DNA of 64,000 nt from Bacteroidetes bacterium 2013_40CM_41_45. GTDB taxonomy: Bacteria > Bacteroidota > Bacteroidia > AKYH767-A > 2013-40CM-41-45. This document shows, piece after piece, positions 1 through 64,000 of this stretch (position 1 is its first letter; each line of letters opens with the position of its first letter). The notes beneath the pieces were generated by a model. That model saw only the letters and a program-made list of their open reading frames with translations. It was not told the origin of the DNA and ran no database searches. Both the position numbers and the translations under genes were made by a program. Location of the stretch: positions 124,001 to 188,000 of the forward strand of contig NGFH01000011.1 of NCBI GenBank assembly GCA_002215675.1, in the 5' to 3' direction.

Positions 1-445
1 GCGATGAATCAACTTCCAGCGCTCTGCCGGTCAACTTCTTTCCGACAATTGCAAGAGGAGGAAAATTTTCCCTTCCCAGGTATTTTATTTCTGCTCCAAG
101 TTTCCGGAGCGCATCAACCAATTCTCCTATAGGACGCTGCTTCATCCTTTCCGAGCCCGTGAGAATCCAGTCCCCCTCTTTTTGTACAAGGTATGCGGTG
201 AGAAAACGAAAGCAGGTTCCCGCATTTTCCGCATCAAGAATTTTTTCATTTGAAGAAAGAAGTTGCTGCAACAGCTTTGTGTCGTCCGCATCTGAAATAT
301 TCTTTAAAGGGAATTTCTTTCTGCTTAAAGCTTCCATTATCAGTAAGCGGTTGCTGATACTTTTTGAGGCAGGAAGATGAACAGTTGCCTTCAGCGGTTT
401 CCTGTTCCACGCAATAGAGCAAATATTTTTTTTATCCGTCTCCAT
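1..445 (-). CDS. aroA: 3-phosphoshikimate 1-carboxyvinyltransferase (EPSP synthase), partial
   Basis: The N-terminal 148 residues of EPSP synthase; the gene runs off the left edge of the window. The enzyme joins shikimate-3-phosphate and phosphoenolpyruvate, the sixth step of chorismate synthesis, in the cytoplasm. Reverse translation from the ATG at 443-445 gives the substrate-binding motif LPASKSISNR, then NAGTCFRFLTAYL and GSERMKQRPIGELVDAL, all characteristic of the family. The N-terminus is short before the first motif, as is common in Bacteroidota. It follows aroB on the same strand with a gap of about 30 bases, so the two and the upstream DAHP synthase gene probably form a shikimate operon. 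Only the 3' part is missing, because of the window edge; nothing suggests damage. Confidence 0.93.
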   Translation of the reverse strand, partial: METDKKNICSIAWNRKPLKATVHLPASKSISNRLLIMEALSRKKFPLKNISDADDTKLLQQLLSSNEKILDAENAGTCFRFLTAYLVQKEGDWILTGSERMKQRPIGELVDALRKLGAEIKYLGRENFPPLAIVGKKLTGRALEVDSS

Positions 446-474
446 CTGTTCTTTCCGCGTTATCCTTGTTCTAT

Positions 475-1554
475 TTATTTTAAAAGATAGCTGCGTGCAA
501 CCCCGATAGCCGAGCGGATATTTTCTTCCGTTACCTTTTCAGTAATTACAGGCTCACCGATTTTTTTAAGTAAGATGAAGCGTATGGGTTTTCCCGATTT
601 TTTCTTGTCGAACCGGATGTGTGAGATAATTTCATCATCCGCAAAATCTATCCTCAACCATGGAAACCACGCTTTGATAAACAAAGAAATTTCTTCAGAC
701 AATTCTTTCGGAAAATTCTCAAGCTCTGTGCAGAGATATAATGCGCAAATCATTCCTGCAGCCACCGCCTCGCCATGACGCAACGAGTCTTCATGGTGAA
801 TAAGCGAACAGGTTTCAATGGCATGGCCAATCGTATGTCCGAAATTAAAAATCGCCCGCCTGCCTTTTTCATACGGGTCATCGGCAACAATTCCTGCCTT
901 GAACAGAAGAGTCTCGCTGATAATCTCTTCCTTTATTTTTTTTGTACCCGGTTCAACTTGTTTTACCATGTTCCATAATCTATCACCACACAAAAGCGCT
1001 TGTTTAATAATCTCTGCAAATCCGGCATTGATTTCCCGTTGCGGAAGAGGATCAAGAAATTTTGGGTATGAAACTACTGCTTGCGGAAAGGAGAATGCTC
1101 CTACGCGATTCTTCATTCCATCCAGATCAATCCCTGTTTTTCCTCCGATAGATGCATCAGCCATAGAGAGAAGTGTGGTAGGAATATGTATGAAATCAAC
1201 TCCCCTCAGGTAAACAGAAGCTGAAAATCCACCCGTGTCACACAAGACGCCACCGCCAAGATTTAACAATAAAGAATTCCGCATGGCACCGTTTGTGTTC
1301 AGCTGTTTCCAGATGTCAATACATGAAACAAGATTTTTATTCTTCTCTCCGGATTTCATTGACAATACTATTGCGCTTTTCAGCTCAGGAATATTTTTCA
1401 ATAAAACCGGAAGGCAGTGAACAGAAGTATTTTCATCGGTCAGAATAAATTTCTGAACGCCGCGATACTTTTCTGAAAGAAATTTTTCAAGATGGCTTAG
1501 CGCATCATCGCCAAAAAAAATCTGGCGGTGAAGTTTATCGGGAAAAACAGGCAT
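475..1554 (-). CDS. aroB: 3-dehydroquinate synthase
   Basis: Converts DAHP to 3-dehydroquinate, the second step of the shikimate pathway, using NAD and a divalent metal. At 359 residues it has the normal length. The NAD-binding glycine run GGGVLCDTGGF lies at about 100-110, and the active-site segment IPTTLLSMADASIGGKTGID at about 124-143. The metal ligands expected for the family are visible as Glu181 in NAGFAEIIK, His240/His244 in NFGHTIGHAIE and His260 in LRHGEAVAAG. It sits between aroA and the DAHP synthase/chorismate mutase gene (22-base gap) on the same strand, which supports one chorismate operon. Start is the ATG at 1552-1554. Confidence 0.96.
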   Translation of the reverse strand: MPVFPDKLHRQIFFGDDALSHLEKFLSEKYRGVQKFILTDENTSVHCLPVLLKNIPELKSAIVLSMKSGEKNKNLVSCIDIWKQLNTNGAMRNSLLLNLGGGVLCDTGGFSASVYLRGVDFIHIPTTLLSMADASIGGKTGIDLDGMKNRVGAFSFPQAVVSYPKFLDPLPQREINAGFAEIIKQALLCGDRLWNMVKQVEPGTKKIKEEIISETLLFKAGIVADDPYEKGRRAIFNFGHTIGHAIETCSLIHHEDSLRHGEAVAAGMICALYLCTELENFPKELSEEISLFIKAWFPWLRIDFADDEIISHIRFDKKKSGKPIRFILLKKIGEPVITEKVTEENIRSAIGVARSYLLK

Positions 1555-1575
1555 GGAAAAAAATCAGAAATAAAC

Positions 1576-2682
1576 CTATACCTCGTTGCCGACATCGCTT
1601 TTATTCATCACCTGTGTCTGGTGGTAAATAGATTCGCTGTGAATTAATTCATACATCTTAGCCACAAATTCAGAAGTAAGTTCCTGCTCTACACCAAGCT
1701 TTGTCCGTGTGCGGAGAATTTCTTCCCAGCGTTTCACTTGCAGGATGGTCATGTTGTGTTCCTTTTTATACTGACCTATTTCACGCGCTACATTCATGCG
1801 TTGTGCCATCATGCTCAGGATTTCTGCGTCTATCCGGTCAATCTGGTGACGAAGTTTTTCGAGCAACGAATTAAATACAACATCATCCACGGTTATATTT
1901 CTCAATACAAGTCCCGCTAATAACTTTCCTACTTCCTCGGGAGTAAGTTGCTGCTCTTTGTCGCTCCAGGCCTGCGATGGATTCACATGCGATTCAATCA
2001 TCAGTCCGTCATAACTCAAATCAAGAGCAGTTTGACAAACGGAAGAAATCATTTCGCGCCTGCCGCAGATATGGCTCGGGTCGCAGAGCAACGGAAGCTC
2101 ACGAACCCTTCTGCGAAGCTCAATAGGTATTTCCCAGTTGGGCGGATTACGGTATATAGTTTTTTCGAATGTTGAAAATCCACGGTGGACGGCAGCGATG
2201 CGTTTTATACCAGCTCTTTCAATTCTTTCTATTGCTCCGAGCCATAATTCCAATTCAGGGTTAATCGGATTTTTAATAAGCACAGGAATATTTGTTCCGG
2301 TAAGCGCATCGGCAATTTCCTGGACAAGAAAAGGGTTCACCGTTGTGCGTGCCCCAAGCCAAAGCACATCAATCTTTGAGGCAAGAGCATCTTCAACATG
2401 TTTAGGAGATGCTACTTCAACACAAGTATAAAGCTCTGCTGCAGTTCCAGCCTCTTTCAGCCACTGTAGCCCTTCGCGCCCAATTCCCTGGAACGTATCC
2501 GGCCGGGTGCGTGGTTTCCATATTCCACCGCGAAGCATTTGTGCACCATGCTGTTTCAGTTGAATGGCAGTTTGTTTCACCTGCTCGGGTGTTTCGACAC
2601 TGCAAGGGCCGGCAATAATCAGCGGGTGCGAAAAATTAAATCCCCATTCAGAAAGGGGCAAAAAAGTAGAATTAGAATTCAT
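1576..2682 (-). CDS. Bifunctional DAHP synthase / chorismate mutase (type II fusion)
   Basis: A fusion that catalyses the first shikimate step (PEP plus erythrose-4-phosphate to DAHP) and chorismate to prephenate. Residues about 15-265 carry the class I DAHP synthase barrel, with GPCSVET, MLRGGIWKPRTRPDTFQG, VLIKNPINPELELW, AAVHRGFS and CDPSHICGRREM. Residues about 275-360 form an all-helical AroQ-type chorismate mutase (LRHQIDRIDAEILSMMAQRM, then a helix with VKRWEEIL). This arrangement is standard in Bacteroidota. I prefer the ATG at 2680-2682 (368 residues) to a TTG three codons upstream. The fusion probably gives feedback control by prephenate or aromatic amino acids, but that is family knowledge and not visible here. 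Confidence 0.94.
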   Translation of the reverse strand: MNSNSTFLPLSEWGFNFSHPLIIAGPCSVETPEQVKQTAIQLKQHGAQMLRGGIWKPRTRPDTFQGIGREGLQWLKEAGTAAELYTCVEVASPKHVEDALASKIDVLWLGARTTVNPFLVQEIADALTGTNIPVLIKNPINPELELWLGAIERIERAGIKRIAAVHRGFSTFEKTIYRNPPNWEIPIELRRRVRELPLLCDPSHICGRREMISSVCQTALDLSYDGLMIESHVNPSQAWSDKEQQLTPEEVGKLLAGLVLRNITVDDVVFNSLLEKLRHQIDRIDAEILSMMAQRMNVAREIGQYKKEHNMTILQVKRWEEILRTRTKLGVEQELTSEFVAKMYELIHSESIYHQTQVMNKSDVGNEV

Positions 2683-2688
2683 ATTTGA

Positions 2689-2696
2689 CAAAGATA
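2689..2696 (-). promoter_or_regulatory. Possible Bacteroidota -7 element before the DAHP synthase gene
   Basis: Read on the minus strand this is TATCTTTG, an exact fit to the TAnnTTTG -7 element of Bacteroidota primary sigma promoters. It lies only 6 bases before the chosen ATG, so transcripts would be nearly leaderless. No TTTG is seen at the expected -33 spacing. Weak, but the exact octamer recurs before other genes in the window. Confidence 0.35.
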
Positions 2697-2746
2697 ACTG
2701 TCAAATTCAACATATTATATGATAATCAATAACAGATAACTATTTC

Positions 2747-2754
2747 TATTTTTG
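2747..2754 (+). promoter_or_regulatory. Possible -7 element before proline dehydrogenase
   Basis: TATTTTTG matches TAnnTTTG and ends 17 bases before the GTG start of the proline dehydrogenase gene. No good -33 TTTG is present upstream. The divergent DAHP synthase promoter would lie in the same roughly 80-base AT-rich gap. Confidence 0.4.
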
Positions 2755-2771
2755 GCGCACTTTTAAGTTGA

Positions 2772-3947
2772 GTGTCAAGGATTTCATTCGATAATACAGA
2801 GGTCGCTTTTGCAGACAAAACTACGCCCGAGCTCCGCAGGGCGCTGTGGCTCTTTCGTTTTATTGGCAATACTTCACTCATCAAATTCTCCGCCCCATTT
2901 GTTACAACTGCTTTCAAAACCGGCCTGCCGGTGAAGCGGCTTATTCGCAACACGGTCTTTCGTCATTTTTGCGGAGGAGAAAATATTTCGGATTCTGAAC
3001 CGGCCATAGCCAAACTCTGGAAATCACACATAGGGACCATTCTGGATTATTCGGTTGAAGCTCAGCAAATGGAAAGCGATTTTGACGCCACATGCAATGA
3101 AATTCTTTCCACTATTAAAAAGGCATCAAACAACGATGCCATTCCGTTTTCTGTTTTCAAAATGACCGGTATTGCAAGAATTGCATTACTTGAAAAAATA
3201 AATGCATCAGAAAAATTATCGCAGGCGGAAGAGAATGAATGGATAAGAATAAAAGAACGGGTTGAAAAAATATGTTCACTGGCGTATGAAAAAAATGTTC
3301 GTGTTTTTTTTGATGCCGAAGAATCGTGGATCCAGAACGGGACGGATGCGCTTGCACATGAAATGATGCAGCGCTACAACAAGGAAAAAGCCATTGTTTT
3401 CAATACCGCACAGCTCTATCGGACTGACCGGTTAAGTTATCTAACCACGATGATTGAAGATGCGCGTGCGAAGGGATATGTAAGCGCCTTTAAGCTTGTA
3501 AGGGGAGCGTATCATGAGCAAGAGGCAGAACGCGCAATTCAAAATGGGTATGAGATCCCGGTCTTTGGAAAAAAATATGAAACTGATAATGCCTTTAATA
3601 AAGCATTAGAGATTTGTATGGATAACATAGATGCTGTTGCGCTTTGCTCGGGAACACATAATGAAAAAAGCTGCGAGCTTTTGGTAGAATTAATGGAGAA
3701 AAAAAATATTCCCATGAATGATAAACGCGTCTGGTTTGCACAGCTTTATGGAATGAGCGACCATATCAGCTACAATCTTTCCAAAGCAGGATATAATGTC
3801 GCCAAGTACGTGCCGTATGGGAAGGTGGAGGCAGTTCTCCCGTACCTTATCCGCAGGGCGCAGGAAAATAAGTCCGTTGCCGGGCAAAGCAGCAGGGAAC
3901 TTTCACTTATAATGATGGAATTAAAGAGAAGAAGGAATAAATCTTAA
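2772..3947 (+). CDS. Proline dehydrogenase family protein
   Basis: FAD-dependent oxidation of L-proline to pyrroline-5-carboxylate, feeding electrons to quinones at the membrane. The 391-residue sequence carries the barrel motifs of the family: LDYSVEA near residue 91, FFDAEES, KLVRGAYHEQE, GTHNEKS, and the C-terminal substrate helix KYVPYGKVEAVLPYLIRR followed by AQEN. The start is a GTG at 2772-2774. No ATG occurs near the conserved N-terminus (ISFDNTEVAFADKT), which is normally the start of Bacteroidota homologues. It stands alone between two leftward clusters; its 3' end overlaps the stop of convergent tsaB by 4 bases. The pyrroline-5-carboxylate dehydrogenase partner is not nearby. Confidence 0.92.
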   Translation: MSRISFDNTEVAFADKTTPELRRALWLFRFIGNTSLIKFSAPFVTTAFKTGLPVKRLIRNTVFRHFCGGENISDSEPAIAKLWKSHIGTILDYSVEAQQMESDFDATCNEILSTIKKASNNDAIPFSVFKMTGIARIALLEKINASEKLSQAEENEWIRIKERVEKICSLAYEKNVRVFFDAEESWIQNGTDALAHEMMQRYNKEKAIVFNTAQLYRTDRLSYLTTMIEDARAKGYVSAFKLVRGAYHEQEAERAIQNGYEIPVFGKKYETDNAFNKALEICMDNIDAVALCSGTHNEKSCELLVELMEKKNIPMNDKRVWFAQLYGMSDHISYNLSKAGYNVAKYVPYGKVEAVLPYLIRRAQENKSVAGQSSRELSLIMMELKRRRNKS

Positions 3948-4675
3948 TTCTCTTTCGCTTTTCCCGCCACAAAATCTTTCAGGTAAAACGGCTCAAAGTA
4001 GGCCGTATCTTCAAATTTCTTTTCAGCAAATAATTTTTCTGAAAGAGAAATCATAGATGTTGCTGAAGTATAAACATCATCTACAAAAATTGCGTTGGAA
4101 TGCTTGATAACGGGCTTACATTTCATGGCGCCATTGCCAAAAAAATAAACCGGGTTCGACTTCAGAATTTTTTCAAAAGAATTTTCCTCAATGATGATGG
4201 CAGCGGTTGACTCAACTTCGTTTAGTTCTGAATCATAAACAGCACAATACACTTCCATCCGTCTTGCATCGAGCATAGGGCATAACAGGTTTGAGGTTTG
4301 AGGTTTGAGGTCGAGACGATGCATGTCTCGATGCTGACCGAAAGCGTCAGCATTTAAGGTTAAGAAATTATTTGCGAGAGAAAGTAATGTGTTTACAGCA
4401 AGCAAAGGTTTCTCCAGTGCAAAACACAATCCTTTTGCTGTTGAAACGCCAATGCGCAAACCGGTATATGAGCCGGGGCCTTTGCTTACTGCAACAGCAT
4501 CCAAATCATTCAGCGAAACTCCGGCTTCTTTGATAACCTCATCAATAAAGACTGTGATGTTTTCAGAATGAGTGTAACCGCTTGCAGATTCTTTTACGGA
4601 AAGCAGTTCTCCGTTTTGAGATAATGCCACAGAACAAACTTCTGTAGCTGTTTCAAGATTCAGAATAAGTGCCAA
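3944..4675 (-). CDS. tsaB: tRNA threonylcarbamoyladenosine biosynthesis protein TsaB, with an in-frame repeat insertion
   Basis: Partner of TsaD in making the t6A37 modification of ANN-decoding tRNAs. The N-terminal actin-like fold is clear: LILNLETATEVCSVAL, then AVSKGPGSYTGLRIGVSTAKG near residues 64-84, and CPMLDARRMEVYCAVYD after the insertion. TsaB normally passes directly from the SLANNF region to the CPMLDARRMEVY region. Here about 22 residues (roughly 108-129) intervene, encoded by a composite repeat of two hairpins plus three heptamers (4288-4353), and the frame is kept. Start is a TTG at 4673-4675 giving MALILNLETAT, the usual N-terminus. It follows the anti-sigma gene with a 14-base gap, so it may be cotranscribed with the sigma/anti-sigma pair. 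Confidence 0.93.
   Translation of the reverse strand: MALILNLETATEVCSVALSQNGELLSVKESASGYTHSENITVFIDEVIKEAGVSLNDLDAVAVSKGPGSYTGLRIGVSTAKGLCFALEKPLLAVNTLLSLANNFLTLNADAFGQHRDMHRLDLKPQTSNLLCPMLDARRMEVYCAVYDSELNEVESTAAIIIEENSFEKILKSNPVYFFGNGAMKCKPVIKHSNAIFVDDVYTSATSMISLSEKLFAEKKFEDTAYFEPFYLKDFVAGKAKEN
4288..4353. repeat. Composite repeat inside tsaB: three heptamers and two hairpins
   Basis: On the plus strand GGTTTGA is repeated three times without a gap (4288-4308). It is followed by the inverted repeat CGAGAC/GTCTCG (4312-4317 with 4325-4330) and then ATGCTGAC/GTCAGCAT (4331-4338 with 4346-4353). The whole block is translated as part of TsaB without stop or frameshift. It looks like an inserted mobile palindromic element, comparable in principle to the in-gene palindromic elements known from Rickettsia, but no sequence relation to those is claimed. 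Confidence 0.8.
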
Positions 4676-4689
4676 GAGGGGAAACTAAA

Positions 4690-5496
4690 TTAAATCTGAC
4701 CCATTACATACATGGCTGTGAGCGTTGGTACAGGGCTTCCGCCTTTTTTCTCAAGCGTTACTGCAAATGCCTGTGCCGTTTGGGTTGCTCCCATCTTTTT
4801 GTAGAGTGATGAATCAGCAGAAATATCAAACACGCCCATGTCGACAGGTTTTCCATCCACTATAGCCCATAGCTGGTACTGTTTGTCGGCAGGCGGCTGC
4901 GGAAGATTTGAAACAGAAAGATATACCTCATGATTTTGAGTGTTCCATAAAACGGAAGCCAGCATACCGGGATGTGCCTCCGTTCCTTTCATCATCACTT
5001 TCTTATTATCAGGATTGTTGAGCATCGCCATTTGGCGGTTCATTACTTCGAGCGCGGCTTCCGATTGAGATTTTTCCTTCTGCAATTGTTCAACCTGTTG
5101 GTTTGTAGAAATAAGCTGTGAATTTTTATCGGACAATTGATAGAACAAAACTGAAGACACAATCAACAGTGTTACACTGGCTGCGGCAAGCCAGTAATTG
5201 AACTGACGGTTTGGCGCTTGTGTCCGTTCCATCGTGAAAACTTTTGCCTCTCGCTTTGTTTCACTTTTCTCCAGCGAATCTATTTGAGCAAAAATTTTGT
5301 CGCGCACGCGGGCAGGCGGCTCAACGGCACTTGCCTGTGCATACTGCTCCAGCGATACGCTCAGCGCATCCAGCTCTTTCCGTATTTCAGGATAGATGGA
5401 AGAAATACATTCCACTTCTCTGCGTTCCTGTTCCGAAGCAGTTCCGAGGATGTAGCTCTCAAGAATTCCTGACGATATATATTCTTTTGTATCCAC
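4690..5496 (-). CDS. Anti-sigma factor, RskA-like
   Basis: A 268-residue single-pass membrane protein expected to hold the neighbouring ECF sigma factor inactive. Residues 1-75 form a short helical zinc-free anti-sigma N-terminus (LESYILGTASEQERREVECI). One transmembrane segment spans about 101-119 (YWLAAASVTLLIVSSVLFY). A coiled-coil stretch covers about 122-160. The periplasmic domain has the RskA C-terminal signature YQLWAIVDGKPVDMGVF. The gene starts with GTG at 5494-5496 and lies 11 bases after the sigma gene, the usual order for a sigma/anti-sigma pair. How the signal is sensed or the factor cleaved cannot be told from sequence. Confidence 0.9.
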   Translation of the reverse strand: MDTKEYISSGILESYILGTASEQERREVECISSIYPEIRKELDALSVSLEQYAQASAVEPPARVRDKIFAQIDSLEKSETKREAKVFTMERTQAPNRQFNYWLAAASVTLLIVSSVLFYQLSDKNSQLISTNQQVEQLQKEKSQSEAALEVMNRQMAMLNNPDNKKVMMKGTEAHPGMLASVLWNTQNHEVYLSVSNLPQPPADKQYQLWAIVDGKPVDMGVFDISADSSLYKKMGATQTAQAFAVTLEKKGGSPVPTLTAMYVMGQI

Positions 5497-5507
5497 TTAA
5501 TTAGTTC

Positions 5508-6044
5508 CTAAAATATTTTTCTCAATTCAATAATTGCATTTCGCATCCGTGTCTTCACTGTTCCCAGAGGGATTTTAAGCTCTTCCGAAATTTCTTCCTG
5601 CGTGTATCCGCCATAATATGCCATATCAATAATGATTCGATGTTCCGGTTTCAGTTGCTGCACACTTTGTTTCACTCCTATATGGTCTACCTTCATTGTT
5701 GCGCTGCTTTGCTTATCAACCTGATATACGCTGTCGTCAATACTCTGGATTTGATATTTCTCATGCTTCGCGCGCAATTTATCAATAGCAGTATTGCGTG
5801 TAATATTCAAAAGCCATGTAAATAATCTGCCTTTGGTTTTATCGTAGGAAGAAATATTCTTCCAGATTTTAACGAAGCTCTCCTGCAAAACATCTTCCGC
5901 CACTTCTGCTGAACCGACAATTTTCAGCACAATGCCATAAAGCGTTGATGAATAATTGTCATACAAAATCCGGAATGCATCCTTGTCCCTACTCATTAAC
6001 AAGGTTACCAGCTCGTCTTCGGGGATATTTGTTTTACGGGACAC
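5508..6044 (-). CDS. ECF-type RNA polymerase sigma factor
   Basis: A 178-residue sigma-70 family protein with only regions 2 and 4. Region 2 (about 22-95) contains DNYSSTLYGIVLKIVG, the core-binding VAEDVLQESFVKIWKNI and WLLNITRNTAIDKLRAK. Region 4 (about 122-175) has the helix-turn-helix GGYTQEEISEELKIPLGTVK followed by TRMRNAIIELRK. This organisation resembles the SigK class that pairs with RskA-like anti-sigma factors. GTG at 6042-6044 is the start. It is divergent from the DUF4331 gene; two copies of one bipartite motif before the DUF4331 and TPR genes are its likely targets. I found no copy of that motif before the sigma gene itself. Confidence 0.94.
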   Translation of the reverse strand: MSRKTNIPEDELVTLLMSRDKDAFRILYDNYSSTLYGIVLKIVGSAEVAEDVLQESFVKIWKNISSYDKTKGRLFTWLLNITRNTAIDKLRAKHEKYQIQSIDDSVYQVDKQSSATMKVDHIGVKQSVQQLKPEHRIIIDMAYYGGYTQEEISEELKIPLGTVKTRMRNAIIELRKIF

Positions 6045-6219
6045 GGATTATTAGGAATAGTGCAAAGGAAAAAAAATATACGGACTTATTTCAGTTTAAG
6101 ATTGCCAGGGCACAATTGGGAAGAAAAGGTTGTGAAGACACGAGCCTATGGACAAGGAGATAGTTAGAATTATCGGCAATTGTCTTCAAAAAATTCTTAA
6201 ATATTTTTTGATGTAAAAA

Positions 6220-6244
6220 TCCGAACTGCATGGCGCTCCGTATG
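6220..6244 (+). promoter_or_regulatory. Putative ECF promoter of the DUF4331 gene
   Basis: TCCGAA (6220-6225) and CGTATG (6239-6244) separated by exactly 13 bases, 45 bases before the ATG. The same two hexamers with the same 13-base spacing lie before the TPR gene at 8442-8466, while the intervening bases differ. The CGT-containing -10 is typical of ECF promoters. Inferred to be read by the divergently encoded sigma factor. Confidence 0.7.
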
Positions 6245-6289
6245 TCTGTCTGTTCAACCTTAATCACTAACTGTTAAAAAACAAAAATT

Positions 6290-8377
6290 ATGAAAACAAC
6301 TACAAAAAAAATCCTGAAGTACTTTGCCATTTCAGGTGTTGCACTTACCGCGCTGATTGCCGGTGTGCAATATTATTCCCTGGATGCGTCCAGCCACCGC
6401 GAGGCACCATTGATTGCCAACGACCCGCTCGCTGACAACACCGACTTGTATGCATTCCGCAGTCCGGATGACCCGAACACGGTTACGCTGATTGCGAATT
6501 ACGTTCCCGGAGAACTTCCGCAGGGCGGGCCGAATTATTATTCTTTCGGTGAGGGAGTGCGTTACGAAATTCATATCAAGAATAACGCAGCCACGCAGGG
6601 AGATAATATTATTTACCGTTTCGAGTTCGAGCAAACTAACCAGGACCCGACAACGTTTTTCAACATCCGTCTCGGTCAGCAGAACCTGAAGACGACATAC
6701 AAATGTACGCGCAGCATCAATGGCGGACAGACGTTCCAGACGATTGTGAACAACGGCATCGTTCCCCCGAACAATATCGGGCCGCGTTCCATTACAACCC
6801 CTGTAGGGTTGAATGCTCCATCGTACGATGCGCTACGTGCAAGTGCCATTACAACGGCAAGCACGGGCGAGCAGATTTTCTGCGGACCTAGTGACGACCC
6901 TTTCTTTGTTGACCTGGGCGGTGTGTTCGATTTAGGACAAACACGGGGCAGCAGCGGAGATGCACGTGACGGGCTTGCGTGTAAAAATGTTCATTCCATC
7001 TGCATAAAAGTTCCGATCAGTACTTTGCAGAAAGACCACAAAACGCCGGCGCAGGCAGTCAACATTCTTGACCCTGATTTTGTAATCGGTGTATATGCAA
7101 CAGCCGGCCGTCAAAAACTGACGGTACTCTCTGAGAACGGAAGCAAGCCAAATTTCAATGGCAAGTGGATTCAGATTTCGCGCCTCGGCATGCCGCTCAC
7201 CAATGAAGTGATAATGCCTATAGGTAAAAAAGATTATTGGAATTATCTGAAGCCTTACAATGAAGACACCGCGCTGGAAAAATATTTTACCAATCCTGAG
7301 CTTGCTTTGTACATGGACGACAGCCAGTTTGGCGGTGCAATTCCCGCGCTCTCTGCATTGCGCATACAATCAAACTCTCTACAGGCATTTGATTTCAGAA
7401 ATTATCACAACGGTCTTGCAGGACTTCTTGGAAATCCTGCCACTGCAGGTACTGCATTTGACCAGGCATTGTTCGGCAATTATTTGCTCCGTCCCGGTCA
7501 ACCTCGTTCTGTGGATTTGCTTCCGATTTTCCTGACTGGCGTTCCGAATCTTCCTCCATACCAGCTTGCAACGGGCAAAGGCGGAAACCCGCTGGCAGCA
7601 GGGAAACCGTTTATCAATAATTTTCTTCCCACGTTCGGAGATATGCTTCGCCTTAACATGGCTGTGCCTCCGACCCAGCGTACTGACCCGAATTTTTCTT
7701 CACTCGGTTTAGTGCAGGCAGCAGTTCTCGGGCTAACAGATCCAAACTATAACACTTCAACAGCATTACAATTCATTCCTAACATGGATGGTTTCCCGAA
7801 TGGGAGACGCCTTGAAGATGATGTCACACGCATCGAGCTGCAGGCAGTAAGCGGAATTGTTCTTGCTGCAGTTGGATTGTGGTATGATGATTACACAGCA
7901 GGAGACCCGAACCCTGTAACAACGGATTTAGTGAATGTTCTCTCATATACGACAGGCGTAGAGGCAAATGATTTGCCGTTTACGACATCGTTCCCATATC
8001 TGGCATCGCCTCCCAGCGGTTTCGGAGATTGCGGAGGAACACCCTCATCAGGCGGCAACTTTGCGCCTCCGCAAGGCGGGCAGAGCTCTACCCTGGGTAT
8101 TGCTGCGCCTTCGGTTATGATGATGCAGAATTATCCGAATCCTGCTTCAGGAACTACGGTATTTAAGCTCAGGGTAAAGGATGATGCTGTTCTCACTTTG
8201 AGAATAATTGATGTGAACGGCAAAGAAATTTCCAAACCAATGAATAATAAATTTGTTGGCAACGGCACACATGATATTAGCTGCAATGTAAAGGACTTTG
8301 CAGACGGAGTATATTTTGCAATTCTCGAAATGGGAGGAGAAAGAGTTCAGTATATCAGGTTTGTGGTGGAGAAATAA
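6290..8377 (+). CDS. DUF4331 protein with T9SS type A sorting tail
   Basis: A 695-residue exported protein. It starts with a basic, hydrophobic N-terminal segment (residues 1-30) followed by SSHREAPLIANDP and DNTDLYAFRSPDDPNTVTL, the opening of the DUF4331 family. The function of the domain is unknown. The last ~85 residues, beginning near MMMQNYPNPASGTTVF and including DVNGKEI and FADGVYFAILE, form a T9SS type A C-terminal sorting domain, so the protein is probably carried across the outer membrane and anchored on the surface or released. It is divergent from a sigma/anti-sigma pair, preceded by a putative ECF promoter and followed by a strong terminator. Codon use appears ordinary. No catalytic motif was recognised. 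Confidence 0.92.
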   Translation: MKTTTKKILKYFAISGVALTALIAGVQYYSLDASSHREAPLIANDPLADNTDLYAFRSPDDPNTVTLIANYVPGELPQGGPNYYSFGEGVRYEIHIKNNAATQGDNIIYRFEFEQTNQDPTTFFNIRLGQQNLKTTYKCTRSINGGQTFQTIVNNGIVPPNNIGPRSITTPVGLNAPSYDALRASAITTASTGEQIFCGPSDDPFFVDLGGVFDLGQTRGSSGDARDGLACKNVHSICIKVPISTLQKDHKTPAQAVNILDPDFVIGVYATAGRQKLTVLSENGSKPNFNGKWIQISRLGMPLTNEVIMPIGKKDYWNYLKPYNEDTALEKYFTNPELALYMDDSQFGGAIPALSALRIQSNSLQAFDFRNYHNGLAGLLGNPATAGTAFDQALFGNYLLRPGQPRSVDLLPIFLTGVPNLPPYQLATGKGGNPLAAGKPFINNFLPTFGDMLRLNMAVPPTQRTDPNFSSLGLVQAAVLGLTDPNYNTSTALQFIPNMDGFPNGRRLEDDVTRIELQAVSGIVLAAVGLWYDDYTAGDPNPVTTDLVNVLSYTTGVEANDLPFTTSFPYLASPPSGFGDCGGTPSSGGNFAPPQGGQSSTLGIAAPSVMMMQNYPNPASGTTVFKLRVKDDAVLTLRIIDVNGKEISKPMNNKFVGNGTHDISCNVKDFADGVYFAILEMGGERVQYIRFVVEK

Positions 8378-8402
8378 GCATGTAAAATTTTTTATCGAAA
8401 AG

Positions 8403-8430
8403 AAACCCGTCAGTCGTGGCGGGTTTTTTC
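8403..8430 (+). terminator. Rho-independent terminator after the DUF4331 gene
   Basis: Perfect stem AAACCCG/CGGGTTT (8403-8409 with 8420-8426), 10-base loop, followed by a T-rich run to about 8436. It separates the DUF4331 transcript from the TPR-HupE transcript, which has its own promoter motif directly downstream. Confidence 0.85.
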
Positions 8431-8441
8431 TTTTTTAAAAA

Positions 8442-8466
8442 TCCGAAACGCTGCAGAGTTCGTATG
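8442..8466 (+). promoter_or_regulatory. Putative ECF promoter of the TPR-HupE operon
   Basis: TCCGAA (8442-8447), 13 bases, CGTATG (8461-8466), 31 bases before the ATG of the TPR gene. Identical hexamers and spacing to the motif before the DUF4331 gene. The flanking AAAAA before TCCGAA and AATCACTRAC in the leader are also shared, so an ancient duplication of the leader is an alternative to selection on sigma binding. Confidence 0.7.
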
Positions 8467-8497
8467 TTTTGCTGTTGACCCAAATCAATCACTGACC

Positions 8498-9823
8498 ATG
8501 AAAAAAAATACAGCATACATTTTCCTCTCAGGATTTTTTATCCTCTTTATTGCGCTCATCATTATTTTCGGGCGTGAAGAAAAAATTCCTGAGCTTAAAG
8601 AACGCAGTAAGGAAATTTCCAATTCAACGGAATGGCTCAATACTAAAGCCGCTGTTGAAGGACTTAGAGCAAAGCTGAGAGCGAATCCTGATGATAAGAA
8701 AACCAAACTTAATCTTGCGCTTGCCTATATACAGGAGTCGCGCATCACGGGCAATCATGCGTATTATGACAAAGCATCGCTGCAGCTTATAGATGAAATC
8801 CTCCGCAAGGATGAAAATAATTTTGACGCAGTTTGCGCCAAAGCAACCCTGTTGTTGTCTCAACATCATTTCACAGAAGCTCTTGTTGAGGGCAAACGTG
8901 CGGTTACATTAAATCCATATTCAGCTTTTGGCTACGGGATTCTTACCGATGCAAACGTTGAGCTTGGCAACTATGAGGAAGCGATTCTTGCTGCGGACAA
9001 GATGAATTCCATTCGTCCGGATTTGCGTTCGTATTCCCGCATTTCATATCTGCGGGAAATTTTCGGAGATAATATTGGAGCGCGTGATGCGATGAAGCAT
9101 GCCGTTGAATCGGGTATTCCCGGCCTGGAGCAAACGGAATGGTGCAGAGTTTATTACGGAAAATTATTTGAGCAAACAGGAGACCTGGCCCATGCGCAGG
9201 AACAGTATTTAACATCGCTGAATGACCGTCCCGATTATGCGTATGCTCTCGCAGGGCTTGGAAGAATTGACAAAGCGAAGGGCAATTACCATCAGGCCAT
9301 TGACTACTTTACAAAAGGAAAAATTGTTTTGGCAGATTATTCTTTCAGCGAAGAGCTTGCAGAGCTTTATGATGAGACTAACCAAAAAAGTAAGGCAGAA
9401 CAGGAATTAAATGAGGCGCTGCAATTGCTCGGGGCAAATTCAAAAAGTGAATCGCAAAACATTCACGGGCATTATGCAGACAGGGAACTTGCCTTGCTTT
9501 ATTTGAAGAAAGGCGATTCAGAGCTTGCATTAAAACATGCTCTTTTGGAATGCAACCGCAGGCCGGCTAACATTGATGTGAACCAAGCGCTTGCGTGGGT
9601 TTACTATCAAAGAAAAGAAATGAAAGAAGCGAATAAATGCATTGATGTTTCCCTGAAAACAAATTCAAAAAACCCGGTTTTGCTTTACCGCGCAGGATTG
9701 ATAAAAGCGGGCAACGGATATCTCAATGAGGGAATAGCACTGATGAATGAGGCATTAAACATAAACCCCTTTCTCGATTCAAGACTTAAACGGGAAGGAA
9801 TGCAATATCTCGCTTCAAGATGA
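8498..9823 (+). CDS. Membrane-anchored tetratricopeptide repeat protein
   Basis: A 441-residue protein with an N-terminal membrane anchor or signal (about 7-27, IFLSGFFILFIALIIIFG) and at least eight TPR-like helical pairs after it (for example LNLALAYIQESRI, AVCAKATLLLSQHHFTEAL, YALAGLGRIDKAKGNYHQAI, LLYLKKGDSELALKHAL). TPRs mediate protein contacts; no enzyme domain is seen, so its role is probably scaffolding at the inner membrane or in the periplasm. The stop overlaps the start of the HupE-like gene (ATGA), so the two are translationally coupled. The putative ECF promoter puts it in the same regulon as the DUF4331 gene. Specific function unknown. Confidence 0.85.
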   Translation: MKKNTAYIFLSGFFILFIALIIIFGREEKIPELKERSKEISNSTEWLNTKAAVEGLRAKLRANPDDKKTKLNLALAYIQESRITGNHAYYDKASLQLIDEILRKDENNFDAVCAKATLLLSQHHFTEALVEGKRAVTLNPYSAFGYGILTDANVELGNYEEAILAADKMNSIRPDLRSYSRISYLREIFGDNIGARDAMKHAVESGIPGLEQTEWCRVYYGKLFEQTGDLAHAQEQYLTSLNDRPDYAYALAGLGRIDKAKGNYHQAIDYFTKGKIVLADYSFSEELAELYDETNQKSKAEQELNEALQLLGANSKSESQNIHGHYADRELALLYLKKGDSELALKHALLECNRRPANIDVNQALAWVYYQRKEMKEANKCIDVSLKTNSKNPVLLYRAGLIKAGNGYLNEGIALMNEALNINPFLDSRLKREGMQYLASR

Positions 9824-10500
9824 AAACCGGAAAATATTTTTCAAGAAATAAATTTTTTTTCACAGTAATAATTTTATTGTTGATGTCGCTGTGCGCATCC
9901 GCTCATGTTACTTCTTATGATTTTGCACAGATGAGCAAAGGAGCCATCGGCTGGATTTACCTGCAGCTTGGATTCACCCACATTCTTCCGAACGGTTACG
10001 ACCACGTTTTATTTATTCTCGGATTATTCCTGCTTAGCCCCCGTCTAAAACCGTTGCTTTGGCAGGCGACAGCATTTACGGTTGCGCACAGCATTACCCT
10101 GGGGCTTGCCATGTCTGGAAAAATAAATCCCCTTCCTTCCGTTACCGAGCCGTTGATTGCATTATCCATTGCTTTTGTTGCAGCAGAAAATATTCTCCTC
10201 AACGAATTAAAATGGTGGCGGATTCTTATTGTATTTTGTTTCGGGCTGATTCACGGCTGCGGTTTTGCTACCGCGCTCCAGGAAATGGGACTGCCGGATA
10301 AAGATTTTTTTCTTTCCCTGGTTTCTTTTAATGCAGGTGTTGAGCTTGGCCAAATAACCGTTATAGCAACGGCTTATATCCTTATCGGAAAATGGTTCGG
10401 AGAGAAAGTATGGTACAAAAAGAGAATAGTAATTCCTGTATCTGCAATGATTTCCGCTGTTGCCCTTTACTGGACAGTAGAAAGAATTTTTATCGGCTGA
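9820..10500 (+). CDS. HupE/UreJ family membrane protein
   Basis: A 226-residue integral membrane protein with a cleavable-looking N-terminal segment (about 9-28) and some six further hydrophobic helices. Family signatures are NGYDHVLFILGLFLLS, TAFTVAHSITLGLA and FGLIHGCGFATAL, with conserved histidines likely to bind metal. HupE and UreJ relatives move nickel or cobalt, but no hydrogenase or urease genes are here, so the substrate is open. It overlaps the TPR gene by four bases and is convergent with the HlyD-like gene (2-base gap). Being inside the putative ECF regulon suggests a role linked to the DUF4331 surface protein rather than to hydrogenase assembly. Confidence 0.87.
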   Translation: MKTGKYFSRNKFFFTVIILLLMSLCASAHVTSYDFAQMSKGAIGWIYLQLGFTHILPNGYDHVLFILGLFLLSPRLKPLLWQATAFTVAHSITLGLAMSGKINPLPSVTEPLIALSIAFVAAENILLNELKWWRILIVFCFGLIHGCGFATALQEMGLPDKDFFLSLVSFNAGVELGQITVIATAYILIGKWFGEKVWYKKRIVIPVSAMISAVALYWTVERIFIG

Positions 10501-10502
10501 AA

Positions 10503-11918
10503 TTATTTTTTCTCTTCACCTTTAAACAACTCTTCTTTTTTCACCACTTCCACCAGGCTACCGTCTTTTAATTGCCGTGACAGCGCATTGTAAGGAGCAA
10601 TTACGACTTCTTCAGTGCCTGTAAGTCCGCTGTCAATCTGCATAAAATTTAAATCCTGGATTCCAATTTTAACTGCCTTCAATTTTGCTTTGCCTTTTTC
10701 AATTACAAATACGCATTCAACTTTATTTTTATCCTTCTCATCATCGGGCAGCTTTGCGGAGCTGACTTCTCCTGACGAACTTACTTCAACTTCTTTGTTT
10801 TTTTCTGCCCTATCTTTTTTGTTTTTATCCCCGGCTTTCTTTTCAGCTGTTGTATCGCGCGTGGTTACTGCCTGGATAGGAACTGAAATAACATTTTTCG
10901 CTCTCTTTGTTTGTATTTCCACCGTAGCAGACATGCCCGGGAAGAAAACCGGTTTAATGGAATTGTCCTTGCTCATCAAATCGTTATATGATTCCTTAAT
11001 CACGCGGATGAGAACAGTAAAGTTTGTCACCTGGTCTGCACTCTTGCCAATGATGTTGGCGCTGTTCGCCACCTCTGTAACAATTCCCTTAAACTTCCTG
11101 TCTGGGTACGCATCCACTTCTATCAGCGTAGTGTCATTTAAGTTTACGCGGACAATATCGTTTTCATTAACATCCACATTCACCTGCATTTCGTTAAGGT
11201 TGCTAAGCGACATGATTTCTGTTCCCGCAAACTGCGAAGTGCCTACCACTCTTTCTCCTTTCCTGTTATTGAGCTTTGAAATGGTTGCATCAACCGGAGA
11301 AAAGATAGAGGTCTTAAGCAGGTTATCCCTCGACTCCTTCAGCGCGGCTTCCGCACTGGTTACATTGTATTCCGATGCTTTTACATTCTGAACAGCTGCT
11401 TCGTATTCACCTTTTGCAGCATCGAGAGCCGCCTGCACATTTTCATACTCGGCGGATGAAATCATTTTCTGGTCGAAAAGTTTTTTGTTGCGGTCGAAAT
11501 TGAGTTGCGATTTATCGAGCTGTGATTTTGCCTGGTCCTGGCGTGCTTTTGCACTGAGAAGATTTGCTTTGGCCGTGCTTACTGCTGCATCAGAACGCTC
11601 CAGCAGCGATTCGTAAATATCAGGTTTTATTTTTGCAAGTAGTTGTCCTTTGGTTACGCGGTCGCCAACCTTCACAGGCAGCTCCACAATTTCTCCTGAA
11701 ACATCCGGGCTTATTTTCACTTCTGTTTCGGGCTCAACTTTTCCGCTGGCAGTCACCGTTTCTATAATGTTTCTCTTCGCTGCTTTTTCTGCTGCAACTT
11801 TTATCACATCCCCTTTACCAAACCATCCCGCGCTCTTTCCTACAACAAGGAAAACAATAAGTGCAATTGTGACAATAATGGGCCAGCGAAAGAATTTATT
11901 TTTTGGCAGTATATTCAT
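10503..11918 (-). CDS. Efflux transporter periplasmic adaptor (HlyD/MacA-like)
   Basis: A 471-residue membrane fusion protein that would link an inner-membrane pump to TolC. One N-terminal transmembrane helix (about 12-31) is followed by a lipoyl-like half (VTASGKVEPETEVKISPDVSG, then VKVGDRVTKGQLLAKI). A long coiled-coil hairpin covers about 100-200, then comes the second lipoyl half and the beta-barrel (PGMSATVEIQTKRAKNVISV). A charged low-complexity insertion (about 355-400, rich in Lys, Glu, Asp) interrupts the barrel region. The gene follows tolC by 6 bases. No ABC or RND pump subunit follows, since the next gene is convergent, so the pump must be elsewhere. Confidence 0.9.
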   Translation of the reverse strand: MNILPKNKFFRWPIIVTIALIVFLVVGKSAGWFGKGDVIKVAAEKAAKRNIIETVTASGKVEPETEVKISPDVSGEIVELPVKVGDRVTKGQLLAKIKPDIYESLLERSDAAVSTAKANLLSAKARQDQAKSQLDKSQLNFDRNKKLFDQKMISSAEYENVQAALDAAKGEYEAAVQNVKASEYNVTSAEAALKESRDNLLKTSIFSPVDATISKLNNRKGERVVGTSQFAGTEIMSLSNLNEMQVNVDVNENDIVRVNLNDTTLIEVDAYPDRKFKGIVTEVANSANIIGKSADQVTNFTVLIRVIKESYNDLMSKDNSIKPVFFPGMSATVEIQTKRAKNVISVPIQAVTTRDTTAEKKAGDKNKKDRAEKNKEVEVSSSGEVSSAKLPDDEKDKNKVECVFVIEKGKAKLKAVKIGIQDLNFMQIDSGLTGTEEVVIAPYNALSRQLKDGSLVEVVKKEELFKGEEKK

Positions 11919-11924
11919 AATGGA

Positions 11925-13337
11925 TTAAAAGGTTAAAGGTTTTCCCTGGTAAAAATCAAGAACTTTTATTTTGAAAATCAAATCGTATTTCGCCTGTAAT
12001 AAGTCAGCTTCGGCTTTGGTGTAATTATTTTTTGAAAGTAAAAAATCATACGTGTTAATCATTCCCAAATCAAACTTTTGCAGGTTGAATTGATAGGACT
12101 CGCTTAATGCTTCTTCACTTTTCTGCGCAGCAGCAAGACGGTTGCTTGCAGTCACCACATCGCTGACGGCTTGCTGAACGCTTTTATAAAGTGTTTTCCG
12201 AACTGACTCATGATTTAGCTGCGCCTGGTGAAAAGAAATTTTTGACCTTTGAATAGCGCTTCGCGTTGCCCACCCGTTAAAAAGCGGAATTACAAGACTA
12301 AATCCTATTGACTTACTAAGGTTTTCATCAAGCTGGTCTCTGAAAGGTGTTTTTTCATACGAAGGAATCACGTCAAGTGTGTAAACCGCCTCAAGCGATT
12401 GAGTAAAACCGATAAGAGTAGTATCATAAGCAAGAGAAGTAAATCTTCGTCCTGAAGAAGAATAAGCGGTGCTGATGGAGCCGCTCAAAGACAAACGGGG
12501 AGACATCCCGCCTCGTGCAATGGATAAGCCTTTCTTGGCGCTTTCTACTTTATACTCTGAGCTTTTTATTTCTGGCTGGGTTTTTAAAGCGGCATCGTAA
12601 ATAGTGGAAACGTTTATGGCAGAAACATCTATTGCCGGAACGGCAAATGAAACCGTGTCAATGGAAAACCCTGTAGTGGTTTCCAGCTCAAGCAGCTGCG
12701 CGAGCGAAAGTATTGCCTGGTCATACTGCGACTGGGCATTTACAAGACGCAATTCATCCGATGCATATTGCGCCTCCAAATCGAGCAGGTTGCCGCGCGA
12801 TGCAGCGCCAAGCTTTTCCATTTCCACCATTCTATCCCGCTGAACTTTGCTTGCTTCGGTTTGCTCCTGCGCCTGCTTTAGCAGGTCTTTATTATAAAGA
12901 ACCTGTAAATAAAATGTAACGACATTAAGCGAAATATCATTCTGTATTTTCTGCAAATCATATTTGGAAGAAAGGTAATTGAGGTTGCTTTGTTTCAGCG
13001 AATTCTGAAGCTGGAATCCTTCAAATAGAACAAGCGAGCTTGTGAGAGAGAAATTATTGGAGCGGATTTGGCTGGTGGTAAACTGGTACGTGGTGGGGTC
13101 AACGCTTCTTCCGAAATAATAATTATGGTTGGCTCCTGCATTGAGCGTAGGAAACATTCCGGCAACCGCCTCGTTTTTGCTTACCTCCGTAAGTTCTTTA
13201 GTCAACTCTGCCTGCTTGATTTGTATATTATTTTTCAACGCATGTTCAATACATTCCTGCAATGTCCATACCTTCTGCGCATGCGTTAAGCACGGAATAA
13301 GTAATAAACCGAAAAGAAGCCTGCTGAACTTTTGCAT
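11925..13337 (-). CDS. TolC family outer membrane protein
   Basis: A 470-residue outer-membrane efflux channel. A signal peptide (about 1-20) ends in LTHA with Gln as the predicted first mature residue. The mature part begins WTLQECIEHALKNNIQIKQAE, the usual start of TolC-family proteins in Bacteroidota, and shows the two helical repeats: the first includes LDLEAQYASDELRLVNAQSQ, the second ends with LGMINTYDFLLSKNNYTKAEAD. It is the first gene of a two-gene operon with the HlyD-like adaptor. Start is the ATG at 13335-13337. Confidence 0.93.
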   Translation of the reverse strand: MQKFSRLLFGLLLIPCLTHAQKVWTLQECIEHALKNNIQIKQAELTKELTEVSKNEAVAGMFPTLNAGANHNYYFGRSVDPTTYQFTTSQIRSNNFSLTSSLVLFEGFQLQNSLKQSNLNYLSSKYDLQKIQNDISLNVVTFYLQVLYNKDLLKQAQEQTEASKVQRDRMVEMEKLGAASRGNLLDLEAQYASDELRLVNAQSQYDQAILSLAQLLELETTTGFSIDTVSFAVPAIDVSAINVSTIYDAALKTQPEIKSSEYKVESAKKGLSIARGGMSPRLSLSGSISTAYSSSGRRFTSLAYDTTLIGFTQSLEAVYTLDVIPSYEKTPFRDQLDENLSKSIGFSLVIPLFNGWATRSAIQRSKISFHQAQLNHESVRKTLYKSVQQAVSDVVTASNRLAAAQKSEEALSESYQFNLQKFDLGMINTYDFLLSKNNYTKAEADLLQAKYDLIFKIKVLDFYQGKPLTF

Positions 13338-13544
13338 AAAAATAGGGGGACGGCAAAAATATAAGAATTTTCGCAGGAGAGGAGGTAATCAAACCGAATT
13401 AACATTTATCCATTCAGGCGCCTCCTGCCAGATATGCAGAACCGGTTTCATCGCCGTGAAATTTATGAAGAATGTCTGTCGAAAATAACAATAAAAAAAC
13501 TGACATTTCCTCTTTCTGTATTTTAGCGCGCTGAAAATTATTTT

Positions 13545-14753
13545 ATGTCCAAAAAAGAAATAACACTTCTCATCATTCTTGGCGTCATCAACTTCACCAA
13601 CATTATGGATTTTATGATAATGATGCCGCTACAGGAATTTCTCGAAAAATCGTTCGCTATTACTCCAAAACAATTCGGCCTATTGGTTTCAGCTTACGCA
13701 TTCAGCGCTTTTGCCGCCAGTATGACGGCTTCCTTTCTTGTTGACCGTTTTGACAGGAAACATACACTTCTTATTGCCTTTGCAGGTTTGATACTAGGAA
13801 CACTCGGTTGCGGATTAGCGAACTCGTACGCAACACTCATGGCGTCCAGAATTATTGCAGGTTTATTCGGAGGGTTAATCAGTGCACAGGCGCTTGCCAT
13901 TGTTGGCGACACCTTCCCGTATGAAAAAAGAGGAAGAGCGACAGGATTACTTATGGCAGGTTTTGTCCTGGCAACCATTGCAGGCGTTCCATCAGGACTT
14001 TATATTGCAAACAAAACGAACTGGCAGGTTCCGTTTATCTGCATTGGGATATTAGGTGCAATTCTTTTAGTGATTTCTTCTTTTTTAGTCCCGAACCTGA
14101 AGGGTCATATCATGAGACACGAAGAAAGAAATGTTTTCAGGGTATATCAAAGTGTCTGGAAAAACCGCAATCAGCAGCTGGCGCTACTGATGATGATGAC
14201 GCTGGTCTATTCACACTTTGCAACAATTCCTTTCATCGCACCTTACCTTACCAAGAACACCGGATTCCTGCAGGAGCAACTTCCGCTGATGTATTTTTTT
14301 GGTGGAATTACTTCGCTGTTTGTCACACCGTTGGTGGGTAAGCTTTCCGATAAATTCGGCAAACATAAAATGTTTACCATTTTTATGCTTCTTGCCATCA
14401 TCCCTATCTTCCTGCTGACACATCTTAAACATGTTCCGTATTACGAAGTGCTTATGGTTACCACGTTGTTTTTTATTGTTGCAGGAGGACGCATGGTTCC
14501 TGCACAGGCGCTGGTGACTTCTGTAGTTCCCCCCGATATGCGAGGAGGATTTATGAATCTTAACTCTTCACTTCAGCAGCTTTCGCTGGGGCTTACTTCA
14601 TTTATTGGCGGAATGATTATAACGAAGAACACTGCAGGTGAATTGCAGCACTACGAAATTATAGGCTATATCAGCATTGCCATAGGTTTGATTTGCCTTC
14701 TGATAACACAGAAGGTTCAGGCAGTAGACATGAAGAGCGTGGATAAACTGTAG
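13545..14753 (+). CDS. Major facilitator superfamily transporter
   Basis: A 402-residue protein with about twelve transmembrane helices. The loop between helices 2 and 3 carries the MFS motif-A relative VDRFDRKHTLL, and the second half repeats it as GKLSDKFGKHKMF. Helix 4-5 contains RIIAGLFGGLISAQALAIVG and a glycine-rich GVPSGL, as in drug/proton antiporters of the DHA1 type. Substrate cannot be assigned. It starts at the ATG 13545 and lies 15 bases before murF, so the two may be cotranscribed, though a functional link is not evident. Confidence 0.9.
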   Translation: MSKKEITLLIILGVINFTNIMDFMIMMPLQEFLEKSFAITPKQFGLLVSAYAFSAFAASMTASFLVDRFDRKHTLLIAFAGLILGTLGCGLANSYATLMASRIIAGLFGGLISAQALAIVGDTFPYEKRGRATGLLMAGFVLATIAGVPSGLYIANKTNWQVPFICIGILGAILLVISSFLVPNLKGHIMRHEERNVFRVYQSVWKNRNQQLALLMMMTLVYSHFATIPFIAPYLTKNTGFLQEQLPLMYFFGGITSLFVTPLVGKLSDKFGKHKMFTIFMLLAIIPIFLLTHLKHVPYYEVLMVTTLFFIVAGGRMVPAQALVTSVVPPDMRGGFMNLNSSLQQLSLGLTSFIGGMIITKNTAGELQHYEIIGYISIAIGLICLLITQKVQAVDMKSVDKL

Positions 14754-14768
14754 GCAGTTCAACAAACC

Positions 14769-16079
14769 ATGACAGTTGATTCCTTATACGAAGTTTTCGT
14801 AAAGCATCCGCAGGTTTCTACGGATACGCGCACTGTAAAAAAAGACTCCATTTTTTTTGCGCTGCGCGGAGAAAAATTTGACGGAAATAAATTCGCGAAA
14901 GAAGCAGTGGAAAAAGGAGCGGCATATTCCGTCATAGATGACGTTGCTTTCAAAGCAGACGAAAGATTTATTTTGGTTGAAAATACTTTAACAGCATTAC
15001 AACAATTAGCTGCACATCACAGGAAGGAATTTGACATTCCTGTTATTGCTATTACCGGTTCCAACGGAAAAACTACTACCAAAGAATTGACACATGCGGT
15101 GCTGTCGAAAAAATTTTCTACGTATGCAACAAAAGGAAATCTGAATAATCACATCGGGGTTCCCTTGAGTTTGCTCGAGATGAATGAAAAGACGGAAATT
15201 GCCGTCATAGAAATGGGAGCGAATCATGTCGGAGAAATTGCCACGCTCTGCAAAATTGCAAATCCTGATTTCGGATTAATTACCAACGTAGGCAAAGCAC
15301 ATCTTGAAGGTTTTGGAGGATTTGAAGGAGTAAAAAAAGGTAAAGGAGAGTTGTATAATTTTATTGCAGCAAAAAACGAAACTATATTTATCAATGCAGA
15401 CAATTATGACCTGCTTTCGATGGCAAAAGCGGCAGGAATAAAAAATACAACTTCTTACGGAACTAAACCGGAATATGATTATTGGGGAAAAGTAACGGAA
15501 GAGTTTCCTGCATTGAAAATTTCGTGGAAGGCAAAAATGAATTCCAAAGAAAATAATATTCAAACCAATCTTAGCGGCAGCTATAACTTTGAAAATATTA
15601 TCGCGGCAGTTTGTATCGGGAATTATTTCGGAGTGGAAGCCGGAAAAATAAATGAAGCGGTTGAAGAATATCTCCCTTCCAATAATCGCTCGCAGGTAGT
15701 TACAAAAGACAGCAACACCATCATTCTTGACTGCTACAACGCTAATCCTACCAGCATGACGGCAGCGTTGGTTAATTTTTCCGGGATGAAAGCAAAAAAG
15801 AAAGTCGCTATTCTGGGTGACATGCTTGAATTGGGCAACGAAAGTGAAGCGTTACACCGCATCGTTATCGAGCAGGTGGATGGTTTATCGCTTGACGAAA
15901 TAATTTTAATAGGAAAAGAATTTGGTTCTGCTTTAAAGAAAGAAAAAATAGAGTGTAAAAACTTTCCTACAACCGAAGAGGCGAAAGAATACCTCTCTGC
16001 CCATAAATTTCAGGATGCCGTTATTCTTGTAAAAGGTTCGCGTGGCTCGCAGCTTGAAAAACTTTTCGAAGTTTTATAA
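14769..16079 (+). CDS. murF: UDP-N-acetylmuramoyl-tripeptide--D-alanyl-D-alanine ligase
   Basis: Adds D-Ala-D-Ala to the UDP-MurNAc-tripeptide, the last cytoplasmic step of peptidoglycan precursor synthesis. The 436 residues show the three Mur ligase domains. A short N-terminal UDP-binding part has VSTDTRTVKKDSIFFALRGE. The central ATPase has ITGSNGKTTTKE near residue 95, GNLNNHIGVPLSLL and VIEMGANHVGEI. The C-terminal domain has DCYNANPTSMTAAL and LGDMLELG. It is not in a dcw cluster, as often in Bacteroidota. A convergent PAP2-like gene follows at once. Confidence 0.95.
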   Translation: MTVDSLYEVFVKHPQVSTDTRTVKKDSIFFALRGEKFDGNKFAKEAVEKGAAYSVIDDVAFKADERFILVENTLTALQQLAAHHRKEFDIPVIAITGSNGKTTTKELTHAVLSKKFSTYATKGNLNNHIGVPLSLLEMNEKTEIAVIEMGANHVGEIATLCKIANPDFGLITNVGKAHLEGFGGFEGVKKGKGELYNFIAAKNETIFINADNYDLLSMAKAAGIKNTTSYGTKPEYDYWGKVTEEFPALKISWKAKMNSKENNIQTNLSGSYNFENIIAAVCIGNYFGVEAGKINEAVEEYLPSNNRSQVVTKDSNTIILDCYNANPTSMTAALVNFSGMKAKKKVAILGDMLELGNESEALHRIVIEQVDGLSLDEIILIGKEFGSALKKEKIECKNFPTTEEAKEYLSAHKFQDAVILVKGSRGSQLEKLFEVL

Positions 16080-16086
16080 ACTTTTT

Positions 16087-16734
16087 TTAAATTTTTGCCA
16101 GCAGGACTTTCTTTGAAAAAAGAAAACACAGCCACGTAAATAATGGTGCAGCAAGAATGTCTATAGTGTAATGCACCCGTTGAATCATCAAAAGTATTCC
16201 GATAATAACCGCAAATGCCAGGTATATTTTTTTGAAAACTCCTTTAGGAGAAGTGTAATAACAAAACAGGATGCTTGTCATGTGCCCTGAAAAAAATAAA
16301 TCGTGGGAAATAATTCTTCCCTGGTGCGTGAACAACTGTACAAACGGCTCACGGAGAGGAATATAATCCATTGGTGGTTCGAGCGGGAAAAGAGGAATGG
16401 TTATCATTCTTAAAAGGGTAACGATACAATAAGTCTGCATTCCTATAAGCAAAACTTTAGGGTTTTTTACAGAAATAATAAGCCACGATATAACTGCGAA
16501 ATACAGAATGGAAAAAATGGGAATTGAAACATTCGCCGCAGGGAGCAAGTCAAGTAAAGGGTCGTGTAGAAGTTTCCCCTGGCGTGATTCGATGAAATCG
16601 AAAAAGTAAGAAAATAGAAACATAAAACTGAACAAAACGCAAGCCGTGATAATAAACTGGATGCGGAAGCTTGGTTTACGCCAGTAATATTCCCATGCGG
16701 GAGAAAAATTCTCTCCTATCGTAATATTTTCCAT
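16087..16734 (-). CDS. PAP2-related membrane protein (sphingomyelin-synthase-like family)
   Basis: A 215-residue protein with about six transmembrane helices. The two active-site motifs resemble the PAP2_C/sphingomyelin-synthase type rather than classical PAP2: SHDLFFSGHMTSILF near residue 144, and QRVHYTIDILAAP near 187, giving the His-His-Asp set of lipid phosphatases/phosphotransferases. The substrate is likely a phospholipid or sphingolipid head group, but this is inferred. Its ATG overlaps the TGA of kmo by one base, so it is translated from the kynU-kmo transcript. That pairing has no obvious metabolic logic. Confidence 0.8.
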   Translation of the reverse strand: MENITIGENFSPAWEYYWRKPSFRIQFIITACVLFSFMFLFSYFFDFIESRQGKLLHDPLLDLLPAANVSIPIFSILYFAVISWLIISVKNPKVLLIGMQTYCIVTLLRMITIPLFPLEPPMDYIPLREPFVQLFTHQGRIISHDLFFSGHMTSILFCYYTSPKGVFKKIYLAFAVIIGILLMIQRVHYTIDILAAPLFTWLCFLFSKKVLLAKI

Positions 16735-18110
16735 CAGGAATACCGCGTAATAATTTCGAGAATTTGTTTCATGGTTTCCGGTGCCTGCCAGTTTTCCGTA
16801 ATTCCTTTCAGAGTCATTACCTGCTCCATTACCCTATCTTGTTTTCTTCCTTCGCTCATTGCAACGGAATAAGGAATATCACTGAAGGTTACCATAGAAT
16901 AAAGCGGCTTCCATTTTTCGGGATAGTGTTCATTGAGGTACGCTTCAATTTTTTTGCGAAGGACAAAATCGGGGTGTGTCACAAGGTCACGCATCTCTAC
17001 AAAATTTTGAACAGCGAGCTGCGCTATTGCATCTGAATTCTTTTTACGCTCATGCTCAAATTCCCTGAAAATATTTTTCCATGGCGCAGAAGTGCTCCCC
17101 TTCTCCCCCGGGAGAAGGGGCTGGGGGATGAGGCTATCAAGCACCACACAGTCTTCAAACCCGCAGTTCATCCCTTGCCCAAAGAAAGGTACAATAGCAT
17201 GAGCCGCGTCTCCCAACAGCAGCAGTTTATCTTCATGACTCCAGGGAAAACATGTTACAGTTACCAGTGATGCAGCAGGATATGCAAAGTAATCATGCAC
17301 CAGAGTAGGCATGAGCGGAACCGCATCCGGAAAAGTTTTTTTGAAAAAGTCGAGCATCTTTTCCTCCGTATCCAAAGCGGCAAAAGATTTTTCACCTTCG
17401 AATGGAAAGAATAAAGTACACGTAAAGCTCTTATCAAGATTAGGCAAAGCAATAAGCATAAACTGCCCGCGCGGCCATATGTGCAGAGCATTGGGCTCCA
17501 TCGCAAAATCGCCTGAAGCAGTGGCAGGAATTACAAGCTCTTTATAGCCATGCTCAAGATATTGCTGCGAGTAATTAAACTTATCAGTAGAAAGCTGCAA
17601 TTGCAATCGCGCTGCGGAAAATGCTCCGTCTGTCCCGAAAATTGTTTCGGCATCAACTGAAGAAGTTCTTTTAGTTTCACTATTTTCAAAATATGAAGTA
17701 GCAGAATTCAAATCAATATGACTGCAGCGTTCGTTATAAAAAAAAGTCGCTCCGTTCTTTTCTGCCAGATCCATCAGCACGCAGTTTAATCCTCCCCGCG
17801 ATACAGAATAAATTGCCTGTCCTTCTTTTCCGTACGGCTGCAGATTCAACTTGCCGTCTAAAGAATGAATCATTCTGCCTTTCATCGGAATAGCGACTTT
17901 GCGGATTTCATCCGCAATGCCAACTCCTTCAAGTCCCCGCCATCCACGGTCGCTTAAGGCAAGGTTGATAGACTTCCCGGCAGAGATTCTGTTCTTCCGT
18001 AAGTCAGGACGTTTCTCATAAACAGAAACCCGGTACCCTCTTTTAGAAAGATAAATTGATAACAGCGAACCCACTAACCCCGCACCTATTATTGTGACCT
18101 TATCGCTCAT
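16734..18110 (-). CDS. kmo: Kynurenine 3-monooxygenase, with an in-frame palindromic repeat
   Basis: FAD- and NADPH-dependent hydroxylation of L-kynurenine, part of the tryptophan-to-quinolinate route to NAD. N-terminal FAD site VTIIGAGLVGSLLSIYL. The conserved AGKSINLALSDRGWRGLEGVG-type segment (residues about 44-64) and LLGDAAHAIVPFFGQGMNCG bind FAD and substrate. The protein is 458 residues. A stretch of about 15-20 residues after GFEDCVVLDS, reading IPQPLLPGEKGSTSAP, is foreign to the family and is encoded by a palindromic element (17097-17133). The frame is intact, and conserved sequence resumes with REFEHERKKNSDAIAQLAVQ. The start ATG overlaps the kynU stop. Confidence 0.94.
   Translation of the reverse strand: MSDKVTIIGAGLVGSLLSIYLSKRGYRVSVYEKRPDLRKNRISAGKSINLALSDRGWRGLEGVGIADEIRKVAIPMKGRMIHSLDGKLNLQPYGKEGQAIYSVSRGGLNCVLMDLAEKNGATFFYNERCSHIDLNSATSYFENSETKRTSSVDAETIFGTDGAFSAARLQLQLSTDKFNYSQQYLEHGYKELVIPATASGDFAMEPNALHIWPRGQFMLIALPNLDKSFTCTLFFPFEGEKSFAALDTEEKMLDFFKKTFPDAVPLMPTLVHDYFAYPAASLVTVTCFPWSHEDKLLLLGDAAHAIVPFFGQGMNCGFEDCVVLDSLIPQPLLPGEKGSTSAPWKNIFREFEHERKKNSDAIAQLAVQNFVEMRDLVTHPDFVLRKKIEAYLNEHYPEKWKPLYSMVTFSDIPYSVAMSEGRKQDRVMEQVMTLKGITENWQAPETMKQILEIITRYS
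17097..17133. repeat. Palindromic repeat inside kmo
   Basis: Perfect inverted repeat CCCCTTCTCCC/GGGAGAAGGGG (17097-17107 with 17110-17120, two-base centre) followed by CTGGGGGATGAGG (17121-17133). It is read through as codons of kmo. The design, a G/C-rich hairpin with a trailing GGGGATGAGG, matches a short intergenic repeat type I have seen commonly in bacterial genomes, which makes its place within a gene notable. Confidence 0.85.
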
Positions 18111-19390
18111 TTTAAAATTTGTAAAACAATTTCTCCAAACCTAAAGACATCTTCAAACGAATTATAAAGCGGAACAGGAGCGCACCTTATCACATTTGGT
18201 TCTCTCCAGTCAGCCATTACTCCGTTTGCAGTTAATTTTTCATGAAGTGATTTTCCTAATCCATGGGCAACGATAGAAAGCTGACATCCTCTTTCTTTCG
18301 GAGTAATAATTTCTAATCTCAAATTCGGATTTCGGATTTCGATTTTCGAATTTATTTCCCGCAAGATGTATTCCATGTATCCTGTTAATTTTTTACTTTT
18401 TTCACTTAAAGCATCCATTCCCGCTTCCTCAAAAATATCAAGGGCAGCTTTATGAGCAGCCATAGAAAATACGGGAGCGTTGCTTACTTGCCATCCTTCT
18501 GCAGTCGGCATTGCCCTGAAATCTTTCTCCATCTTAAACCGGTTATTTTTATCGTGCCCCCACCAACCTGCAAAGCGAGGCATTGAAGTATTTTTTGCAT
18601 GACGCTCATTAATAAACGCACCCGCCACGCTTCCCGGACCGGAGTTAAGATATTTATACGAACACCAGACCGCGAAATCAACACTCCACTCATGCAGGGA
18701 GAGCTTTATGTTGCCGATGGCGTGGGCCAAATCAAAACCAACCATAATTCCTGCTTTGTGCCCTGCTTCCGTGATGGCTTTCATGTCAAAAACCTGCCCA
18801 GAATAATAATTCACTCCGCCAATAAAAATTAATGCCAGTTCATTTTTATTTTTCTCAATGGCAGATAAAACATCTTCATGCCGGATGGCGTGCTCACCTT
18901 CACGTGGATAAAGCTCGATGATAGCATCTGAAGGATTATGTCCGTGAAATTTTACTTGTGAATCAATGGCATATTCGTCAGAAGGAAATGCCCCTCCTTC
19001 GCACAGAATTTTATATCGCCCGCTTACAGGTTGGTAAAATGAAACAAAAAGAAAATGAATGTTGCTTGTAAGTTGATTCATGGCCACCACCTCATCGGGC
19101 AAGGCTCCGGTGAGCTTTGCCAAGGGTCTTGCAAACATCTCGTGGTATGAATACCAGGGATTCTTTGCCATAAAATGCGCCTCTACTGCATACTTGGCCC
19201 AGTCGTCCAGTTCCTGCTGAATATATTGATGCGTGGAAGCGGGCTGCAAGCCAAGAGAGTTACCGCAGAAATAAATAACATCCTTTCCATTATGCTGCGG
19301 AAACAAAAACTTTTTGCGGAATGAAGCGAGCTTATCGCTTTTATCCTGCTCCAGCGCATATTCTTTGGTAAACGAAAAACTGCTTTGCAT
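18107..19390 (-). CDS. kynU: Kynureninase
   Basis: PLP enzyme splitting (3-hydroxy)kynurenine to (3-hydroxy)anthranilate and alanine. The family features are present: YFCGNSLGLQPAS near the N-terminus, the SNIHFLFVSFY segment, the DLAHAIGNI motif with the PLP-binding Asp, and the PLP lysine region VWCSYKYLNSGPGSVAGAF, then GWWGHD. I choose the ATG at 19388-19390 (427 residues) over a TTG three codons upstream. A short heptamer array (18324-18351) encodes KIEIRNPNLRLEI just before the conserved ITPKERGCQLSI segment, lengthening the loop by about ten residues. With kmo it forms a kynurenine-to-3-hydroxyanthranilate module. The 3-hydroxyanthranilate dioxygenase and tryptophan dioxygenase are not in the window. 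Confidence 0.94.
   Translation of the reverse strand: MQSSFSFTKEYALEQDKSDKLASFRKKFLFPQHNGKDVIYFCGNSLGLQPASTHQYIQQELDDWAKYAVEAHFMAKNPWYSYHEMFARPLAKLTGALPDEVVAMNQLTSNIHFLFVSFYQPVSGRYKILCEGGAFPSDEYAIDSQVKFHGHNPSDAIIELYPREGEHAIRHEDVLSAIEKNKNELALIFIGGVNYYSGQVFDMKAITEAGHKAGIMVGFDLAHAIGNIKLSLHEWSVDFAVWCSYKYLNSGPGSVAGAFINERHAKNTSMPRFAGWWGHDKNNRFKMEKDFRAMPTAEGWQVSNAPVFSMAAHKAALDIFEEAGMDALSEKSKKLTGYMEYILREINSKIEIRNPNLRLEIITPKERGCQLSIVAHGLGKSLHEKLTANGVMADWREPNVIRCAPVPLYNSFEDVFRFGEIVLQILK
18324..18351. repeat. Heptamer array inside kynU
   Basis: Four consecutive 7-base units: TTCGGAT, TTCGGAT, TTCGATT, TTCGAAT, with degenerate units before them. It lies in a variable loop region of the kynureninase reading frame. 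Same 7-base period as arrays in tsaB, after recO and before metG, but different sequence. Confidence 0.75.
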
Positions 19391-19461
19391 GGCGGGCAAA
19401 GTTCAAAATAAATTTCATTCTGCTTTAATTCGAAAAATTAAACAGCTTATACCTATTTATT

Positions 19462-19469
19462 TACATTTG
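19462..19469 (+). promoter_or_regulatory. Bacteroidota -7 element before lysS
   Basis: TACATTTG, an exact TAnnTTTG match, 20 bases before the ATG of lysS. The -33 region has only TTCG rather than TTTG. Expected start of transcription near 19474. Confidence 0.5.
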
Positions 19470-19489
19470 CCCGTCTTTCAGAATTGATT

Positions 19490-21001
19490 ATGCAATTATC
19501 AGAGCAAGAAGTTATCCGCAGGCAGAAGCTTGACGAGCTTATTAAGCTGGGTATTAATCCTTACCCGGCAGATTTGTGGGAAATAACTCATTCATCGAAA
19601 CAAATTCTCGAAAATTTTGAGTCCAACCCGGAGGGATTGAAGGATATTTCTTTTGCCGGAAGAATCATGAGTGTGCGCGACATGGGCAAGGCGGCTTTTG
19701 CTTTTCTGCAAGACAGCCAGGGAAAAATTCAGATTTATGTGAAGAGAGATGAAATTTGTAAAGGCGAAGACAAATCGCTTTATGATTTAGTCTGGAAAAA
19801 ACTCCTCGACATGGGTGATATCATTGGGGTGAAAGGTTATGCCTTTAAAACCAAGATGGGTGAGATTTCGATTCACGTTTCAGAGTTAAAATTGTTATCC
19901 AAAACATTGCGTCCGCTACCTGTTGTGAAGCAGGATGCTGAAGGAAATATCCACGATGCTTTCACTGACCCTGAGCAACGTTATCGCATGCGCTATCTTG
20001 ACCTTATTGTAAATCCGCAGGTGAAAAATGTTTTTGTTCAACGGGCAAAAATTATTGAGTCGATCCGGAATTTTCTGAATGGCAAAGGATACCTTGAAGT
20101 GGAAACACCGGTGCTTCAGCCGCTGTATGGAGGCGCTGCTGCGCGCCCGTTCAAGACGCATCACAATACGCTGGACATGACGCTGTACCTGCGTATTGCC
20201 AATGAGTTATATTTAAAACGCCTTATTGTTGGCGGCTTTGATGGCGTGTATGAGTTTGCAAAAGATTTCCGCAACGAAGGCATGGACCGGTTTCACAATC
20301 CTGAATTTACCCAGATGGAAATATACGTTGCGTATAAGGATTACGAATGGATGATGAACCTTATGGAAGAAATGGTGGAGAAAATTGCCATAGATGTTAC
20401 CGGCTCAACCGAAGTTCAATCGGGAGAGCACAAGATAAACTTTAAACGTCCGTGGAAAAGGTATTCCATGTATGAAGCCATTCAGCATTTTACGGGCGTT
20501 GATATTTCAAACCAGGATGAAGCGACTTTAAAACAGACTGCAAAAAATTTAGGTGTTCCCGTTGACAATAAAATGGGCCGCGGAAAAATCATAGATGAAA
20601 TTTTTGGGGAGAAGTGCGAGCCGCATTTAATACAGCCCACTTTCATTACCGATTACCCGGTAGAGATGAGCCCGCTTGCAAAAAAGCACCGCAGCAAGCC
20701 GGGATTGGTGGAGCGCTTTGAAGCTATCTGCAACGCAAAGGAGCTATGCAATGCCTTTTCAGAATTGAACGACCCGCTTGACCAGCGCAAGCGTTTTGAA
20801 GAACAGCTTCAACTAGGCTTACGGGGAGACGAGGAAGCCATGCAACTTGACGAGGATTTCCTAAGGGCCTTGGAATTCGGCATGCCGCCAACATCAGGGC
20901 TCGGCATGGGCATTGACCGCCTCGCTATGATAATGACCAACTCCGCTTCCATACAGGATGTGATTTTCTTTCCTCAGATGCGGTCAGAGAAAAAAGAGTA
21001 G
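19490..21001 (+). CDS. lysS: Lysyl-tRNA synthetase, class II
   Basis: Charges tRNA-Lys. The N-terminal OB-fold anticodon domain (about 50-150) contains [20 protein letters not shown]. The class II core has motif 1 near [11 protein letters not shown]-like [17 protein letters not shown], motif 2 [20 protein letters not shown] and motif 3 [13 protein letters not shown]. The length is 503 residues, without the C-terminal extension of some Bacteroidota homologues. The start chosen is the ATG at 19490 ([14 protein letters not shown]), the conserved N-terminus; a TTG two codons earlier is less likely. A terminator follows closely. Confidence 0.96.
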
Positions 21002-21022
21002 CTTCGGATTAAGCGAAATAAA

Positions 21023-21062
21023 AAATCCGTTCCTTAAACAGAAACGGATTTAATTTTTTTTT
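21023..21062. terminator. Terminator after lysS, possibly bidirectional
   Basis: Perfect 9-base stem AAATCCGTT/AACGGATTT (21023-21031 with 21043-21051), followed by a run of nine T from 21054. A-rich sequence on the other flank means it could also end the convergent small gene at 21072-21434. Confidence 0.85.
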
Positions 21063-21071
21063 AATCTGAAT

Positions 21072-21434
21072 TCAGCGCAGGTCTTTGGAAGCCCGTATCA
21101 TTTCCGAATGAATCTTCATACCTATTTGAGAGTCACTTGGGTAAGCAGATGATTTCTGCTCCAGTTCAACAAGATACATCCGTCTCAGGTGCCTGAACTC
21201 GGCCGCAAGAGCATCGGCTTTATCGGCAGGAGCGTTTTGAAATTTTATATATGCATCTTCAACCTTATTTCTCGCATTATCCAGCGATTCAACCTGGAAG
21301 AATGTCTCTGCAGGAGCAACCTGTTGGGTGGTTTCCTGTTTAGCAGGAGCATTAGTGCTTTGTGCGTTGACAGCGAGAACGGATGCAAACAGCACGGCAA
21401 ACAAAAAAGCAGAATATGTAAAGATATTTTTCAT
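21072..21434 (-). CDS. Small secreted protein of unknown function
   Basis: A 120-residue protein with a clear signal peptide (about 1-24), predicted cleavage after AVNA with Gln as first mature residue. The mature part is helical and polar (SLDNARNKVEDAYIKFQNA, LAAEFRHLRRMYLVELEQKS). No family recognised. It stands alone, convergent with lysS and divergent from the M28 peptidase gene. The long charged helices suggest a small periplasmic helical-bundle protein. Signal peptide and coding-like composition support a real gene. Confidence 0.75.
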   Translation of the reverse strand: MKNIFTYSAFLFAVLFASVLAVNAQSTNAPAKQETTQQVAPAETFFQVESLDNARNKVEDAYIKFQNAPADKADALAAEFRHLRRMYLVELEQKSSAYPSDSQIGMKIHSEMIRASKDLR

Positions 21435-21579
21435 GGCATTTATTTTTGGTGATGCTAAAATAGCCTTTTCCCCTGATTTGCCAAACGAATATTCCGTGAA
21501 CGTTTATTTTCTGTCTACTAAAGGCAAATTCATTCCTGTAAACGTAATGTTTTTTTAATTTCCCCGAAAATTTTTCAGG

Positions 21580-23283
21580 ATGAAACGTACGCACCTTGTA
21601 TTGGGCAATATTATTTTCTTTCTACTTCTTTCGATTTCCTGTTCCGTTACGCAGACCGTTCCAAAGACCGATGAGCAGGTAAAAGCGATTTTCAAAAAAG
21701 ATATTTCAACGCTGGCTTCAGATAAGTTTATGGGGCGCGAAACCGGAACGGAGGGAGAAAAGCTGGCAAGCGATTATATTGTGTCTGACTTTAAAAAACT
21801 CAAGTTGATTCCAAAAGGAACTAATGAGTTTCTTCAGCCATTTACATTTATTGCATCGGCTAAAACCGGAACAAGCACACAGTTTTATATCAACTCAAAA
21901 TCATACCGGCTTAACGAAGATTTTTATCCGTTGTCTTTTTCCGGAAACGGAATTGCTTCAGGATACATTGTAAAAGTGGGGTACGGCATTGTAGCGCCCG
22001 ACCTGAAACACGATGATTACCAGGGCAAACTTACGCTCAGCAAAAAAATATTTGTAATTGAAATCGGTACACCTGACGGCAATAACCCTCATGGAAAATT
22101 TGCCGGCTTCGATGACCTGAGAAAGAAAATTGAAACCGCTATATCTAAAGGCGCTTCAGCGGTCATCTTTATCCGTCAGTTGACGGATACAACGCTTGAC
22201 AATCCGCCACAGAAAATCAACTCTAAAATTTCCACATTAAAAATCCCTGTAATTTTTGCCAAAGGTGATGCAGTAAATTTTCTTAAGAACGAGATTGTAA
22301 CCAACTGCACGGTAGGGGTTGAAATTATCCGCGAGGAGAGAACGGGGCACAATGTTATAGGCATGATTGATAATAAGGCAGCAAGCACCATTGTAATAGG
22401 CGCGCATTACGACCATCTTGGCATGGGCAATGAAGAAAATTCACTTTACCGCGGGCCGGCAGCAATTCATAATGGGGCCGATGACAATGCCAGCGGCACC
22501 GCTATGCTCATGCAGCTTGCTTTGCATTTGAAGCAACTGCAGTACAGCAAAAGCAATTACCTGTTCATAGCATTTTCCGGTGAGGAGATGGGATTGCTGG
22601 GTTCAAACTATTTTGTAAAAAATCCTACCATAGACCTGAAAACGGTTTCATGCATGCTTAACATGGATATGGTTGGGAGACTGAAGACCGATGAGAAAGT
22701 ATTAATCATTAACGGAGCGGGAACTTCACCGCGATGGAAAACCGTACTGGATTCAGTGGCAGTAAACGGTGTTAAAATAAAAACAACCGAATCGGGTGTC
22801 GGGCCTTCAGACCATACATCTTTTTACCTGCAGGACATTCCCTCGCTGCATTTTTTCTCCGGCACTCACGAGGATTATCATAAGCCCAGTGATGATGAGA
22901 ATAAAATTAATTATGATGGAATGGCATCCATACAAAAAATCATGCTCAATCTTATTGAGCGCATCCAGGGTTCGGGAAAGCTTGCGTTTACCAAAACGAA
23001 AGACAGTAACAATGAAGATGCTCCGCACTTTAAAGTTACCCTGGGAATTATTCCTGATTATGGTTTTAGCGGTGAAGGAGTGCGTGCTGACGGAATCAGC
23101 GATGGACGTCCTGCTGCTAATGCGGGAATGAAGAAAGGAGATATTATTGTGCAGCTTGGCGATTACAAAACTCCGGATATGATGGAGTACATGAAGGCCC
23201 TCGGTAAATTTTCTAAGGGACAAAGCACTAAAGTAAAAGTGCAAAGAGGAAAAGATACGCTGGAATTGCCAGTGACGTTTTAA
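21580..23283 (+). CDS. M28 family metallopeptidase with PA and PDZ domains (probable lipoprotein)
   Basis: A 567-residue exported peptidase. A lipoprotein-like signal (LLLSISC, Cys at about 21) precedes the catalytic start SDKFMGRETGTEGEKLASDY. A protease-associated domain is inserted at about 120-255. The M28 zinc ligands are visible: GAHYDHLGMG, HNGADDNASGTAML (bridging Asp), SGEEMGLLGSNYF (catalytic Glu), LNMDMVGRL and GTHEDYHKPSDDE. The C-terminal ~90 residues form a PDZ-like domain (GVRADGISDGRPAANAGMKK, then GDIIVQLGDY). Family members are aminopeptidases; substrate unknown. Followed 37 bases later by a PAP2 gene on the same strand. Confidence 0.92.
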   Translation: MKRTHLVLGNIIFFLLLSISCSVTQTVPKTDEQVKAIFKKDISTLASDKFMGRETGTEGEKLASDYIVSDFKKLKLIPKGTNEFLQPFTFIASAKTGTSTQFYINSKSYRLNEDFYPLSFSGNGIASGYIVKVGYGIVAPDLKHDDYQGKLTLSKKIFVIEIGTPDGNNPHGKFAGFDDLRKKIETAISKGASAVIFIRQLTDTTLDNPPQKINSKISTLKIPVIFAKGDAVNFLKNEIVTNCTVGVEIIREERTGHNVIGMIDNKAASTIVIGAHYDHLGMGNEENSLYRGPAAIHNGADDNASGTAMLMQLALHLKQLQYSKSNYLFIAFSGEEMGLLGSNYFVKNPTIDLKTVSCMLNMDMVGRLKTDEKVLIINGAGTSPRWKTVLDSVAVNGVKIKTTESGVGPSDHTSFYLQDIPSLHFFSGTHEDYHKPSDDENKINYDGMASIQKIMLNLIERIQGSGKLAFTKTKDSNNEDAPHFKVTLGIIPDYGFSGEGVRADGISDGRPAANAGMKKGDIIVQLGDYKTPDMMEYMKALGKFSKGQSTKVKVQRGKDTLELPVTF

Positions 23284-23320
23284 TCAATTACCTGCCCCGC
23301 ACCACCCTTAGATTTTGTTT

Positions 23321-24400
23321 ATGAAATTTTTAAATCGCAATAGCATCCTCCCTTCAGTAATTTTATCTGCGCTTTTCTTTTTCACTTTTTTATCGGAAAA
23401 AACCTTTGCCCAGTCTTCCGAAAAAAAAATCACCTCAGACAGCATTCCTGTCATGACCTACCGTATTTGTGATGAGGTAGAATACCAGTTTGCCAAACCC
23501 AAGCCATTTGCCTTTGCAAAAAATATTATCCCCAGTACCGGGAAATATTTCAGCACAACATTCACCAGGAAAAATTTCATTTATATAGGAGGCGTGGTTG
23601 CCGGTACTGCTGTGCTTTGTTTGTGGGACAGGGCAATTCTTGACGGGGCGCATAACCTTGGCGATGCGCTGGGCATTGCACACACCAACAACCAGAAGAC
23701 CTACGGAAAACTCACTATTGATGTAGGAAGTTTTCGGCAGCCTATACCTATCAACGGTCCGCATGATGTAAGCACAGTCATGTATTTTCTCGGTGACGGA
23801 TTCACACACCTGAGTGTTGCCGGCGGCTTCTGGATTGCCGGAATGATTGGGAAGGACTTTCGAGCGAGGCAAACCGCAAGCCAGCTTGCAGAATCTATTA
23901 TTGCCACGGGAATTGTTGTGCAGTTTCTGAAACATATTACAGGCAGGGAAAGCCCGTTTGCTGCAGATTTTCCAATCGGGAAATGGAGGCCATTTCCTAA
24001 CCAGGCCGAATACGCAAGGCATGTTCCGCACTATGATGCGTTTCCGTCAGGACATCTTTCTACCGCCATGGCAACGGTTACTGTCATTGCAGATAACTAT
24101 CCCGAATATCATTACATCCGTCCGCTGGGATATTCACTTATGGGCGTACTTGGTTTTGCCATGCTCAACAACGGGGTGCATTGGTTTAGCGATTATCCGC
24201 TGGCGCTCACGATGGGATATACTTTTGCAAAAATTGCCGTCAGCCGCGGCAGAAAAATAATTGATAAAAGAAAAACACCTGACGAATCAGACCCGGTACA
24301 TTCAAATAATAAAAAAACGAACCCCCATAAGACAAGTTTTATTTTGCTGCCCAGCTTTTCAGGTGCCGGAAATGGATTAACATTGCTGTATAGTTTTTAA
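23321..24400 (+). CDS. PAP2 family phosphatase
   Basis: A 360-residue membrane phosphatase. Signal peptide (about 10-30) ending KTFA with Gln as the first mature residue. The PAP2 core carries KHITGRESPF (motif 1 relative), FPSGHLSTAMATV (motif 2 with catalytic His) and NNGVHWFSDYPLAL (motif 3 His and Asp). Likely dephosphorylates a lipid or isoprenoid phosphate at the periplasmic face. The ATG at 23321 is preferred; a TTG two codons upstream is possible. It lies 6 bases before gpsA, so the two are probably cotranscribed, which would fit a phospholipid role. Confidence 0.9.
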   Translation: MKFLNRNSILPSVILSALFFFTFLSEKTFAQSSEKKITSDSIPVMTYRICDEVEYQFAKPKPFAFAKNIIPSTGKYFSTTFTRKNFIYIGGVVAGTAVLCLWDRAILDGAHNLGDALGIAHTNNQKTYGKLTIDVGSFRQPIPINGPHDVSTVMYFLGDGFTHLSVAGGFWIAGMIGKDFRARQTASQLAESIIATGIVVQFLKHITGRESPFAADFPIGKWRPFPNQAEYARHVPHYDAFPSGHLSTAMATVTVIADNYPEYHYIRPLGYSLMGVLGFAMLNNGVHWFSDYPLALTMGYTFAKIAVSRGRKIIDKRKTPDESDPVHSNNKKTNPHKTSFILLPSFSGAGNGLTLLYSF

Positions 24401-24406
24401 GGATTC

Positions 24407-25411
24407 ATGGCAGGAAAAAATAATGCTAACGTGGCTGTCATCGGTGGCGGAAGCTGGGCGACAGCACTTGTGAAAATTCTTTCCAATAATACGGGTAACA
24501 TTTTGTGGTGGGTGAGGAAAAAAGAAAAAGCGGAATACATCCGGCAGCATCGCCACAATCCTGACTACATAAGCGATGTGGAAGTCGATTTGAAAAAAGT
24601 ATCCGTAACCAGCGATATCAGCCATGCGGTTTCATCAGCAGATATTTTGATTCTTGCTGTGCCTTCTGCTTTTCTTAAGAACGCACTCAAACCATTGTTC
24701 AAAGAAATGCTGAAAAATAAAATCATCGTATCAGCCATAAAAGGAATTGTTCCCGATGAATTGCTCATCATAGGAGAATATCTGAATAAAAAGTTGAACG
24801 TATCATTCCAAAATTTTGCTGTTGTCACCGGGCCTTGTCATGCTGAAGAAGTTGCGATGGAGCGCTTGTCCTATCTTACGGTTGCCTCACAAAATATTTC
24901 CGCATCAAAAAAAGTAGCATCGCTTTTGAATTGCGATTACATACGCACCACGGTTTCAGATGACATTTACGGAACTGAGTATGCAGCCGTTCTAAAAAAT
25001 GTTGTTGCTATTGCCTGTGGAATCTGTCATGGGCTGGGCTACGGAGATAATTTCCAGGCTGTGCTGGTTTCAAATTCCATACAGGAAATAAAGAGATTCG
25101 TTGATGCAGTTCATCCCATTACACGCGATATTAAAGGCTCCGCTTATCTCGGGGATTTACTGGTTACCGCCTACTCGCAATTCAGCCGCAACAGAACGTT
25201 TGGCGCTATGATAGGAAAAGGATATTCCGTTAAGTCAGCGCAGCTTGAAATGAATATGATTGCAGAAGGATATTATGCGGTGAAAGGGATTCACCAACTG
25301 AACAAAAAGCTGAAAGTGAAAATGCCGGTTACTTCTGCTGTGTATAATATTCTTTACGAAAAGAAATCGCCTGCGAGGGAAATGAAACTGCTGACGGAAA
25401 AAATTGCCTGA
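24407..25411 (+). CDS. gpsA: NAD(P)H-dependent glycerol-3-phosphate dehydrogenase
   Basis: Makes sn-glycerol-3-phosphate from dihydroxyacetone phosphate for phospholipid synthesis. The 334-residue protein has the Rossmann motif VIGGGSWATALVKIL, the substrate segment VVTGPCHAEEVAMER, the catalytic region YGTEYAAVLKNVVAIACG followed by GYGDNFQA, and SAYLGDLLVTAYSQFSRNR. It follows the PAP2 gene by 6 bases. A palindromic repeat lies directly downstream. Confidence 0.95.
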   Translation: MAGKNNANVAVIGGGSWATALVKILSNNTGNILWWVRKKEKAEYIRQHRHNPDYISDVEVDLKKVSVTSDISHAVSSADILILAVPSAFLKNALKPLFKEMLKNKIIVSAIKGIVPDELLIIGEYLNKKLNVSFQNFAVVTGPCHAEEVAMERLSYLTVASQNISASKKVASLLNCDYIRTTVSDDIYGTEYAAVLKNVVAIACGICHGLGYGDNFQAVLVSNSIQEIKRFVDAVHPITRDIKGSAYLGDLLVTAYSQFSRNRTFGAMIGKGYSVKSAQLEMNMIAEGYYAVKGIHQLNKKLKVKMPVTSAVYNILYEKKSPAREMKLLTEKIA

Positions 25412-25424
25412 TTTCAAAAAAATC

Positions 25425-25482
25425 ACCACAGAGACACAGTGACACAGAGTTAAGATTTCCCTGTGTTACTGTGCCCTGTGGT
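25425..25482. repeat. Imperfect inverted repeat between gpsA and purD
   Basis: The left arm reads ACCACAGAGACACAGT then GACACAG (25425-25447); the right arm CTGTGTTACTGTG then CCCTGTGGT (25461-25482) is its near reverse complement, with a ~13-base loop. This CACAGAGACACAG-type hairpin occupies almost the whole gap between two convergent genes and could act as a shared transcription stop. Confidence 0.75.
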
Positions 25483-25512
25483 AAAAAATTATTTCTTTCT
25501 TGAGAATTGAAT

Positions 25513-26793
25513 TCAAAGCACATCTCTCCCGATATCTTTCCTGTAATACATTTTATCAAACTTGATTTTTTCTGCTGCATGGTAACATTTTTCAAGGCAT
25601 GATTTTAAATCGCTGCCGGCAGATGTAACTGCCATCACTCTCCCGCCTGAAGTAATTAATTTTCCCTCTTTGTTGTTAGAAGTGCCGGCGTGAAAAAGTA
25701 AGACATCGTTTGCTTCTTCGGTGCCGCTAATCATTTTTCCTTTTTCATATTTATCCGGGTAGCCGCCCGAAACCAACATTACCGTTGCGGCAGAATAATT
25801 TTCTATTGCAAATTTTGCTTCTGAAAGTTTTTGTTCGCCAATGGCAAAAAACAATTCCACTAAATCGGTCTTGATTCTTGGCATCACCACTTCTGTTTCC
25901 GGGTCGCCCATGCGGCAGTTGTATTCTATGACATAGGGCTCGTTGGCAACAATCATCAGCCCGAAAAAAATAAATCCTTTGTAAAAAATATTTTCTTCTT
26001 TCAGCCCTCGCATGGTGGGAATAATAATTTTTTCTTCCACTTTTTTCATTAGTGCTGCATTGGCAAAAGGCACAGGCGAAACTGCTCCCATTCCTCCCGT
26101 ATTGGGGCCGGTGTCATTTTCTCCGATGCGTTTGTAGTCTTTTGCTTCGGGAAGAATTTTATAAGCGACACCATCAGTAAGAATAAATGCAGATATTTCA
26201 ATCCCTTCCAGGAACTGCTCAACCACGACTTTGCTTCCGGCCTCTCCAAACTTTGATTGCACCAGCATTTCATCTAAAGCATTTTCTGCCTCTGCTTTTG
26301 TTTGTGCAATCACCACGCCCTTTCCGGCCGCCAGCCCGTCTGCTTTAATAACATAAGGAGACGGGAATGTGGAAAGAAATTTTTTCGCTTCGCTGGTTTC
26401 ATTTTTCGAGAATGAATGATACGCTGCGGTAGGAATGGAATATTTCTGCATGAATTCTTTTGCAAACGATTTGCTTCCCTCCAACAGAGCGCCTTTTTTA
26501 TCCGGACCAATCACAGGAATTTTTTTTAAAGAATTGTTGGAAAGAAAATAATCGGTGATACCATTCACCAGCGGGTCTTCGGGGCCCACAACAAGCATTT
26601 CTATATTCTTCTCAAGGCAGAACTTTCCGATTCCGGCAAAATCATTTATGGAAAGAGAAACATTGGTTCCGCATAATGCAGTACCCGGGTTTCCGGGAGC
26701 AATAAATAAATTTCTGCAAAGGGGGCTTTGGGCCATCTTCCACGCCAGCGCATTTTCGCGCCCGCCTGATCCGATAAGTAAAATATTAACCAC
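25513..26793 (-). CDS. purD: Phosphoribosylamine--glycine ligase
   Basis: Second step of purine synthesis, an ATP-grasp ligase. The 426-residue sequence has the N-terminal ILLIGSGGRENALAWK, the ATP-grasp core VIKADGLAAGKGVVIAQ, the metal/ATP segment GPNTGGMGAVSPVPFAN, and EYNCRMGDPETEVVMPR. Start is a GTG at 26791-26793. It stands alone, convergent with gpsA. Confidence 0.95.
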   Translation of the reverse strand: MVNILLIGSGGRENALAWKMAQSPLCRNLFIAPGNPGTALCGTNVSLSINDFAGIGKFCLEKNIEMLVVGPEDPLVNGITDYFLSNNSLKKIPVIGPDKKGALLEGSKSFAKEFMQKYSIPTAAYHSFSKNETSEAKKFLSTFPSPYVIKADGLAAGKGVVIAQTKAEAENALDEMLVQSKFGEAGSKVVVEQFLEGIEISAFILTDGVAYKILPEAKDYKRIGENDTGPNTGGMGAVSPVPFANAALMKKVEEKIIIPTMRGLKEENIFYKGFIFFGLMIVANEPYVIEYNCRMGDPETEVVMPRIKTDLVELFFAIGEQKLSEAKFAIENYSAATVMLVSGGYPDKYEKGKMISGTEEANDVLLFHAGTSNNKEGKLITSGGRVMAVTSAGSDLKSCLEKCYHAAEKIKFDKMYYRKDIGRDVL

Positions 26794-26906
26794 GACAGAA
26801 AAATTTCTGCGGATAAAAATAATGGAATAGAATAAAGGTTGGGTAAACCATAAAAAGAAAAAGGGAGAAAAAAATTCCTCCCCCTTCTCAATATAAATTC
26901 TAAAAT

Positions 26907-28958
<2,052 letters not shown>

Positions 28959-28976
28959 GTCAGCTTAAAAGATTAG

Positions 28977-30560
28977 TTATTTATTTTTTTCAAGAAGTTC
29001 AATTCTTGATTTTAGGTTTTCAATTAATTGCTGTTGCTGAAGAATGGTTTGCTCCAACTGCTGCTGTTTGTAATCAATGGCCTTGATACCAATGGTATTT
29101 AATCCGATTACTTCGGATAAGCTATAGGTAAGCTTGCCTTCCATTTCAGGAATCTTACAATCCTTCATCACGTTAACCGCTTCTTTCGGCAACGACTGGG
29201 CTAAAAATCCTATATGCTTTTGTTCCCTGTAATGCTTGCCTGCCGAATGAATATTTGATTCGTAGTTGTAATAATATGTTGCACTCTGAATGTTCCGGAT
29301 TTGTTCCAGGTATTGCTCGTATTCGCTTTGCACTATATTGTGAATATCATGTTTAAGAGAAGCATCGCTCGAAACAGTAAAGGCGGCAGCATTAATAGTT
29401 CCGTAAACTGCGCCCGTAGTGTCATAAACACCAAGAGTGTTGACTCCATCAATACCAAAAATAATTCCATTTCCATTGGGGGCTATAAACCCCGCTGAAG
29501 GAAAATTTCCCGCAGCAGCTGCACCGATTACAAGAGGTTGGTCAGAAATGTTGAAAGACGTATAGTCGAAACGAAGATTGGTTCTGCCCACAACGTGAAG
29601 TGTAGTTGCAGGAGCAATTGTTCCAATGCCCACATTGCCGGAAGCTGCAATTCGCATTCTTTCAAGCGAATTGGTTCCAAAAATGATAGGTTGGTTCTCC
29701 CAATCCCAAACAACAGCATCACCTGCTGATGAATTGGTTCCAACAGCAAAACCATCGGTAATGGCTTGCCCCGTTGTGTTGCTCGAAAATGTGATTGCTG
29801 CCCACGATGCGGGATCGTGGATATGTAAATCATTTGCAGGGGTAGTTGTTCCGATTCCAACCTGAGTTCCGCTGTCATAAATTATTGAATTACCTCCAGT
29901 AGTTGCACTGGTAAATTTGACAAGATAATTTGTTGTACCGTTGATGTTTGCTGCTCCCGTGGCGCCGGTAGCACCCGTTGCTCCTGTTGAACCTGTGGCT
30001 CCATTTAATCCGGTAGCCCCTGTAGCGCCCGTGGAACCGGTAGCTCCATTTAATCCCGTAGCGCCTGTTGCTCCTGTTGCCCCGGTGGAACCATTTAATC
30101 CTGTAGCTCCGGTAGCACCTGTTGGTCCGGTCGGGCCTGTAGGTCCGCCACTTGCATTGGCTGCATATAATGCATAAGGAACGCTGAGTAATTGTGACTC
30201 TCCCATTACCGTGTAATTAGAGTTAGTGCCTGTAGGGTCTAATTCAGTTTTGAGGTAATGATTTCCTGTGCTCCACACAATAGAGTTGTAATTTCCCGAT
30301 ACAGCAAATCCACCGCCTAACTGGAGAGTGAATAATCCGAATGCGTTTGTGGCTACATTCTGGTATTCGCTGTATAACACAGGGCCGCCTGAACCGTTAA
30401 GGATGCTGAGCCGCACAGAAATACCTGTGCTTACAAGCGGGTTGCCTGCCGAGTTGCGTGCTACCGCCTGGTAATTTATTTTATTGGTTGGTTGTGCAAC
30501 AGCAGCGTTTATTAAAGCAAAGAGAATAAAAGTTCCTAAAAGAGATGTAATCTTTTTCAT
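28977..30560 (-). CDS. Collagen-like protein with C-terminal S74 intramolecular chaperone domain
   Basis: A 527-residue paralogue of the neighbouring protein. Signal peptide ends NAAVA with Gln next. The head (24-137) is followed by collagen-like triplets (about 138-203) and a fibre region. From about 395 comes the S74 chaperone domain of tail-fibre proteins: [10 protein letters not shown] with Ser398 and Lys403 placed as the self-cleavage pair, then [14 protein letters not shown] and a C-terminal Gln/Leu-rich coiled coil. In phage fibres this domain guides trimer assembly and then cuts itself off. Inferred surface fibre, made as a self-assembling trimer. Separated from the other collagen-like gene by 18 bases, so probably one operon. 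Confidence 0.88.
29952..30149 (-). repeat. Gly-X-Y coding repeat of the second collagen-like gene
   Basis: DNA encoding about twenty-two Gly-X-Y triplets, including three spaced copies of GLNGATG or GLNGSTG. An imperfect 18-27 base higher-order repeat is visible, so this tract may be prone to expansion. Confidence 0.85.
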
Positions 30561-30598
30561 TTTAATAATTGTTAAGGGTTAAACAATATTAAATAAGG

Positions 30599-31111
30599 TC
30601 AGTAAATAAGGTGGAGCTTGGAGTATGCTTTGTTTTGTTCACCATTGCTCAGGTTGATGAAAGTGCATTCAAGCAGGTACATGCCCGTAACCTGCTGACG
30701 CAAATCAACGGGAACCAGGTTTTTTCCACGCGAGAGATTTTTCTGCCCGGCAATTATTTTTTTGCCCAGCATATCATAAAGCGAAAACTGAAGTGTCATG
30801 CTGCTTGATGCGTTAATGGAAAGATTAAACAAGCCCGTGCTCGGATTAGGAAAAACACTCACCGAAAAATTTTCGTCTTTAACCGGGGGAACAAATACTC
30901 CGAAATCACTCGGTTGCTGGAATCCCTGGGTGAGATAATTATTAGGCGATGAAAGGGTGGTTACCGCTGCAAGCTCGCCAACAGTAAACGATAGCATTCC
31001 GGCTGTATTGGAAAAAAATCCTCCGGATGATGCAACAACAGTAGGTGTAGTTGATTGCGCTCCTGCACTTATTGAATAAACCAGCAGGATAAAAGTGTAA
31101 AGTTTTTTCAT
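30599..31111 (-). CDS. Small T9SS type A sorting-domain protein
   Basis: A 170-residue secreted protein. Signal peptide (about 1-19, ending SAGA with Gln next), then a ~60-residue module with TVVASSGGFFSNTAGMLSFT, GELAAVTTLSS and YLTQGFQQP, a pattern often found directly before sorting domains in Bacteroidota. The last ~80 residues (VFPNPSTGLFNLSINA, YDMLGKKI, VTGMYLLEC) are a T9SS type A sorting domain. I place the start at the ATG 31109-31111, since the upstream 49 in-frame codons precede a proper signal peptide. A good promoter lies 37 bases upstream. The protein is little more than a targeting tail with a short head; function unknown. It may be cotranscribed with the collagen-like genes that follow. 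Confidence 0.83.
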   Translation of the reverse strand: MKKLYTFILLVYSISAGAQSTTPTVVASSGGFFSNTAGMLSFTVGELAAVTTLSSPNNYLTQGFQQPSDFGVFVPPVKDENFSVSVFPNPSTGLFNLSINASSSMTLQFSLYDMLGKKIIAGQKNLSRGKNLVPVDLRQQVTGMYLLECTFINLSNGEQNKAYSKLHLIY

Positions 31112-31147
31112 GTTAAAGAAGTTAGTCCTGATAATACGGTAATGCTT

Positions 31148-31180
31148 CAAAGATAAGGTAAACATGGAGTTACATCCAAA
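31148..31180 (-). promoter_or_regulatory. Bacteroidota promoter of the small T9SS gene
   Basis: On the minus strand TTTG (31177-31180), 21 bases, then TATCTTTG (31148-31155). This matches the TTTG -33 / TAnnTTTG -7 pattern including spacing and is the best primary-sigma promoter seen in the window. Transcription would start near 31143, about 30 bases before the ATG. Confidence 0.7.
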
Positions 31181-31372
31181 TAACGCCTTAATAAGATGCT
31201 TAATATTTACTGCGGGTTGCAGAATATCAGTAAATAAAAGGTGTGGATATGCCGCCATTAGAAGGAAAGCACGTTTTTTTAATTAATTTTTTATGTGAAT
31301 AAAAACTTCTGCACGAGAACTTTTTAAAATCATTCTCTGTATAAGTTTACTTATTCTTCGTATAGGTCTATA

Positions 31373-34300
31373 ATGAGATTATTGCGGGTAGTCCCTTTTT
31401 TGCTTTTATTTTTTAATTTTTTTCATGCCTCTGCGCAGGATAATTGTGCCGGAGCGCAGCAACTTTGCGCAGGTAACTCCATATTTCCGTCCACGATAGG
31501 CGGAACAACTGTTGCCAGCGATCCTGTTCTTCCCTGCGGTGATGGTGTCGTTCAGCGAAGCATTTGGTTTACCGTTGTGGGAATTAATGCAGGTACAGCC
31601 ATCATTACTATTTCCAACATAGATAACAATCCCGGCCTATCGATTTCTGCTTACACCGGAACGTGTGGCTCACTCATTCCTATTCCGGGGGCATGCAATT
31701 CTGCTAATGGCCCTGCCGGTTCTGCTTCTATTTCTTTTGCTACAGCAGCGGGAGTAACATATTACATTATGGTGGATGGCGAAGCCGGCAACCAGGAAGT
31801 GTTTACCATCACAGCTACCACTCCTGATGACGGAATTATGGCACGCCCTACTACTTCTTTTGTTCCCAATCCTGCCGATGGATGTGTGCCACTATGCGTT
31901 TTATTTCAGAATGCTACCACTCCGCATGGCACCCCTATAGCCTATCAATGGAGTTTGTGCACGGCATGCCCGTTTATTCCCGGAACGGGAAATGATACGA
32001 CAGTTTGTTTTAATACTACTGGAACACCGGATATTTCTCTTCGCGCAACCAATGGATGTGGTTCCGCAACTTCTATTGTTCCGGTTACCATCTTTAACAT
32101 GGTTCCTGTCATCAATTACAGTCCAATCATATCGTGCGTTGGTCAACCCATTGATTTTGCAGGAAGCGTGTCGCTGCAACCTCCTACAACTCCTCCAACA
32201 CCTTTGAGTGTAACGGGATGGTTCTGGAATTTCGGAGACCCGCTTTCAGGGCCTAGCAATACTTCGACACTTCAAAATCCTACTCACGTTTTTCTGGGGA
32301 GTCCTCCATTCACAGTAACGCTTGTCGTAGACGGAACTTGCGGACCCGATACAGCTATTATCATAGTCAACCTTCTTCCTCCACCAATAGTGACAGCAAC
32401 TGCGGGTTCCCCTGCCTGCCAGTTGTCTCCCGTTTCACTTACTTCAGTCGTTGACAGCGCAACATCTCCAATTACATATCTCTGGTCAGGACCGGGAACG
32501 ATTACCTGCGATACCTGTCAAAATACAACTGCTACCGGTTTGCCTCCGGGCGGCCCGTATGTTTTTGCAGTTACCATCACCGATGCCAATGGATGCACTG
32601 CAACAGATACAGCAAGCGTATTTATAAATCCTCTTCCTATTGCAAATGCAGGAATTGATACTACCGTTTGCCGTAACTCCCCCGTTCAACTTAATGGTAC
32701 GGCTTCAGGCGGTACACCTCCATACACATATGCATGGACTCCCGGCTGGCAGCTAAGTGATTCAGCCATTGCCAATCCCATTGCTATTGTAACAATCGAT
32801 ACTATGTACTGCCTTGTGGTAACCGATTCATTCGGATGTGCTTCTATTCCTGAATGTGTTAGCCTGAATATATTTCCACCTCCAACTATTAATTCTCCTC
32901 CTTCACTTTGCGCAACAGACCCCGCTCCACTGCAATCAACATTTATAGTGAGTGGTGCCGGTGCCGGTTCTACCTATCAGTGGGGCTCGTCAACCGATTA
33001 TATATATATCACTTCAGCGAATGTGGATTCTTCCTCTGTTACCGCAACATATCCATGGGGTGTTCCTGCCACTTATAATTTTACTGTAATTGTTACCGAT
33101 GGAGTTACAGGATGTATAGATACGCTTACTGTATCGTACACCATAAACCCCGGCCTTAGCATGACCTTGAACGGGCCCTTCACTATTTGCGCCGGACAAT
33201 CCGTCACACTTAACGCAACCGGAGCAACAACTTATGCATGGACGGCAAGCCCGCCTTATCCTTTTGCTGACTCGACACTTGCTTCGCAGAATGTTTCTCC
33301 TGCAACCACAACAACATTTACAGTTCTCGGTACAACCGGAACTTGCACGCAGCAACTATCAACAAACGTTACCGTAAATCCGAATCCTGTTGCAGTGGCA
33401 GCGCCCATACCCAACTTCTGTGGATGCGCTACAGTTTCTCTTAACGGAACGGGCAGCACTCCGGGAATGGGTTATCAATGGAGCAGTGCCGGGGGAAACC
33501 CTATTATATCTCCGACATCGTTGGTGACTACCTCAGATATTTGTACAAGTGATGTATTTATGCTGGTAGTAACCGATACATCAACCGGATGCAGCGATAC
33601 GGCAACAACGAGCGCTAACTCTACTGCTAAACCTAATGCTACCGCATCAGTAACGCCCGACACTATCTGTAATGGCGTTTCAACCGTAGATACTCTTAAC
33701 GGAACCGGAAGCGATACCAACCCCGGAACTACATATCTCTGGACTTCATCTCCGGTCGTTCCAATCGCCAATGATACTTTACTGGTTACTACAGCTACAG
33801 TTACCACCACGACAATATTTACACTTACTGTTACCGCAACAACCGGATGCGACTCTGTAGTCACAACAACGGTACAAATTTATCCTCCTCATGTTCTCAC
33901 CGGAAATCCGGGTGCATTGTGTACAACAGACCCGCTGCTGCAGGCAACACTTACAATTAATGGAGCAGGACCGGGTTCCACATATAATTGGATAGTGATT
34001 CCTCCGTGTGCGAGTCCCAATACTGTACCCTGTTGTAGTGTGCAGTCGCAGCTCTTTGGTTTATCATTATGCGGAGCGGGCAATTTTACCTTCACTGTTG
34101 TTGTAACTGATGGAGTAACAGGATGTGTTGATACAATTTCTACTACTATTCCCATTGTTGTAGGTGTGACCCTTGCAACCAGCAATGACACTACTATTTG
34201 TCAGGGCGATGTTGCTTCATTAACTGCAAGCGGAGCATTGAACTATGCGTGGACAGCCAGTCCGCCTTATCCGTTTGCCGACTCAACGCAAGCAAACCAA

Positions 34301-37300
34301 AATGTTTCTCCATCAGCAACAACAACATTTATTGTTACTGGCACAACAGGAACATGCAGCGATACAGATACTATTCTGGTTACTGTTAATCCTGTTCCGG
34401 TTACCCAGCCCATCAGCGGACCGATAAGTGTTTGCGAGTTTGTTGCCGGGCAGATATACACTACCACAGGAGGTGCGGGCTCTACATTTTTCTGGACTGT
34501 AACAGGAGGAATTCTAGTCAGCGGACAAGGCAACGATACCATCATTGTTGATTGGGGAAGTGCGGGAGTTGGAACGATTACGGTTGTTGAAACAAATTCT
34601 TTCGGATGCCCCGGGCCACCACAGGTTCTTAATGTTACTATTAATCCTCTGCCAAACACTTCAGCCATAGCAGGTCCCGATACAGTTTGTTCGGGAGACA
34701 GCGCATTTTATTCTGTTACCAATGTTGCCGGTTCTACCTATACATGGACGGTTACCGGAGGTACTTACACAGGAAGCGGAAGCGGTATAACTATTACATG
34801 GGGCGCACCCGGAACAGGCACGGTCACAGTTGTTGAAACAAATGCTGTGGGATGCTCTGATACTGCTGTAATATTAAACGTTGTTATCAATCCTGTGCCG
34901 GTGACACCACCTATTACAGGACCTAATCCTGTTTGTGAGAACACTCTTGGAAGTGTTTATACCGTTCCTCCTGCGGGTGGCTCTACCTATAACTGGGTCA
35001 TCACAGGCAACGGAGTTATAACGTTTGGGCAGGGAACCAATTCCATTACCGTTGATTGGGGAGCAGCAGGCAGCGCAACTATTACTTTAACACAAACCAA
35101 CTCATCGGGTTGTCCCGGACTTCCTGTTACATACACTGTTACCATCAACGCACAGCCCACTGCAAGCATTACGGCAGTTTCTAATGATACTATATGTGCA
35201 GGCAGCAGTGTCAACCTCACCGGAGCTGCAACCAACGGAACTATACTCTGGACTACTTCGGGTAGCGGTTCATTCAGCAATGCAACTATTCCTTCTCCTA
35301 CATATACTTCAGCCGCTACCGATACGCCTCTTGTTACATTAACCATGACGGTGAGCAATCCGCCTTGTGCCAATGCGGTAGCTACAGTTCAGATTACCGT
35401 ACTTCCTCTTCCTGTAACTTCTGTCATCAACGGACCGGATACCGTTTGCGAGAACACTACGGGTGTAGCTTATTTTGTAACCAATAATCCCGGTTCGACT
35501 TATTCATGGAACGTTACGGGCGGAATTATTGCCAGCGGCAATGGCTCCAGTGTAATAACAGTAAACTGGGGCGCAGCAGGAAGCGGAACTGTTTCAGTGA
35601 CGGAGTTTAATTTCTTCGGCTGCCAGGGAAGCACTTCTAACCTCAACATCACTATTAATCCTTCTCCTGTACCTATCACAATTGCAGGGCCGGATACTCT
35701 TTGTCAAAACTCCATCGGCACATATATCATATCTCCTTCAACCGCAGGCAGCACTTATACATGGACCGTAACAGGAGGCTTTGTTTCTTCACCCGGAAAT
35801 GACACAACTGATATTACCTGGACAACTGCCGGCAATCAAACTATCATCGTTATTGAAACCAATTCTTTCGGATGCCCGGGCATTGCTGACACGTTTAATG
35901 TTCATGTAAACCCGGTACCTGCCCCGCTTACTATAACAGGGCCCGATACCGTTTGCCAGAATGACATTGTAGTTTATTACGTAGGCAATACACCCAGCTC
36001 AACATACAACTGGGGAATTACCAACGGGTCATTCACTCAAAACGGAGATACCATTACGGTTACATGGGGCGTTCCTCCGGGCGGTAGCCTTAGCGTTTCA
36101 GAAACCGATTCGCTCGGTTGCACCGGTGCCACAACGTTGATGGCTGTTGTAATTAATCCTGTCCCGCTTCTCCAAACAATTAACGGAACTAACCTGATAT
36201 GCGAAGGAGACACCGGGCTTATATATGATGTAAATCCCACGGCCGGTTCATATTTTCTGTGGAGCGTTACGGGGGGAATAATAACCAGTCCTAATGATTC
36301 AACTGCAAGCATTATCGTTAACTGGGGAACTGCCGGAGGCGGAACGGTCACTGTCGTTGAAGTCAACCCGTTTGGATGCAGCACAACCAATGTAATTTCT
36401 GTTACCATCAACGCAACGCCCGTTGCAAATGCAACTGCTCTATCCGATACCATATGCGCTAGCGTTGCTGACACGCTGAATGGCGTTGCACTCAACGGAA
36501 ATGTTTTGTGGCAAACAACAGGCACCGGAACGTTCGGTGACAGCAGCATGGCAGTAACCTGGTACACTCCCGGAGCCACAGACACCGGCACAACCGTGCT
36601 TTCCATGATTGTGTCCAATCCTCCCTGCCCGAATGATACTGCCATAGTCAGCATCTACATTACTCCCGCTCCTATTGTTACCGTAACTACATCCAGCTCA
36701 CCTGTAGACACCGTTTGTCTCAGCAACAGCATCACCATTACCGCAACGGGCGGAGGAACCTATCTCTGGAGCACCAGTGATACTACAGCATCTGTCATCG
36801 ATACTCCTGCGGTTACAGGATATTACTATGTCATGGTGTCCAATAATTTCGGATGCTCTACATTAGATTCCATACTGGTTACTGTCATTCCCCCCGGAAC
36901 TGCAAATGCCGGAAGCAGCATGGTTATCTGTAAAATTGATTCTGCCACTCTCAGCGGAATAGTCCTCAATGCCGGCGGAGGAGTATGGACCACGAGCGGA
37001 AACGGAACGTTCGTCCCCGATTCAGCCACGCTTTCTGCAACGTACGTGCCCGGTTCAGCAGATATTGTTGCAGGAACGGTAACGCTGGTGCTTACTGCCA
37101 CGGGCTCGCCCTGTTGGAACCTCAGCGATACCATTGTAGTTACGCTCGACAGCTTTATAACCGTAAAAGCAGGCCCTGGCCAAACCGTTTACCGTAACCA
37201 GACCGCAACCATAAACGGAACCGTTACCGGAACTCCCAACGGATGGTGGACCACCACCGGCTCGGGAACTTTTGTGCCCGACAGCACTTCGCTCAGCGCC

Positions 37301-37666
37301 ACTTACCAGCCAAGCCAGAACGATTACAACAGCGGGTTTATTTATCTTTACCTGCATGCATCCAATGCCTGTGGCTTAGCAATAGATTCGCTGAAGCTCG
37401 ACTTCCCCGACATTATTGTTCCCAATGTATTTTCGCCCGGCACAGACGGCTTCAACGACTACTTTGAAATACGCGGGTTGCCCGCGCACTCTAAGCTGGA
37501 GGTATTTAACCGCTGGGGACAGATTGTATTTAAAGCAGATAACTACCGCAACAACTGGGATGCAGCCGAGCTTAATGACGATACCTATTACTACATCATC
37601 AACACTCCTCCTCCCGAAAACAAATCCTACCACGGGCATATAAGAGTTATTAAAGAGAAAAAATAA
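31373..37666 (+). CDS. Giant PKD-like repeat adhesin with T9SS type B (gliding-motility) C-terminal domain
   Basis: A 2097-residue cell-surface protein. Signal peptide (about 1-21) ends ASA with Gln next. The N-terminal domain (about 22-150) is a Cys-containing sandwich. There follow PKD/Ig-like domains, including a block of at least seven PKD-like repeats opening with a GPDTVC-type motif and carrying STYTWTVTGG and VTVVETNSFGC. Two domains share the nearly identical WTASPPYPFADST segment (DNA near 33240 and 34250), a recent duplication. The final ~85 residues (IVPNVFSPGTDGFNDYFEI, LEVFNRWGQIVF, DDTYYYII) are the CHU/gliding-motility type C-terminal domain used by T9SS type B cargo. Likely an adhesin or gliding surface protein; ligand unknown. 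Confidence 0.93.
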   Translation: MRLLRVVPFLLLFFNFFHASAQDNCAGAQQLCAGNSIFPSTIGGTTVASDPVLPCGDGVVQRSIWFTVVGINAGTAIITISNIDNNPGLSISAYTGTCGSLIPIPGACNSANGPAGSASISFATAAGVTYYIMVDGEAGNQEVFTITATTPDDGIMARPTTSFVPNPADGCVPLCVLFQNATTPHGTPIAYQWSLCTACPFIPGTGNDTTVCFNTTGTPDISLRATNGCGSATSIVPVTIFNMVPVINYSPIISCVGQPIDFAGSVSLQPPTTPPTPLSVTGWFWNFGDPLSGPSNTSTLQNPTHVFLGSPPFTVTLVVDGTCGPDTAIIIVNLLPPPIVTATAGSPACQLSPVSLTSVVDSATSPITYLWSGPGTITCDTCQNTTATGLPPGGPYVFAVTITDANGCTATDTASVFINPLPIANAGIDTTVCRNSPVQLNGTASGGTPPYTYAWTPGWQLSDSAIANPIAIVTIDTMYCLVVTDSFGCASIPECVSLNIFPPPTINSPPSLCATDPAPLQSTFIVSGAGAGSTYQWGSSTDYIYITSANVDSSSVTATYPWGVPATYNFTVIVTDGVTGCIDTLTVSYTINPGLSMTLNGPFTICAGQSVTLNATGATTYAWTASPPYPFADSTLASQNVSPATTTTFTVLGTTGTCTQQLSTNVTVNPNPVAVAAPIPNFCGCATVSLNGTGSTPGMGYQWSSAGGNPIISPTSLVTTSDICTSDVFMLVVTDTSTGCSDTATTSANSTAKPNATASVTPDTICNGVSTVDTLNGTGSDTNPGTTYLWTSSPVVPIANDTLLVTTATVTTTTIFTLTVTATTGCDSVVTTTVQIYPPHVLTGNPGALCTTDPLLQATLTINGAGPGSTYNWIVIPPCASPNTVPCCSVQSQLFGLSLCGAGNFTFTVVVTDGVTGCVDTISTTIPIVVGVTLATSNDTTICQGDVASLTASGALNYAWTASPPYPFADSTQANQNVSPSATTTFIVTGTTGTCSDTDTILVTVNPVPVTQPISGPISVCEFVAGQIYTTTGGAGSTFFWTVTGGILVSGQGNDTIIVDWGSAGVGTITVVETNSFGCPGPPQVLNVTINPLPNTSAIAGPDTVCSGDSAFYSVTNVAGSTYTWTVTGGTYTGSGSGITITWGAPGTGTVTVVETNAVGCSDTAVILNVVINPVPVTPPITGPNPVCENTLGSVYTVPPAGGSTYNWVITGNGVITFGQGTNSITVDWGAAGSATITLTQTNSSGCPGLPVTYTVTINAQPTASITAVSNDTICAGSSVNLTGAATNGTILWTTSGSGSFSNATIPSPTYTSAATDTPLVTLTMTVSNPPCANAVATVQITVLPLPVTSVINGPDTVCENTTGVAYFVTNNPGSTYSWNVTGGIIASGNGSSVITVNWGAAGSGTVSVTEFNFFGCQGSTSNLNITINPSPVPITIAGPDTLCQNSIGTYIISPSTAGSTYTWTVTGGFVSSPGNDTTDITWTTAGNQTIIVIETNSFGCPGIADTFNVHVNPVPAPLTITGPDTVCQNDIVVYYVGNTPSSTYNWGITNGSFTQNGDTITVTWGVPPGGSLSVSETDSLGCTGATTLMAVVINPVPLLQTINGTNLICEGDTGLIYDVNPTAGSYFLWSVTGGIITSPNDSTASIIVNWGTAGGGTVTVVEVNPFGCSTTNVISVTINATPVANATALSDTICASVADTLNGVALNGNVLWQTTGTGTFGDSSMAVTWYTPGATDTGTTVLSMIVSNPPCPNDTAIVSIYITPAPIVTVTTSSSPVDTVCLSNSITITATGGGTYLWSTSDTTASVIDTPAVTGYYYVMVSNNFGCSTLDSILVTVIPPGTANAGSSMVICKIDSATLSGIVLNAGGGVWTTSGNGTFVPDSATLSATYVPGSADIVAGTVTLVLTATGSPCWNLSDTIVVTLDSFITVKAGPGQTVYRNQTATINGTVTGTPNGWWTTTGSGTFVPDSTSLSATYQPSQNDYNSGFIYLYLHASNACGLAIDSLKLDFPDIIVPNVFSPGTDGFNDYFEIRGLPAHSKLEVFNRWGQIVFKADNYRNNWDAAELNDDTYYYIINTPPPENKSYHGHIRVIKEKK

Positions 37667-37822
37667 TTACAGAGGGCGACTGGTGAGCTGTCGAACCAAG
37701 AAGCCAACCATTTTAATTCTCTCAACCTCCCGTCCCGCTTTCGGGTCGCAGGAGCTCCCCTCAATCGGGGCTAGTTTAGCAGCGGTGGGAAGTCTCACTA
37801 ACCAATAAGATATTCGGAGAAG

Positions 37823-37860
37823 TCCCCTCTGAGCGCAAGCCACAACGTTGTGAGAGGGGA
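37823..37860. repeat. Palindromic element TCCCCTCT/AGAGGGGA
   Basis: Arms TCCCCTCT (37823-37830) and AGAGGGGA (37853-37860), with a perfect inner 12-base palindrome CACAACGTTGTG (37841-37852). Followed by TTTAGGGGTGTGTC. The outer arms are shared with the hairpin after nrdA (42268-42288). Confidence 0.8.
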
Positions 37861-37883
37861 TTTAGGGGTGTGTCAAACACTTT

Positions 37884-37927
37884 ACTAGGGAAAACCCTAA
37901 TTCGTACTAGGTTTTCCCTAGTTTTTT
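37884..37927 (+). terminator. Strong hairpin with T-tract upstream of the HNH gene
   Basis: ACTAGGGAAAACC (37884-37896) and GGTTTTCCCTAGT (37910-37922) are perfect 13-base inverted repeats with a 13-base loop, followed by a short run of T. It can end the adhesin transcript. Because it lies 55 bases before the HNH start, it could instead be an operator or attenuator for the island. Confidence 0.65.
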
Positions 37928-37981
37928 GTGCTTAATTGATATTGTCCTTTTTTATACATTCATTTGTTGTGACATTCATTT

Positions 37982-38923
37982 ATGAAATTTTACGTAGGCG
38001 TAACGGACAATGAGTGGTTTGATTATTTAAGCAAGATCAATCCGGAAGATGTTAATTTCTGGAAGCCGGGAGGTACATTATCTTTTAACGCAATTCCAGC
38101 AGGAGCACCATTTCTATTAAAACTTAAAAGTCCAAATAACGCGATAGGAGGTATTGGTTTTTTTTCTAGTCATTCCTTTTTGCCGATATCTGCTGCATGG
38201 GAAATATTTAAAGATAGAAATGGAGCCCCTACATTTTTAAAGTTTCAGGAAAATATCAGACGATTAAGAAGCAGTAATAATCCATTAAGTACAAATCCTA
38301 ATATTGGATGTGTCGTTTTGACAAATCCAATATTTTTTAGAAGAGAAGATTGGATACAGATGCCAGAAGACTGGAAGGCAAGTATTCAACAAGGCAAAAC
38401 ATATTTGACTGAAGAACCTATCGGTAAAAAGCTCTGGGGTGAAGTCGAAAAGCGACTTGAAAAATATCGTTTCTATGCTGCTGCTGATGAAACAAAAAAT
38501 CAATTATTGTTAGAACCAGAAGCACAATATGGAAAACCAGTATTACAAAAAGTTAGATTAGGGCAGGGGGCTTTTAGAGTTTTAGTGACAGATGCTTACG
38601 GAAAAAGATGCGCCATTTCAGGAGAAAGAACGCTTCCCGTGCTTGAAGCTGCACACATAAAAAGTTTTTCTGAATCGGGGCCGCACTTTATTTCTAATGC
38701 TCTACTTCTCCGTTCTGATTTGCATAAATTGTTCGATAACTTTTATTTAACAATTACTCCTGAGTATAAAATAGAAGTGAGCAAAAAAATAAAAGAAGAA
38801 TTTGAAAATGGCAGAGAGTATTACAAATACCATGGAAATGACATTCTAATTTTACCAAATAGAGATATTGATAAACCTAGAAAAGATTTTATTGAGTGGC
38901 ATAATAACAGATTCAAAATATAA
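37982..38923 (+). CDS. HNH endonuclease with N-terminal PUA/EVE-like region
   Basis: A 313-residue predicted restriction-type nuclease. The C-terminal half has the HNH core: KRCAISGERTLPVLEAAHI (Cys210, His225), Asn239 in FISNALLLRSDLHKLFD and His248, fitting the HNH_2 type seen in predicted restriction endonucleases. The N-terminal ~100 residues (NEWFDYLSKINPEDVNFW, then GAPFLLKLKSPNNAIGGIGF) resemble the PUA-like heads of such enzymes, some of which read modified bases; that role is inferred. No methyltransferase is adjacent, which would fit a modification-dependent nuclease. It abuts the next gene with no gap. Base composition falls visibly from here into the next two genes. Confidence 0.82.
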   Translation: MKFYVGVTDNEWFDYLSKINPEDVNFWKPGGTLSFNAIPAGAPFLLKLKSPNNAIGGIGFFSSHSFLPISAAWEIFKDRNGAPTFLKFQENIRRLRSSNNPLSTNPNIGCVVLTNPIFFRREDWIQMPEDWKASIQQGKTYLTEEPIGKKLWGEVEKRLEKYRFYAAADETKNQLLLEPEAQYGKPVLQKVRLGQGAFRVLVTDAYGKRCAISGERTLPVLEAAHIKSFSESGPHFISNALLLRSDLHKLFDNFYLTITPEYKIEVSKKIKEEFENGREYYKYHGNDILILPNRDIDKPRKDFIEWHNNRFKI

Positions 38924-39418
38924 ATGGATTTCATCGCAATAACCGTTTTAGGGAATAGAAATTCCGGTAAGTCAAAAACTTGGAACAAATTATTTGGACG
39001 CAGAGTTAAGACAGGCATTGAAGTTAGACGTCTTTATTTTAATAGAAAAGAATATGTTAAGGTATTCCTTGTTAGTGGAAGTCCTGAAGAACGAGAAACT
39101 TATGTAGGAGGAATAATTGGACGTAAACGTCCACAAATTATTCTTTGTTCAATACAATACCGTGAAGATGCGTTTCAGACCATTCAGTTTTTCATTGATA
39201 ACAACTATTCCATATTTTGTCATTGGTTAAATCCTGGGTTTCATGATGATAGTAATGTGCCAGTATTTGATAGCTTGGGAATAATTAATTGTTTGCTTTC
39301 ACTTAATGCGACAGTAGGAATCCGTAATGGCAAGAAGAATCCCTCAAAACGTGTAAGGGAAATGAGGGGTTATATTTATGGATGGGCAAAAACAAGAAAC
39401 CTTATCCTAAGTGACTAA
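38924..39418 (+). CDS. Small P-loop protein, family not recognised
   Basis: A 164-residue protein whose ATG follows the HNH stop codon immediately. Residues 3-20 form a beta strand and Walker A loop, FIAITVLGNRNSGKSKTWNK (GxxxxGKS at 10-17). Later hydrophobic strands QIILCSIQ and YSIFCHWLN fit a compact nucleotide-binding alpha/beta fold. No convincing Walker B acidic residue or GTPase NKxD motif is seen. Probably binds ATP or GTP and may act with the HNH enzyme as a regulator or sensor. I do not recognise a named family. AT-rich like its neighbours. Confidence 0.75.
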   Translation: MDFIAITVLGNRNSGKSKTWNKLFGRRVKTGIEVRRLYFNRKEYVKVFLVSGSPEERETYVGGIIGRKRPQIILCSIQYREDAFQTIQFFIDNNYSIFCHWLNPGFHDDSNVPVFDSLGIINCLLSLNATVGIRNGKKNPSKRVREMRGYIYGWAKTRNLILSD

Positions 39419-39433
39419 TCTAAAGTTTCGGTT

Positions 39434-39883
39434 ATGAAAGAGATTCTTAAAACAACTTTACTTGAATATGATAAGAGTAGTTTTCTTATTGATATTATAA
39501 AGCATAATAGCAGCAATTTATATATTTCCATTACCCAGACAATTCATCAGGATGACAATTCTCTATTTCAATCAGAACTAAAAATTAATCCATCTATTTT
39601 GGATGATATTATGGAAGTACTTGCAGCGTATGAAAAATTAATTCCTAAAGAACAATTTAATAAGAAAAATTATTTATCAAAAGATAGAAAAAATTCTATC
39701 ACAAGAAGTTATTTAAAGGGTATTACTATGAAGGATTTGGCACTTCAAAATAATTGTTCTGAAAATTTAATTGAACAAATTTTAACTAATCGAGGGATTG
39801 AAATTGTAAAAGAAGGATTAAAATTTAAAAACCCTGTATGGATTAGACGCAAAACGAAAAGCAAGAAAGGATTATTTTTATAG
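39434..39883 (+). CDS. Probable DNA-binding protein with C-terminal helix-turn-helix
   Basis: A 149-residue protein, 15 bases after the P-loop gene. The N-terminal ~70 residues (SSFLIDIIKHNSSNLYISIT, then SELKINPSILDDIMEVLAAY) have the strand-strand-helix look of PC4/PUR-type nucleic-acid-binding domains; this is a weak similarity judged by eye. Residues about 90-125 (SYLKGITMKDLALQNNCSEN, then LIEQILTNRGI) fit a helix-turn-helix. The C-terminus is very basic (RRKTKSKKG). It could regulate the island or bring the nuclease to DNA. DNA here is very AT-rich; the 60 bases from 39661 contain only 12 G or C. Confidence 0.65.
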   Translation: MKEILKTTLLEYDKSSFLIDIIKHNSSNLYISITQTIHQDDNSLFQSELKINPSILDDIMEVLAAYEKLIPKEQFNKKNYLSKDRKNSITRSYLKGITMKDLALQNNCSENLIEQILTNRGIEIVKEGLKFKNPVWIRRKTKSKKGLFL

Positions 39884-39961
39884 CTCGATTTTTGCTCGCT
39901 ATCCCGGCAAAAAATAGCAGTGCGTTGGCACGTCCACGAAAGGCACATCCATTTATTTTTT

Positions 39962-40005
39962 AATCCGCGCCAATCCCTGTTTTCCGCATCATCTGCGTGC
40001 TATTT
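39962..40005. repeat. Degenerate repeat at the right end of the AT-rich island
   Basis: Contains AATCCGCGCCAATCC and CCGCATCATCTGCGTGC. The pattern of CCGCG..AATC and CATCTGCG resembles a common dispersed repeat of Bacteroidota intergenic regions built from ACGCAGAT-like units (my recollection, unverified). It provides the stop codon of the leftward membrane-protein gene at 40000. Confidence 0.45.
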
Positions 40006-41877
40006 TTTATTTCCTTTTTTCTTCAGCACTGGCTTCGCCATCACCTTCTTTTTAGCCGGCATCAAACGCACGTAGAGGCTCTGCGCAATGAAATAAGCAA
40101 GGTATAAACCCAGTACACCAAGAGAAAAAAGCGTCAGTGCGTTGGCAAACTTCTGGGCAGAAGAAAATTTAAAAGGAAATGCCTTGTACTTCCTGAACCG
40201 TTCTGCTTTTTCTGCTTCCGCAGCTTTAAAATGGTCTCCCGGCTCAATATTATTTTCTTTCGGAAAAACATAACCGGCAGGATTTTTCAGATTCAGAAAA
40301 CCGTCAGCGTTCACCTGCATAACCTTGCCCGCCACAAGAGATTTCTTAGGAAAATTTTCAAGGCGGTACCCGAATATCGGCTCGTATGGCTTGAGCTGCG
40401 AAGAACCCAGCGCCATCACATCGCCTAATATTACTGTATCTTTTCCTTTCATCACCGCTTCGTCAATGTATGCAATCTCCGGTTTAAGCTTTCCTGATTT
40501 TAAATCATCGTATGCCTCCAGAATTATTTTCGGGTTATAATCACGATTGCGGTAAAAAGTGCGGTCTTTAAAAATATTGCCGAGGACAACGAACAGAATT
40601 CCCGCAGCCATAATATGGAAACGGTAGGGGTGAAGACGGCTGATTTTTTCAAGCGCAACACAGGCAACTAAAATCACTATGGGTATATAACAGCAGAACC
40701 ACCGGAAGTTAGTGGAGCTGCTTTTAATGAATGGTAAGCTCTTCATAAAAGCATTCCATGACGGAGTATAAAAGTTAAGCGCCAGGGGCACGGTTAGCAG
40801 CAGCAGCACCAGCAGCAGTTTGGCAGTGCGCATCATAGTGAAGCGCTTCAAAACTCCCCCGGTAAAAATCTTTTTGATTAAAAACGGAATGGTAATAATT
40901 AAAATGATTAAAGGAACCAGCCCCACACCGAATTCCATCTCATGCGGACCGATTTCCCATATCCTGTTTACCGTAATATCTTTTGCAAACTCATAAGGCG
41001 AATCCAGGAACAGCGCGCGGAACCATAGCTGCAGCAGGTTCAGAATATTCGGAACGCCGGGCAGGGGATATAAATCGCGCGGAAATAAATTTATGTAGCT
41101 GAACGTGGCATTGAAATATGCCGCACTTACACAGACACTTATCAGTATTGTAAAAAGCAATTTCAGAAAAAATCTTCCCAGGCCAAAAGAAGGGTTCACC
41201 AGCAGGTTGTACAGAAGCGCACAGATGACTAGCGTCAATATCAACACAGGAATGATGTGAAACGCTCCGCTGTAAATCATATAAATGAGAATCAGCGAAG
41301 CAAAAACGATATCTGAAATAAATTTCTTTACATTGGTCTTTCCGTTTTTCTGTGCATAGTGCAGCAGCAAGTACATAAACATGGGGAACAGCATGAACGG
41401 ATGGAAGGTGATATGTCCCATTATCATCCGGTGAATAAAAAATCCGTTGAATAAAAAAATGGCAGCGCCTAACAGCGATGTCGAAGACGGAAGCAAAAAA
41501 ATCTTTTTCAGCAGCAGGTAAAAACCAACAAAGCCAAGCAACGCAAAAAGAAACAAAGTGATTTTAATACTGGTCAGAGGGTCGGTTATGAAGCACAAAA
41601 ATTGTTCAACCGAATAATAAACCGATTGCGGGTTGGGAAATTTGGGAAGCCCTCCGCCAAAGGCAGGCGTAAACCACGGCACTTTAAATAGTCCGTTTAC
41701 GTGTTCCCAGAATACACCGTCAAGCATAGAAGGAAAAAATAAGCTGTAATCAGCACCCAATTGTCCGTTGCCGGGGAAAAAACTTTCAAAGACAAAATAA
41801 AATATAAACGGCAGCAGCAAACACAGAGCTAAAACAACCCTTGGGCTTACGTCATAATTTTTGTCGAAGAAACGCAC
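40000..41877 (-). CDS. Large polytopic membrane protein (GT-C/YfhO-like)
   Basis: A 625-residue protein with about twelve transmembrane helices. The first periplasmic loop holds GADYSLFFPSMLDG and FTPAFGGGLPKFPNPQSVYY, reminiscent of GT-C glycosyltransferases and YfhO-type proteins that have acidic residues in this loop. A soluble stretch (about 440-560) precedes a last helix and a lysine-rich tail (KKKVMAKPVLKKKGNKK). Probably glycosylates a surface polymer or protein using a lipid-linked sugar; substrate unknown. It starts with GTG at 41875-41877. It follows a small gene by 18 bases. Confidence 0.75.
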   Translation of the reverse strand: MRFFDKNYDVSPRVVLALCLLLPFIFYFVFESFFPGNGQLGADYSLFFPSMLDGVFWEHVNGLFKVPWFTPAFGGGLPKFPNPQSVYYSVEQFLCFITDPLTSIKITLFLFALLGFVGFYLLLKKIFLLPSSTSLLGAAIFLFNGFFIHRMIMGHITFHPFMLFPMFMYLLLHYAQKNGKTNVKKFISDIVFASLILIYMIYSGAFHIIPVLILTLVICALLYNLLVNPSFGLGRFFLKLLFTILISVCVSAAYFNATFSYINLFPRDLYPLPGVPNILNLLQLWFRALFLDSPYEFAKDITVNRIWEIGPHEMEFGVGLVPLIILIITIPFLIKKIFTGGVLKRFTMMRTAKLLLVLLLLTVPLALNFYTPSWNAFMKSLPFIKSSSTNFRWFCCYIPIVILVACVALEKISRLHPYRFHIMAAGILFVVLGNIFKDRTFYRNRDYNPKIILEAYDDLKSGKLKPEIAYIDEAVMKGKDTVILGDVMALGSSQLKPYEPIFGYRLENFPKKSLVAGKVMQVNADGFLNLKNPAGYVFPKENNIEPGDHFKAAEAEKAERFRKYKAFPFKFSSAQKFANALTLFSLGVLGLYLAYFIAQSLYVRLMPAKKKVMAKPVLKKKGNKK

Positions 41878-41895
41878 GGGTGTTTGTCTTAATAT

Positions 41896-42246
41896 TTATT
41901 TCTGTGAGTATAGCTTCCTAGTGAGCGCTTTCATAAACTCACGTTCAAGAATTATTTCGGAGAGTTTTGTTGCCTGCTCATCCTCGTTCAGAGTCAGCAC
42001 TTTTTTCCAATCTCTTTCCGGCACGTCAACCCTGTAAAGTAGCTGCATAAGACGCCCGCGGTCTTTTTCAAAAAGCTCTGCGAGCAGGGGAGTGACCTGT
42101 GTTTTCAGCTCGGCATAAGCCGTTTGTTCATTCCCGCTGAATGTTATTTCCATATGATGAAAAGAAAAATCTTTTTTGACTTGCTCTGCCGTCATGCGTA
42201 TTACTTCCAGGTCGTGACGGTAATGAGTAATATCAGATTGTTTCAT
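41896..42246 (-). CDS. Conserved-looking small protein of unknown function
   Basis: A 116-residue soluble, helical and charged protein (VIRMTAEQVKKDFSFHHMEI, LLAELFEKDRGRLMQLLYRV). No signal peptide, metal site or known motif. It lies between the nrdA terminator and the GT-C-like gene, 18 bases before the latter, so it is probably cotranscribed with it. Coding composition and an ATG start with a proper stop support a real gene; no function can be proposed. Confidence 0.7.
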   Translation of the reverse strand: MKQSDITHYRHDLEVIRMTAEQVKKDFSFHHMEITFSGNEQTAYAELKTQVTPLLAELFEKDRGRLMQLLYRVDVPERDWKKVLTLNEDEQATKLSEIILEREFMKALTRKLYSQK

Positions 42247-42267
42247 GGAAACAAATTAAAAGAAAAA

Positions 42268-42288
42268 TCCCCTCTTTTGGGGAGGGGA
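42268..42288 (-). terminator. Terminator after nrdA
   Basis: Stem TCCCCTC/GAGGGGA (42268-42274 with 42282-42288). On the minus strand the stem is followed by TTTTTC, a Rho-independent stop. The arms match those of the palindromic element at 37823-37860. Confidence 0.75.
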
Positions 42289-42308
42289 CTTAAATAAAGC
42301 ATGGAGGT

Positions 42309-44729
42309 TTAACTTCCGCAGGCAATACAATCGTCCGGGTTGTCAATAGAGCAGGAAATCTCCGCATATGCTTCCTCTACCGACTTAGCGGTCGTTTGTT
42401 TCACAACAATGGTGTTTCCGGTTGTTACTTCCTCCGAAATACTTTCGAGAACAAACTCTTTTGGCTCGTGATGTTTTTCAACGGTAAACTTAATGGCATC
42501 GGCAGCGGCTTTTGTGCGCAGGTAATACATGCCGGTCTTTAGTCCCTTCTTCCACGCATAAAAATGCATGCTGGTGAGCTTGGCAAAGTTGGCATCCTGT
42601 ATGAAAAGGTTCAGAGACTGGCTCTGGTCAATAAATGCTCCACGGTCGGCAGCCATATCAATGAGGTGGCGCTGCTTTATTTCCCAAACGGTTTTGTAAA
42701 TCTCTTTAATGTTCTGCGGAATTTCTTCAATGTCCTGCACGGAACCATTCGCCATGATGATTTTGTTCTTCAGGTTGTCATTCCATATTCCCAGGCGCAC
42801 CAGGTCTTTCAACAGATGTTTGTTTACGACAACAAATTCTCCGCTTAGCACTCTGCGAGTATATATATTAGATGTATAGGGTTCAATACATTCGTTGTTG
42901 CCCAGGATTTGCGATGTGCTTGCCGTAGGCATGGGCGCAAGCAAAAGAGAATTACGCACGCCATATTTTTTCACTTCTTCCCTTAGCACGTCCCATTCCC
43001 AATTCGAAGAAGGCGTTACGTTCCACATGTCGAACTGAAAAATACCCTGTGAAATAGGAGAGCCCTCATACGTTTCGTACGGACCAAACTCTTTCGCCAT
43101 ATCCTTTGAAGCAGTAAGAGCTGCGTAGTAAATCGTTTCAAAGATGTCGCGGTTCAGTTGGCGCGCTTCGTCCGATTCAAAAGACATCTGCAGCATTATA
43201 AACGCATCCGCAAGCCCTTGCACCCCGATACCAATAGGACGGTGACGCATGTTGGAGCGCCTTGCTTCTTCAACCGGGTAATAGTTAATGTCAATAATCC
43301 GGTTCAGGTTCTTGGTGACCACATAAGTAATCTCAAACAATCTCTGGTGGTCGAACTTTCCTTTGTTTACAAAACGCGGAAGGGCAATGGAGGCAAGATT
43401 GCAAACGGCAATTTCATCGGGCGCAGTGTACTCAACAATTTCTGTACAAAGATTCGATGACTTTATCGTGCCAAGATTTTTCTGGTTCGATTTTTCGTTA
43501 CATGCATCTTTAAAAAGCATATACGGGGTTCCCGTTTCAATCTGCGATTCAAGAATAGCGAACCAAAGTTCCTGCGCTTTCACCGTTTTGCGGGCGCGTC
43601 CTTCCTTCTCGTATTTCTCGTAGAGTGTTTCAAAAGCGTAACCGTAACATTCGGCAAGCCCGGGCGCTTCATTGGGGCAGAACAGCGACCATGTTCCGTT
43701 TTCTTCCACCCGTTTCATAAATAAATCCGGTATCCAGAGAGCGTAAAATAAATCGCGGGCGCGGAGCTCTTCCTTGCCGTGATTCTTTTTCAGTTCAAGA
43801 AAATCAAAAATGTCAGCATGCCATGGCTCGAGATAAATAGCGAAAGAACCTTTGCGTTTACCGCCACCCTGGTCAACGTAACGTGCCGTATCGTTGAACA
43901 CCCGCAGCATGGGAACGATACCATTGGACGTTCCGTTGGTGCCGCGTATGTAGGAACCCGTTGCGCGGATATTGTGCATGCTTAGCCCGATGCCTCCTGC
44001 GCTTTGAGAAATCTTTGCACATTTTTTCAACGTGTTGTAAATGCCTTCTATGCTGTCGTCTTCCATCATCAGCAGGAAGCAGGATGAAAGCTGCGCCTTA
44101 GGCGTACCGGCATTAAACAGGGTAGGGGTGGCATGAGTGAACCAACGTTCGCTCATTAAGTTGTAGGTCTCAATTACGGACTCAATATTTTCCTTGTGAA
44201 TGCCTACAGCTACGCGCATAATCATATGCTGCGGACGCTCGGCAACTTTTCCGTTGGTTTTAAGAAGGTATGATTTCTCCAGCGTGCGGAAACCGAAATA
44301 ATCGTAACCGAAATCTCGGTCGTAAATGATGGTTGAGTCCAGTGTATCGCTGTTGTCCGCAATAACTTTGTAAACATCTTCAGCGATGAGCGGTGCATTT
44401 TTGCCAGTGCGCGGGTCAATATATTCATACAAATCCTTCATGGTTTCGGTGAAGGACTTCTTGGTATTCTTATGCAGGTTGCTGATGGCAATGCGCGAAG
44501 CAAGCAGCGCGTAGTCAGGATGCTTAGTGGTGAGCGATGCAGCGGTTTCTGCTGCGAGGTTATCCAGCTCGGTGGTCGTTACACCGTCATAGATTCCTTC
44601 AATGGTTTTCTTCGCCACCTGGAAAGTATCCACATGTTCCGAAAGCCCATAGGCAAGTTTCTGAATTCGCGCAGTGACCTTGTCGAACTTCACCGCTTCT
44701 TTTTTTCCGTCACGTTTTAGTACGTACAT
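42309..44729 (-). CDS. nrdA: Ribonucleoside-diphosphate reductase, alpha subunit (class Ia)
   Basis: Reduces ribonucleoside diphosphates to deoxy forms with NrdB. The 806 residues begin with an ATP-cone ([20 protein letters not shown]), the allosteric activity site. Catalytic residues are visible: the redox Cys in [10 protein letters not shown], the [10 protein letters not shown] active-site loop with Asn, Cys and Glu, the [20 protein letters not shown] segment, and the C-terminal redox pair CIACGS. It resembles the eukaryotic-type R1 common in Bacteroidota. It follows nrdB with a 50-base gap and ends at a terminator. Confidence 0.96.
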
Positions 44730-44779
44730 ATTTTATTTTTTTCTATTCGTAAATTCGTATAGATTGGTTATTCGTAACC

Positions 44780-45739
44780 TTAAAAGTCCTCATCCAATTT
44801 AAATACATTCTCCTCCTTCGTACTCATCACGCCCGATTTTTGGTATTCTGCCACGCGTTTCTCAAAGAAGTTCGTTTTGCCTTGCAACGAAATCATTTCC
44901 ATAAAGTCAAATGGATTGTGTGAATTGTAAACCTTCGGGCAACCCAGTGCAACCAGCAGACGGTCGGCAACAAATTCGATATACTGTGCCATCATCTTCG
45001 CATTCATTCCTATAAGGGAAACAGGCAAAGCATCCGTCACAAACTCCTGTTCAATCTTAACGGCATCTGTAATAACCTGTGTAACTTTCTCCTGGCTTAA
45101 TTTAGTATTGAGCATACTATATAATAAGCATGCAAAATCGCAGTGTAATCCCTCATCGCGCGAGATAAGCTCATTGGAGAACGTCAATCCAGGCATGAGC
45201 CCGCGTTTCTTGAGCCAAAAAATAGAGCAGAAACTTCCGCTGAAGAAAATTCCTTCCACGGCAGCAAAGGCAATGAGGCGCTCGGCAAAGCTGCCGCTTC
45301 CTATCCAGCGCAGCGCCCACTCCGCTTTTTTCTTTACGCAGGGAACTGTATCAATCGCGTGAAAGAGACGGTATTTTTCTGCGGGGTCTTTAATATATGT
45401 ATCAATGAGCAGCGAGTAGGTTTCGGAATGGATATTCTCAATCATAATCTGGAAACCGTAAAAGCATCTTGCTTCGGGCAGCTGAACTTCTTTCATAAAG
45501 TTCACCGCAAGATTTTCGTTCACGATACCATCGCTGGCGGCAAAGAATGCAAGCACATGCGAAATGAAATGGCGTTCCCCATCATTCATGCGGTTCCAAT
45601 CCGTTTGGTCGTGCGATAAATCAATTTCTTCAGCGGTCCAGAAGCTGGCTTCGGCTTTTTTATACATCTCCCATATTTTCGGGTACTTGATAGGCAGCAG
45701 TACAAAGCGCTCCTTGTTTTCTTCGAGTAAAACTTCCAT
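44780..45739 (-). CDS. nrdB: Ribonucleoside-diphosphate reductase, beta subunit (class Ia)
   Basis: Supplies the tyrosyl radical for NrdA. The 319-residue protein shows the di-iron ligands: Asp in [12 protein letters not shown], Glu and His in [13 protein letters not shown], and Glu/His pairs further on ([11 protein letters not shown]). The radical tyrosine sits four residues after the His in ENIHSETY, as in E. coli Tyr122, so a normal class Ia cofactor is expected. The sequence [16 protein letters not shown] is strongly like eukaryotic R2. It is the first gene of the nrdBA operon. Confidence 0.96.
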
Positions 45740-46082
45740 TGTTTTTTTGTTGTCAGGTTCGATTAGTGGTGATTATCCCTTGTTTCCTGCATTTGCGAGT
45801 GGCAGGAATTATTTAATGTTGTTTAATAAATCAGTTAGTTTAAAGGACTCAGTAAAAAAATTTCCTTTTGCGTGAACAAAAATTCTAAATCAAAAACTCT
45901 TGTGCAAGAGATTTGAAAAAAAATTGATTGATGTTTTCAACAAAAATTTGTTTGAAAAAAAATTTGCAGAAAATTGAAACAAAAAATTCAGAGGCAAGAG
46001 TGAAAAAATTTTTCGGGCAACGGTTTTCAACACCTGTTCAAAAAAATAATTTGATAATATCCAAAAAATTCTCCTTAGAGTA
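45740..46082. promoter_or_regulatory. AT-rich control region upstream of nrdB
   Basis: A 343-base gap with no gene. It holds a 7-base-arm hairpin TTCCTGC/GCAGGAA (45784-45790 with 45802-45808) about 45 bases before nrdB. Further in are the near-palindrome CTCTTGTGCAAGAG (45897-45910), two copies of TTTTCAACA (45934-45942 and 46024-46032) and many phased A-runs that may bend the DNA. Likely carries the nrdBA promoter and regulator sites. I saw no clear NrdR box and no TAnnTTTG element. Confidence 0.5.
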
Positions 46083-46658
46083 TCAGCGCGATTTTTTCTC
46101 CAGCATTTCAGCGGCTGCCGATAAATGGTCAAACCATTCCTGACCAAACTTTCGCACCAATGAAGTCTCTAAAAAGCGAAACACCGGAACTTTCAGCTCT
46201 TCGCCCAGCTTGCATGCAGGGCTGCAGATGCTCCACTTGTCATAATTTACAGCATCGTAATCTTTATGATGAGATATGCGCACGGGATAAAGATGACAGG
46301 ATATGGGTTTGCGAAAATTTATTGCCCCCGCATTGTAAGCGTGCTCGATTCCGCAACGTGCAATTCCTTTTTCAAATACAACGTATGCACACTCTCGCCC
46401 TTCAATCATAGGTGTTACCCACTCGTCTTTTTCGTGCTCAAGATATTTTCCCTGTTTCGCTATCGCTTTAATGCCTTTTTCTGAAAGAAAGGGTTTCACC
46501 TTCTCGTAGATTTCATCAAGCACCGGTAACTCTTCTTTTTCCAGCGGAGCGCCAAAGTCACCCTTCACGCAGCATGCTCCTTTGCATGCGCCCAGGTCGC
46601 AGACAAATTTTTTCTCCAGCAGCTCTTCAGAGACCAGGGTATTACCTATGGCAATCAT
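46083..46658 (-). CDS. DUF3109 family cysteine-rich protein
   Basis: A 191-residue protein with the metal-binding-looking cluster KFVCDLGACKGACCVKGDFG near the N-terminus and further cysteines in GIARCGIEHAYN, PISCHLYP and WSICSPACKLG, the DUF3109 pattern. The eight or so conserved cysteines suggest a zinc or iron-sulphur site. Role unknown. I choose the ATG at 46656-46658 (MIAIGNTLVSEELLEKKFVC), the usual N-terminus of the family; an upstream ATG at 46680-46682 would add eight lysine-rich residues and overlap the preceding gene by four bases. Confidence 0.88.
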   Translation of the reverse strand: MIAIGNTLVSEELLEKKFVCDLGACKGACCVKGDFGAPLEKEELPVLDEIYEKVKPFLSEKGIKAIAKQGKYLEHEKDEWVTPMIEGRECAYVVFEKGIARCGIEHAYNAGAINFRKPISCHLYPVRISHHKDYDAVNYDKWSICSPACKLGEELKVPVFRFLETSLVRKFGQEWFDHLSAAAEMLEKKSR

Positions 46659-46678
46659 GTTTTTCTTCCGTTTTGTTT

Positions 46679-47659
46679 TCACTCTGAATAAATCACTTGC
46701 AACAAAGTTTGACCAACTGCTTTCAGTGTATTGGCATCAATGATGCTCATATTATCGGCATGAGTATGGTGGTAGCTGCCAAAACCCGATTTGGTGGCTG
46801 AGTCTTGTTGAATAATATCTATACAGGGAATGTTGGCTATTGTGTTGATGTAATAATGGTCATCTGTAACATAGCCGCCATCACGAAAAAGGAAATAATC
46901 AGAGTAACCTATTTGATTCGCTGTGTTCCAGACCTTCGTCACAACCGATGCAGCGTAATGCATAGAGTAGCGTTCCTGTAAAAATGTTGCACTCTTTGCA
47001 CCGACCATATCCAGCAGGATGCCGTATTCCGCATAATAGTTTGGAACGTGCGGATTCTTTGCCCAGTATTGAGTGCCCAATGCATATGTGTCTTCCTTTC
47101 TCTGCATCGGGCCTTCATTAGGTTGTCCGTAATCTTCCATATCGAGCATGATAATATCTATGCCGATGGCTGGTTTGCTTTCTTTCAGATGCCGGGCAAT
47201 CTCCATAAGAACGGCAACACCGCTGGCCCCATCACTGGCTCCGTCAAACGGTTCATTTTTTCTTGCTGTGTCCGAATCGCTCCACGGGCGGGTATCCCAA
47301 TGTGCGCAGAGCAAAACCCGTCTCTTCTGCTGCGGATTGAACTGAGCAATGATATTTTTACATTCTATTTTTTTCTCGTCAAATGTGGTTACGATTCCCT
47401 TCTGAACAATCACACCGTCGGCATATTTGCTTAATTGAGCTGTGAGATATTTTTCACAATCGGCATGGGCTTTTGTAAGCGGAATCCTGGGGCCGAAATC
47501 AACCTGATCTTTTACACAGGCATATGCTGTATCAGCGTTGAATGTGGGAACAACAATAACGCGTTCAGGTTTTGTTTCAACAGGTGTTTCCTTCTTCGGC
47601 TCATGCGTGCAGGAGAAAAGAAATAACAGAAGAATAAAAGTAATAAAGCGAAAATGCAT
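46679..47659 (-). CDS. M28-family enzyme, probable glutaminyl-peptide cyclotransferase (lipoprotein)
   Basis: A 326-residue lipoprotein (LLLFLFSC, Cys at about 17). It has an M28 zinc fold of the type II glutaminyl cyclase kind rather than an aminopeptidase: LLCAHWDTRPWSD, PFDGASDGASGVAVLMEIAR (zinc Asp), DIIMLDMEDYGQP (Glu), and YHHTHADNMSIID (zinc His). Such enzymes convert N-terminal Gln of exported proteins to pyroglutamate in the Bacteroidota periplasm. The window's own exported proteins nearly all have Gln as the predicted +1 residue. A simple M28 aminopeptidase is the alternative. Cotranscribed with DUF3109 (20-base gap or overlap). Confidence 0.82.
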   Translation of the reverse strand: MHFRFITFILLLFLFSCTHEPKKETPVETKPERVIVVPTFNADTAYACVKDQVDFGPRIPLTKAHADCEKYLTAQLSKYADGVIVQKGIVTTFDEKKIECKNIIAQFNPQQKRRVLLCAHWDTRPWSDSDTARKNEPFDGASDGASGVAVLMEIARHLKESKPAIGIDIIMLDMEDYGQPNEGPMQRKEDTYALGTQYWAKNPHVPNYYAEYGILLDMVGAKSATFLQERYSMHYAASVVTKVWNTANQIGYSDYFLFRDGGYVTDDHYYINTIANIPCIDIIQQDSATKSGFGSYHHTHADNMSIIDANTLKAVGQTLLQVIYSE

Positions 47660-47753
47660 GCGGGTAAAAATATGAAAGAGAGTTACAGCGTAAGAAAGTA
47701 AATGATAATAGAAAAACTGTGAAGCTAAATTTTCTATAGTGAGAGACTACATG

Positions 47754-49229
47754 TTAATTCCTGCCCCAACTTGTACCGTCTTTCTCATCTTTGATAGCGT
47801 AATTCAGTTTCAGAAGCTCTGCCCTTATTTTATCAGATAAGGCGAAATCTTTCTTCGCTTTTGCCTCTGCACGCAGAGAAAGAAGCAATTCCATCAGCTG
47901 ACTAACATCTTCTCCTGAAGCCGCTGACTTTTCATATCTCATTCCCAGTATTTCAAAAAGGAAAACATCAAAAAGGTTTTTCAGCTCTTTCAGGTCATCT
48001 GCGGTAATGGTTTCCGTTCCAGCATAAACAGAGTTGATGATTCTGCCCGCTTCAAACAAATGAGAAATTACAATGGCAGTGTTCAAATCGTCATTGAGGG
48101 CATCATAGCATTTTTGTCTAAGCACTTTTATATCGCTCGTGGATGAAGCTGATGTTTTTAATTTTCCAATAAGGTCGTAGCTTTCGGTCAAGCGCTTGTA
48201 TGCTTTCTCAGCCGCCTGCAGCGCCTCATTGGAAAAATCAAGTGTGCTGCGGTAATGCGCCTGCAAAATGTAAAATCGCACCGTCATAGGGGAATAGGCC
48301 TGCTTCAATAATGTGCCGGTAAAGAGCTGTTCAAGGGTAATGAAGTTATCCAGGCTCTTTCCCATTTTCTGCCCGTTCACCGTTACCATGTTGTTATGAA
48401 TCCAGTAACGGACGGGTGGTTTTCCGCATGCGCCTTTTGATTGTGCAATTTCACTTTCATGGTGGGGGAAAAGCAAGTCCATTCCGCCCCCGTGAATGTC
48501 AAATGTTTCGCCCAGATATTTTGTGCTCATGGCCGAACATTCAATGTGCCATCCGGGAAACCCTTCGCTCCAGGGAGAGGGCCAGTGCATGATGTGTTCG
48601 GGCGAAGCCTTTTTCCATAAAGCAAAGTCCTCCTTGTTTCTTTTTTCTTCCTGTCCTTCCAGCACACGCCTTTCATTGCCGGCACCTGCAATCAGCTCTT
48701 CAATAACCCGGCCCGACAGTTCGCCATACGAATTTGATTTGCTGTACTTAATGACATCGAAATAAACCGAGCCGTTCACAACATAAGCGAAACCGTTGGC
48801 AATGATTTTTTCAATCATGGCAATCTGCTCATAGATATGCCCTGAAGCACGCGGTTCAATAGATGGATGAAGAATATTGAGCTGGTCGTATTTTTCCTGG
48901 AAACTGTTGGCATACATCTGCGCTACCTCCATTGGCTCCAGTTTTTCAAGCCGTGCTTTGCGCTGGATGCGGTCTTCTCCGGTGCCTTCTACTTCATCAG
49001 TGAGGTGTCCCACATCGGTGATGTTACGCACATACCGGACTTTGTAACCCAGGTGCGTCAGGTAGCGGAACACCACATCAAACGTAATATACGGGCGAGC
49101 GTGCCCGAGGTGAGGCTCTCCATAAACAGTAGGCCCGCAAACATACATTCCCACAAAAGGAGGATTGAGCGGAATAAATTTTTCTTTTTTTCGGCTTAAA
49201 GAGTTGTAAAAAAATAATTCCTGGTTCAT
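47754..49229 (-). CDS. cysS: Cysteinyl-tRNA synthetase
   Basis: Class I synthetase of 491 residues charging tRNA-Cys. Visible features are the zinc Cys and HIGH-like motif in [35 protein letters not shown], the [18 protein letters not shown] zinc/substrate segment, and the KMSKS motif as [14 protein letters not shown]. The C-terminal DALR-like helices end in [20 protein letters not shown]. Lies 12 bases after the threonine dehydrogenase gene on the same strand. Confidence 0.96.
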
Positions 49230-49241
49230 ACTTTAGTAAAA

Positions 49242-50183
49242 TTATTGAATGTGCCAGAGCATATCTTCTACAATGTCTGCAAGATTATAGGTATGACTCC
49301 AGTGCCAGTCGCTGCGGGCTGCGCTGTCGTCAATGGAAGCGGGCCATGATGAAGCGTACTTTTGCCGGATGTCGGGCTTGTAGGTACAAACGAAATCTGG
49401 CAGGTGTTTCTTAATTTCCTTCACCAGCTCGGAAGGCGAAAAACTTATGGCGGCAATGTTGTAGCTTGAACGCACTTTTACATTTCCAAAATCGGCATTC
49501 ATGAGTTCAACAGTGGCACGTACGGCATCGGGCATGTACATCATAGGTAAAACGGTATCTTCTGCAAGATAGCATTCATACTTGTTATTTTTTCTGGCTT
49601 CGTGAAAAATATGTACGGCATAATCTGTTGTGCCGCCACCCGGCTGTGATTTATAACTGATAAGCCCGGGATAACGCAGGCTGCGGACATCCACTCCAAA
49701 CTTTTGAAAATAATATTCGCACCATAATTCTCCTGCAAGCTTGCTGATACCATAAACTGTTGACGGATCCATATATGGAAACTGTGGAGTGTTGATTCTT
49801 GGGGTGCCCGGGCCGAACACCGCTATTGAACTGGGCCAGAATAGTTTTATTTTTCTTTCCCTGCAAATGTCAAGCAGGTTAAAAAGGCCGTCCATGTTCA
49901 GCCGCCAGGCAGCTTTCACGCTTTGCTCAGCCGTTGCAGAAAGAATGGCCGCAAGCAGGTACACTTCGGTCACTTTATATTTACGTACAATCTCCAGCAC
50001 GGAGTTCCCCTGCAACACATCCAGCGATTCATAAGGGCCATCGCTGCCTGTATTATTTACGGGAGGATGAATATCGGAAGCTACCACATGTTCGTTGCCG
50101 TATATTTTTCGCAACTCTTCAACCAGCTCCGTTCCAATCTGTCCCGAAGAACCGATGACCAGGATTTGCTTTTGTTTTTTCAT
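49242..50183 (-). CDS. SDR-type L-threonine 3-dehydrogenase / NAD-dependent epimerase
   Basis: A 313-residue extended short-chain dehydrogenase. N-terminal NAD motif ILVIGSSGQIGTELVEEL; catalytic YGISKLAGELWCEYYF (Tyr and Lys); FWPSSIAVFGPGTPR and the typical RYPGLISYKSQPGGGTTDYA, which are hallmarks of the SDR-type threonine dehydrogenase that makes 2-amino-3-ketobutyrate. The matching 2-amino-3-ketobutyrate CoA ligase is not nearby. A -7 element lies just upstream; cysS follows. Confidence 0.9.
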   Translation of the reverse strand: MKKQKQILVIGSSGQIGTELVEELRKIYGNEHVVASDIHPPVNNTGSDGPYESLDVLQGNSVLEIVRKYKVTEVYLLAAILSATAEQSVKAAWRLNMDGLFNLLDICRERKIKLFWPSSIAVFGPGTPRINTPQFPYMDPSTVYGISKLAGELWCEYYFQKFGVDVRSLRYPGLISYKSQPGGGTTDYAVHIFHEARKNNKYECYLAEDTVLPMMYMPDAVRATVELMNADFGNVKVRSSYNIAAISFSPSELVKEIKKHLPDFVCTYKPDIRQKYASSWPASIDDSAARSDWHWSHTYNLADIVEDMLWHIQ

Positions 50184-50194
50184 TTAAAGGGAGG

Positions 50195-50202
50195 CAAATG
50201 TA
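50195..50202 (-). promoter_or_regulatory. -7 element before the threonine dehydrogenase gene
   Basis: Minus-strand TACATTTG, an exact TAnnTTTG match, 11 bases before the ATG and identical to the lysS element. No TTTG at -33. Confidence 0.45.
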
Positions 50203-50314
50203 AAAGGAAAAGGAATATACATAAGCCCGGAAATATGACCGGAATAAATACATTTGGGCTCTGTAGCGGAAATATTTTTCAATGGATGCACAAACATGTC
50301 TCATACCCTAATTC

Positions 50315-53300
50315 ATGAATAGATTCATTGATAAAATAATTAAACCGCCTGTACCTTTTTATAACATAATTTTTCTGCCGCTGTTTTATGCGCTCTCGGC
50401 GGTATATTATGCGGGAACCAGGGCAGACCATTCCCTTTCATCTGTCGCATCAAGGTATATCGGAATCGCTACGCTTGACAATATTGATATTACTGCCCGT
50501 GTATCCCTGTTTTATTTATCAGTAATATTATTCGCTATAGCTTTTTCCTTGCTTTTTGTATTTATAAATCGACTGGTTGAAAAAAAAATCATATCGCCTA
50601 ATGAGCTTCTTATCCTGAATATTACTTCATTCTGCGGAGTGGTCTTTCTCTATACACGGCTCTTCGGAACAGAAATCTATCCGGGGCTCAGGATGCTTGC
50701 AGTTATTCATATCGCTTTGTTTTTATGCGTTGCAATAAGAAATATCTTTCTAAAAAAACCGGAAATCAACCTGCATTTTTTTTCCTGGATGGTGATTATA
50801 TCGTTCTGTTTTTTATTTGCTGTAAAAAAATTCTCTGCACTCCTCGGTTCCCGCGTAGATTTTTCTTTCACGCTCCTCATGGGGCTTAGCTTAACGGTGC
50901 TTTTAGTATTTCTGCGGAAACAGCTTTTCTCAACTGAGCCAATAATAAATCCCAATCCTATTACGCGAATCCTTGAACCGCTGGTGTGGCTGCCCCTTCT
51001 TTCTGTTATTTCGGATGAAATATATTTAATACTTAACCAGAGAGGAGTGTTTAACATTTCTCCCCTATCTGTTTTTGCGGTGCTTTTTCTACTGGTCGTA
51101 ATATTCACCTTCCTGCGAAAAAGAAATTTGTATGAACCAGGCACTGAAGAAATTCTTTCCCGCAGGTATTTCCCTGTTCTTATAGCCGGCCTTTCTGCTT
51201 TTTCCTTTTATACACCGGTTCAAAACGCCACAAGTGAAATGTTTGAGATTGCCAATGGTGTTTTGCCTGTGCAGCAGCTTTATGAGTTCGGCAAAATTCC
51301 TTTGGTGGATACTTTTTCTTCTCATATGCTTTCGGATTCTTTCTTGATGTTTCTTTACTCGGTATTTAATGGGGACAACAACCTTTGCTTTTCCTGTTAT
51401 GATTTTATATTCAGTATTTTATTTTCTGTCATTGTCTACTATGCGGTAAGGAAACTGACTGGCAGCAGTTATTGGGCTTTTTTCATTGCGTTGTTTTATC
51501 CTTATGCAGAACATCTTATTCCTTCATACGTAAGTTTTGCACTGGTCCCATTGCTTGTGTTGATAAATTCTGGGGGTAAAAAAAGTACTTCAAATTACTT
51601 GCTGTTATTTTTTATCGCGGTGTTCCTGATAATATGGAGAATTGACCTGGGATATGCCAACGCATTTGCCATGCTCGCTGCTGTGCTTCTTCTCTTTGCC
51701 GGAGATAAGCAGGTAATAAATCGCAAGGCATTTTTCAAGGCATTCCTTTGGGTTTTAAGTGCGGCAGCCATTCTTATGCTTTTTCTTTTCCTGATTAAAG
51801 GAAAAAATATTTTATACAATATTCAATCAGCGCTTGATTATTTTTCGTCCGCGCAATCATACGGCAGTAAAGACCTCGCCTCCAGGTATGATGTAATCTT
51901 TTATTCTCTTCATTATTTTTTCCCTGTACTTATATTAGCTGCAACGGGGTATGCAGTATTTAAATTTTTTACATCAGATAGCGCAAAAACTAAAATGCTC
52001 TGTATAGCGCTGTGTTATCTTTCGGTATTTTATTTTTTGAATTTTCAACGTGGGTTAGTTCGTCACGGATTGCAGGAGTTATGGGACATTCCCGTCACTT
52101 CATTCGCTTTTCTCATTTTCATGATAGCTGCTTTAATATTTTTTGAAAAGAAAAATCTCACGTATTCATTTGTAGCAACAACCGCGTTAATGACACTCCT
52201 TATCAGTCGCTACAAATTCCCGGAAGAAGAATTGAAAAAAGGCGGAGTCTATAACAGTGTTTACGAGAGGATAAAACACTTCCCTGCCGTTGAACCATCG
52301 AAGGAAAAGATAAACCGAATGACAGGGGCAGAAAATTTTGCGGCCGTTAATTATCCGGAGATAGAAAATTTCATGAATAAAAATTTTTTGCAGAGCGAAT
52401 CATTTGCAGACTTCAGCAATACCCCCATGCTTTATTATTACCTGCACCGGAAATCACCACACTTTTTCTCGCAAAGCCCTATATCATATCACAGTGAAAA
52501 GCTTCAGATGAAATGGATTAAGGAAATAGAACAGGCGAACTCAAAAGTGATTTTATTCTCATCTTACCCTGAAACATGGTATGATATCACCGATGGAGTG
52601 CCGAACCCACTGAGGCATTATATTATTGCCGAATATTTATTCAGCCATTACCATCCCGGGTATATTCTGAACGACAAAACAGTATGGCTTAGAAATGATG
52701 TTAATATTCAGTCTAACAATATAGATACGGTTTATTCGGCTGCGGATATAAAGACTTATACGCTTGCTGACGCTTTCATAAAAGATGGTGCTTTTGTTAC
52801 GGGAAATAATGCTCCGTCTCTTTTCATTAATACTATTTCAATTGATGCGGAGAAAGAAAAAAAATATTTTCTGGCCATGAATGCAGAAAACCTGGTTCCC
52901 GGTGAAGAGAAAATTTATTTTTATTACAACGATAGTACAGTGCCAGGAAAAGAATCGAAGTGGAAATATTCATCAGGAGGCAACATGGTGTTTAGTATTA
53001 TTCCTGTTTCTCCCGGGGAAAAAATTACAGGCATCCGGTTTTCGCTTACAAAGAATTCGCAATTCATCCCTCAAAGGCTGGATGTGGTACAATGTGACTA
53101 CGTCCCCGATTATTATTCTACAGCCTTCCGCGACTTTGACCTGAAGCAGCTTGCGTATGTATGGGGCAACAAGGACGTAAGGTTTAAAAAATCAAAGCAT
53201 GAGGTTTTGAGAGAGGTAAGCAATAACCGTGAAACAATTGCAAATTATTATGAGAAGAAATTTTTGTTCAGCCCTGTTGCTAAAAGTGACACGGGATGTT

Positions 53301-53542
53301 ATGTCATTATGCGCGCAAGAAAAAAGACAGATGACAAAACAGATATAGTGATGAATTACGGGGAAGGCAACAAAAAGTCAGGCGGATTTTCTTTTAATAT
53401 ACCAACCAGGGGAGCTGTAAATTATGTGATACGTGTAAGTACACAATATAACTGGTATAACAGGGCAAACAACTGGATTACTGTTTATCCGATGGGAGGT
53501 GACGTTGAAATAGAAAAGATTCAAATTATATCCGCAGATTAA
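50315..53542 (+). CDS. Very large membrane protein, probable GT-C glycosyltransferase-like
   Basis: A 1075-residue protein. The first ~620 residues hold many hydrophobic helices (roughly 15 or more). Between them is the loop FEIANGVLPVQQLYEFGKIP, then LVDTFSSHMLSDSFLMFLYS, which resembles acidic-loop regions of GT-C enzymes. The last ~430 residues are soluble and largely beta (for example KKYFLAMNAENLVPGEEKIY), perhaps a carbohydrate-binding or catalytic periplasmic domain. No named family recognised. First gene of a rightward set with a GT9 and a methyltransferase, so a role in building a surface glycan is likely. Confidence 0.75.
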   Translation: MNRFIDKIIKPPVPFYNIIFLPLFYALSAVYYAGTRADHSLSSVASRYIGIATLDNIDITARVSLFYLSVILFAIAFSLLFVFINRLVEKKIISPNELLILNITSFCGVVFLYTRLFGTEIYPGLRMLAVIHIALFLCVAIRNIFLKKPEINLHFFSWMVIISFCFLFAVKKFSALLGSRVDFSFTLLMGLSLTVLLVFLRKQLFSTEPIINPNPITRILEPLVWLPLLSVISDEIYLILNQRGVFNISPLSVFAVLFLLVVIFTFLRKRNLYEPGTEEILSRRYFPVLIAGLSAFSFYTPVQNATSEMFEIANGVLPVQQLYEFGKIPLVDTFSSHMLSDSFLMFLYSVFNGDNNLCFSCYDFIFSILFSVIVYYAVRKLTGSSYWAFFIALFYPYAEHLIPSYVSFALVPLLVLINSGGKKSTSNYLLLFFIAVFLIIWRIDLGYANAFAMLAAVLLLFAGDKQVINRKAFFKAFLWVLSAAAILMLFLFLIKGKNILYNIQSALDYFSSAQSYGSKDLASRYDVIFYSLHYFFPVLILAATGYAVFKFFTSDSAKTKMLCIALCYLSVFYFLNFQRGLVRHGLQELWDIPVTSFAFLIFMIAALIFFEKKNLTYSFVATTALMTLLISRYKFPEEELKKGGVYNSVYERIKHFPAVEPSKEKINRMTGAENFAAVNYPEIENFMNKNFLQSESFADFSNTPMLYYYLHRKSPHFFSQSPISYHSEKLQMKWIKEIEQANSKVILFSSYPETWYDITDGVPNPLRHYIIAEYLFSHYHPGYILNDKTVWLRNDVNIQSNNIDTVYSAADIKTYTLADAFIKDGAFVTGNNAPSLFINTISIDAEKEKKYFLAMNAENLVPGEEKIYFYYNDSTVPGKESKWKYSSGGNMVFSIIPVSPGEKITGIRFSLTKNSQFIPQRLDVVQCDYVPDYYSTAFRDFDLKQLAYVWGNKDVRFKKSKHEVLREVSNNRETIANYYEKKFLFSPVAKSDTGCYVIMRARKKTDDKTDIVMNYGEGNKKSGGFSFNIPTRGAVNYVIRVSTQYNWYNRANNWITVYPMGGDVEIEKIQIISAD

Positions 53543-53548
53543 ATTCCA

Positions 53549-54805
53549 TTGCGAACGAAAAATAAAATAAAGGTTGATAAAATTGCAGGCACTCCGCTTG
53601 TTTTTTTGTTTAACCTGATGGCAAGATTCTTAGGCGCTCTGCTACGGATAGACCATTCACTTTCGAGGCCCCCCGCAACAATAGCCGTGTGTAAATTTAT
53701 GGGGATGGGAAGCATTATTCAGTCGTTGCCGTTACTTACTACGCTGAAAAAAAATTTCCCGGCTGCGCATATCATTTATGTTTCTACTGAAAAAAATAAA
53801 GAGCTTCTTACACTTCTTTCAGCGGCAGATGAGATTGTAACCGTTGATGACGGCAGTCCTTTCAAACTATTTTTCTCAACCATAAGCCTGCTGTTCCGAT
53901 TGTGGAAAAGAAGAATTGATATTTACATCGACCTTGAAACCTATTCCTATTTCAGCACGCTGATTGCCACAATGAGTTGTTCGCGCAACCGCTTTGGATT
54001 TTACCGGCAGGACGCAGGCGTGCGGCTTGGTGTATACACGCACATGATGTATTTCAATATAAAAGCACCGGTTTCGGAGGCATATTTGCAAATGGCCCGC
54101 CTTACCGGTTGTCGCGAAACAATGAATGAATTCCCCCAAATCAGCGTTGCGGATTCAGTTAAAAAATCATTTTATGGTAAGCTAAAAAATGCTTCCGGGC
54201 CCCCAATCATTGTTGTAAACCCCAACGCATCGGACCTGAGAATAGAAAGGAGATGGAACAGCGAATCGTATGCAAAAGTTATCACTTTGCTTGCGGAAAA
54301 ATACCGTCAGTCGGTTTTTGCTCTCACGGGGTCTGCTTCAGAAGCAGCATGGGTAAATGAAATAGAAAATAAGATTGATGCCGGAGCAAAAAACCAAATT
54401 ATGAACATTGCCGGAAAAATTTCTTTACCCGAACTTTTTGCCGCAATTCACGAAGCCCAACTTGTTATCACCAATGATTCGGGGCCTATGCATATTGCGT
54501 ATGCCATGCAAAAACCGGTGGTGGCGCTGTTTGGCCCATGTTCCCCCCAACAATATGGGGTTAATCCCAATGGAATAGTTATTTATAAAAATATTTATTG
54601 CAGCCCGTGCGTGCACGATTTTATTATTCCGCCATGCAAAGGCGACAACCAATGCATGAAATTAATTTCGGTAAGCGAAGTAGTAAACGCTTGCTGCCAT
54701 TTGCTGGACGGAAATTCCCCGGCATCGTACCCCGGCTCTTTTTCATCCATTATCTATAATGCTCTTCCTGAAAACTCCCCCTTAGGAATTGTAACCCGCA
54801 ACTGA
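53549..54805 (+). CDS. Glycosyltransferase family 9 (heptosyltransferase-like)
   Basis: A GT-B fold transferase of 418 residues, probably adding a sugar to a lipopolysaccharide-like core. Signature segments are TIAVCKFMGMGSIIQSLPLL, VVNPNASDLRIERRWNSESY and TNDSGPMHIAYAMQKPVVAL, then FGPCSPQQYG. A cysteine cluster CSPCVHDFIIPPCKGDNQCM near the end is common in this family. No ATG fits the full N-terminus; TTG at 53549 gives the listed start. An ATG near 53618 (MARFLGALLRID) would still leave the whole GT9 domain. Its TGA overlaps the ATG of the methyltransferase. Confidence 0.88.
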   Translation: MRTKNKIKVDKIAGTPLVFLFNLMARFLGALLRIDHSLSRPPATIAVCKFMGMGSIIQSLPLLTTLKKNFPAAHIIYVSTEKNKELLTLLSAADEIVTVDDGSPFKLFFSTISLLFRLWKRRIDIYIDLETYSYFSTLIATMSCSRNRFGFYRQDAGVRLGVYTHMMYFNIKAPVSEAYLQMARLTGCRETMNEFPQISVADSVKKSFYGKLKNASGPPIIVVNPNASDLRIERRWNSESYAKVITLLAEKYRQSVFALTGSASEAAWVNEIENKIDAGAKNQIMNIAGKISLPELFAAIHEAQLVITNDSGPMHIAYAMQKPVVALFGPCSPQQYGVNPNGIVIYKNIYCSPCVHDFIIPPCKGDNQCMKLISVSEVVNACCHLLDGNSPASYPGSFSSIIYNALPENSPLGIVTRN

Positions 54806-55692
54806 TGGAAAACCCGGTGTGCCATATTTGTGCGGGCAGGAATGCGAAGCTGTTTATGAAAAAAAACGGCAGCAGTTTTTTCCGCTGCCCCGATTGCAAG
54901 CTGGAATTTATTTTCCCTCAGCCCGATGATGCAACGCTGACAGAAATTTATTCCGGGAAATATTATGACGCATGGGGACTGCATATTGATTCGCAAACTG
55001 CCGAAAAATCCAAACGACTAACTTTTGAATACCGGCTTAACCTGGTGAAGAATATTTTAAACCGGGGTGACAAAATCCTCGACTGCGGTTGTGCCACCGG
55101 CTTTTTTCTTGACCTGGCAAAGCAAAAAGGATATACTCCATATGGAATTGAAATTTCTGATTATGCGGTACAGATTGCCAAAGAAAAGTTCGGAGACGAA
55201 AACGTTTTCAAAGGTAATTTGGAAGATGCATATTTTGTAGCAGGGCAGGCGGATATTTTCGATGCTGTTTTTATGACCGATTACCTGGAACACGTGAGAA
55301 ATCCCCGGCAAACAGTATCAGCGGCTTTCCGTTTTCTTAAGCCGGGCGGAATGCTGGTAATAACTACTCCCGATACTTCGTCTCTGTCTAAATCTTTCCT
55401 TGGTAAAAGCTGGATTCATTATAAAACAGAGCACCTGTTTTATTTTTCGAGAAAGAATATCGGTCGCCTCCTGGTGCAAACGCAATTTGCAGATGTAAAT
55501 TTTAAAAAAGGAATAAAATATTTTACACCCGAATATGTATTTCATCAGTTTAATGTTTACAGGCATCCGGTTTTTACTCCTCTCGCCAGGCTGTTCTATC
55601 GCATGGCTCCCGGAAGTTTAAGAAAAAAGATATTCAGCATTTCTACAGGCGAAATGCTTGTGCTGGCGAGGAAACCGGCATTAAAAAATTGA
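54805..55692 (+). CDS. Class I SAM-dependent methyltransferase
   Basis: A 295-residue methyltransferase. An N-terminal zinc-ribbon-like pair CHIC (residues 5-8) and CPDC (about 29-32) precedes the Rossmann core, with KILDCGCATGFFLDLAKQKG as SAM motif I and FLKPGGMLVITTPD as motif IV/V. Such zinc-ribbon methyltransferases are common in surface glycan clusters, methylating sugars. Translationally coupled to the GT9 gene (ATGA). Its end overlaps the convergent membrane-protein gene by 12 bases. Confidence 0.88.
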   Translation: MENPVCHICAGRNAKLFMKKNGSSFFRCPDCKLEFIFPQPDDATLTEIYSGKYYDAWGLHIDSQTAEKSKRLTFEYRLNLVKNILNRGDKILDCGCATGFFLDLAKQKGYTPYGIEISDYAVQIAKEKFGDENVFKGNLEDAYFVAGQADIFDAVFMTDYLEHVRNPRQTVSAAFRFLKPGGMLVITTPDTSSLSKSFLGKSWIHYKTEHLFYFSRKNIGRLLVQTQFADVNFKKGIKYFTPEYVFHQFNVYRHPVFTPLARLFYRMAPGSLRKKIFSISTGEMLVLARKPALKN

Positions 55693-56763
55693 GGACAGCA
55701 GTTGGAAAATGTAGGGAGGAAACGGAATGATATACTCCTGTCCGATATAGCACGAAGGGATAAAGAGATTGATGAGAATGAGAAGCCATAATCGTTTCGC
55801 AAATGCTGCACCCCACTTTTCTTTCATCGTGTAAGCGCTGAACAGGATTAAAGGGAAAGCAAGTCCCACAAGGCGCGATGTATCACTTGCAATGGTGAGC
55901 TGAAGAAGTGTTCCCCCGATAATGAGTATGGATGTAATTAAAAGAGAATTTCTTTTTTGTTTTCTCTCATTAATTAGTGCAAGAACGGGAAGCAGCCAGA
56001 ATAATTTAAACGCCTCGAAAAAGCCGAGTAAAAATAATTTCCTGGTGTTTTTTAATGTCCATGAAATATTATCAAGATTAAAGTAATAACCCATATCATA
56101 TTTTACATCGATACGGGTTGAAACATAAAAGCGAAAGAAAATATACGGTATCGAAATCAGTAATAAAATACCGATGGTTTCGAAATATTTTGTTTTAAAA
56201 GTGTTGCCATTCAGCAAAAATGCAATCCATGGAATAAGAAAAAAGATTATTTCGTGATTGAAAAAAGCAACGCCCGTAAGCGCAACGCCCAGCCATTTTT
56301 TATTCTTGTACATTATAATCAATACGATAAACACATATGTTGTAAGGTCAGTATAGCCCGGATAATGGAGAACAAATAAGATTGGAGTGGATAATGCCAT
56401 AAGAGCGCTGACTCCTAACGATTCAAGCGGATTTAAACCGTTTTTTCTGCTAAGCAGGTAGACGAGGCACAAAAACAAAAGCGCAACAACCAGCATGAAC
56501 CAGATAAAATTAGCACCACGCAGGAAGAGAAAGTATCCAAGCACAGGTGAGAGAATCCGGTATTGTAACGCTATATCAGGCGAAAGCTTCCATGGCATTT
56601 CTGACATCTTGCAGAATGTTTCTCCATGAAAAATGGGCTCCCAAATGGGTGCGCCATAAAGAACTGCAATTAGCAAAAGCACGAAACACGATAATAAGGC
56701 AGTAAAAAACTTTCCGAGTAAAGCTTCGCTTTGTTCAAGGATTGACCCGATGCCTTTTTTCAT
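55681..56763 (-). CDS. Polytopic membrane protein, unknown
   Basis: A 360-residue protein with about ten transmembrane helices. A loop near residue 50 has EPIFHGETFCKMSEMPWKLS; another has HYPGYTDLTTYVFIVLIIMY. The arrangement recalls polysaccharide-polymerase or GT-C-like proteins, but no family motif is clear. It faces the methyltransferase gene and is divergent from porZ (start codons about 100 bases apart). Probably part of the same glycan functions. Confidence 0.7.
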   Translation of the reverse strand: MKKGIGSILEQSEALLGKFFTALLSCFVLLLIAVLYGAPIWEPIFHGETFCKMSEMPWKLSPDIALQYRILSPVLGYFLFLRGANFIWFMLVVALLFLCLVYLLSRKNGLNPLESLGVSALMALSTPILFVLHYPGYTDLTTYVFIVLIIMYKNKKWLGVALTGVAFFNHEIIFFLIPWIAFLLNGNTFKTKYFETIGILLLISIPYIFFRFYVSTRIDVKYDMGYYFNLDNISWTLKNTRKLFLLGFFEAFKLFWLLPVLALINERKQKRNSLLITSILIIGGTLLQLTIASDTSRLVGLAFPLILFSAYTMKEKWGAAFAKRLWLLILINLFIPSCYIGQEYIIPFPPYIFQLLSSIF

Positions 56764-56820
56764 TTTAATCCCTGAATTCTTATAATATTTTTTGCAAAAT
56801 AACGTTATTGAACAGATTGC

Positions 56821-56852
56821 TTGTTTTACACCTGCCTTTATTAATACTTTTG
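56821..56852 (+). promoter_or_regulatory. Bacteroidota promoter of porZ
   Basis: TTG at 56821-56823, 21 bases, then TACTTTTG (56845-56852), an exact TAnnTTTG. The ATG follows 8 bases after the element, so the leader would be very short. Confidence 0.55.
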
Positions 56853-56860
56853 AAAAATAT

Positions 56861-59224
56861 ATGAATAGAAAAAGACATTATCGTACCTGTTGGTCCGGAG
56901 CCATTTCTTTCGTTGTTTCACTTTTCTTTATAGGAATATCTGCTTCCCGGGCGCAAGACAATCTTGCTATCGGACAGTGGCGAATTCATCTTCCATATAA
57001 TAAACTGCATTCTGTAGCCGAAGGCAACGGGAATATCTATTGCGCCGGCGCAGACGGAATGTTCATTTACAATAAAGCAGACGGTAACATTACCCGTATT
57101 ACACGACTTGAAGGATTATCTGATTTCGGAATTACTCACATACGTTTCAACCAGCAGTACAACGTGTTGATGATAACGTACGCCAATTCTAATATCGATT
57201 TATTGTTTTCAGACAACACTATCATTAACATGTCTGACCTGAAGCGTGCAGACATCGCGGGCAGCAAAGAGATTCACCAGATTTATTTTAACGGGCAGTA
57301 TGCATATTTGTCGTGCGGCTTCGGCATTGCCGTAATTGATTTGCTTCGCCTGGAAGTGAAAGAGACCTACTTTATAGGGCAGGGAGGAAGTCCTTTTGAA
57401 GTACTTGGAACGGTTGTTTACAACAACAGGATATATGCAGGAACGGTGAACGGAATTTATTATGCCGATATCAATAACCCGCTCATTTCTCTTTATACCT
57501 CGTGGACGAAGGATACCACGCTTCCCGATCCGGACAAACCTTACAATTTTATTGTTAACTATGGAAATAAAATCATTGCCAACAACGACAGTGTCAGCGC
57601 AGCTAATGCGCTGATGCAGTATGACGGTACTTCATGGAGCCATTTCATACCAATAGGTATCGGACTGGAAACTACTAAAACCGAAAATCTCGATTATTAC
57701 CAGGGATATTTAATCAAAGTAAATTTCTTCAGCATCTCAGCATATAATCTGTCGGGCAACAGGGTAAAATATGTCGATGTAGGTGCGTTTCCTAATTCCA
57801 GGCCGCGGCATGGTCTTGTCGATGCGGGAGGAATTCTTTGGATTGCTGATGACAACAACGGGCTGGTAAAAAGTACTGACAGTGGGAACTCCTTTATTTA
57901 TCCCAATGGTCCTTTCTCTGTTAATGTTTATGCTATGGCCTCACTGAATGGCCGGCTGTGGGCTGCCGGAGGAATGGTAACCGGAAACATTTATGACAAT
58001 ACCTATTCAAAAGATGGAGTATACTTGTTTAAGGATAATCACTGGACCTCCATTAATAGATATACAGACGTTCCCCTGGACACTCTGAATGCTTTTGATT
58101 TTATTTCAGTAGCTATCGACCCTTCCAATCCTGACCACGTTTATTTCGGCTCATGGGGCGTTGGAATCTTCGAGTTTAATGAAAATGGTTACCTGGAAAA
58201 TTATAATCAGTATAACAGTTCTCTGACTCCTCTGCCAAACACAGACAATTACCGGATAGGCGGATTGAGTTATGACACTGATAAAAACCTTTGGGTTTGT
58301 AACCAAGGGGTAAGCACTCCTATTTCGGTGCGAAGGACCGATGGAACATGGCAATCGTACGGCTCAACTCTTTTGCTGGGTACAATACCCACTACTATTA
58401 TGTGTGACTCGCGTAATCGTAAATGGATTTTGATTCCGTGGGGCGGGGGACTTGTCGTTTTTGATGAGAACAATAATTTTTATAATTCACCTGATAACCA
58501 TGCGCGAAAATTTGCTGAATCTGATACATCCGGACATTTAATAAGTTTAAATGTTCAGTGTATTGCCGAGGACCATGACGGGCAAATATGGATAGGAACT
58601 GAAAAAGGAGTGCAGGTTTTATATTCACCTGATGGTGTTTATTCAGGCTATACAAACTTCCAGCAAATCCAGATTGAGCAGGACGGCAATTTGCAAAACC
58701 TCCTTGAAACCGAAATGGTAACCACCATGGCAGTGGACGGAGCAAACCGCAAATGGTTCGGCACAGCATCCAGCGGAGTTTACCTTACCTCTGCAGACGG
58801 TACTCAGCAGATATTCCACTTCACAACCGACAACAGCCCGTTGCTTTCAAACAACATTTTTGCCATTGCTGTCGACAATAAAACCGGTGAAGTATTTTTT
58901 GGAACCGAAAAAGGAATTGTGTCCTTCAAAGGCGATGCAATAGAAGGTACTGATAATTACCAGGATGTATATGTGTATCCCAACCCGGTTCGCCCCGGCT
59001 ATTCCGGAATTATAGCTGTGCGCGGCCTGGTCACCAATGCGAATGTTAAGATTACCGATATAAGCGGTAACCTTGTATATGAAACCCGTGCCAACGGAGG
59101 CCAGGCAATCTGGAACGGAAAAAATTTCAAAGGTGAAAAAGCACATTCCGGTGTTTATCTTGTCTTTTGTTCTAATGATGACGGGACAAAAACCTTCGTC
59201 ACCAAGTTACTCATGATGCACTAA
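56861..59224 (+). CDS. porZ: PorZ-like T9SS beta-propeller protein
   Basis: A 787-residue exported protein. The N-terminal signal (about 1-30) ends ASRA with Gln next. The mature part starts DNLAIGQWRIHLPYNKLHSV and runs through two propeller domains with repeated blades (GNIYCAGADGMFIYNKADGN, GGILWIADDNNGLVKSTDSG, DGQIWIGTEKGVQVL), like PorZ, a component of the T9SS sortase/attachment complex. The final ~80 residues (VYPNPVRPGYSG, AHSGVYLVFCSNDDG) are a T9SS sorting domain. The ATG at 56861 is chosen over an upstream TTG because it begins the signal peptide and follows a promoter. recO follows after 3 bases, a linkage I have seen in related genomes. Confidence 0.85.
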   Translation: MNRKRHYRTCWSGAISFVVSLFFIGISASRAQDNLAIGQWRIHLPYNKLHSVAEGNGNIYCAGADGMFIYNKADGNITRITRLEGLSDFGITHIRFNQQYNVLMITYANSNIDLLFSDNTIINMSDLKRADIAGSKEIHQIYFNGQYAYLSCGFGIAVIDLLRLEVKETYFIGQGGSPFEVLGTVVYNNRIYAGTVNGIYYADINNPLISLYTSWTKDTTLPDPDKPYNFIVNYGNKIIANNDSVSAANALMQYDGTSWSHFIPIGIGLETTKTENLDYYQGYLIKVNFFSISAYNLSGNRVKYVDVGAFPNSRPRHGLVDAGGILWIADDNNGLVKSTDSGNSFIYPNGPFSVNVYAMASLNGRLWAAGGMVTGNIYDNTYSKDGVYLFKDNHWTSINRYTDVPLDTLNAFDFISVAIDPSNPDHVYFGSWGVGIFEFNENGYLENYNQYNSSLTPLPNTDNYRIGGLSYDTDKNLWVCNQGVSTPISVRRTDGTWQSYGSTLLLGTIPTTIMCDSRNRKWILIPWGGGLVVFDENNNFYNSPDNHARKFAESDTSGHLISLNVQCIAEDHDGQIWIGTEKGVQVLYSPDGVYSGYTNFQQIQIEQDGNLQNLLETEMVTTMAVDGANRKWFGTASSGVYLTSADGTQQIFHFTTDNSPLLSNNIFAIAVDNKTGEVFFGTEKGIVSFKGDAIEGTDNYQDVYVYPNPVRPGYSGIIAVRGLVTNANVKITDISGNLVYETRANGGQAIWNGKNFKGEKAHSGVYLVFCSNDDGTKTFVTKLLMMH

Positions 59225-59227
59225 GTC

Positions 59228-59953
59228 ATGCTTCACCGCACACGCGGCATTGTTATCCGCATTACCGATTACAGCGAAACAAGTGTGGTTGCAAAAATCT
59301 ACACCGAAAAATTCGGAATGCAATCGTACCTTATCAATGGGGTAAAGAAAAAAAAGTCACGCATACGGCTCAACGCTCTTCAGCCGCTAACGCTTTTATC
59401 CATGGAAGTGTATCACAAGGATAGCAAAGGGCTGCACCGCCTTTCAGAAATCCGCCAGGAGCCGCTGTTCTCTTCTATTCCGTACGACATGAAAAAAGTT
59501 TCTATAGTTTTTTTAATCAACGAAATCATCGGCAAAGCCATTCGTGAAAGCGAGCACAATAAAAACCTTTTCAATTTTTTGCATGATGCAATTTTATTTC
59601 TGGATAAAACCACTGAAACGGTTGAGTCATTTTATATCTCTTTTATGCTTCACCTGGCTAAAGAGCTTGGTTTTGCACCGGGAGGAAAATTTTCCGTGCA
59701 AAAAAAATATTTTAATCTCAAAGAAGGAATATTTCAAGATACTATACCTGCTCATCCCCATTGGCTTCAGCCCGAAGCAAGCGAAAAATTTTTTCTTTTA
59801 ATGCAAACCGCACTCGAAAAAAGTTGTGCGCTTAATTTTTCTTCAGCCGAAAGAAAACAGTTTCGCGCTGCACTCATTATGTACTATCGTCTCCATGTTG
59901 AGGGCTTCATTGCCGGTCGCTCTCAAAAAGTAATGGAAGAAGTGTGGGAGTAA
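59228..59953 (+). CDS. recO: DNA repair protein RecO
   Basis: Loads RecA on single-stranded DNA with RecR. The 241-residue protein begins with the N-terminal OB fold (LHRTRGIVIRITDYSETSVV) and continues into the helical domain (SFYISFMLHLAKELGFAPGG). The C-terminal zinc cysteines of some RecO proteins are absent, as in other Bacteroidota. Starts 3 bases after porZ, so the genes are cotranscribed. Confidence 0.92.
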   Translation: MLHRTRGIVIRITDYSETSVVAKIYTEKFGMQSYLINGVKKKKSRIRLNALQPLTLLSMEVYHKDSKGLHRLSEIRQEPLFSSIPYDMKKVSIVFLINEIIGKAIRESEHNKNLFNFLHDAILFLDKTTETVESFYISFMLHLAKELGFAPGGKFSVQKKYFNLKEGIFQDTIPAHPHWLQPEASEKFFLLMQTALEKSCALNFSSAERKQFRAALIMYYRLHVEGFIAGRSQKVMEEVWE

Positions 59954-59955
59954 AG

Positions 59956-60018
59956 TAGTCATTGGTCATTGACTCTTGGCTTTTCGCCGAATCAGTGACG
60001 TCTAACGTCTAACGTCCA
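59956..60018. repeat. Heptamer arrays between recO and rluB
   Basis: Two arrays with 7-base period: TAGTCAT, TGGTCAT, TGACTCT (59956-59976) and ACGTCTA, ACGTCTA, ACGTCCA (59998-60018). The second array crosses the end of rluB, encoding its last residues and stop codon. Confidence 0.75.
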
Positions 60019-60986
60019 ACATTAAAACGCTTTTTTCCTGTCATCATCTTGAGCGAAGCAACTTCAATAGGTGAAAGAAAGCGCCACTTTCCTCTCGGCA
60101 AATCTTTTTTGGTAAGCCCTGCATAAACTACGCGGTCAAGCTTGCGGATGTCGTAGCCGAGGTGCTCAAAGATTTTTCGCACAATCCGGTTTCTGCCGGA
60201 GTGTATTTGAATTCCGATTTGTTTTTTGTCTATCTGTCCTTTCATATCGGGAGTGACTGCATAATTAATATCATCTACTCTGATAAAGCCGTCTTCCAGT
60301 GTAATTCCTTTGCGGATTGCATCCATGTCTTCACCTCGCAGGTTGAGGTCCAGTTCTACATGATAAATTTTAGCAACCTCCAGCGATGGGTGCATCAGTT
60401 TTTTCGCCAGGTCGCCATCGTTAGTAAAAAGCAATAGCCCCGTAGTATTCCGGTCAAGACGTCCGACAGGATAAATACGCTCCCGACAAGCATCTTTTAC
60501 AAGCTGCATTACTGTGTTACGCTCAAACGGGTCATCAGTGGTAGTAATGTAGTCCTTAGGTTTATTCAATAGCACATACACCATCTTTTCGGGAGAAATA
60601 ATTCTGTCATGAAAGCGCACGACATCCCCCGGGTTAACTTTCACACCCATTTCTGTTACAATCTTTCCGTTCACACTCACCAATCCCGCTTTGATAAAGT
60701 CATCCGCCTCTCTCCTGGAACAAACTCCCGAATTGGAAACATATTTGTTCAGCCGGATCAGTCCATCTTCACCCGCCAGCGATTTTGTATCATCTCTTCT
60801 ACGCTTAGAAAATGTCTTTCTCTTGCTGCCATAAAAATCCGGATGATGCTTGCTGCCGGTGGGTTCTTTCCCTTTCCTGAATTTGCCGCCCGTGGACTCT
60901 TTCCCCTTCCTGAATTTGCTGCCTGCAGGCTCTTTTCCCTTCGTGAATTTTTTGTCCTTCTTATCTCTGGGTCTGAAGTTTCTCAT
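60009..60986 (-). CDS. Pseudouridine synthase, RluB/RsuA family
   Basis: Modifies a uridine of rRNA. The corrected start at the ATG 60984-60986 gives 325 residues. Residues 1-60 are a basic tail containing near-repeats KFRKGKES, KFRKGKEP and KFTKGKEP. The S4 RNA-binding domain follows (IRLNKYVSNSGVCSRREADD), then the catalytic domain with the Asp in YPVGRLDRNTTGLLLFTNDG and the C-terminal HSGRNRIVRKIFEHLGYD. The family acts on 23S (RluB) or 16S (RsuA) rRNA; basic N-terminal extensions are common in Bacteroidota. Last gene of ldcA-yraN-rluB. Confidence 0.92.
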   Translation of the reverse strand: MRNFRPRDKKDKKFTKGKEPAGSKFRKGKESTGGKFRKGKEPTGSKHHPDFYGSKRKTFSKRRRDDTKSLAGEDGLIRLNKYVSNSGVCSRREADDFIKAGLVSVNGKIVTEMGVKVNPGDVVRFHDRIISPEKMVYVLLNKPKDYITTTDDPFERNTVMQLVKDACRERIYPVGRLDRNTTGLLLFTNDGDLAKKLMHPSLEVAKIYHVELDLNLRGEDMDAIRKGITLEDGFIRVDDINYAVTPDMKGQIDKKQIGIQIHSGRNRIVRKIFEHLGYDIRKLDRVVYAGLTKKDLPRGKWRFLSPIEVASLKMMTGKKRFNVGR

Positions 60987-60996
60987 AATTATAATA

Positions 60997-61359
60997 TTAT
61001 AATGTAGGATAAAATGCGTCTTGCAGATGTTCAATTTCATGCTCCTTTGTACCGACTATAACAGTGATAACATCAAACTGCGATTCTTTGGTAACTTTTT
61101 TGAGCTTAAGATAAATATCTGCCGTATTGATAAGTTGTTTCTGCTTTTTCATAGTAATCGTATTTCGCGGCTCGGCAAGGTGTGTTGACTTGCGTGTTTT
61201 CACTTCGACAAAAACCATTCTTTCATTTTTTTCTGCAATAATATCGAGCTCTCCTTTCTTGAAACGCCAGTTGCGCTCATGAATGTCGTAACCGTTCTTC
61301 TGAAGAAACACGGTTGCAAGTTCTTCACCAAGTTTTCCAAGATCGCTCTGTTCACTCAT
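60997..61359 (-). CDS. YraN family putative endonuclease
   Basis: A 120-residue UPF0102/YraN protein with a PD-(D/E)XK-like core: LGEELATVFLQKNGYDIHER, GELDIIAEKN (Asp) and VFVEVKTRKST (Glu and Lys). Substrate unknown; a role in DNA or RNA processing is assumed. Sits 10 bases after ldcA and 10 bases before rluB on the same strand. Confidence 0.92.
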   Translation of the reverse strand: MSEQSDLGKLGEELATVFLQKNGYDIHERNWRFKKGELDIIAEKNERMVFVEVKTRKSTHLAEPRNTITMKKQKQLINTADIYLKLKKVTKESQFDVITVIVGTKEHEIEHLQDAFYPTL

Positions 61360-61369
61360 TATGCCCTGC

Positions 61370-62278
61370 CTAATCTTTAAACTTTAAAATAATTTCTTCA
61401 GTAACTTTTAATTCAACTTCTCTGCCAAAAATCAGTGGGCGGTTGTCTCGGATATGCCCTGCAGGAAATCCGAAGCACAAGGGATATCCATATTCAGCCA
61501 CTGCTTCGCAGATAATCTCTTCAGCGCTTTTTCCAAAGGGAACGGCATTGTCTTTCATATCCGTCATTCCGCCAACAATTAATCCTGCCAGTGATTTAAG
61601 CTTGCCGCTTCGCTTCAGCATCAGCATCATTCTGTCAATGTGATAAAGATACTCGTCCAGGTCTTCCATAAATAAAATCTTTCCTGAGTAATCAATATCA
61701 GATGGAGTTCCGTTTAGAGCATAAAGCATAGAAAGGTTTCCCCCCGTAAGAATTCCTTTTGCATTTCCGTGCCGGTTAAAATCGGAGAAGATATTTTCAG
61801 GAATATGATATGATACGGTTCCCCCGGATAAAATTCCTCTTAAGGCATCCAATGATTCGGGAGATGACTTTTTAAAATTGAAAGCCATCGGAGAATGAAG
61901 CGTTTCTATTCCACAGTTTTTCAAAACATGCGTGTGAATCACCGTAATATCGCTGAAACCGATAAGCCATTTTGGATTTTTTTTAAATCCGTCCCAATTC
62001 ACCCTGTCAATGATCCTGATGGTACCATATCCGCCCCGGGCAAAAAGAACGGCTTTTATGTTACTGTCATCCAGCGCATTCTGAAAATCAGAGAGACGTT
62101 CATCATCGGTTCCGGCAAATTGGTTTTGCTGCTTAAAAAGATTTTTTCCTAAAACAGCCTTCAATCCCCACGAAGTGAGAATATCAATAGCCGGTTGAAT
62201 TTCTGCAGGAGAAATTTTCCGTGCTGTAGAAACGATGGCAACCGTGTCGCCCGTCTTCACAGATTCAGGTCTAAGCAT
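61370..62278 (-). CDS. LD-carboxypeptidase, peptidase S66
   Basis: Trims D-Ala from murein tetrapeptides during recycling, in the cytoplasm. The 302-residue sequence shows the nucleophile Ser in WLIGFSDITVIHTH, the Glu in LFMEDLDEYLYHIDRM and the His in CFGFPAGHIRDNRPLIFG, the S66 triad, and LFARGGYGTIRIID near the middle. First gene of a leftward operon with yraN and rluB, divergent from metG. Confidence 0.93.
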   Translation of the reverse strand: MLRPESVKTGDTVAIVSTARKISPAEIQPAIDILTSWGLKAVLGKNLFKQQNQFAGTDDERLSDFQNALDDSNIKAVLFARGGYGTIRIIDRVNWDGFKKNPKWLIGFSDITVIHTHVLKNCGIETLHSPMAFNFKKSSPESLDALRGILSGGTVSYHIPENIFSDFNRHGNAKGILTGGNLSMLYALNGTPSDIDYSGKILFMEDLDEYLYHIDRMMLMLKRSGKLKSLAGLIVGGMTDMKDNAVPFGKSAEEIICEAVAEYGYPLCFGFPAGHIRDNRPLIFGREVELKVTEEIILKFKD

Positions 62279-62283
62279 CTTTT

Positions 62284-62291
62284 TATCTTTG
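62284..62291 (+). promoter_or_regulatory. -7 element before metG
   Basis: TATCTTTG, an exact TAnnTTTG match, 53 bases before the TTG start of metG. A heptamer array lies in the resulting leader. No clear -33 TTTG. Confidence 0.45.
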
Positions 62292-62301
62292 GCGAAAATA
62301 G

Positions 62302-62329
62302 AACTCTAAACTTTAAACTCTAAACATTC
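62302..62329. repeat. Heptamer array in the metG leader
   Basis: AACTCTA, AACTTTA, AACTCTA, then AACATTC: a 7-base period between ldcA and metG, transcribed as part of the metG leader if the promoter call is right. Confidence 0.75.
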
Positions 62330-62344
62330 AATACTTTTAATTCA

Positions 62345-64000
62345 TTGTCTCGCTACCTGGTTACTTCTGCTTTGCCTTATGCTAATGGGCCTCTTCATAT
62401 CGGGCACCTGGCAGGGGCATATCTTCCTGCTGATATTTATGTCCGTTATCTGCGGTTAACAGGGGAGGATGTTCTGTACGTCTGCGGCTCTGACGAACAT
62501 GGCGTTCCTATCACACTTCGGGCGCGAAAAGAAGGAATCTCTCCTCAGCAGGTTGTAGATAAATACCATGGTATCATCAAAAAAAGCTTTGAAGATTTTG
62601 GAATTTCGTTTGACATCTATCACCGCACCAGTGAAAAGATACACCATGAAACGGCTCAGGAGTTTTTTAAAATATTGTACGATAAAAAAATTCTGATCGA
62701 AGAAGAAAGCGAGCAGTACTATGATGAAGAGGCAAAAATGTTCCTGGCAGACCGCTATATTACCGGCACATGCCCCAATTGCGGAAATGAAAATGCATAT
62801 GGCGACCAATGCGAGCGCTGCGGAAAAAGCCTGAGTCCCCGCGATCTCATCAATCCCCATTCACAGCTCAGCGGCAAGCCGCCCGTCCTGAAAAAAACAA
62901 AGCACTGGTACCTGCCGTTGGATAAAATGCAGAAAGAGTGGTTGCAGAAATGGATTGAGAGTAAAAAAGACGAGTGGAAAATAAATGTTTACGGCCAGTG
63001 CAAATCATGGCTCGACCAGGGATTGCAGCCGCGTGCCGTCACCCGCGATTTGGATTGGGGAGTGAAAGTTCCGCTGCCAAACACAGAAGGAAAAGTTCTG
63101 TATGTATGGTTTGATGCACCGATTGGTTATATATCTGCAACCAAAGCGCTGACCAAGGATTGGAAAAAATACTGGCAGGATAAGGATGCCAGACTTATTC
63201 ATTTCATCGGTAAGGACAATATTGTTTTCCACTGTATTATTTTCCCTGCAATGCTCAAAGCGCACGGAGAATTTATTATTCCCGAGAATGTTCCCGCCAA
63301 TGAATTCCTGAACCTGGAAGGAGATAAGATTTCCACCTCACGCAACTATGCGGTGTGGCTGAACGAATACCTTGAAGATTTTCCTGCTAAGAAAGACGAG
63401 TTGCGCTATGTGCTTACGTCTATTGCTCCCGAGACAAAAGACAGTGATTTTTCGTGGAAGGATTACCAGGCCAGAGTGAATAATGAACTTGTAGCCACTT
63501 TTGGAAATTTTGTGAATCGTACCCTGGTACTTACGCAGAAGTATTGCGAAAATAAAGTTCCGCAACATGATAAACCGACGGATAAAGACGAGGAGTGCAT
63601 AGTTGCAATTAAAAAAGCGAAGAAAAAAATTTCAGAATGCATTGAACAGTTTCGGTTTCGCGAGGCGCTTGCTGAATTGATTGACCTTTCACGTGCTGGT
63701 AATAAATATCTTGCCGAAACTGAACCGTGGAAAATTGCAAATGATAACCTGGAAAGGGTGAATACGATTCTCTATGTTTCTCTTGAGGTTGTAGCATATC
63801 TTGCTGTGCTCGCAGAACCATTTCTTCCTGGTACTTCAACAAAGATCTTACGGATGCTTAACATTCAGAAGCCCGAATGGAAAAACCTTGAAGGAAAAAT
63901 TCTTGTTCCCGGAAATTCATTGGGGCAATCAGAGCTGCTCTTCCCCAAAATTGAAGATGCAGAAATAGAAAAGCAAATTCAAAAACTTCATTCGACAAAA
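62345..64000 (+). CDS. metG: Methionyl-tRNA synthetase, partial
   Basis: The first 552 codons; the gene continues past the right edge. Class I synthetase charging initiator and elongator tRNA-Met. Starts with TTG at 62345, the only NTG codon between an in-frame stop at 62321 and the conserved [20 protein letters not shown] (HIGH motif). The zinc-binding [18 protein letters not shown] lies near residue 143-160, and [14 protein letters not shown] is the KMSKS-equivalent. The anticodon-binding helical domain follows. The missing part would include any C-terminal tRNA-binding domain. Confidence 0.95.

Follow-up and report, generated by a model that had tools for sequence, protein, structure and literature searches.

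A conserved ECF-type promoter motif and predicted N-terminal histidines point to possible metal handling by a DUF4331-TPR-permease gene set in Bacteroidota

Why should a DUF4331 gene and a TPR-HupE gene pair, lying next to divergent sigma and anti-sigma genes, be preceded by the same short motif, and what could such a gene set do? The question arose from a 64-kb stretch of DNA from a Bacteroidota genome (the window), for which a sequence-only reading had pointed to two identical copies of TCCGAA-N13-CGTATG in equivalent positions and had proposed a compact undescribed system, possibly dealing with a metal or with envelope stress. The locus has the following features.

4690-5496, minus strand: RskA_C anti-sigma gene (PF10099, 86.7 bits, cut-off 29.4; NF052375 above cut-off)
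5508-6044, minus strand: ECF sigma gene, SigK-like (Pfam Sigma70_r2 and r4, region 3 absent)
6218-6245, plus strand: predicted ECF-type promoter AATCCG-N15-CGTATGT before DUF4331 (motif search; kept in relatives)
6290-8377, plus strand: DUF4331 gene, 695 aa (PF14224, 441 bits, profile positions 1-421 of 421)
8400-8429, plus strand: predicted intrinsic terminator hairpin 3' of DUF4331 (13-pair stem, T run; fold z-score -3.8)
8440-8467, plus strand: predicted ECF-type promoter AATCCG-N15-CGTATGT before TPR-HupE (motif search)
8498-9823, plus strand: TPR gene with an N-terminal membrane anchor (Pfam TPR families; hydrophobic segment read from the translation)
9820-10500, plus strand: HupE_UreJ_2 permease gene (PF13795, 157 bits, cut-off 24.5)

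Pfam confirmed the divergent ECF sigma and RskA-like anti-sigma genes, and likewise the TPR and HupE/UreJ-like genes, with the TPR anchor taken from the translation. The anti-sigma factor has one transmembrane segment and an extracytoplasmic RskA_C domain. The sigma factor has regions 2 and 4 and lacks region 3, a membrane anti-sigma gene adjoins it, and the predicted targets share a promoter motif with a CGT-type -10 box, all as expected of an ECF regulon. The best NCBIfam model for the sigma factor is PRK09646 SigK (138 bits, under the cut-off of 226), and the pair resembles mycobacterial SigK-RskA (ECF18/ECF19), where an ECF sigma gene also stands beside an RskA_C anti-sigma gene (available text of PMC7509140 and PMC9861118). 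It differs in its predicted targets, here DUF4331, TPR and permease genes, and in the sigma factor itself: the translated window protein contains no cysteines and hence no equivalent of the C133/C183 pair, which 94% of ECF18 and 56% of ECF19 retain according to the same text of PMC7509140.

TCCGAA-N13-CGTATG lies at 6220-6244 and 8442-8466, both on the plus strand, with no other match in the window. None of 100 dinucleotide shuffles of the window contained two matches, and the highest count in any shuffle was zero. Across the 11 contigs of the genome (3,376,622 bases), these two are the only copies at 0 mismatches, so the claim of exactly two occurrences in equivalent positions extends from the window to all 3.38 Mb. 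When one mismatch was tolerated, the genome had 8 sites and the reversed control also had 8; therefore, only the two exact copies stand out. The terminator-like hairpin at 8400-8429, between DUF4331 and the second promoter, would explain why the motif is present twice.

We gathered DUF4331 loci from the family, the order and the phylum, plus 80 named loci (119 stretches including the window), and classified their genes by profiles grown from the window proteins. Duplicate loci (L084, L092, L105 and L163) were excluded from the 115-locus counts of strict motifs, neighbours, core motifs per gene, in-gene sites and ECF upstream regions. Identical DUF4331 proteins were counted once in the counts of spacing, of first and second genes, of X-X-His, and of motif against ECF pair. 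In the sequence 5' of long DUF4331 genes (145 distinct ones), the spaced core TCC-N(k)-CGTA was most frequent at k = 16 (31 genes) and k = 17 (23 genes); the 28 other spacings gave 0-11 each, with a mean of about 3.4. The motif therefore recurs at the same spacing before orthologous DUF4331 genes, whereas its absence there would have refuted the earlier proposal.

The core motif precedes 52 of the 97 DUF4331 genes that are first in their cluster and is absent from the other 45, in a Bacteroidota-dominated set that leaves out three long genes whose upstream sequence was short. Among second DUF4331 genes of tandem pairs it precedes none of 45 (Fisher 5e-12 against first genes; the motif counts are uncorrected for relatedness). 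Because second genes should need no promoter, they serve as an internal control. First genes of the split form carry the core motif in 5 of 13 cases. For other neighbouring genes the count is 16/682 (Fisher 1e-39 versus first DUF4331 genes), no more than other spacings yield by themselves (7.8 per spacing). The core motif also lies upstream of 10 of 101 TPR genes (p 7e-4) and 9 of 63 TonB receptor genes (p 9e-5), and none of 40 HupE genes has its own copy.

The flanks, which played no part in the selection, are conserved over 59 instances. The two positions before TCC are A in 51/59 and A in 57/59, R follows TCC in 57/59, and T stands three places past CGTA in 52/59. The conserved unit is AATCC, R, 15 or 16 bases, and CGTA-N-R-T, and conservation outside the selected core identifies the element as AATCCR-N15/16-CGTANRT, an ECF-type promoter. 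The suggestion that the two hexamers are selected was thus right about a conserved motif at a fixed spacing but wrong about the unit, since the G-A-A in TCCGAA and the T-G in CGTATG are just frequent variants. This strict motif has 59 matches in the 115 loci, versus 2 for the reversed pattern, and 40 of the matches precede DUF4331. From sequence, it is well supported that the element is the promoter of a SigK/RskA-type ECF regulon and that this regulation is conserved.

The window genome contains seven strict sites, three of which fall within 2.8 kb around the sigma/anti-sigma pair. Another lies just 5' of an MsrA lipoprotein gene, and at two further sites no gene begins just downstream. We considered MsrA and AlgH as regulon targets and dropped them, as DUF4331-negative genomes of the order hold about one strict site per Mb. 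The third site near the pair is inside the sigma gene, and a degenerate site stands before that gene.

5724-5751, minus strand: AATCCA-N15-CGTATAT, an exact motif copy within the ECF gene and a candidate internal promoter of the anti-sigma gene
6076-6103, minus strand: AATCT-N16-CGTATAT, one mismatch from the motif and 59 nt 5' of the ECF gene start, which may be a weak autoregulatory promoter

The TCC of the in-gene site is 253 nt before the anti-sigma start. Six of 31 ECF genes, only 35-57% identical, have the motif at this same place, between the stretches that match sigma regions 2 and 4, and a seventh case (G037) has the core motif. Synonymous shuffles of the 31 genes gave a mean of 0.30 in-gene motifs, and none of 1000 reached six. 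A separate set of 30 ECF genes chosen by their anti-sigma factor, the window's included, had the in-gene motif in 4 versus a shuffle mean of 0.19, with 3 of the 10 genes from DUF4331-positive and 1 of the 20 from DUF4331-negative genomes carrying it (p 0.095), a difference that does not establish a tie to DUF4331 in this set. Since the motif recurs and synonymous shuffling fails to account for it, we regard it as a candidate feedback promoter. It is probably a promoter for the anti-sigma gene, a minority feature among ECF genes, and would create negative feedback by driving expression of the antagonist. Autoregulation of the ECF gene was not above chance: the core motif is found in 3/31 ECF upstream regions, and allowing one mismatch gave no spacing peak.

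These sites bear on which sigma factor reads the motif. Another ECF factor could do so, with the adjoining pair controlling something else. Loci with and without an ECF pair show no significant difference in carrying the motif (17 of 29 with the pair and 40 of 81 without it, p 0.52), and CGT-type -10 boxes are common to several ECF factors (available text of PMC9723704). Against this stand the concentration of strict sites around the window pair, the in-gene site that recurs beyond codon chance, and the co-occurrence of RskA_C with DUF4331. We consider a foreign sigma factor very improbable, and the adjoining one would be the user of the motif.

Next to DUF4331 in the 115 loci we found genes for TPR proteins (96 loci), a TonB receptor of about 754 aa (58), HupE (37), ECF sigma factors (30) and RskA-type anti-sigma factors (28). 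The predicted link between DUF4331 and an adjoining ECF sigma gene is therefore seen in many loci, complete with the RskA-type partner, and also in Pseudoalteromonas. We compared the DUF4331-positive genomes of the order with DUF4331-negative ones (28 of 36 examined). RskA_C is present in 6/6 versus 7/28, HupE_UreJ_2 in 6/6 versus 5/28, and the TonB receptor in 4/6 versus 0/28. The receptor, which forms one subfamily, is thus found alongside the set, in some loci with the same promoter motif in front of it. The window genome lacks it at E 1e-40 and is one of the two DUF4331-positive genomes without it. An N-terminal His in the TonB receptor was rejected as main evidence, being seen in just 20 of 64 receptors. 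Efflux-adaptor-like and TolC-like genes adjoin the window locus and are not conserved neighbours. The window locus contains no metalloregulator and no metal-dependent enzyme.

Of 395 genomes sampled from the phylum, 48 contain DUF4331, as do 32 plasmid records. The 14 plasmid records that we examined come from three phyla (1 Bacteroidota, 4 Actinomycetota and 9 Pseudomonadota, 4 of them Pseudoalteromonas). A HupE/UreJ or NicO permease follows DUF4331 in 9/14, and ECF and RskA_C anti-sigma genes lie directly upstream in 4/14, all Pseudoalteromonas. The core motif with spacing 16 precedes DUF4331 in two of these four, which are close relatives. In Streptomycetaceae a NicO nickel-transport protein, also with an N-terminal His, takes the permease position. 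The DUF4331-TPR-permease set is conserved as far as Proteobacteria and Actinomycetota. The idea of a compact undescribed system thus holds across phyla, but the system is larger than proposed, with a TonB receptor and sometimes tandem or split DUF4331 genes. In a search confined largely to open-access papers, we found no literature naming DUF4331 or PF14224, and looking for HupE together with sigma factors, copper, TonB or ATCUN brought up nothing on this gene set.

The predicted mature ends of the secreted proteins offer a clue to function. Two parts of the DUF4331 gene are relevant.

6389-6397, plus strand: codons S34-S35-H36, predicted mature N-terminus NH2-X-X-His, ATCUN-type (alignment, residue counts)
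8132-8347, plus strand: type IX secretion C-terminal sorting domain, residues 615-686 (PF18962 33.1 bits, TIGR04183 31.7 bits, above cut-off)

The sorting domain (Por_Secre_tail) agrees with the earlier assignment of DUF4331 as a T9SS-secreted protein. Cleavage sites were judged by the -3/-1 rule and the alignment. The window protein has a predicted signal peptide at residues 1-33 followed by Ser-Ser-His, and it is abruptly at Ser-Ser-His that conservation begins in the alignment. Directly before X-X-His, A, S or G is found in 158/158 DUF4331 proteins, versus 2/158 one place further back (Bacteroidota-dominated set; one protein without room ahead of X-X-His was dropped). Of the 158, 147 have SSH as this tripeptide and 11 have ADH, and plasmid proteins have SSH at the same place in 16/16 (14 records, one Bacteroidota). 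This pattern resembles a signal peptidase site that would free NH2-X-X-His. His3 is also the sole histidine kept in both long and split forms, in an alignment with two split pairs. Termini of the form NH2-X-X-His, the ATCUN type, chelate Cu(II) and Ni(II). The mature DUF4331 terminus may therefore be a Cu/Ni-binding site, with either metal as the presumed ligand.

A structure model did not add a function. The first (13 sequences, pLDDT 51) was poor and was discarded; a confident second one, built on 108 sequences (pLDDT 87.9, pTM 0.91), holds a large beta-rich part and shows residues 1-8 of the mature domain as disordered. Foldseek and VIA-align 2 returned generic, mostly Ig-like matches and no clear fold relative: the best Foldseek E was 0.012, and the best VIA Z of 7.8 (204 residues, rmsd 4.9) is a common level according to the tool's note. 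Since only generic matches were found, the fold reveals no enzymatic or binding function. Sequence searches gave no solved relative of DUF4331 under E 0.06, and the match at E 0.06 sits in the sorting-domain part.

The permease has a similar N-terminus. In the window HupE, a signal peptide is predicted at residues 1-28 (A28|H29), so the mature protein would start with His (codon 9904-9906). By a residue rule, His comes right after the signal peptide in 33 of 37 HupE homologues (five rows were judged by eye where the script marked another His); a signal peptide is absent in 4/37. Plasmid permeases with an N-terminal His number 9/9. No solved relative of HupE was found by sequence. The closest described proteins are the Ang-1/Ang-2 "anglerases", which like the window protein are PF13795 permeases with His directly after the signal peptide. 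For Ang-1 proteins, binding of Cu and Ni by the His1 domain was shown, with Kd values of 73.6 nM and 220 nM (Franco Cairo et al., Nat Commun 2025, available text of PMC12537917). Proteobacterial permeases of DUF4331 operons share the two-part size and layout of Ang-1 described there. The window HupE differs in having no Ang beta-sandwich domain: PF13795 begins at residue 47, versus 178 in two scanned proteobacterial permeases, and about 18 residues separate His1 from the permease domain. The window protein may either have lost the Ang domain or never possessed one. The available text of PMC12537917 reports proteins of unknown function as the most frequent neighbours of HupE/UreJ-2 with N-terminal His, and does not name DUF4331, TPR or sigma factors as partners.

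The motif, its conservation, the gene linkage and the predicted mature termini together point to an ECF regulon of SigK/RskA type that captures and imports a Cu/Ni-type transition metal at the envelope, a reading we favour with modest confidence. This narrows, by inference, the earlier choice between metal and envelope stress to Cu/Ni-type metal handling by N-terminal histidines, with the sites in and before the sigma gene as additions. Counting against the reading are the 45 of 97 first DUF4331 genes that lack the core motif, its missing association with a local ECF pair, the HupE homologues that have no signal peptide, the low frequency of an N-terminal His in the TonB receptor, the lack of a clear fold relative, and, in the window, the absence of the receptor, of a metalloregulator and of an Ang domain. 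RskA would release the sigma factor, and RNA polymerase would then read AATCCR-N15/16-CGTANRT promoters; in the window these would drive DUF4331 and, past the terminator, TPR-HupE. Once cut by signal peptidase, DUF4331, read as a beta-sandwich protein, would present NH2-Ser-Ser-His at its end as a chelate for Cu(II)/Ni(II). Type IX secretion would take the window protein to the surface, and capture might occur at the surface or in the periplasm. A TonB receptor would bring metal across the outer membrane in many relatives, the membrane-anchored TPR protein may be a scaffold that holds the parts together, and HupE with its N-terminal His would move the metal inwards through the inner membrane.

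The same regulon could instead be an envelope stress response (oxidative, light or surface damage), with DUF4331 structural or adhesive and the histidines incidental or redox-active. In mycobacteria, SigK answers an unknown signal and governs surface proteins of the fasciclin type (available text of PMC7509140 and PMC9861118), and two fasciclin genes in neighbouring loci carry the window-type motif (Pfam was run on one of them). An ECF motif with a CGT -10 box is tied to T9SS genes in F. psychrophilum (PMC9723704, available text), and the MsrA site of the window genome fits too, but with strict motifs at about one per Mb in DUF4331-negative genomes it may be chance. Against a stress role, wherever a permease follows DUF4331 in the phyla examined, it comes from a family of metal transporters (HupE/UreJ or NicO). 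We regard a stress response as unlikely, while giving it some weight.

Metal import also has to be weighed against detoxification or sequestration, in which Cu/Ni would be held outside or exported. ATCUN-type sites bind Cu(II) tightly and ECF factors can respond to metal excess, both of which would suit detoxification. In Sphingobium exposed to nickel excess, induction was strongest for a HupE/UreJ-like gene (available text of PMC5557971). TonB receptors and HupE/NicO permeases are, however, import machinery, and neither efflux pumps nor Cu oxidases are conserved next to DUF4331 in the 115 loci. Detoxification thus appears unlikely, somewhat more so than a stress response, and acquisition remains our preferred reading.

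An ECF sigma factor, a membrane anti-sigma factor and a TonB receptor are joined in metal uptake in FecI-FecR-FecA, and the same combination occurs here. The DUF4331 set differs from it in having RskA_C instead of FecR, the receptor as a predicted target in some loci, and no sign of a siderophore system. The FecI-FecR-FecA type is named in the available text of PMC7509140. NicO/HupE nickel-cobalt permeases occupy the same operon position and are here coupled to DUF4331 and TPR. PorXY-SigP reportedly uses ECF promoters in Bacteroidota to target T9SS and envelope genes. The F. psychrophilum SM6 motif is likewise a Bacteroidota ECF promoter with a CGT -10 box; its targets are T9SS and envelope genes, with DUF4331 not named in the available text of PMC9723704. 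ECF-controlled metal handling is therefore known, and the parts of the DUF4331 set are undescribed.

If our reading is true, it would provide the first function for DUF4331 and a home for those HupE/UreJ-2 permeases that start with a histidine. It would also be unusual, as a form of feedback, for a sigma gene to contain the promoter that drives its inhibitor. More tentatively, the DUF4331-TPR-permease set may be a cross-phylum means of metal acquisition by N-terminal His chelates, run by SigK/RskA in Bacteroidota and Pseudoalteromonas, with some sigma genes carrying the antagonist's promoter; we see this as possible rather than probable. The signal of RskA is stated as unknown in the available text of PMC7509140. 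If the cross-phylum reading is true, Cu/Ni state would be a candidate signal for RskA-type anti-sigma factors, and the question of what they sense would become directly testable.

The ECF promoter motif also lies within the sigma gene, upstream of the anti-sigma gene (window 5724-5751, minus strand). It occurs inside the sigma genes of eight further collected loci (L058, L104, L110, L139, L157, L209, L229 and L256), and its presence in these genes exceeds codon chance.

The DUF4331 gene itself varies in form. Many flavobacteria carry it as two genes (L073-L081, L083, L098:13591-14807, L151:385-1636); in these flavobacterial loci one half comprises 216-230 aa and starts with A|ADHIDAP or close to it (bar, predicted signal-peptide cut), and the other comprises 176-189 aa and has a lipoprotein-like signal. 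Loci L098 and L151 contain adjoining split and long forms, each followed by a TPR gene. In genome G004, an in-frame TAG breaks DUF4331 (L046:7051-9135) into two pieces, which we attribute to error or decay. In Streptomycetaceae plasmids (L200, L260, L261), a NicO-family 'nickel transporter' follows DUF4331-TPR and replaces HupE; as in HupE, His is the first residue after its signal peptide. A Bacteroidota-like cluster with tandem DUF4331-TPR-HupE was found in L114, whose record title names the actinobacterium Williamsia sp.; this record is probably a mislabelled bin.

Elsewhere in the window genome (G000), the strict motif (AATCCR-N15/16-CGTANRT) was detected 14 nt upstream of an MsrA-like lipoprotein gene (L165, G000 C2:87560) and 57 nt upstream of an AlgH-like gene (L164, G000 C2:46968), both named by eye from their translations. 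These two occurrences may be due to chance. In four loci, the motif immediately precedes a gene 3' of HupE encoding a small His-containing protein of ~125 aa (L085:13205, L088:4496, L142:13231, L120:14107); the one of the four scanned had no Pfam matches. The gene at L131:3713-7120, which starts 46 nt downstream of a strict motif, encodes a secreted protein that ends in a T9SS tail and contains one copper domain of plastocyanin type together with six CHRD domains. Fasciclin genes with the strict motif adjoin the cluster at L082:1711-2406, which has two sites, and L093:7544-8179. Mycobacterial SigK targets likewise include fasciclin proteins (PMC7509140, PMC9861118).

Follow-up and report, generated by a model that had tools for sequence, protein, structure and literature searches.

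The locus raises the question whether three adjoining, co-directional genes in the 64,000-nt stretch of DNA analysed here (the window) form one conserved anti-phage system or were brought together locally from separate sources. The original prediction took the first view, and proposed a defence module made of an HNH nuclease, a P-loop protein and a helix–turn–helix (HTH) protein. The ORF coordinates and the gaps of 0 and 15 bases are exactly those it gave: the TAA of gene 1 runs straight into the ATG of gene 2, and 15 nt separate gene 2 from gene 3 (Table 1). Since relatives from other species align with each of the three over most of its extent (~34–62% identity), we regard them as real genes. 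The AT-richness ascribed to the trio is equally clear: GC content is 0.345, 0.349 and 0.253 for genes 1, 2 and 3, whereas the 43 other window ORFs of at least 120 aa average 0.430 (sd 0.025) and none falls below 0.380. The corresponding GC3 values of the trio are 0.245, 0.255 and 0.187, and the lowest among those 43 is 0.348. These neighbours thus have the three lowest values of both measures among the 46 window ORFs of this size, and it is as a compositional outlier that we regard the trio as horizontally acquired. RNA families and tRNAs were searched for and none was found.

Table 1. Genes and spacer features of the three-gene operon (window coordinates)
Feature	Position	Strand	Description
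Gene 1 (P0001)	37982..38923	+	313 aa; PUA-superfamily (ASCH/EVE-like) head plus HNH
Gene 2 (P0002)	38924..39418	+	164 aa; small P-loop protein, Walker A GNRNSGKS, degenerate G3/G4
Gene 3 (P0003)	39434..39883	+	149 aa; small protein, predicted helix–turn–helix near C-terminus
Upstream spacer	37667..37981	.	Dispersed repeats, matched 37 times in own genome
Terminator-like perfect 13-nt inverted repeat, then T run	37884..37928	+	Also lineage-specific dispersed palindrome

When the three proteins were compared by BLAST with the ORFs of the fetched neighbourhoods of their relatives, no fetched locus held relatives of any two of the genes side by side, and each gene was found to occur without the other two. 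Within the loci fetched, a conserved three-gene system is therefore rejected and the proposed module does not stand as such, its homologues never being adjacent; the genome scan worked with short exact peptides and so finds too few relatives, and an uncommon trio may have escaped it. The expected recurrence beside other defence genes was seen for gene 1 and for gene 2 separately and not for the trio together, and neither the P-loop nor the HTH protein matches a housekeeping family. Considering that relatives of these genes occur without each other, we take the island to be an operon put together from parts that move independently. We consider it fairly probable that the trio is a horizontally acquired, locally assembled operon of defence type, in which a VcaM4I-like type IV enzyme (gene 1) is joined by a mobile defence factor (gene 2) and a regulator (gene 3), and not a conserved three-part system.

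Gene 1 comprises an N-terminal PUA-superfamily domain (residues ~1–160), a linker helix and a C-terminal HNH domain (~180–313), so that the PUA-like head and HNH nuclease originally proposed are supported by both fold and sequence comparison. It matches Pfam HNH_2 at 7.7e-12, its PADLOC and NCBIfam matches are confined to the HNH half, and its profile (15 sequences) matches the EVE-HNH modification-dependent restriction endonuclease VcaM4I (PDB 6yex; PMC7897488) at 1.1e-13 over the HNH domain, and the SRA-HNH enzyme TagI (PDB 6ghs) at 0.0046. The HNH triad H225, N239 and H248 is intact, invariant in 15/15 aligned sequences, and aligned with H224, N241 and D250 of VcaM4I (PMC7897488), gene 1 having a true second His where VcaM4I has an Asp. 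In the AlphaFold model (pLDDT 73) residues 1–161 fall in the PUA superfamily, with ASCH proteins as the nearest structural neighbours of the head (Z 12.3, rmsd 3.1, 137 residues aligned) and a Z of 11.0 to AF2351. Against full-length VcaM4I the model gives a Z of 9.1 over 219 aligned residues with a large rmsd, which suggests that the domains would be placed differently in the two proteins.

The likeness to VcaM4I extends to size (309 aa against 313 aa) and to the order of head, linker and C-terminal HNH, whereas the match in sequence spans the HNH half alone and the head leans towards ASCH. In VcaM4I a hydrophobic pocket formed by P24, W82 and Y130 receives the flipped modified base (PMC7897488); the invariant W27-x-P29 in the head of gene 1 fits the pocket-edge W22-x-P24 by pattern only. 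TagI and the phosphorothioate-sensing HNH enzymes (NF045808) share a related HNH domain with gene 1 but carry a different sensor domain, and the NF045808 match to gene 1 covers the HNH part only, far below its cut-off. EVE-HNH architectures have been predicted to be type IV restriction enzymes (PMC7641849). In agreement with the absence of a methyltransferase noted at the outset, PADLOC models found none, and indeed no match of any kind, in the 10 genes near the trio in the window, and genes 2 and 3 match no methyltransferase family.

Gene 1 is thus an enzyme of a known kind, the VcaM4I type, and is most likely a solitary modification-dependent (type IV) restriction endonuclease, a predicted role that the fold and sequence comparisons support; by analogy with VcaM4I it probably cuts chemically modified phage DNA. 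On the same analogy, it would act as a dimer: a modified base in the incoming DNA would be flipped into a pocket by the PUA-family head, and this would free the HNH domains, or bring them into position, for cleavage. Full-length relatives (37–62% identity) were found in no fewer than 12 further Bacteroidota genomes of the sample; rhizobial and Deinococcus plasmids carry such relatives too, as do two viral contigs. They often adjoin restriction–modification genes: one lies next to a type ISP gene and three (L054, L055 and L058) have type I genes nearby, no defence gene being recognised in the neighbourhoods of the others. With its ASCH/EVE-type head, gene 1 represents a separate branch of the HNH enzymes that cleave modified DNA, one in which new modified-base specificities might usefully be sought.

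Gene 2 belongs to an undescribed, defence-associated family. It reaches no curated family in family database searches, a literature search found no paper describing its family, and neither it nor gene 3 matches a PADLOC defence-system model. Sub-threshold matches to MMR_HSR1 occur in 8/9 family members (best 0.0012), a PDB profile search finds EngA/Der at 0.027, and Foldseek finds Arf and EngB at ~1e-4. Since the model is of low confidence (pLDDT 66) and the VIA-align scores lie mostly inside the range of common arrangements, we limit the assignment to a P-loop NTPase that is probably TRAFAC-like. With the TRAFAC GTPases (EngB, EngA/Der and Arf/Rab) gene 2 shares, as far as weak sequence and fold matches go, the GxxNxGKS Walker A and the alpha/beta order, but it lacks both the G3 DxxG and the G4 [NT]KxD motifs. 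The G1/Walker A at residues 10–17 has G10, N13, G15, K16 and S17 invariant; in place of G3 there is SGSP (G52, S53 and P54 invariant) after the strand at 44–50, and in place of G4 there is WLNPGxxD at 101–108.

It could be argued that gene 1 is the sole defence gene, and that genes 2 and 3, as selfish or decaying accessory genes, are passengers unrelated to it. Neither is in a curated family, the gene 2 copy in Mesonia is broken, and gene 2 is patchy, being found in 1/395 sampled Bacteroidota genomes (the window's own) and in 1/397 genomes of the family of G182, the latter being the Bizionia genome that also figures among the hosts named below. Yet 39 columns are invariant across nine gene 2 sequences from several phyla, and defence neighbours of its relatives recur, and we think this explanation unlikely. 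The relatives are few (L002–L009 and the viral contig L091), their hosts including Bizionia, Tenacibaculum, Lacinutrix, Mesonia, Nostoc, Stenotrophomonas and Calothrix. Phage records held no relatives of gene 2 or gene 3, and viral contigs held the single gene 2 relative in L091 and none of gene 3. In L091 (843–2290) the gene after this relative, of 256 aa, has no match and begins like a PIN domain; a gene resembling a repressor lies close by.

The neighbourhoods of these relatives point towards defence. In L003 one lies 1 nt before an Mrr_cat nuclease (8e-9), after which come Hachiman HamA (1.3e-112) and HamB (4.3e-295), and in L004 another has Shedu SduA (4.8e-73) upstream and PD-Lambda-1 (4.7e-188) 68 nt downstream. 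In L005, from Lacinutrix, the gene 2 relative is flanked by an Xer/IntI-like recombinase and by the first of three 139-nt repeats; 1.6 kb beyond is a SoFic-like gene (3.8e-46), and a similar one is found 3 kb from the broken copy in L009. The L005 region itself (6885–11189; Flavobacteriaceae) resembles an integron array, in which the repeats separate small genes and adjoin a tyrosine recombinase close to the XerA and IntI models, below their cut-offs. In the Stenotrophomonas integron (L008), a gene 2 relative whose C-terminus appears frameshifted forms a single-gene cassette between two of ~20 attC-like repeats. Integron cassettes are reported to contain many anti-phage genes not yet recognised as such (summarised in PMC12444791). 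The link to defence is not universal, since the two Nostoc copies (L006 and L007) stand alone among housekeeping-looking genes, with no defence neighbour noticed, and the association as a whole, read from raw contexts, is suggestive and not proven.

McrBC and GmrSD are NTP-dependent modification-dependent restriction systems, and the trio resembles them in that an NTPase-type protein is encoded alongside a nuclease for modified DNA. Genes 1 and 2 might accordingly be a true two-component system, in which the NTPase couples nucleotide hydrolysis to the HNH nuclease, much as McrC is driven by McrB, and gene 3 is the regulator. The stop–start junction without a gap between genes 1 and 2 would suit such coupling, as would the closeness of gene 2 relatives to the Mrr_cat nuclease in L003 and, in L004, to two further defence genes of nuclease type. 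We nevertheless judge it improbable, considering that relatives of genes 1 and 2 lie apart in every locus fetched, so that, unlike in McrBC and GmrSD, the partnership is not conserved; that the relative in L008 travels alone; and that the matches of gene 2 are TRAFAC-like and not McrB-like, the trio having no AAA+ ring protein.

Within a locally assembled operon, gene 2 would instead be a mobile nucleotide-binding protein that works alone or as an optional helper of an adjoining nuclease. Given the repeated defence neighbourhoods, the integron cassettes and the viral contig, we infer that an anti-phage role is likelier than a housekeeping role, and gene 2 is a candidate mobile anti-phage gene: concrete, short, testable and without an entry in PADLOC. 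More tentatively, and with the balance of probability still against so broad a claim, it may be the founding member of an undescribed anti-phage family, whose small and mobile P-loop proteins would be GTPase-like but have a rewired nucleotide site, could pair with one nuclease or another, and would be scattered over the defence islands, integron cassettes and viral elements of Bacteroidota, Cyanobacteriota and Pseudomonadota.

An ORF of 46–48 aa that resembles a small HTH protein lies just upstream of the gene 2 relative in L004 (7857–7997) and L005 (7862–8008) and is conserved between them; L009 keeps a relic of it. With the short spacing of genes 2 and 3 in the window, it might suggest that these two are a toxin–antitoxin-like or abortive-infection pair that gene 1 adjoins by chance. 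However, the small ORF shows no detectable kinship with gene 3, such a partner is missing among the ORFs listed for L003, L006, L007 and L091, and there is no match to a toxin–antitoxin family, so we hold this to be the least probable of the explanations considered.

Returning to the locally assembled operon, gene 3 is probably a regulator: its HTH, weakly predicted, gives weak NCBIfam and PHROG matches of HTH type only, and it may perhaps act as a small DNA-binding protein that regulates the operon. A PC4/PurA-like N-terminus was considered from a reading of the sequence, and PDB profile matches to nuclear receptors and importin alpha look like chance and were set aside. Relatives of gene 3 are few (L047, L048, L101 and L102) and mostly isolated; that in L048 shares a short contig with type I restriction–modification genes (MTase_I 4.9e-277), and that in L102 adjoins a resolvase gene.

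The repeat-rich spacers said to bracket the operon are found on its upstream side (Table 1), the downstream spacer being nearly unique, with a single 25-nt match elsewhere in the genome. The palindrome upstream of gene 1 (37884–37922) reads ACTAGGGAAAACC-N13-GGTTTTCCCTAGT; the half-site, CTAGGGAAAACCCTA, occurs 24 times without mismatch in the window's own genome, often as intergenic pairs or triplets, and is absent from 60 relatives. An integron cassette in the window was rejected as an origin of the trio, since the gaps of 0 and 15 nt are too short for attC sites, and is also disfavoured by the spacer repeats being genome-wide. For an empty-site comparison, relatives of the downstream flanking membrane protein were sought in 10 other genomes of the family, and none was found. 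A repeat of ~100 nt at 37700–37807 in the window is dispersed through the genome, where some 20 copies, all diverged, were seen. Elsewhere in the window (26907–30560), two adjoining genes have similar N-termini, and the one searched against Pfam carries collagen-repeat and endosialidase-chaperone domains.
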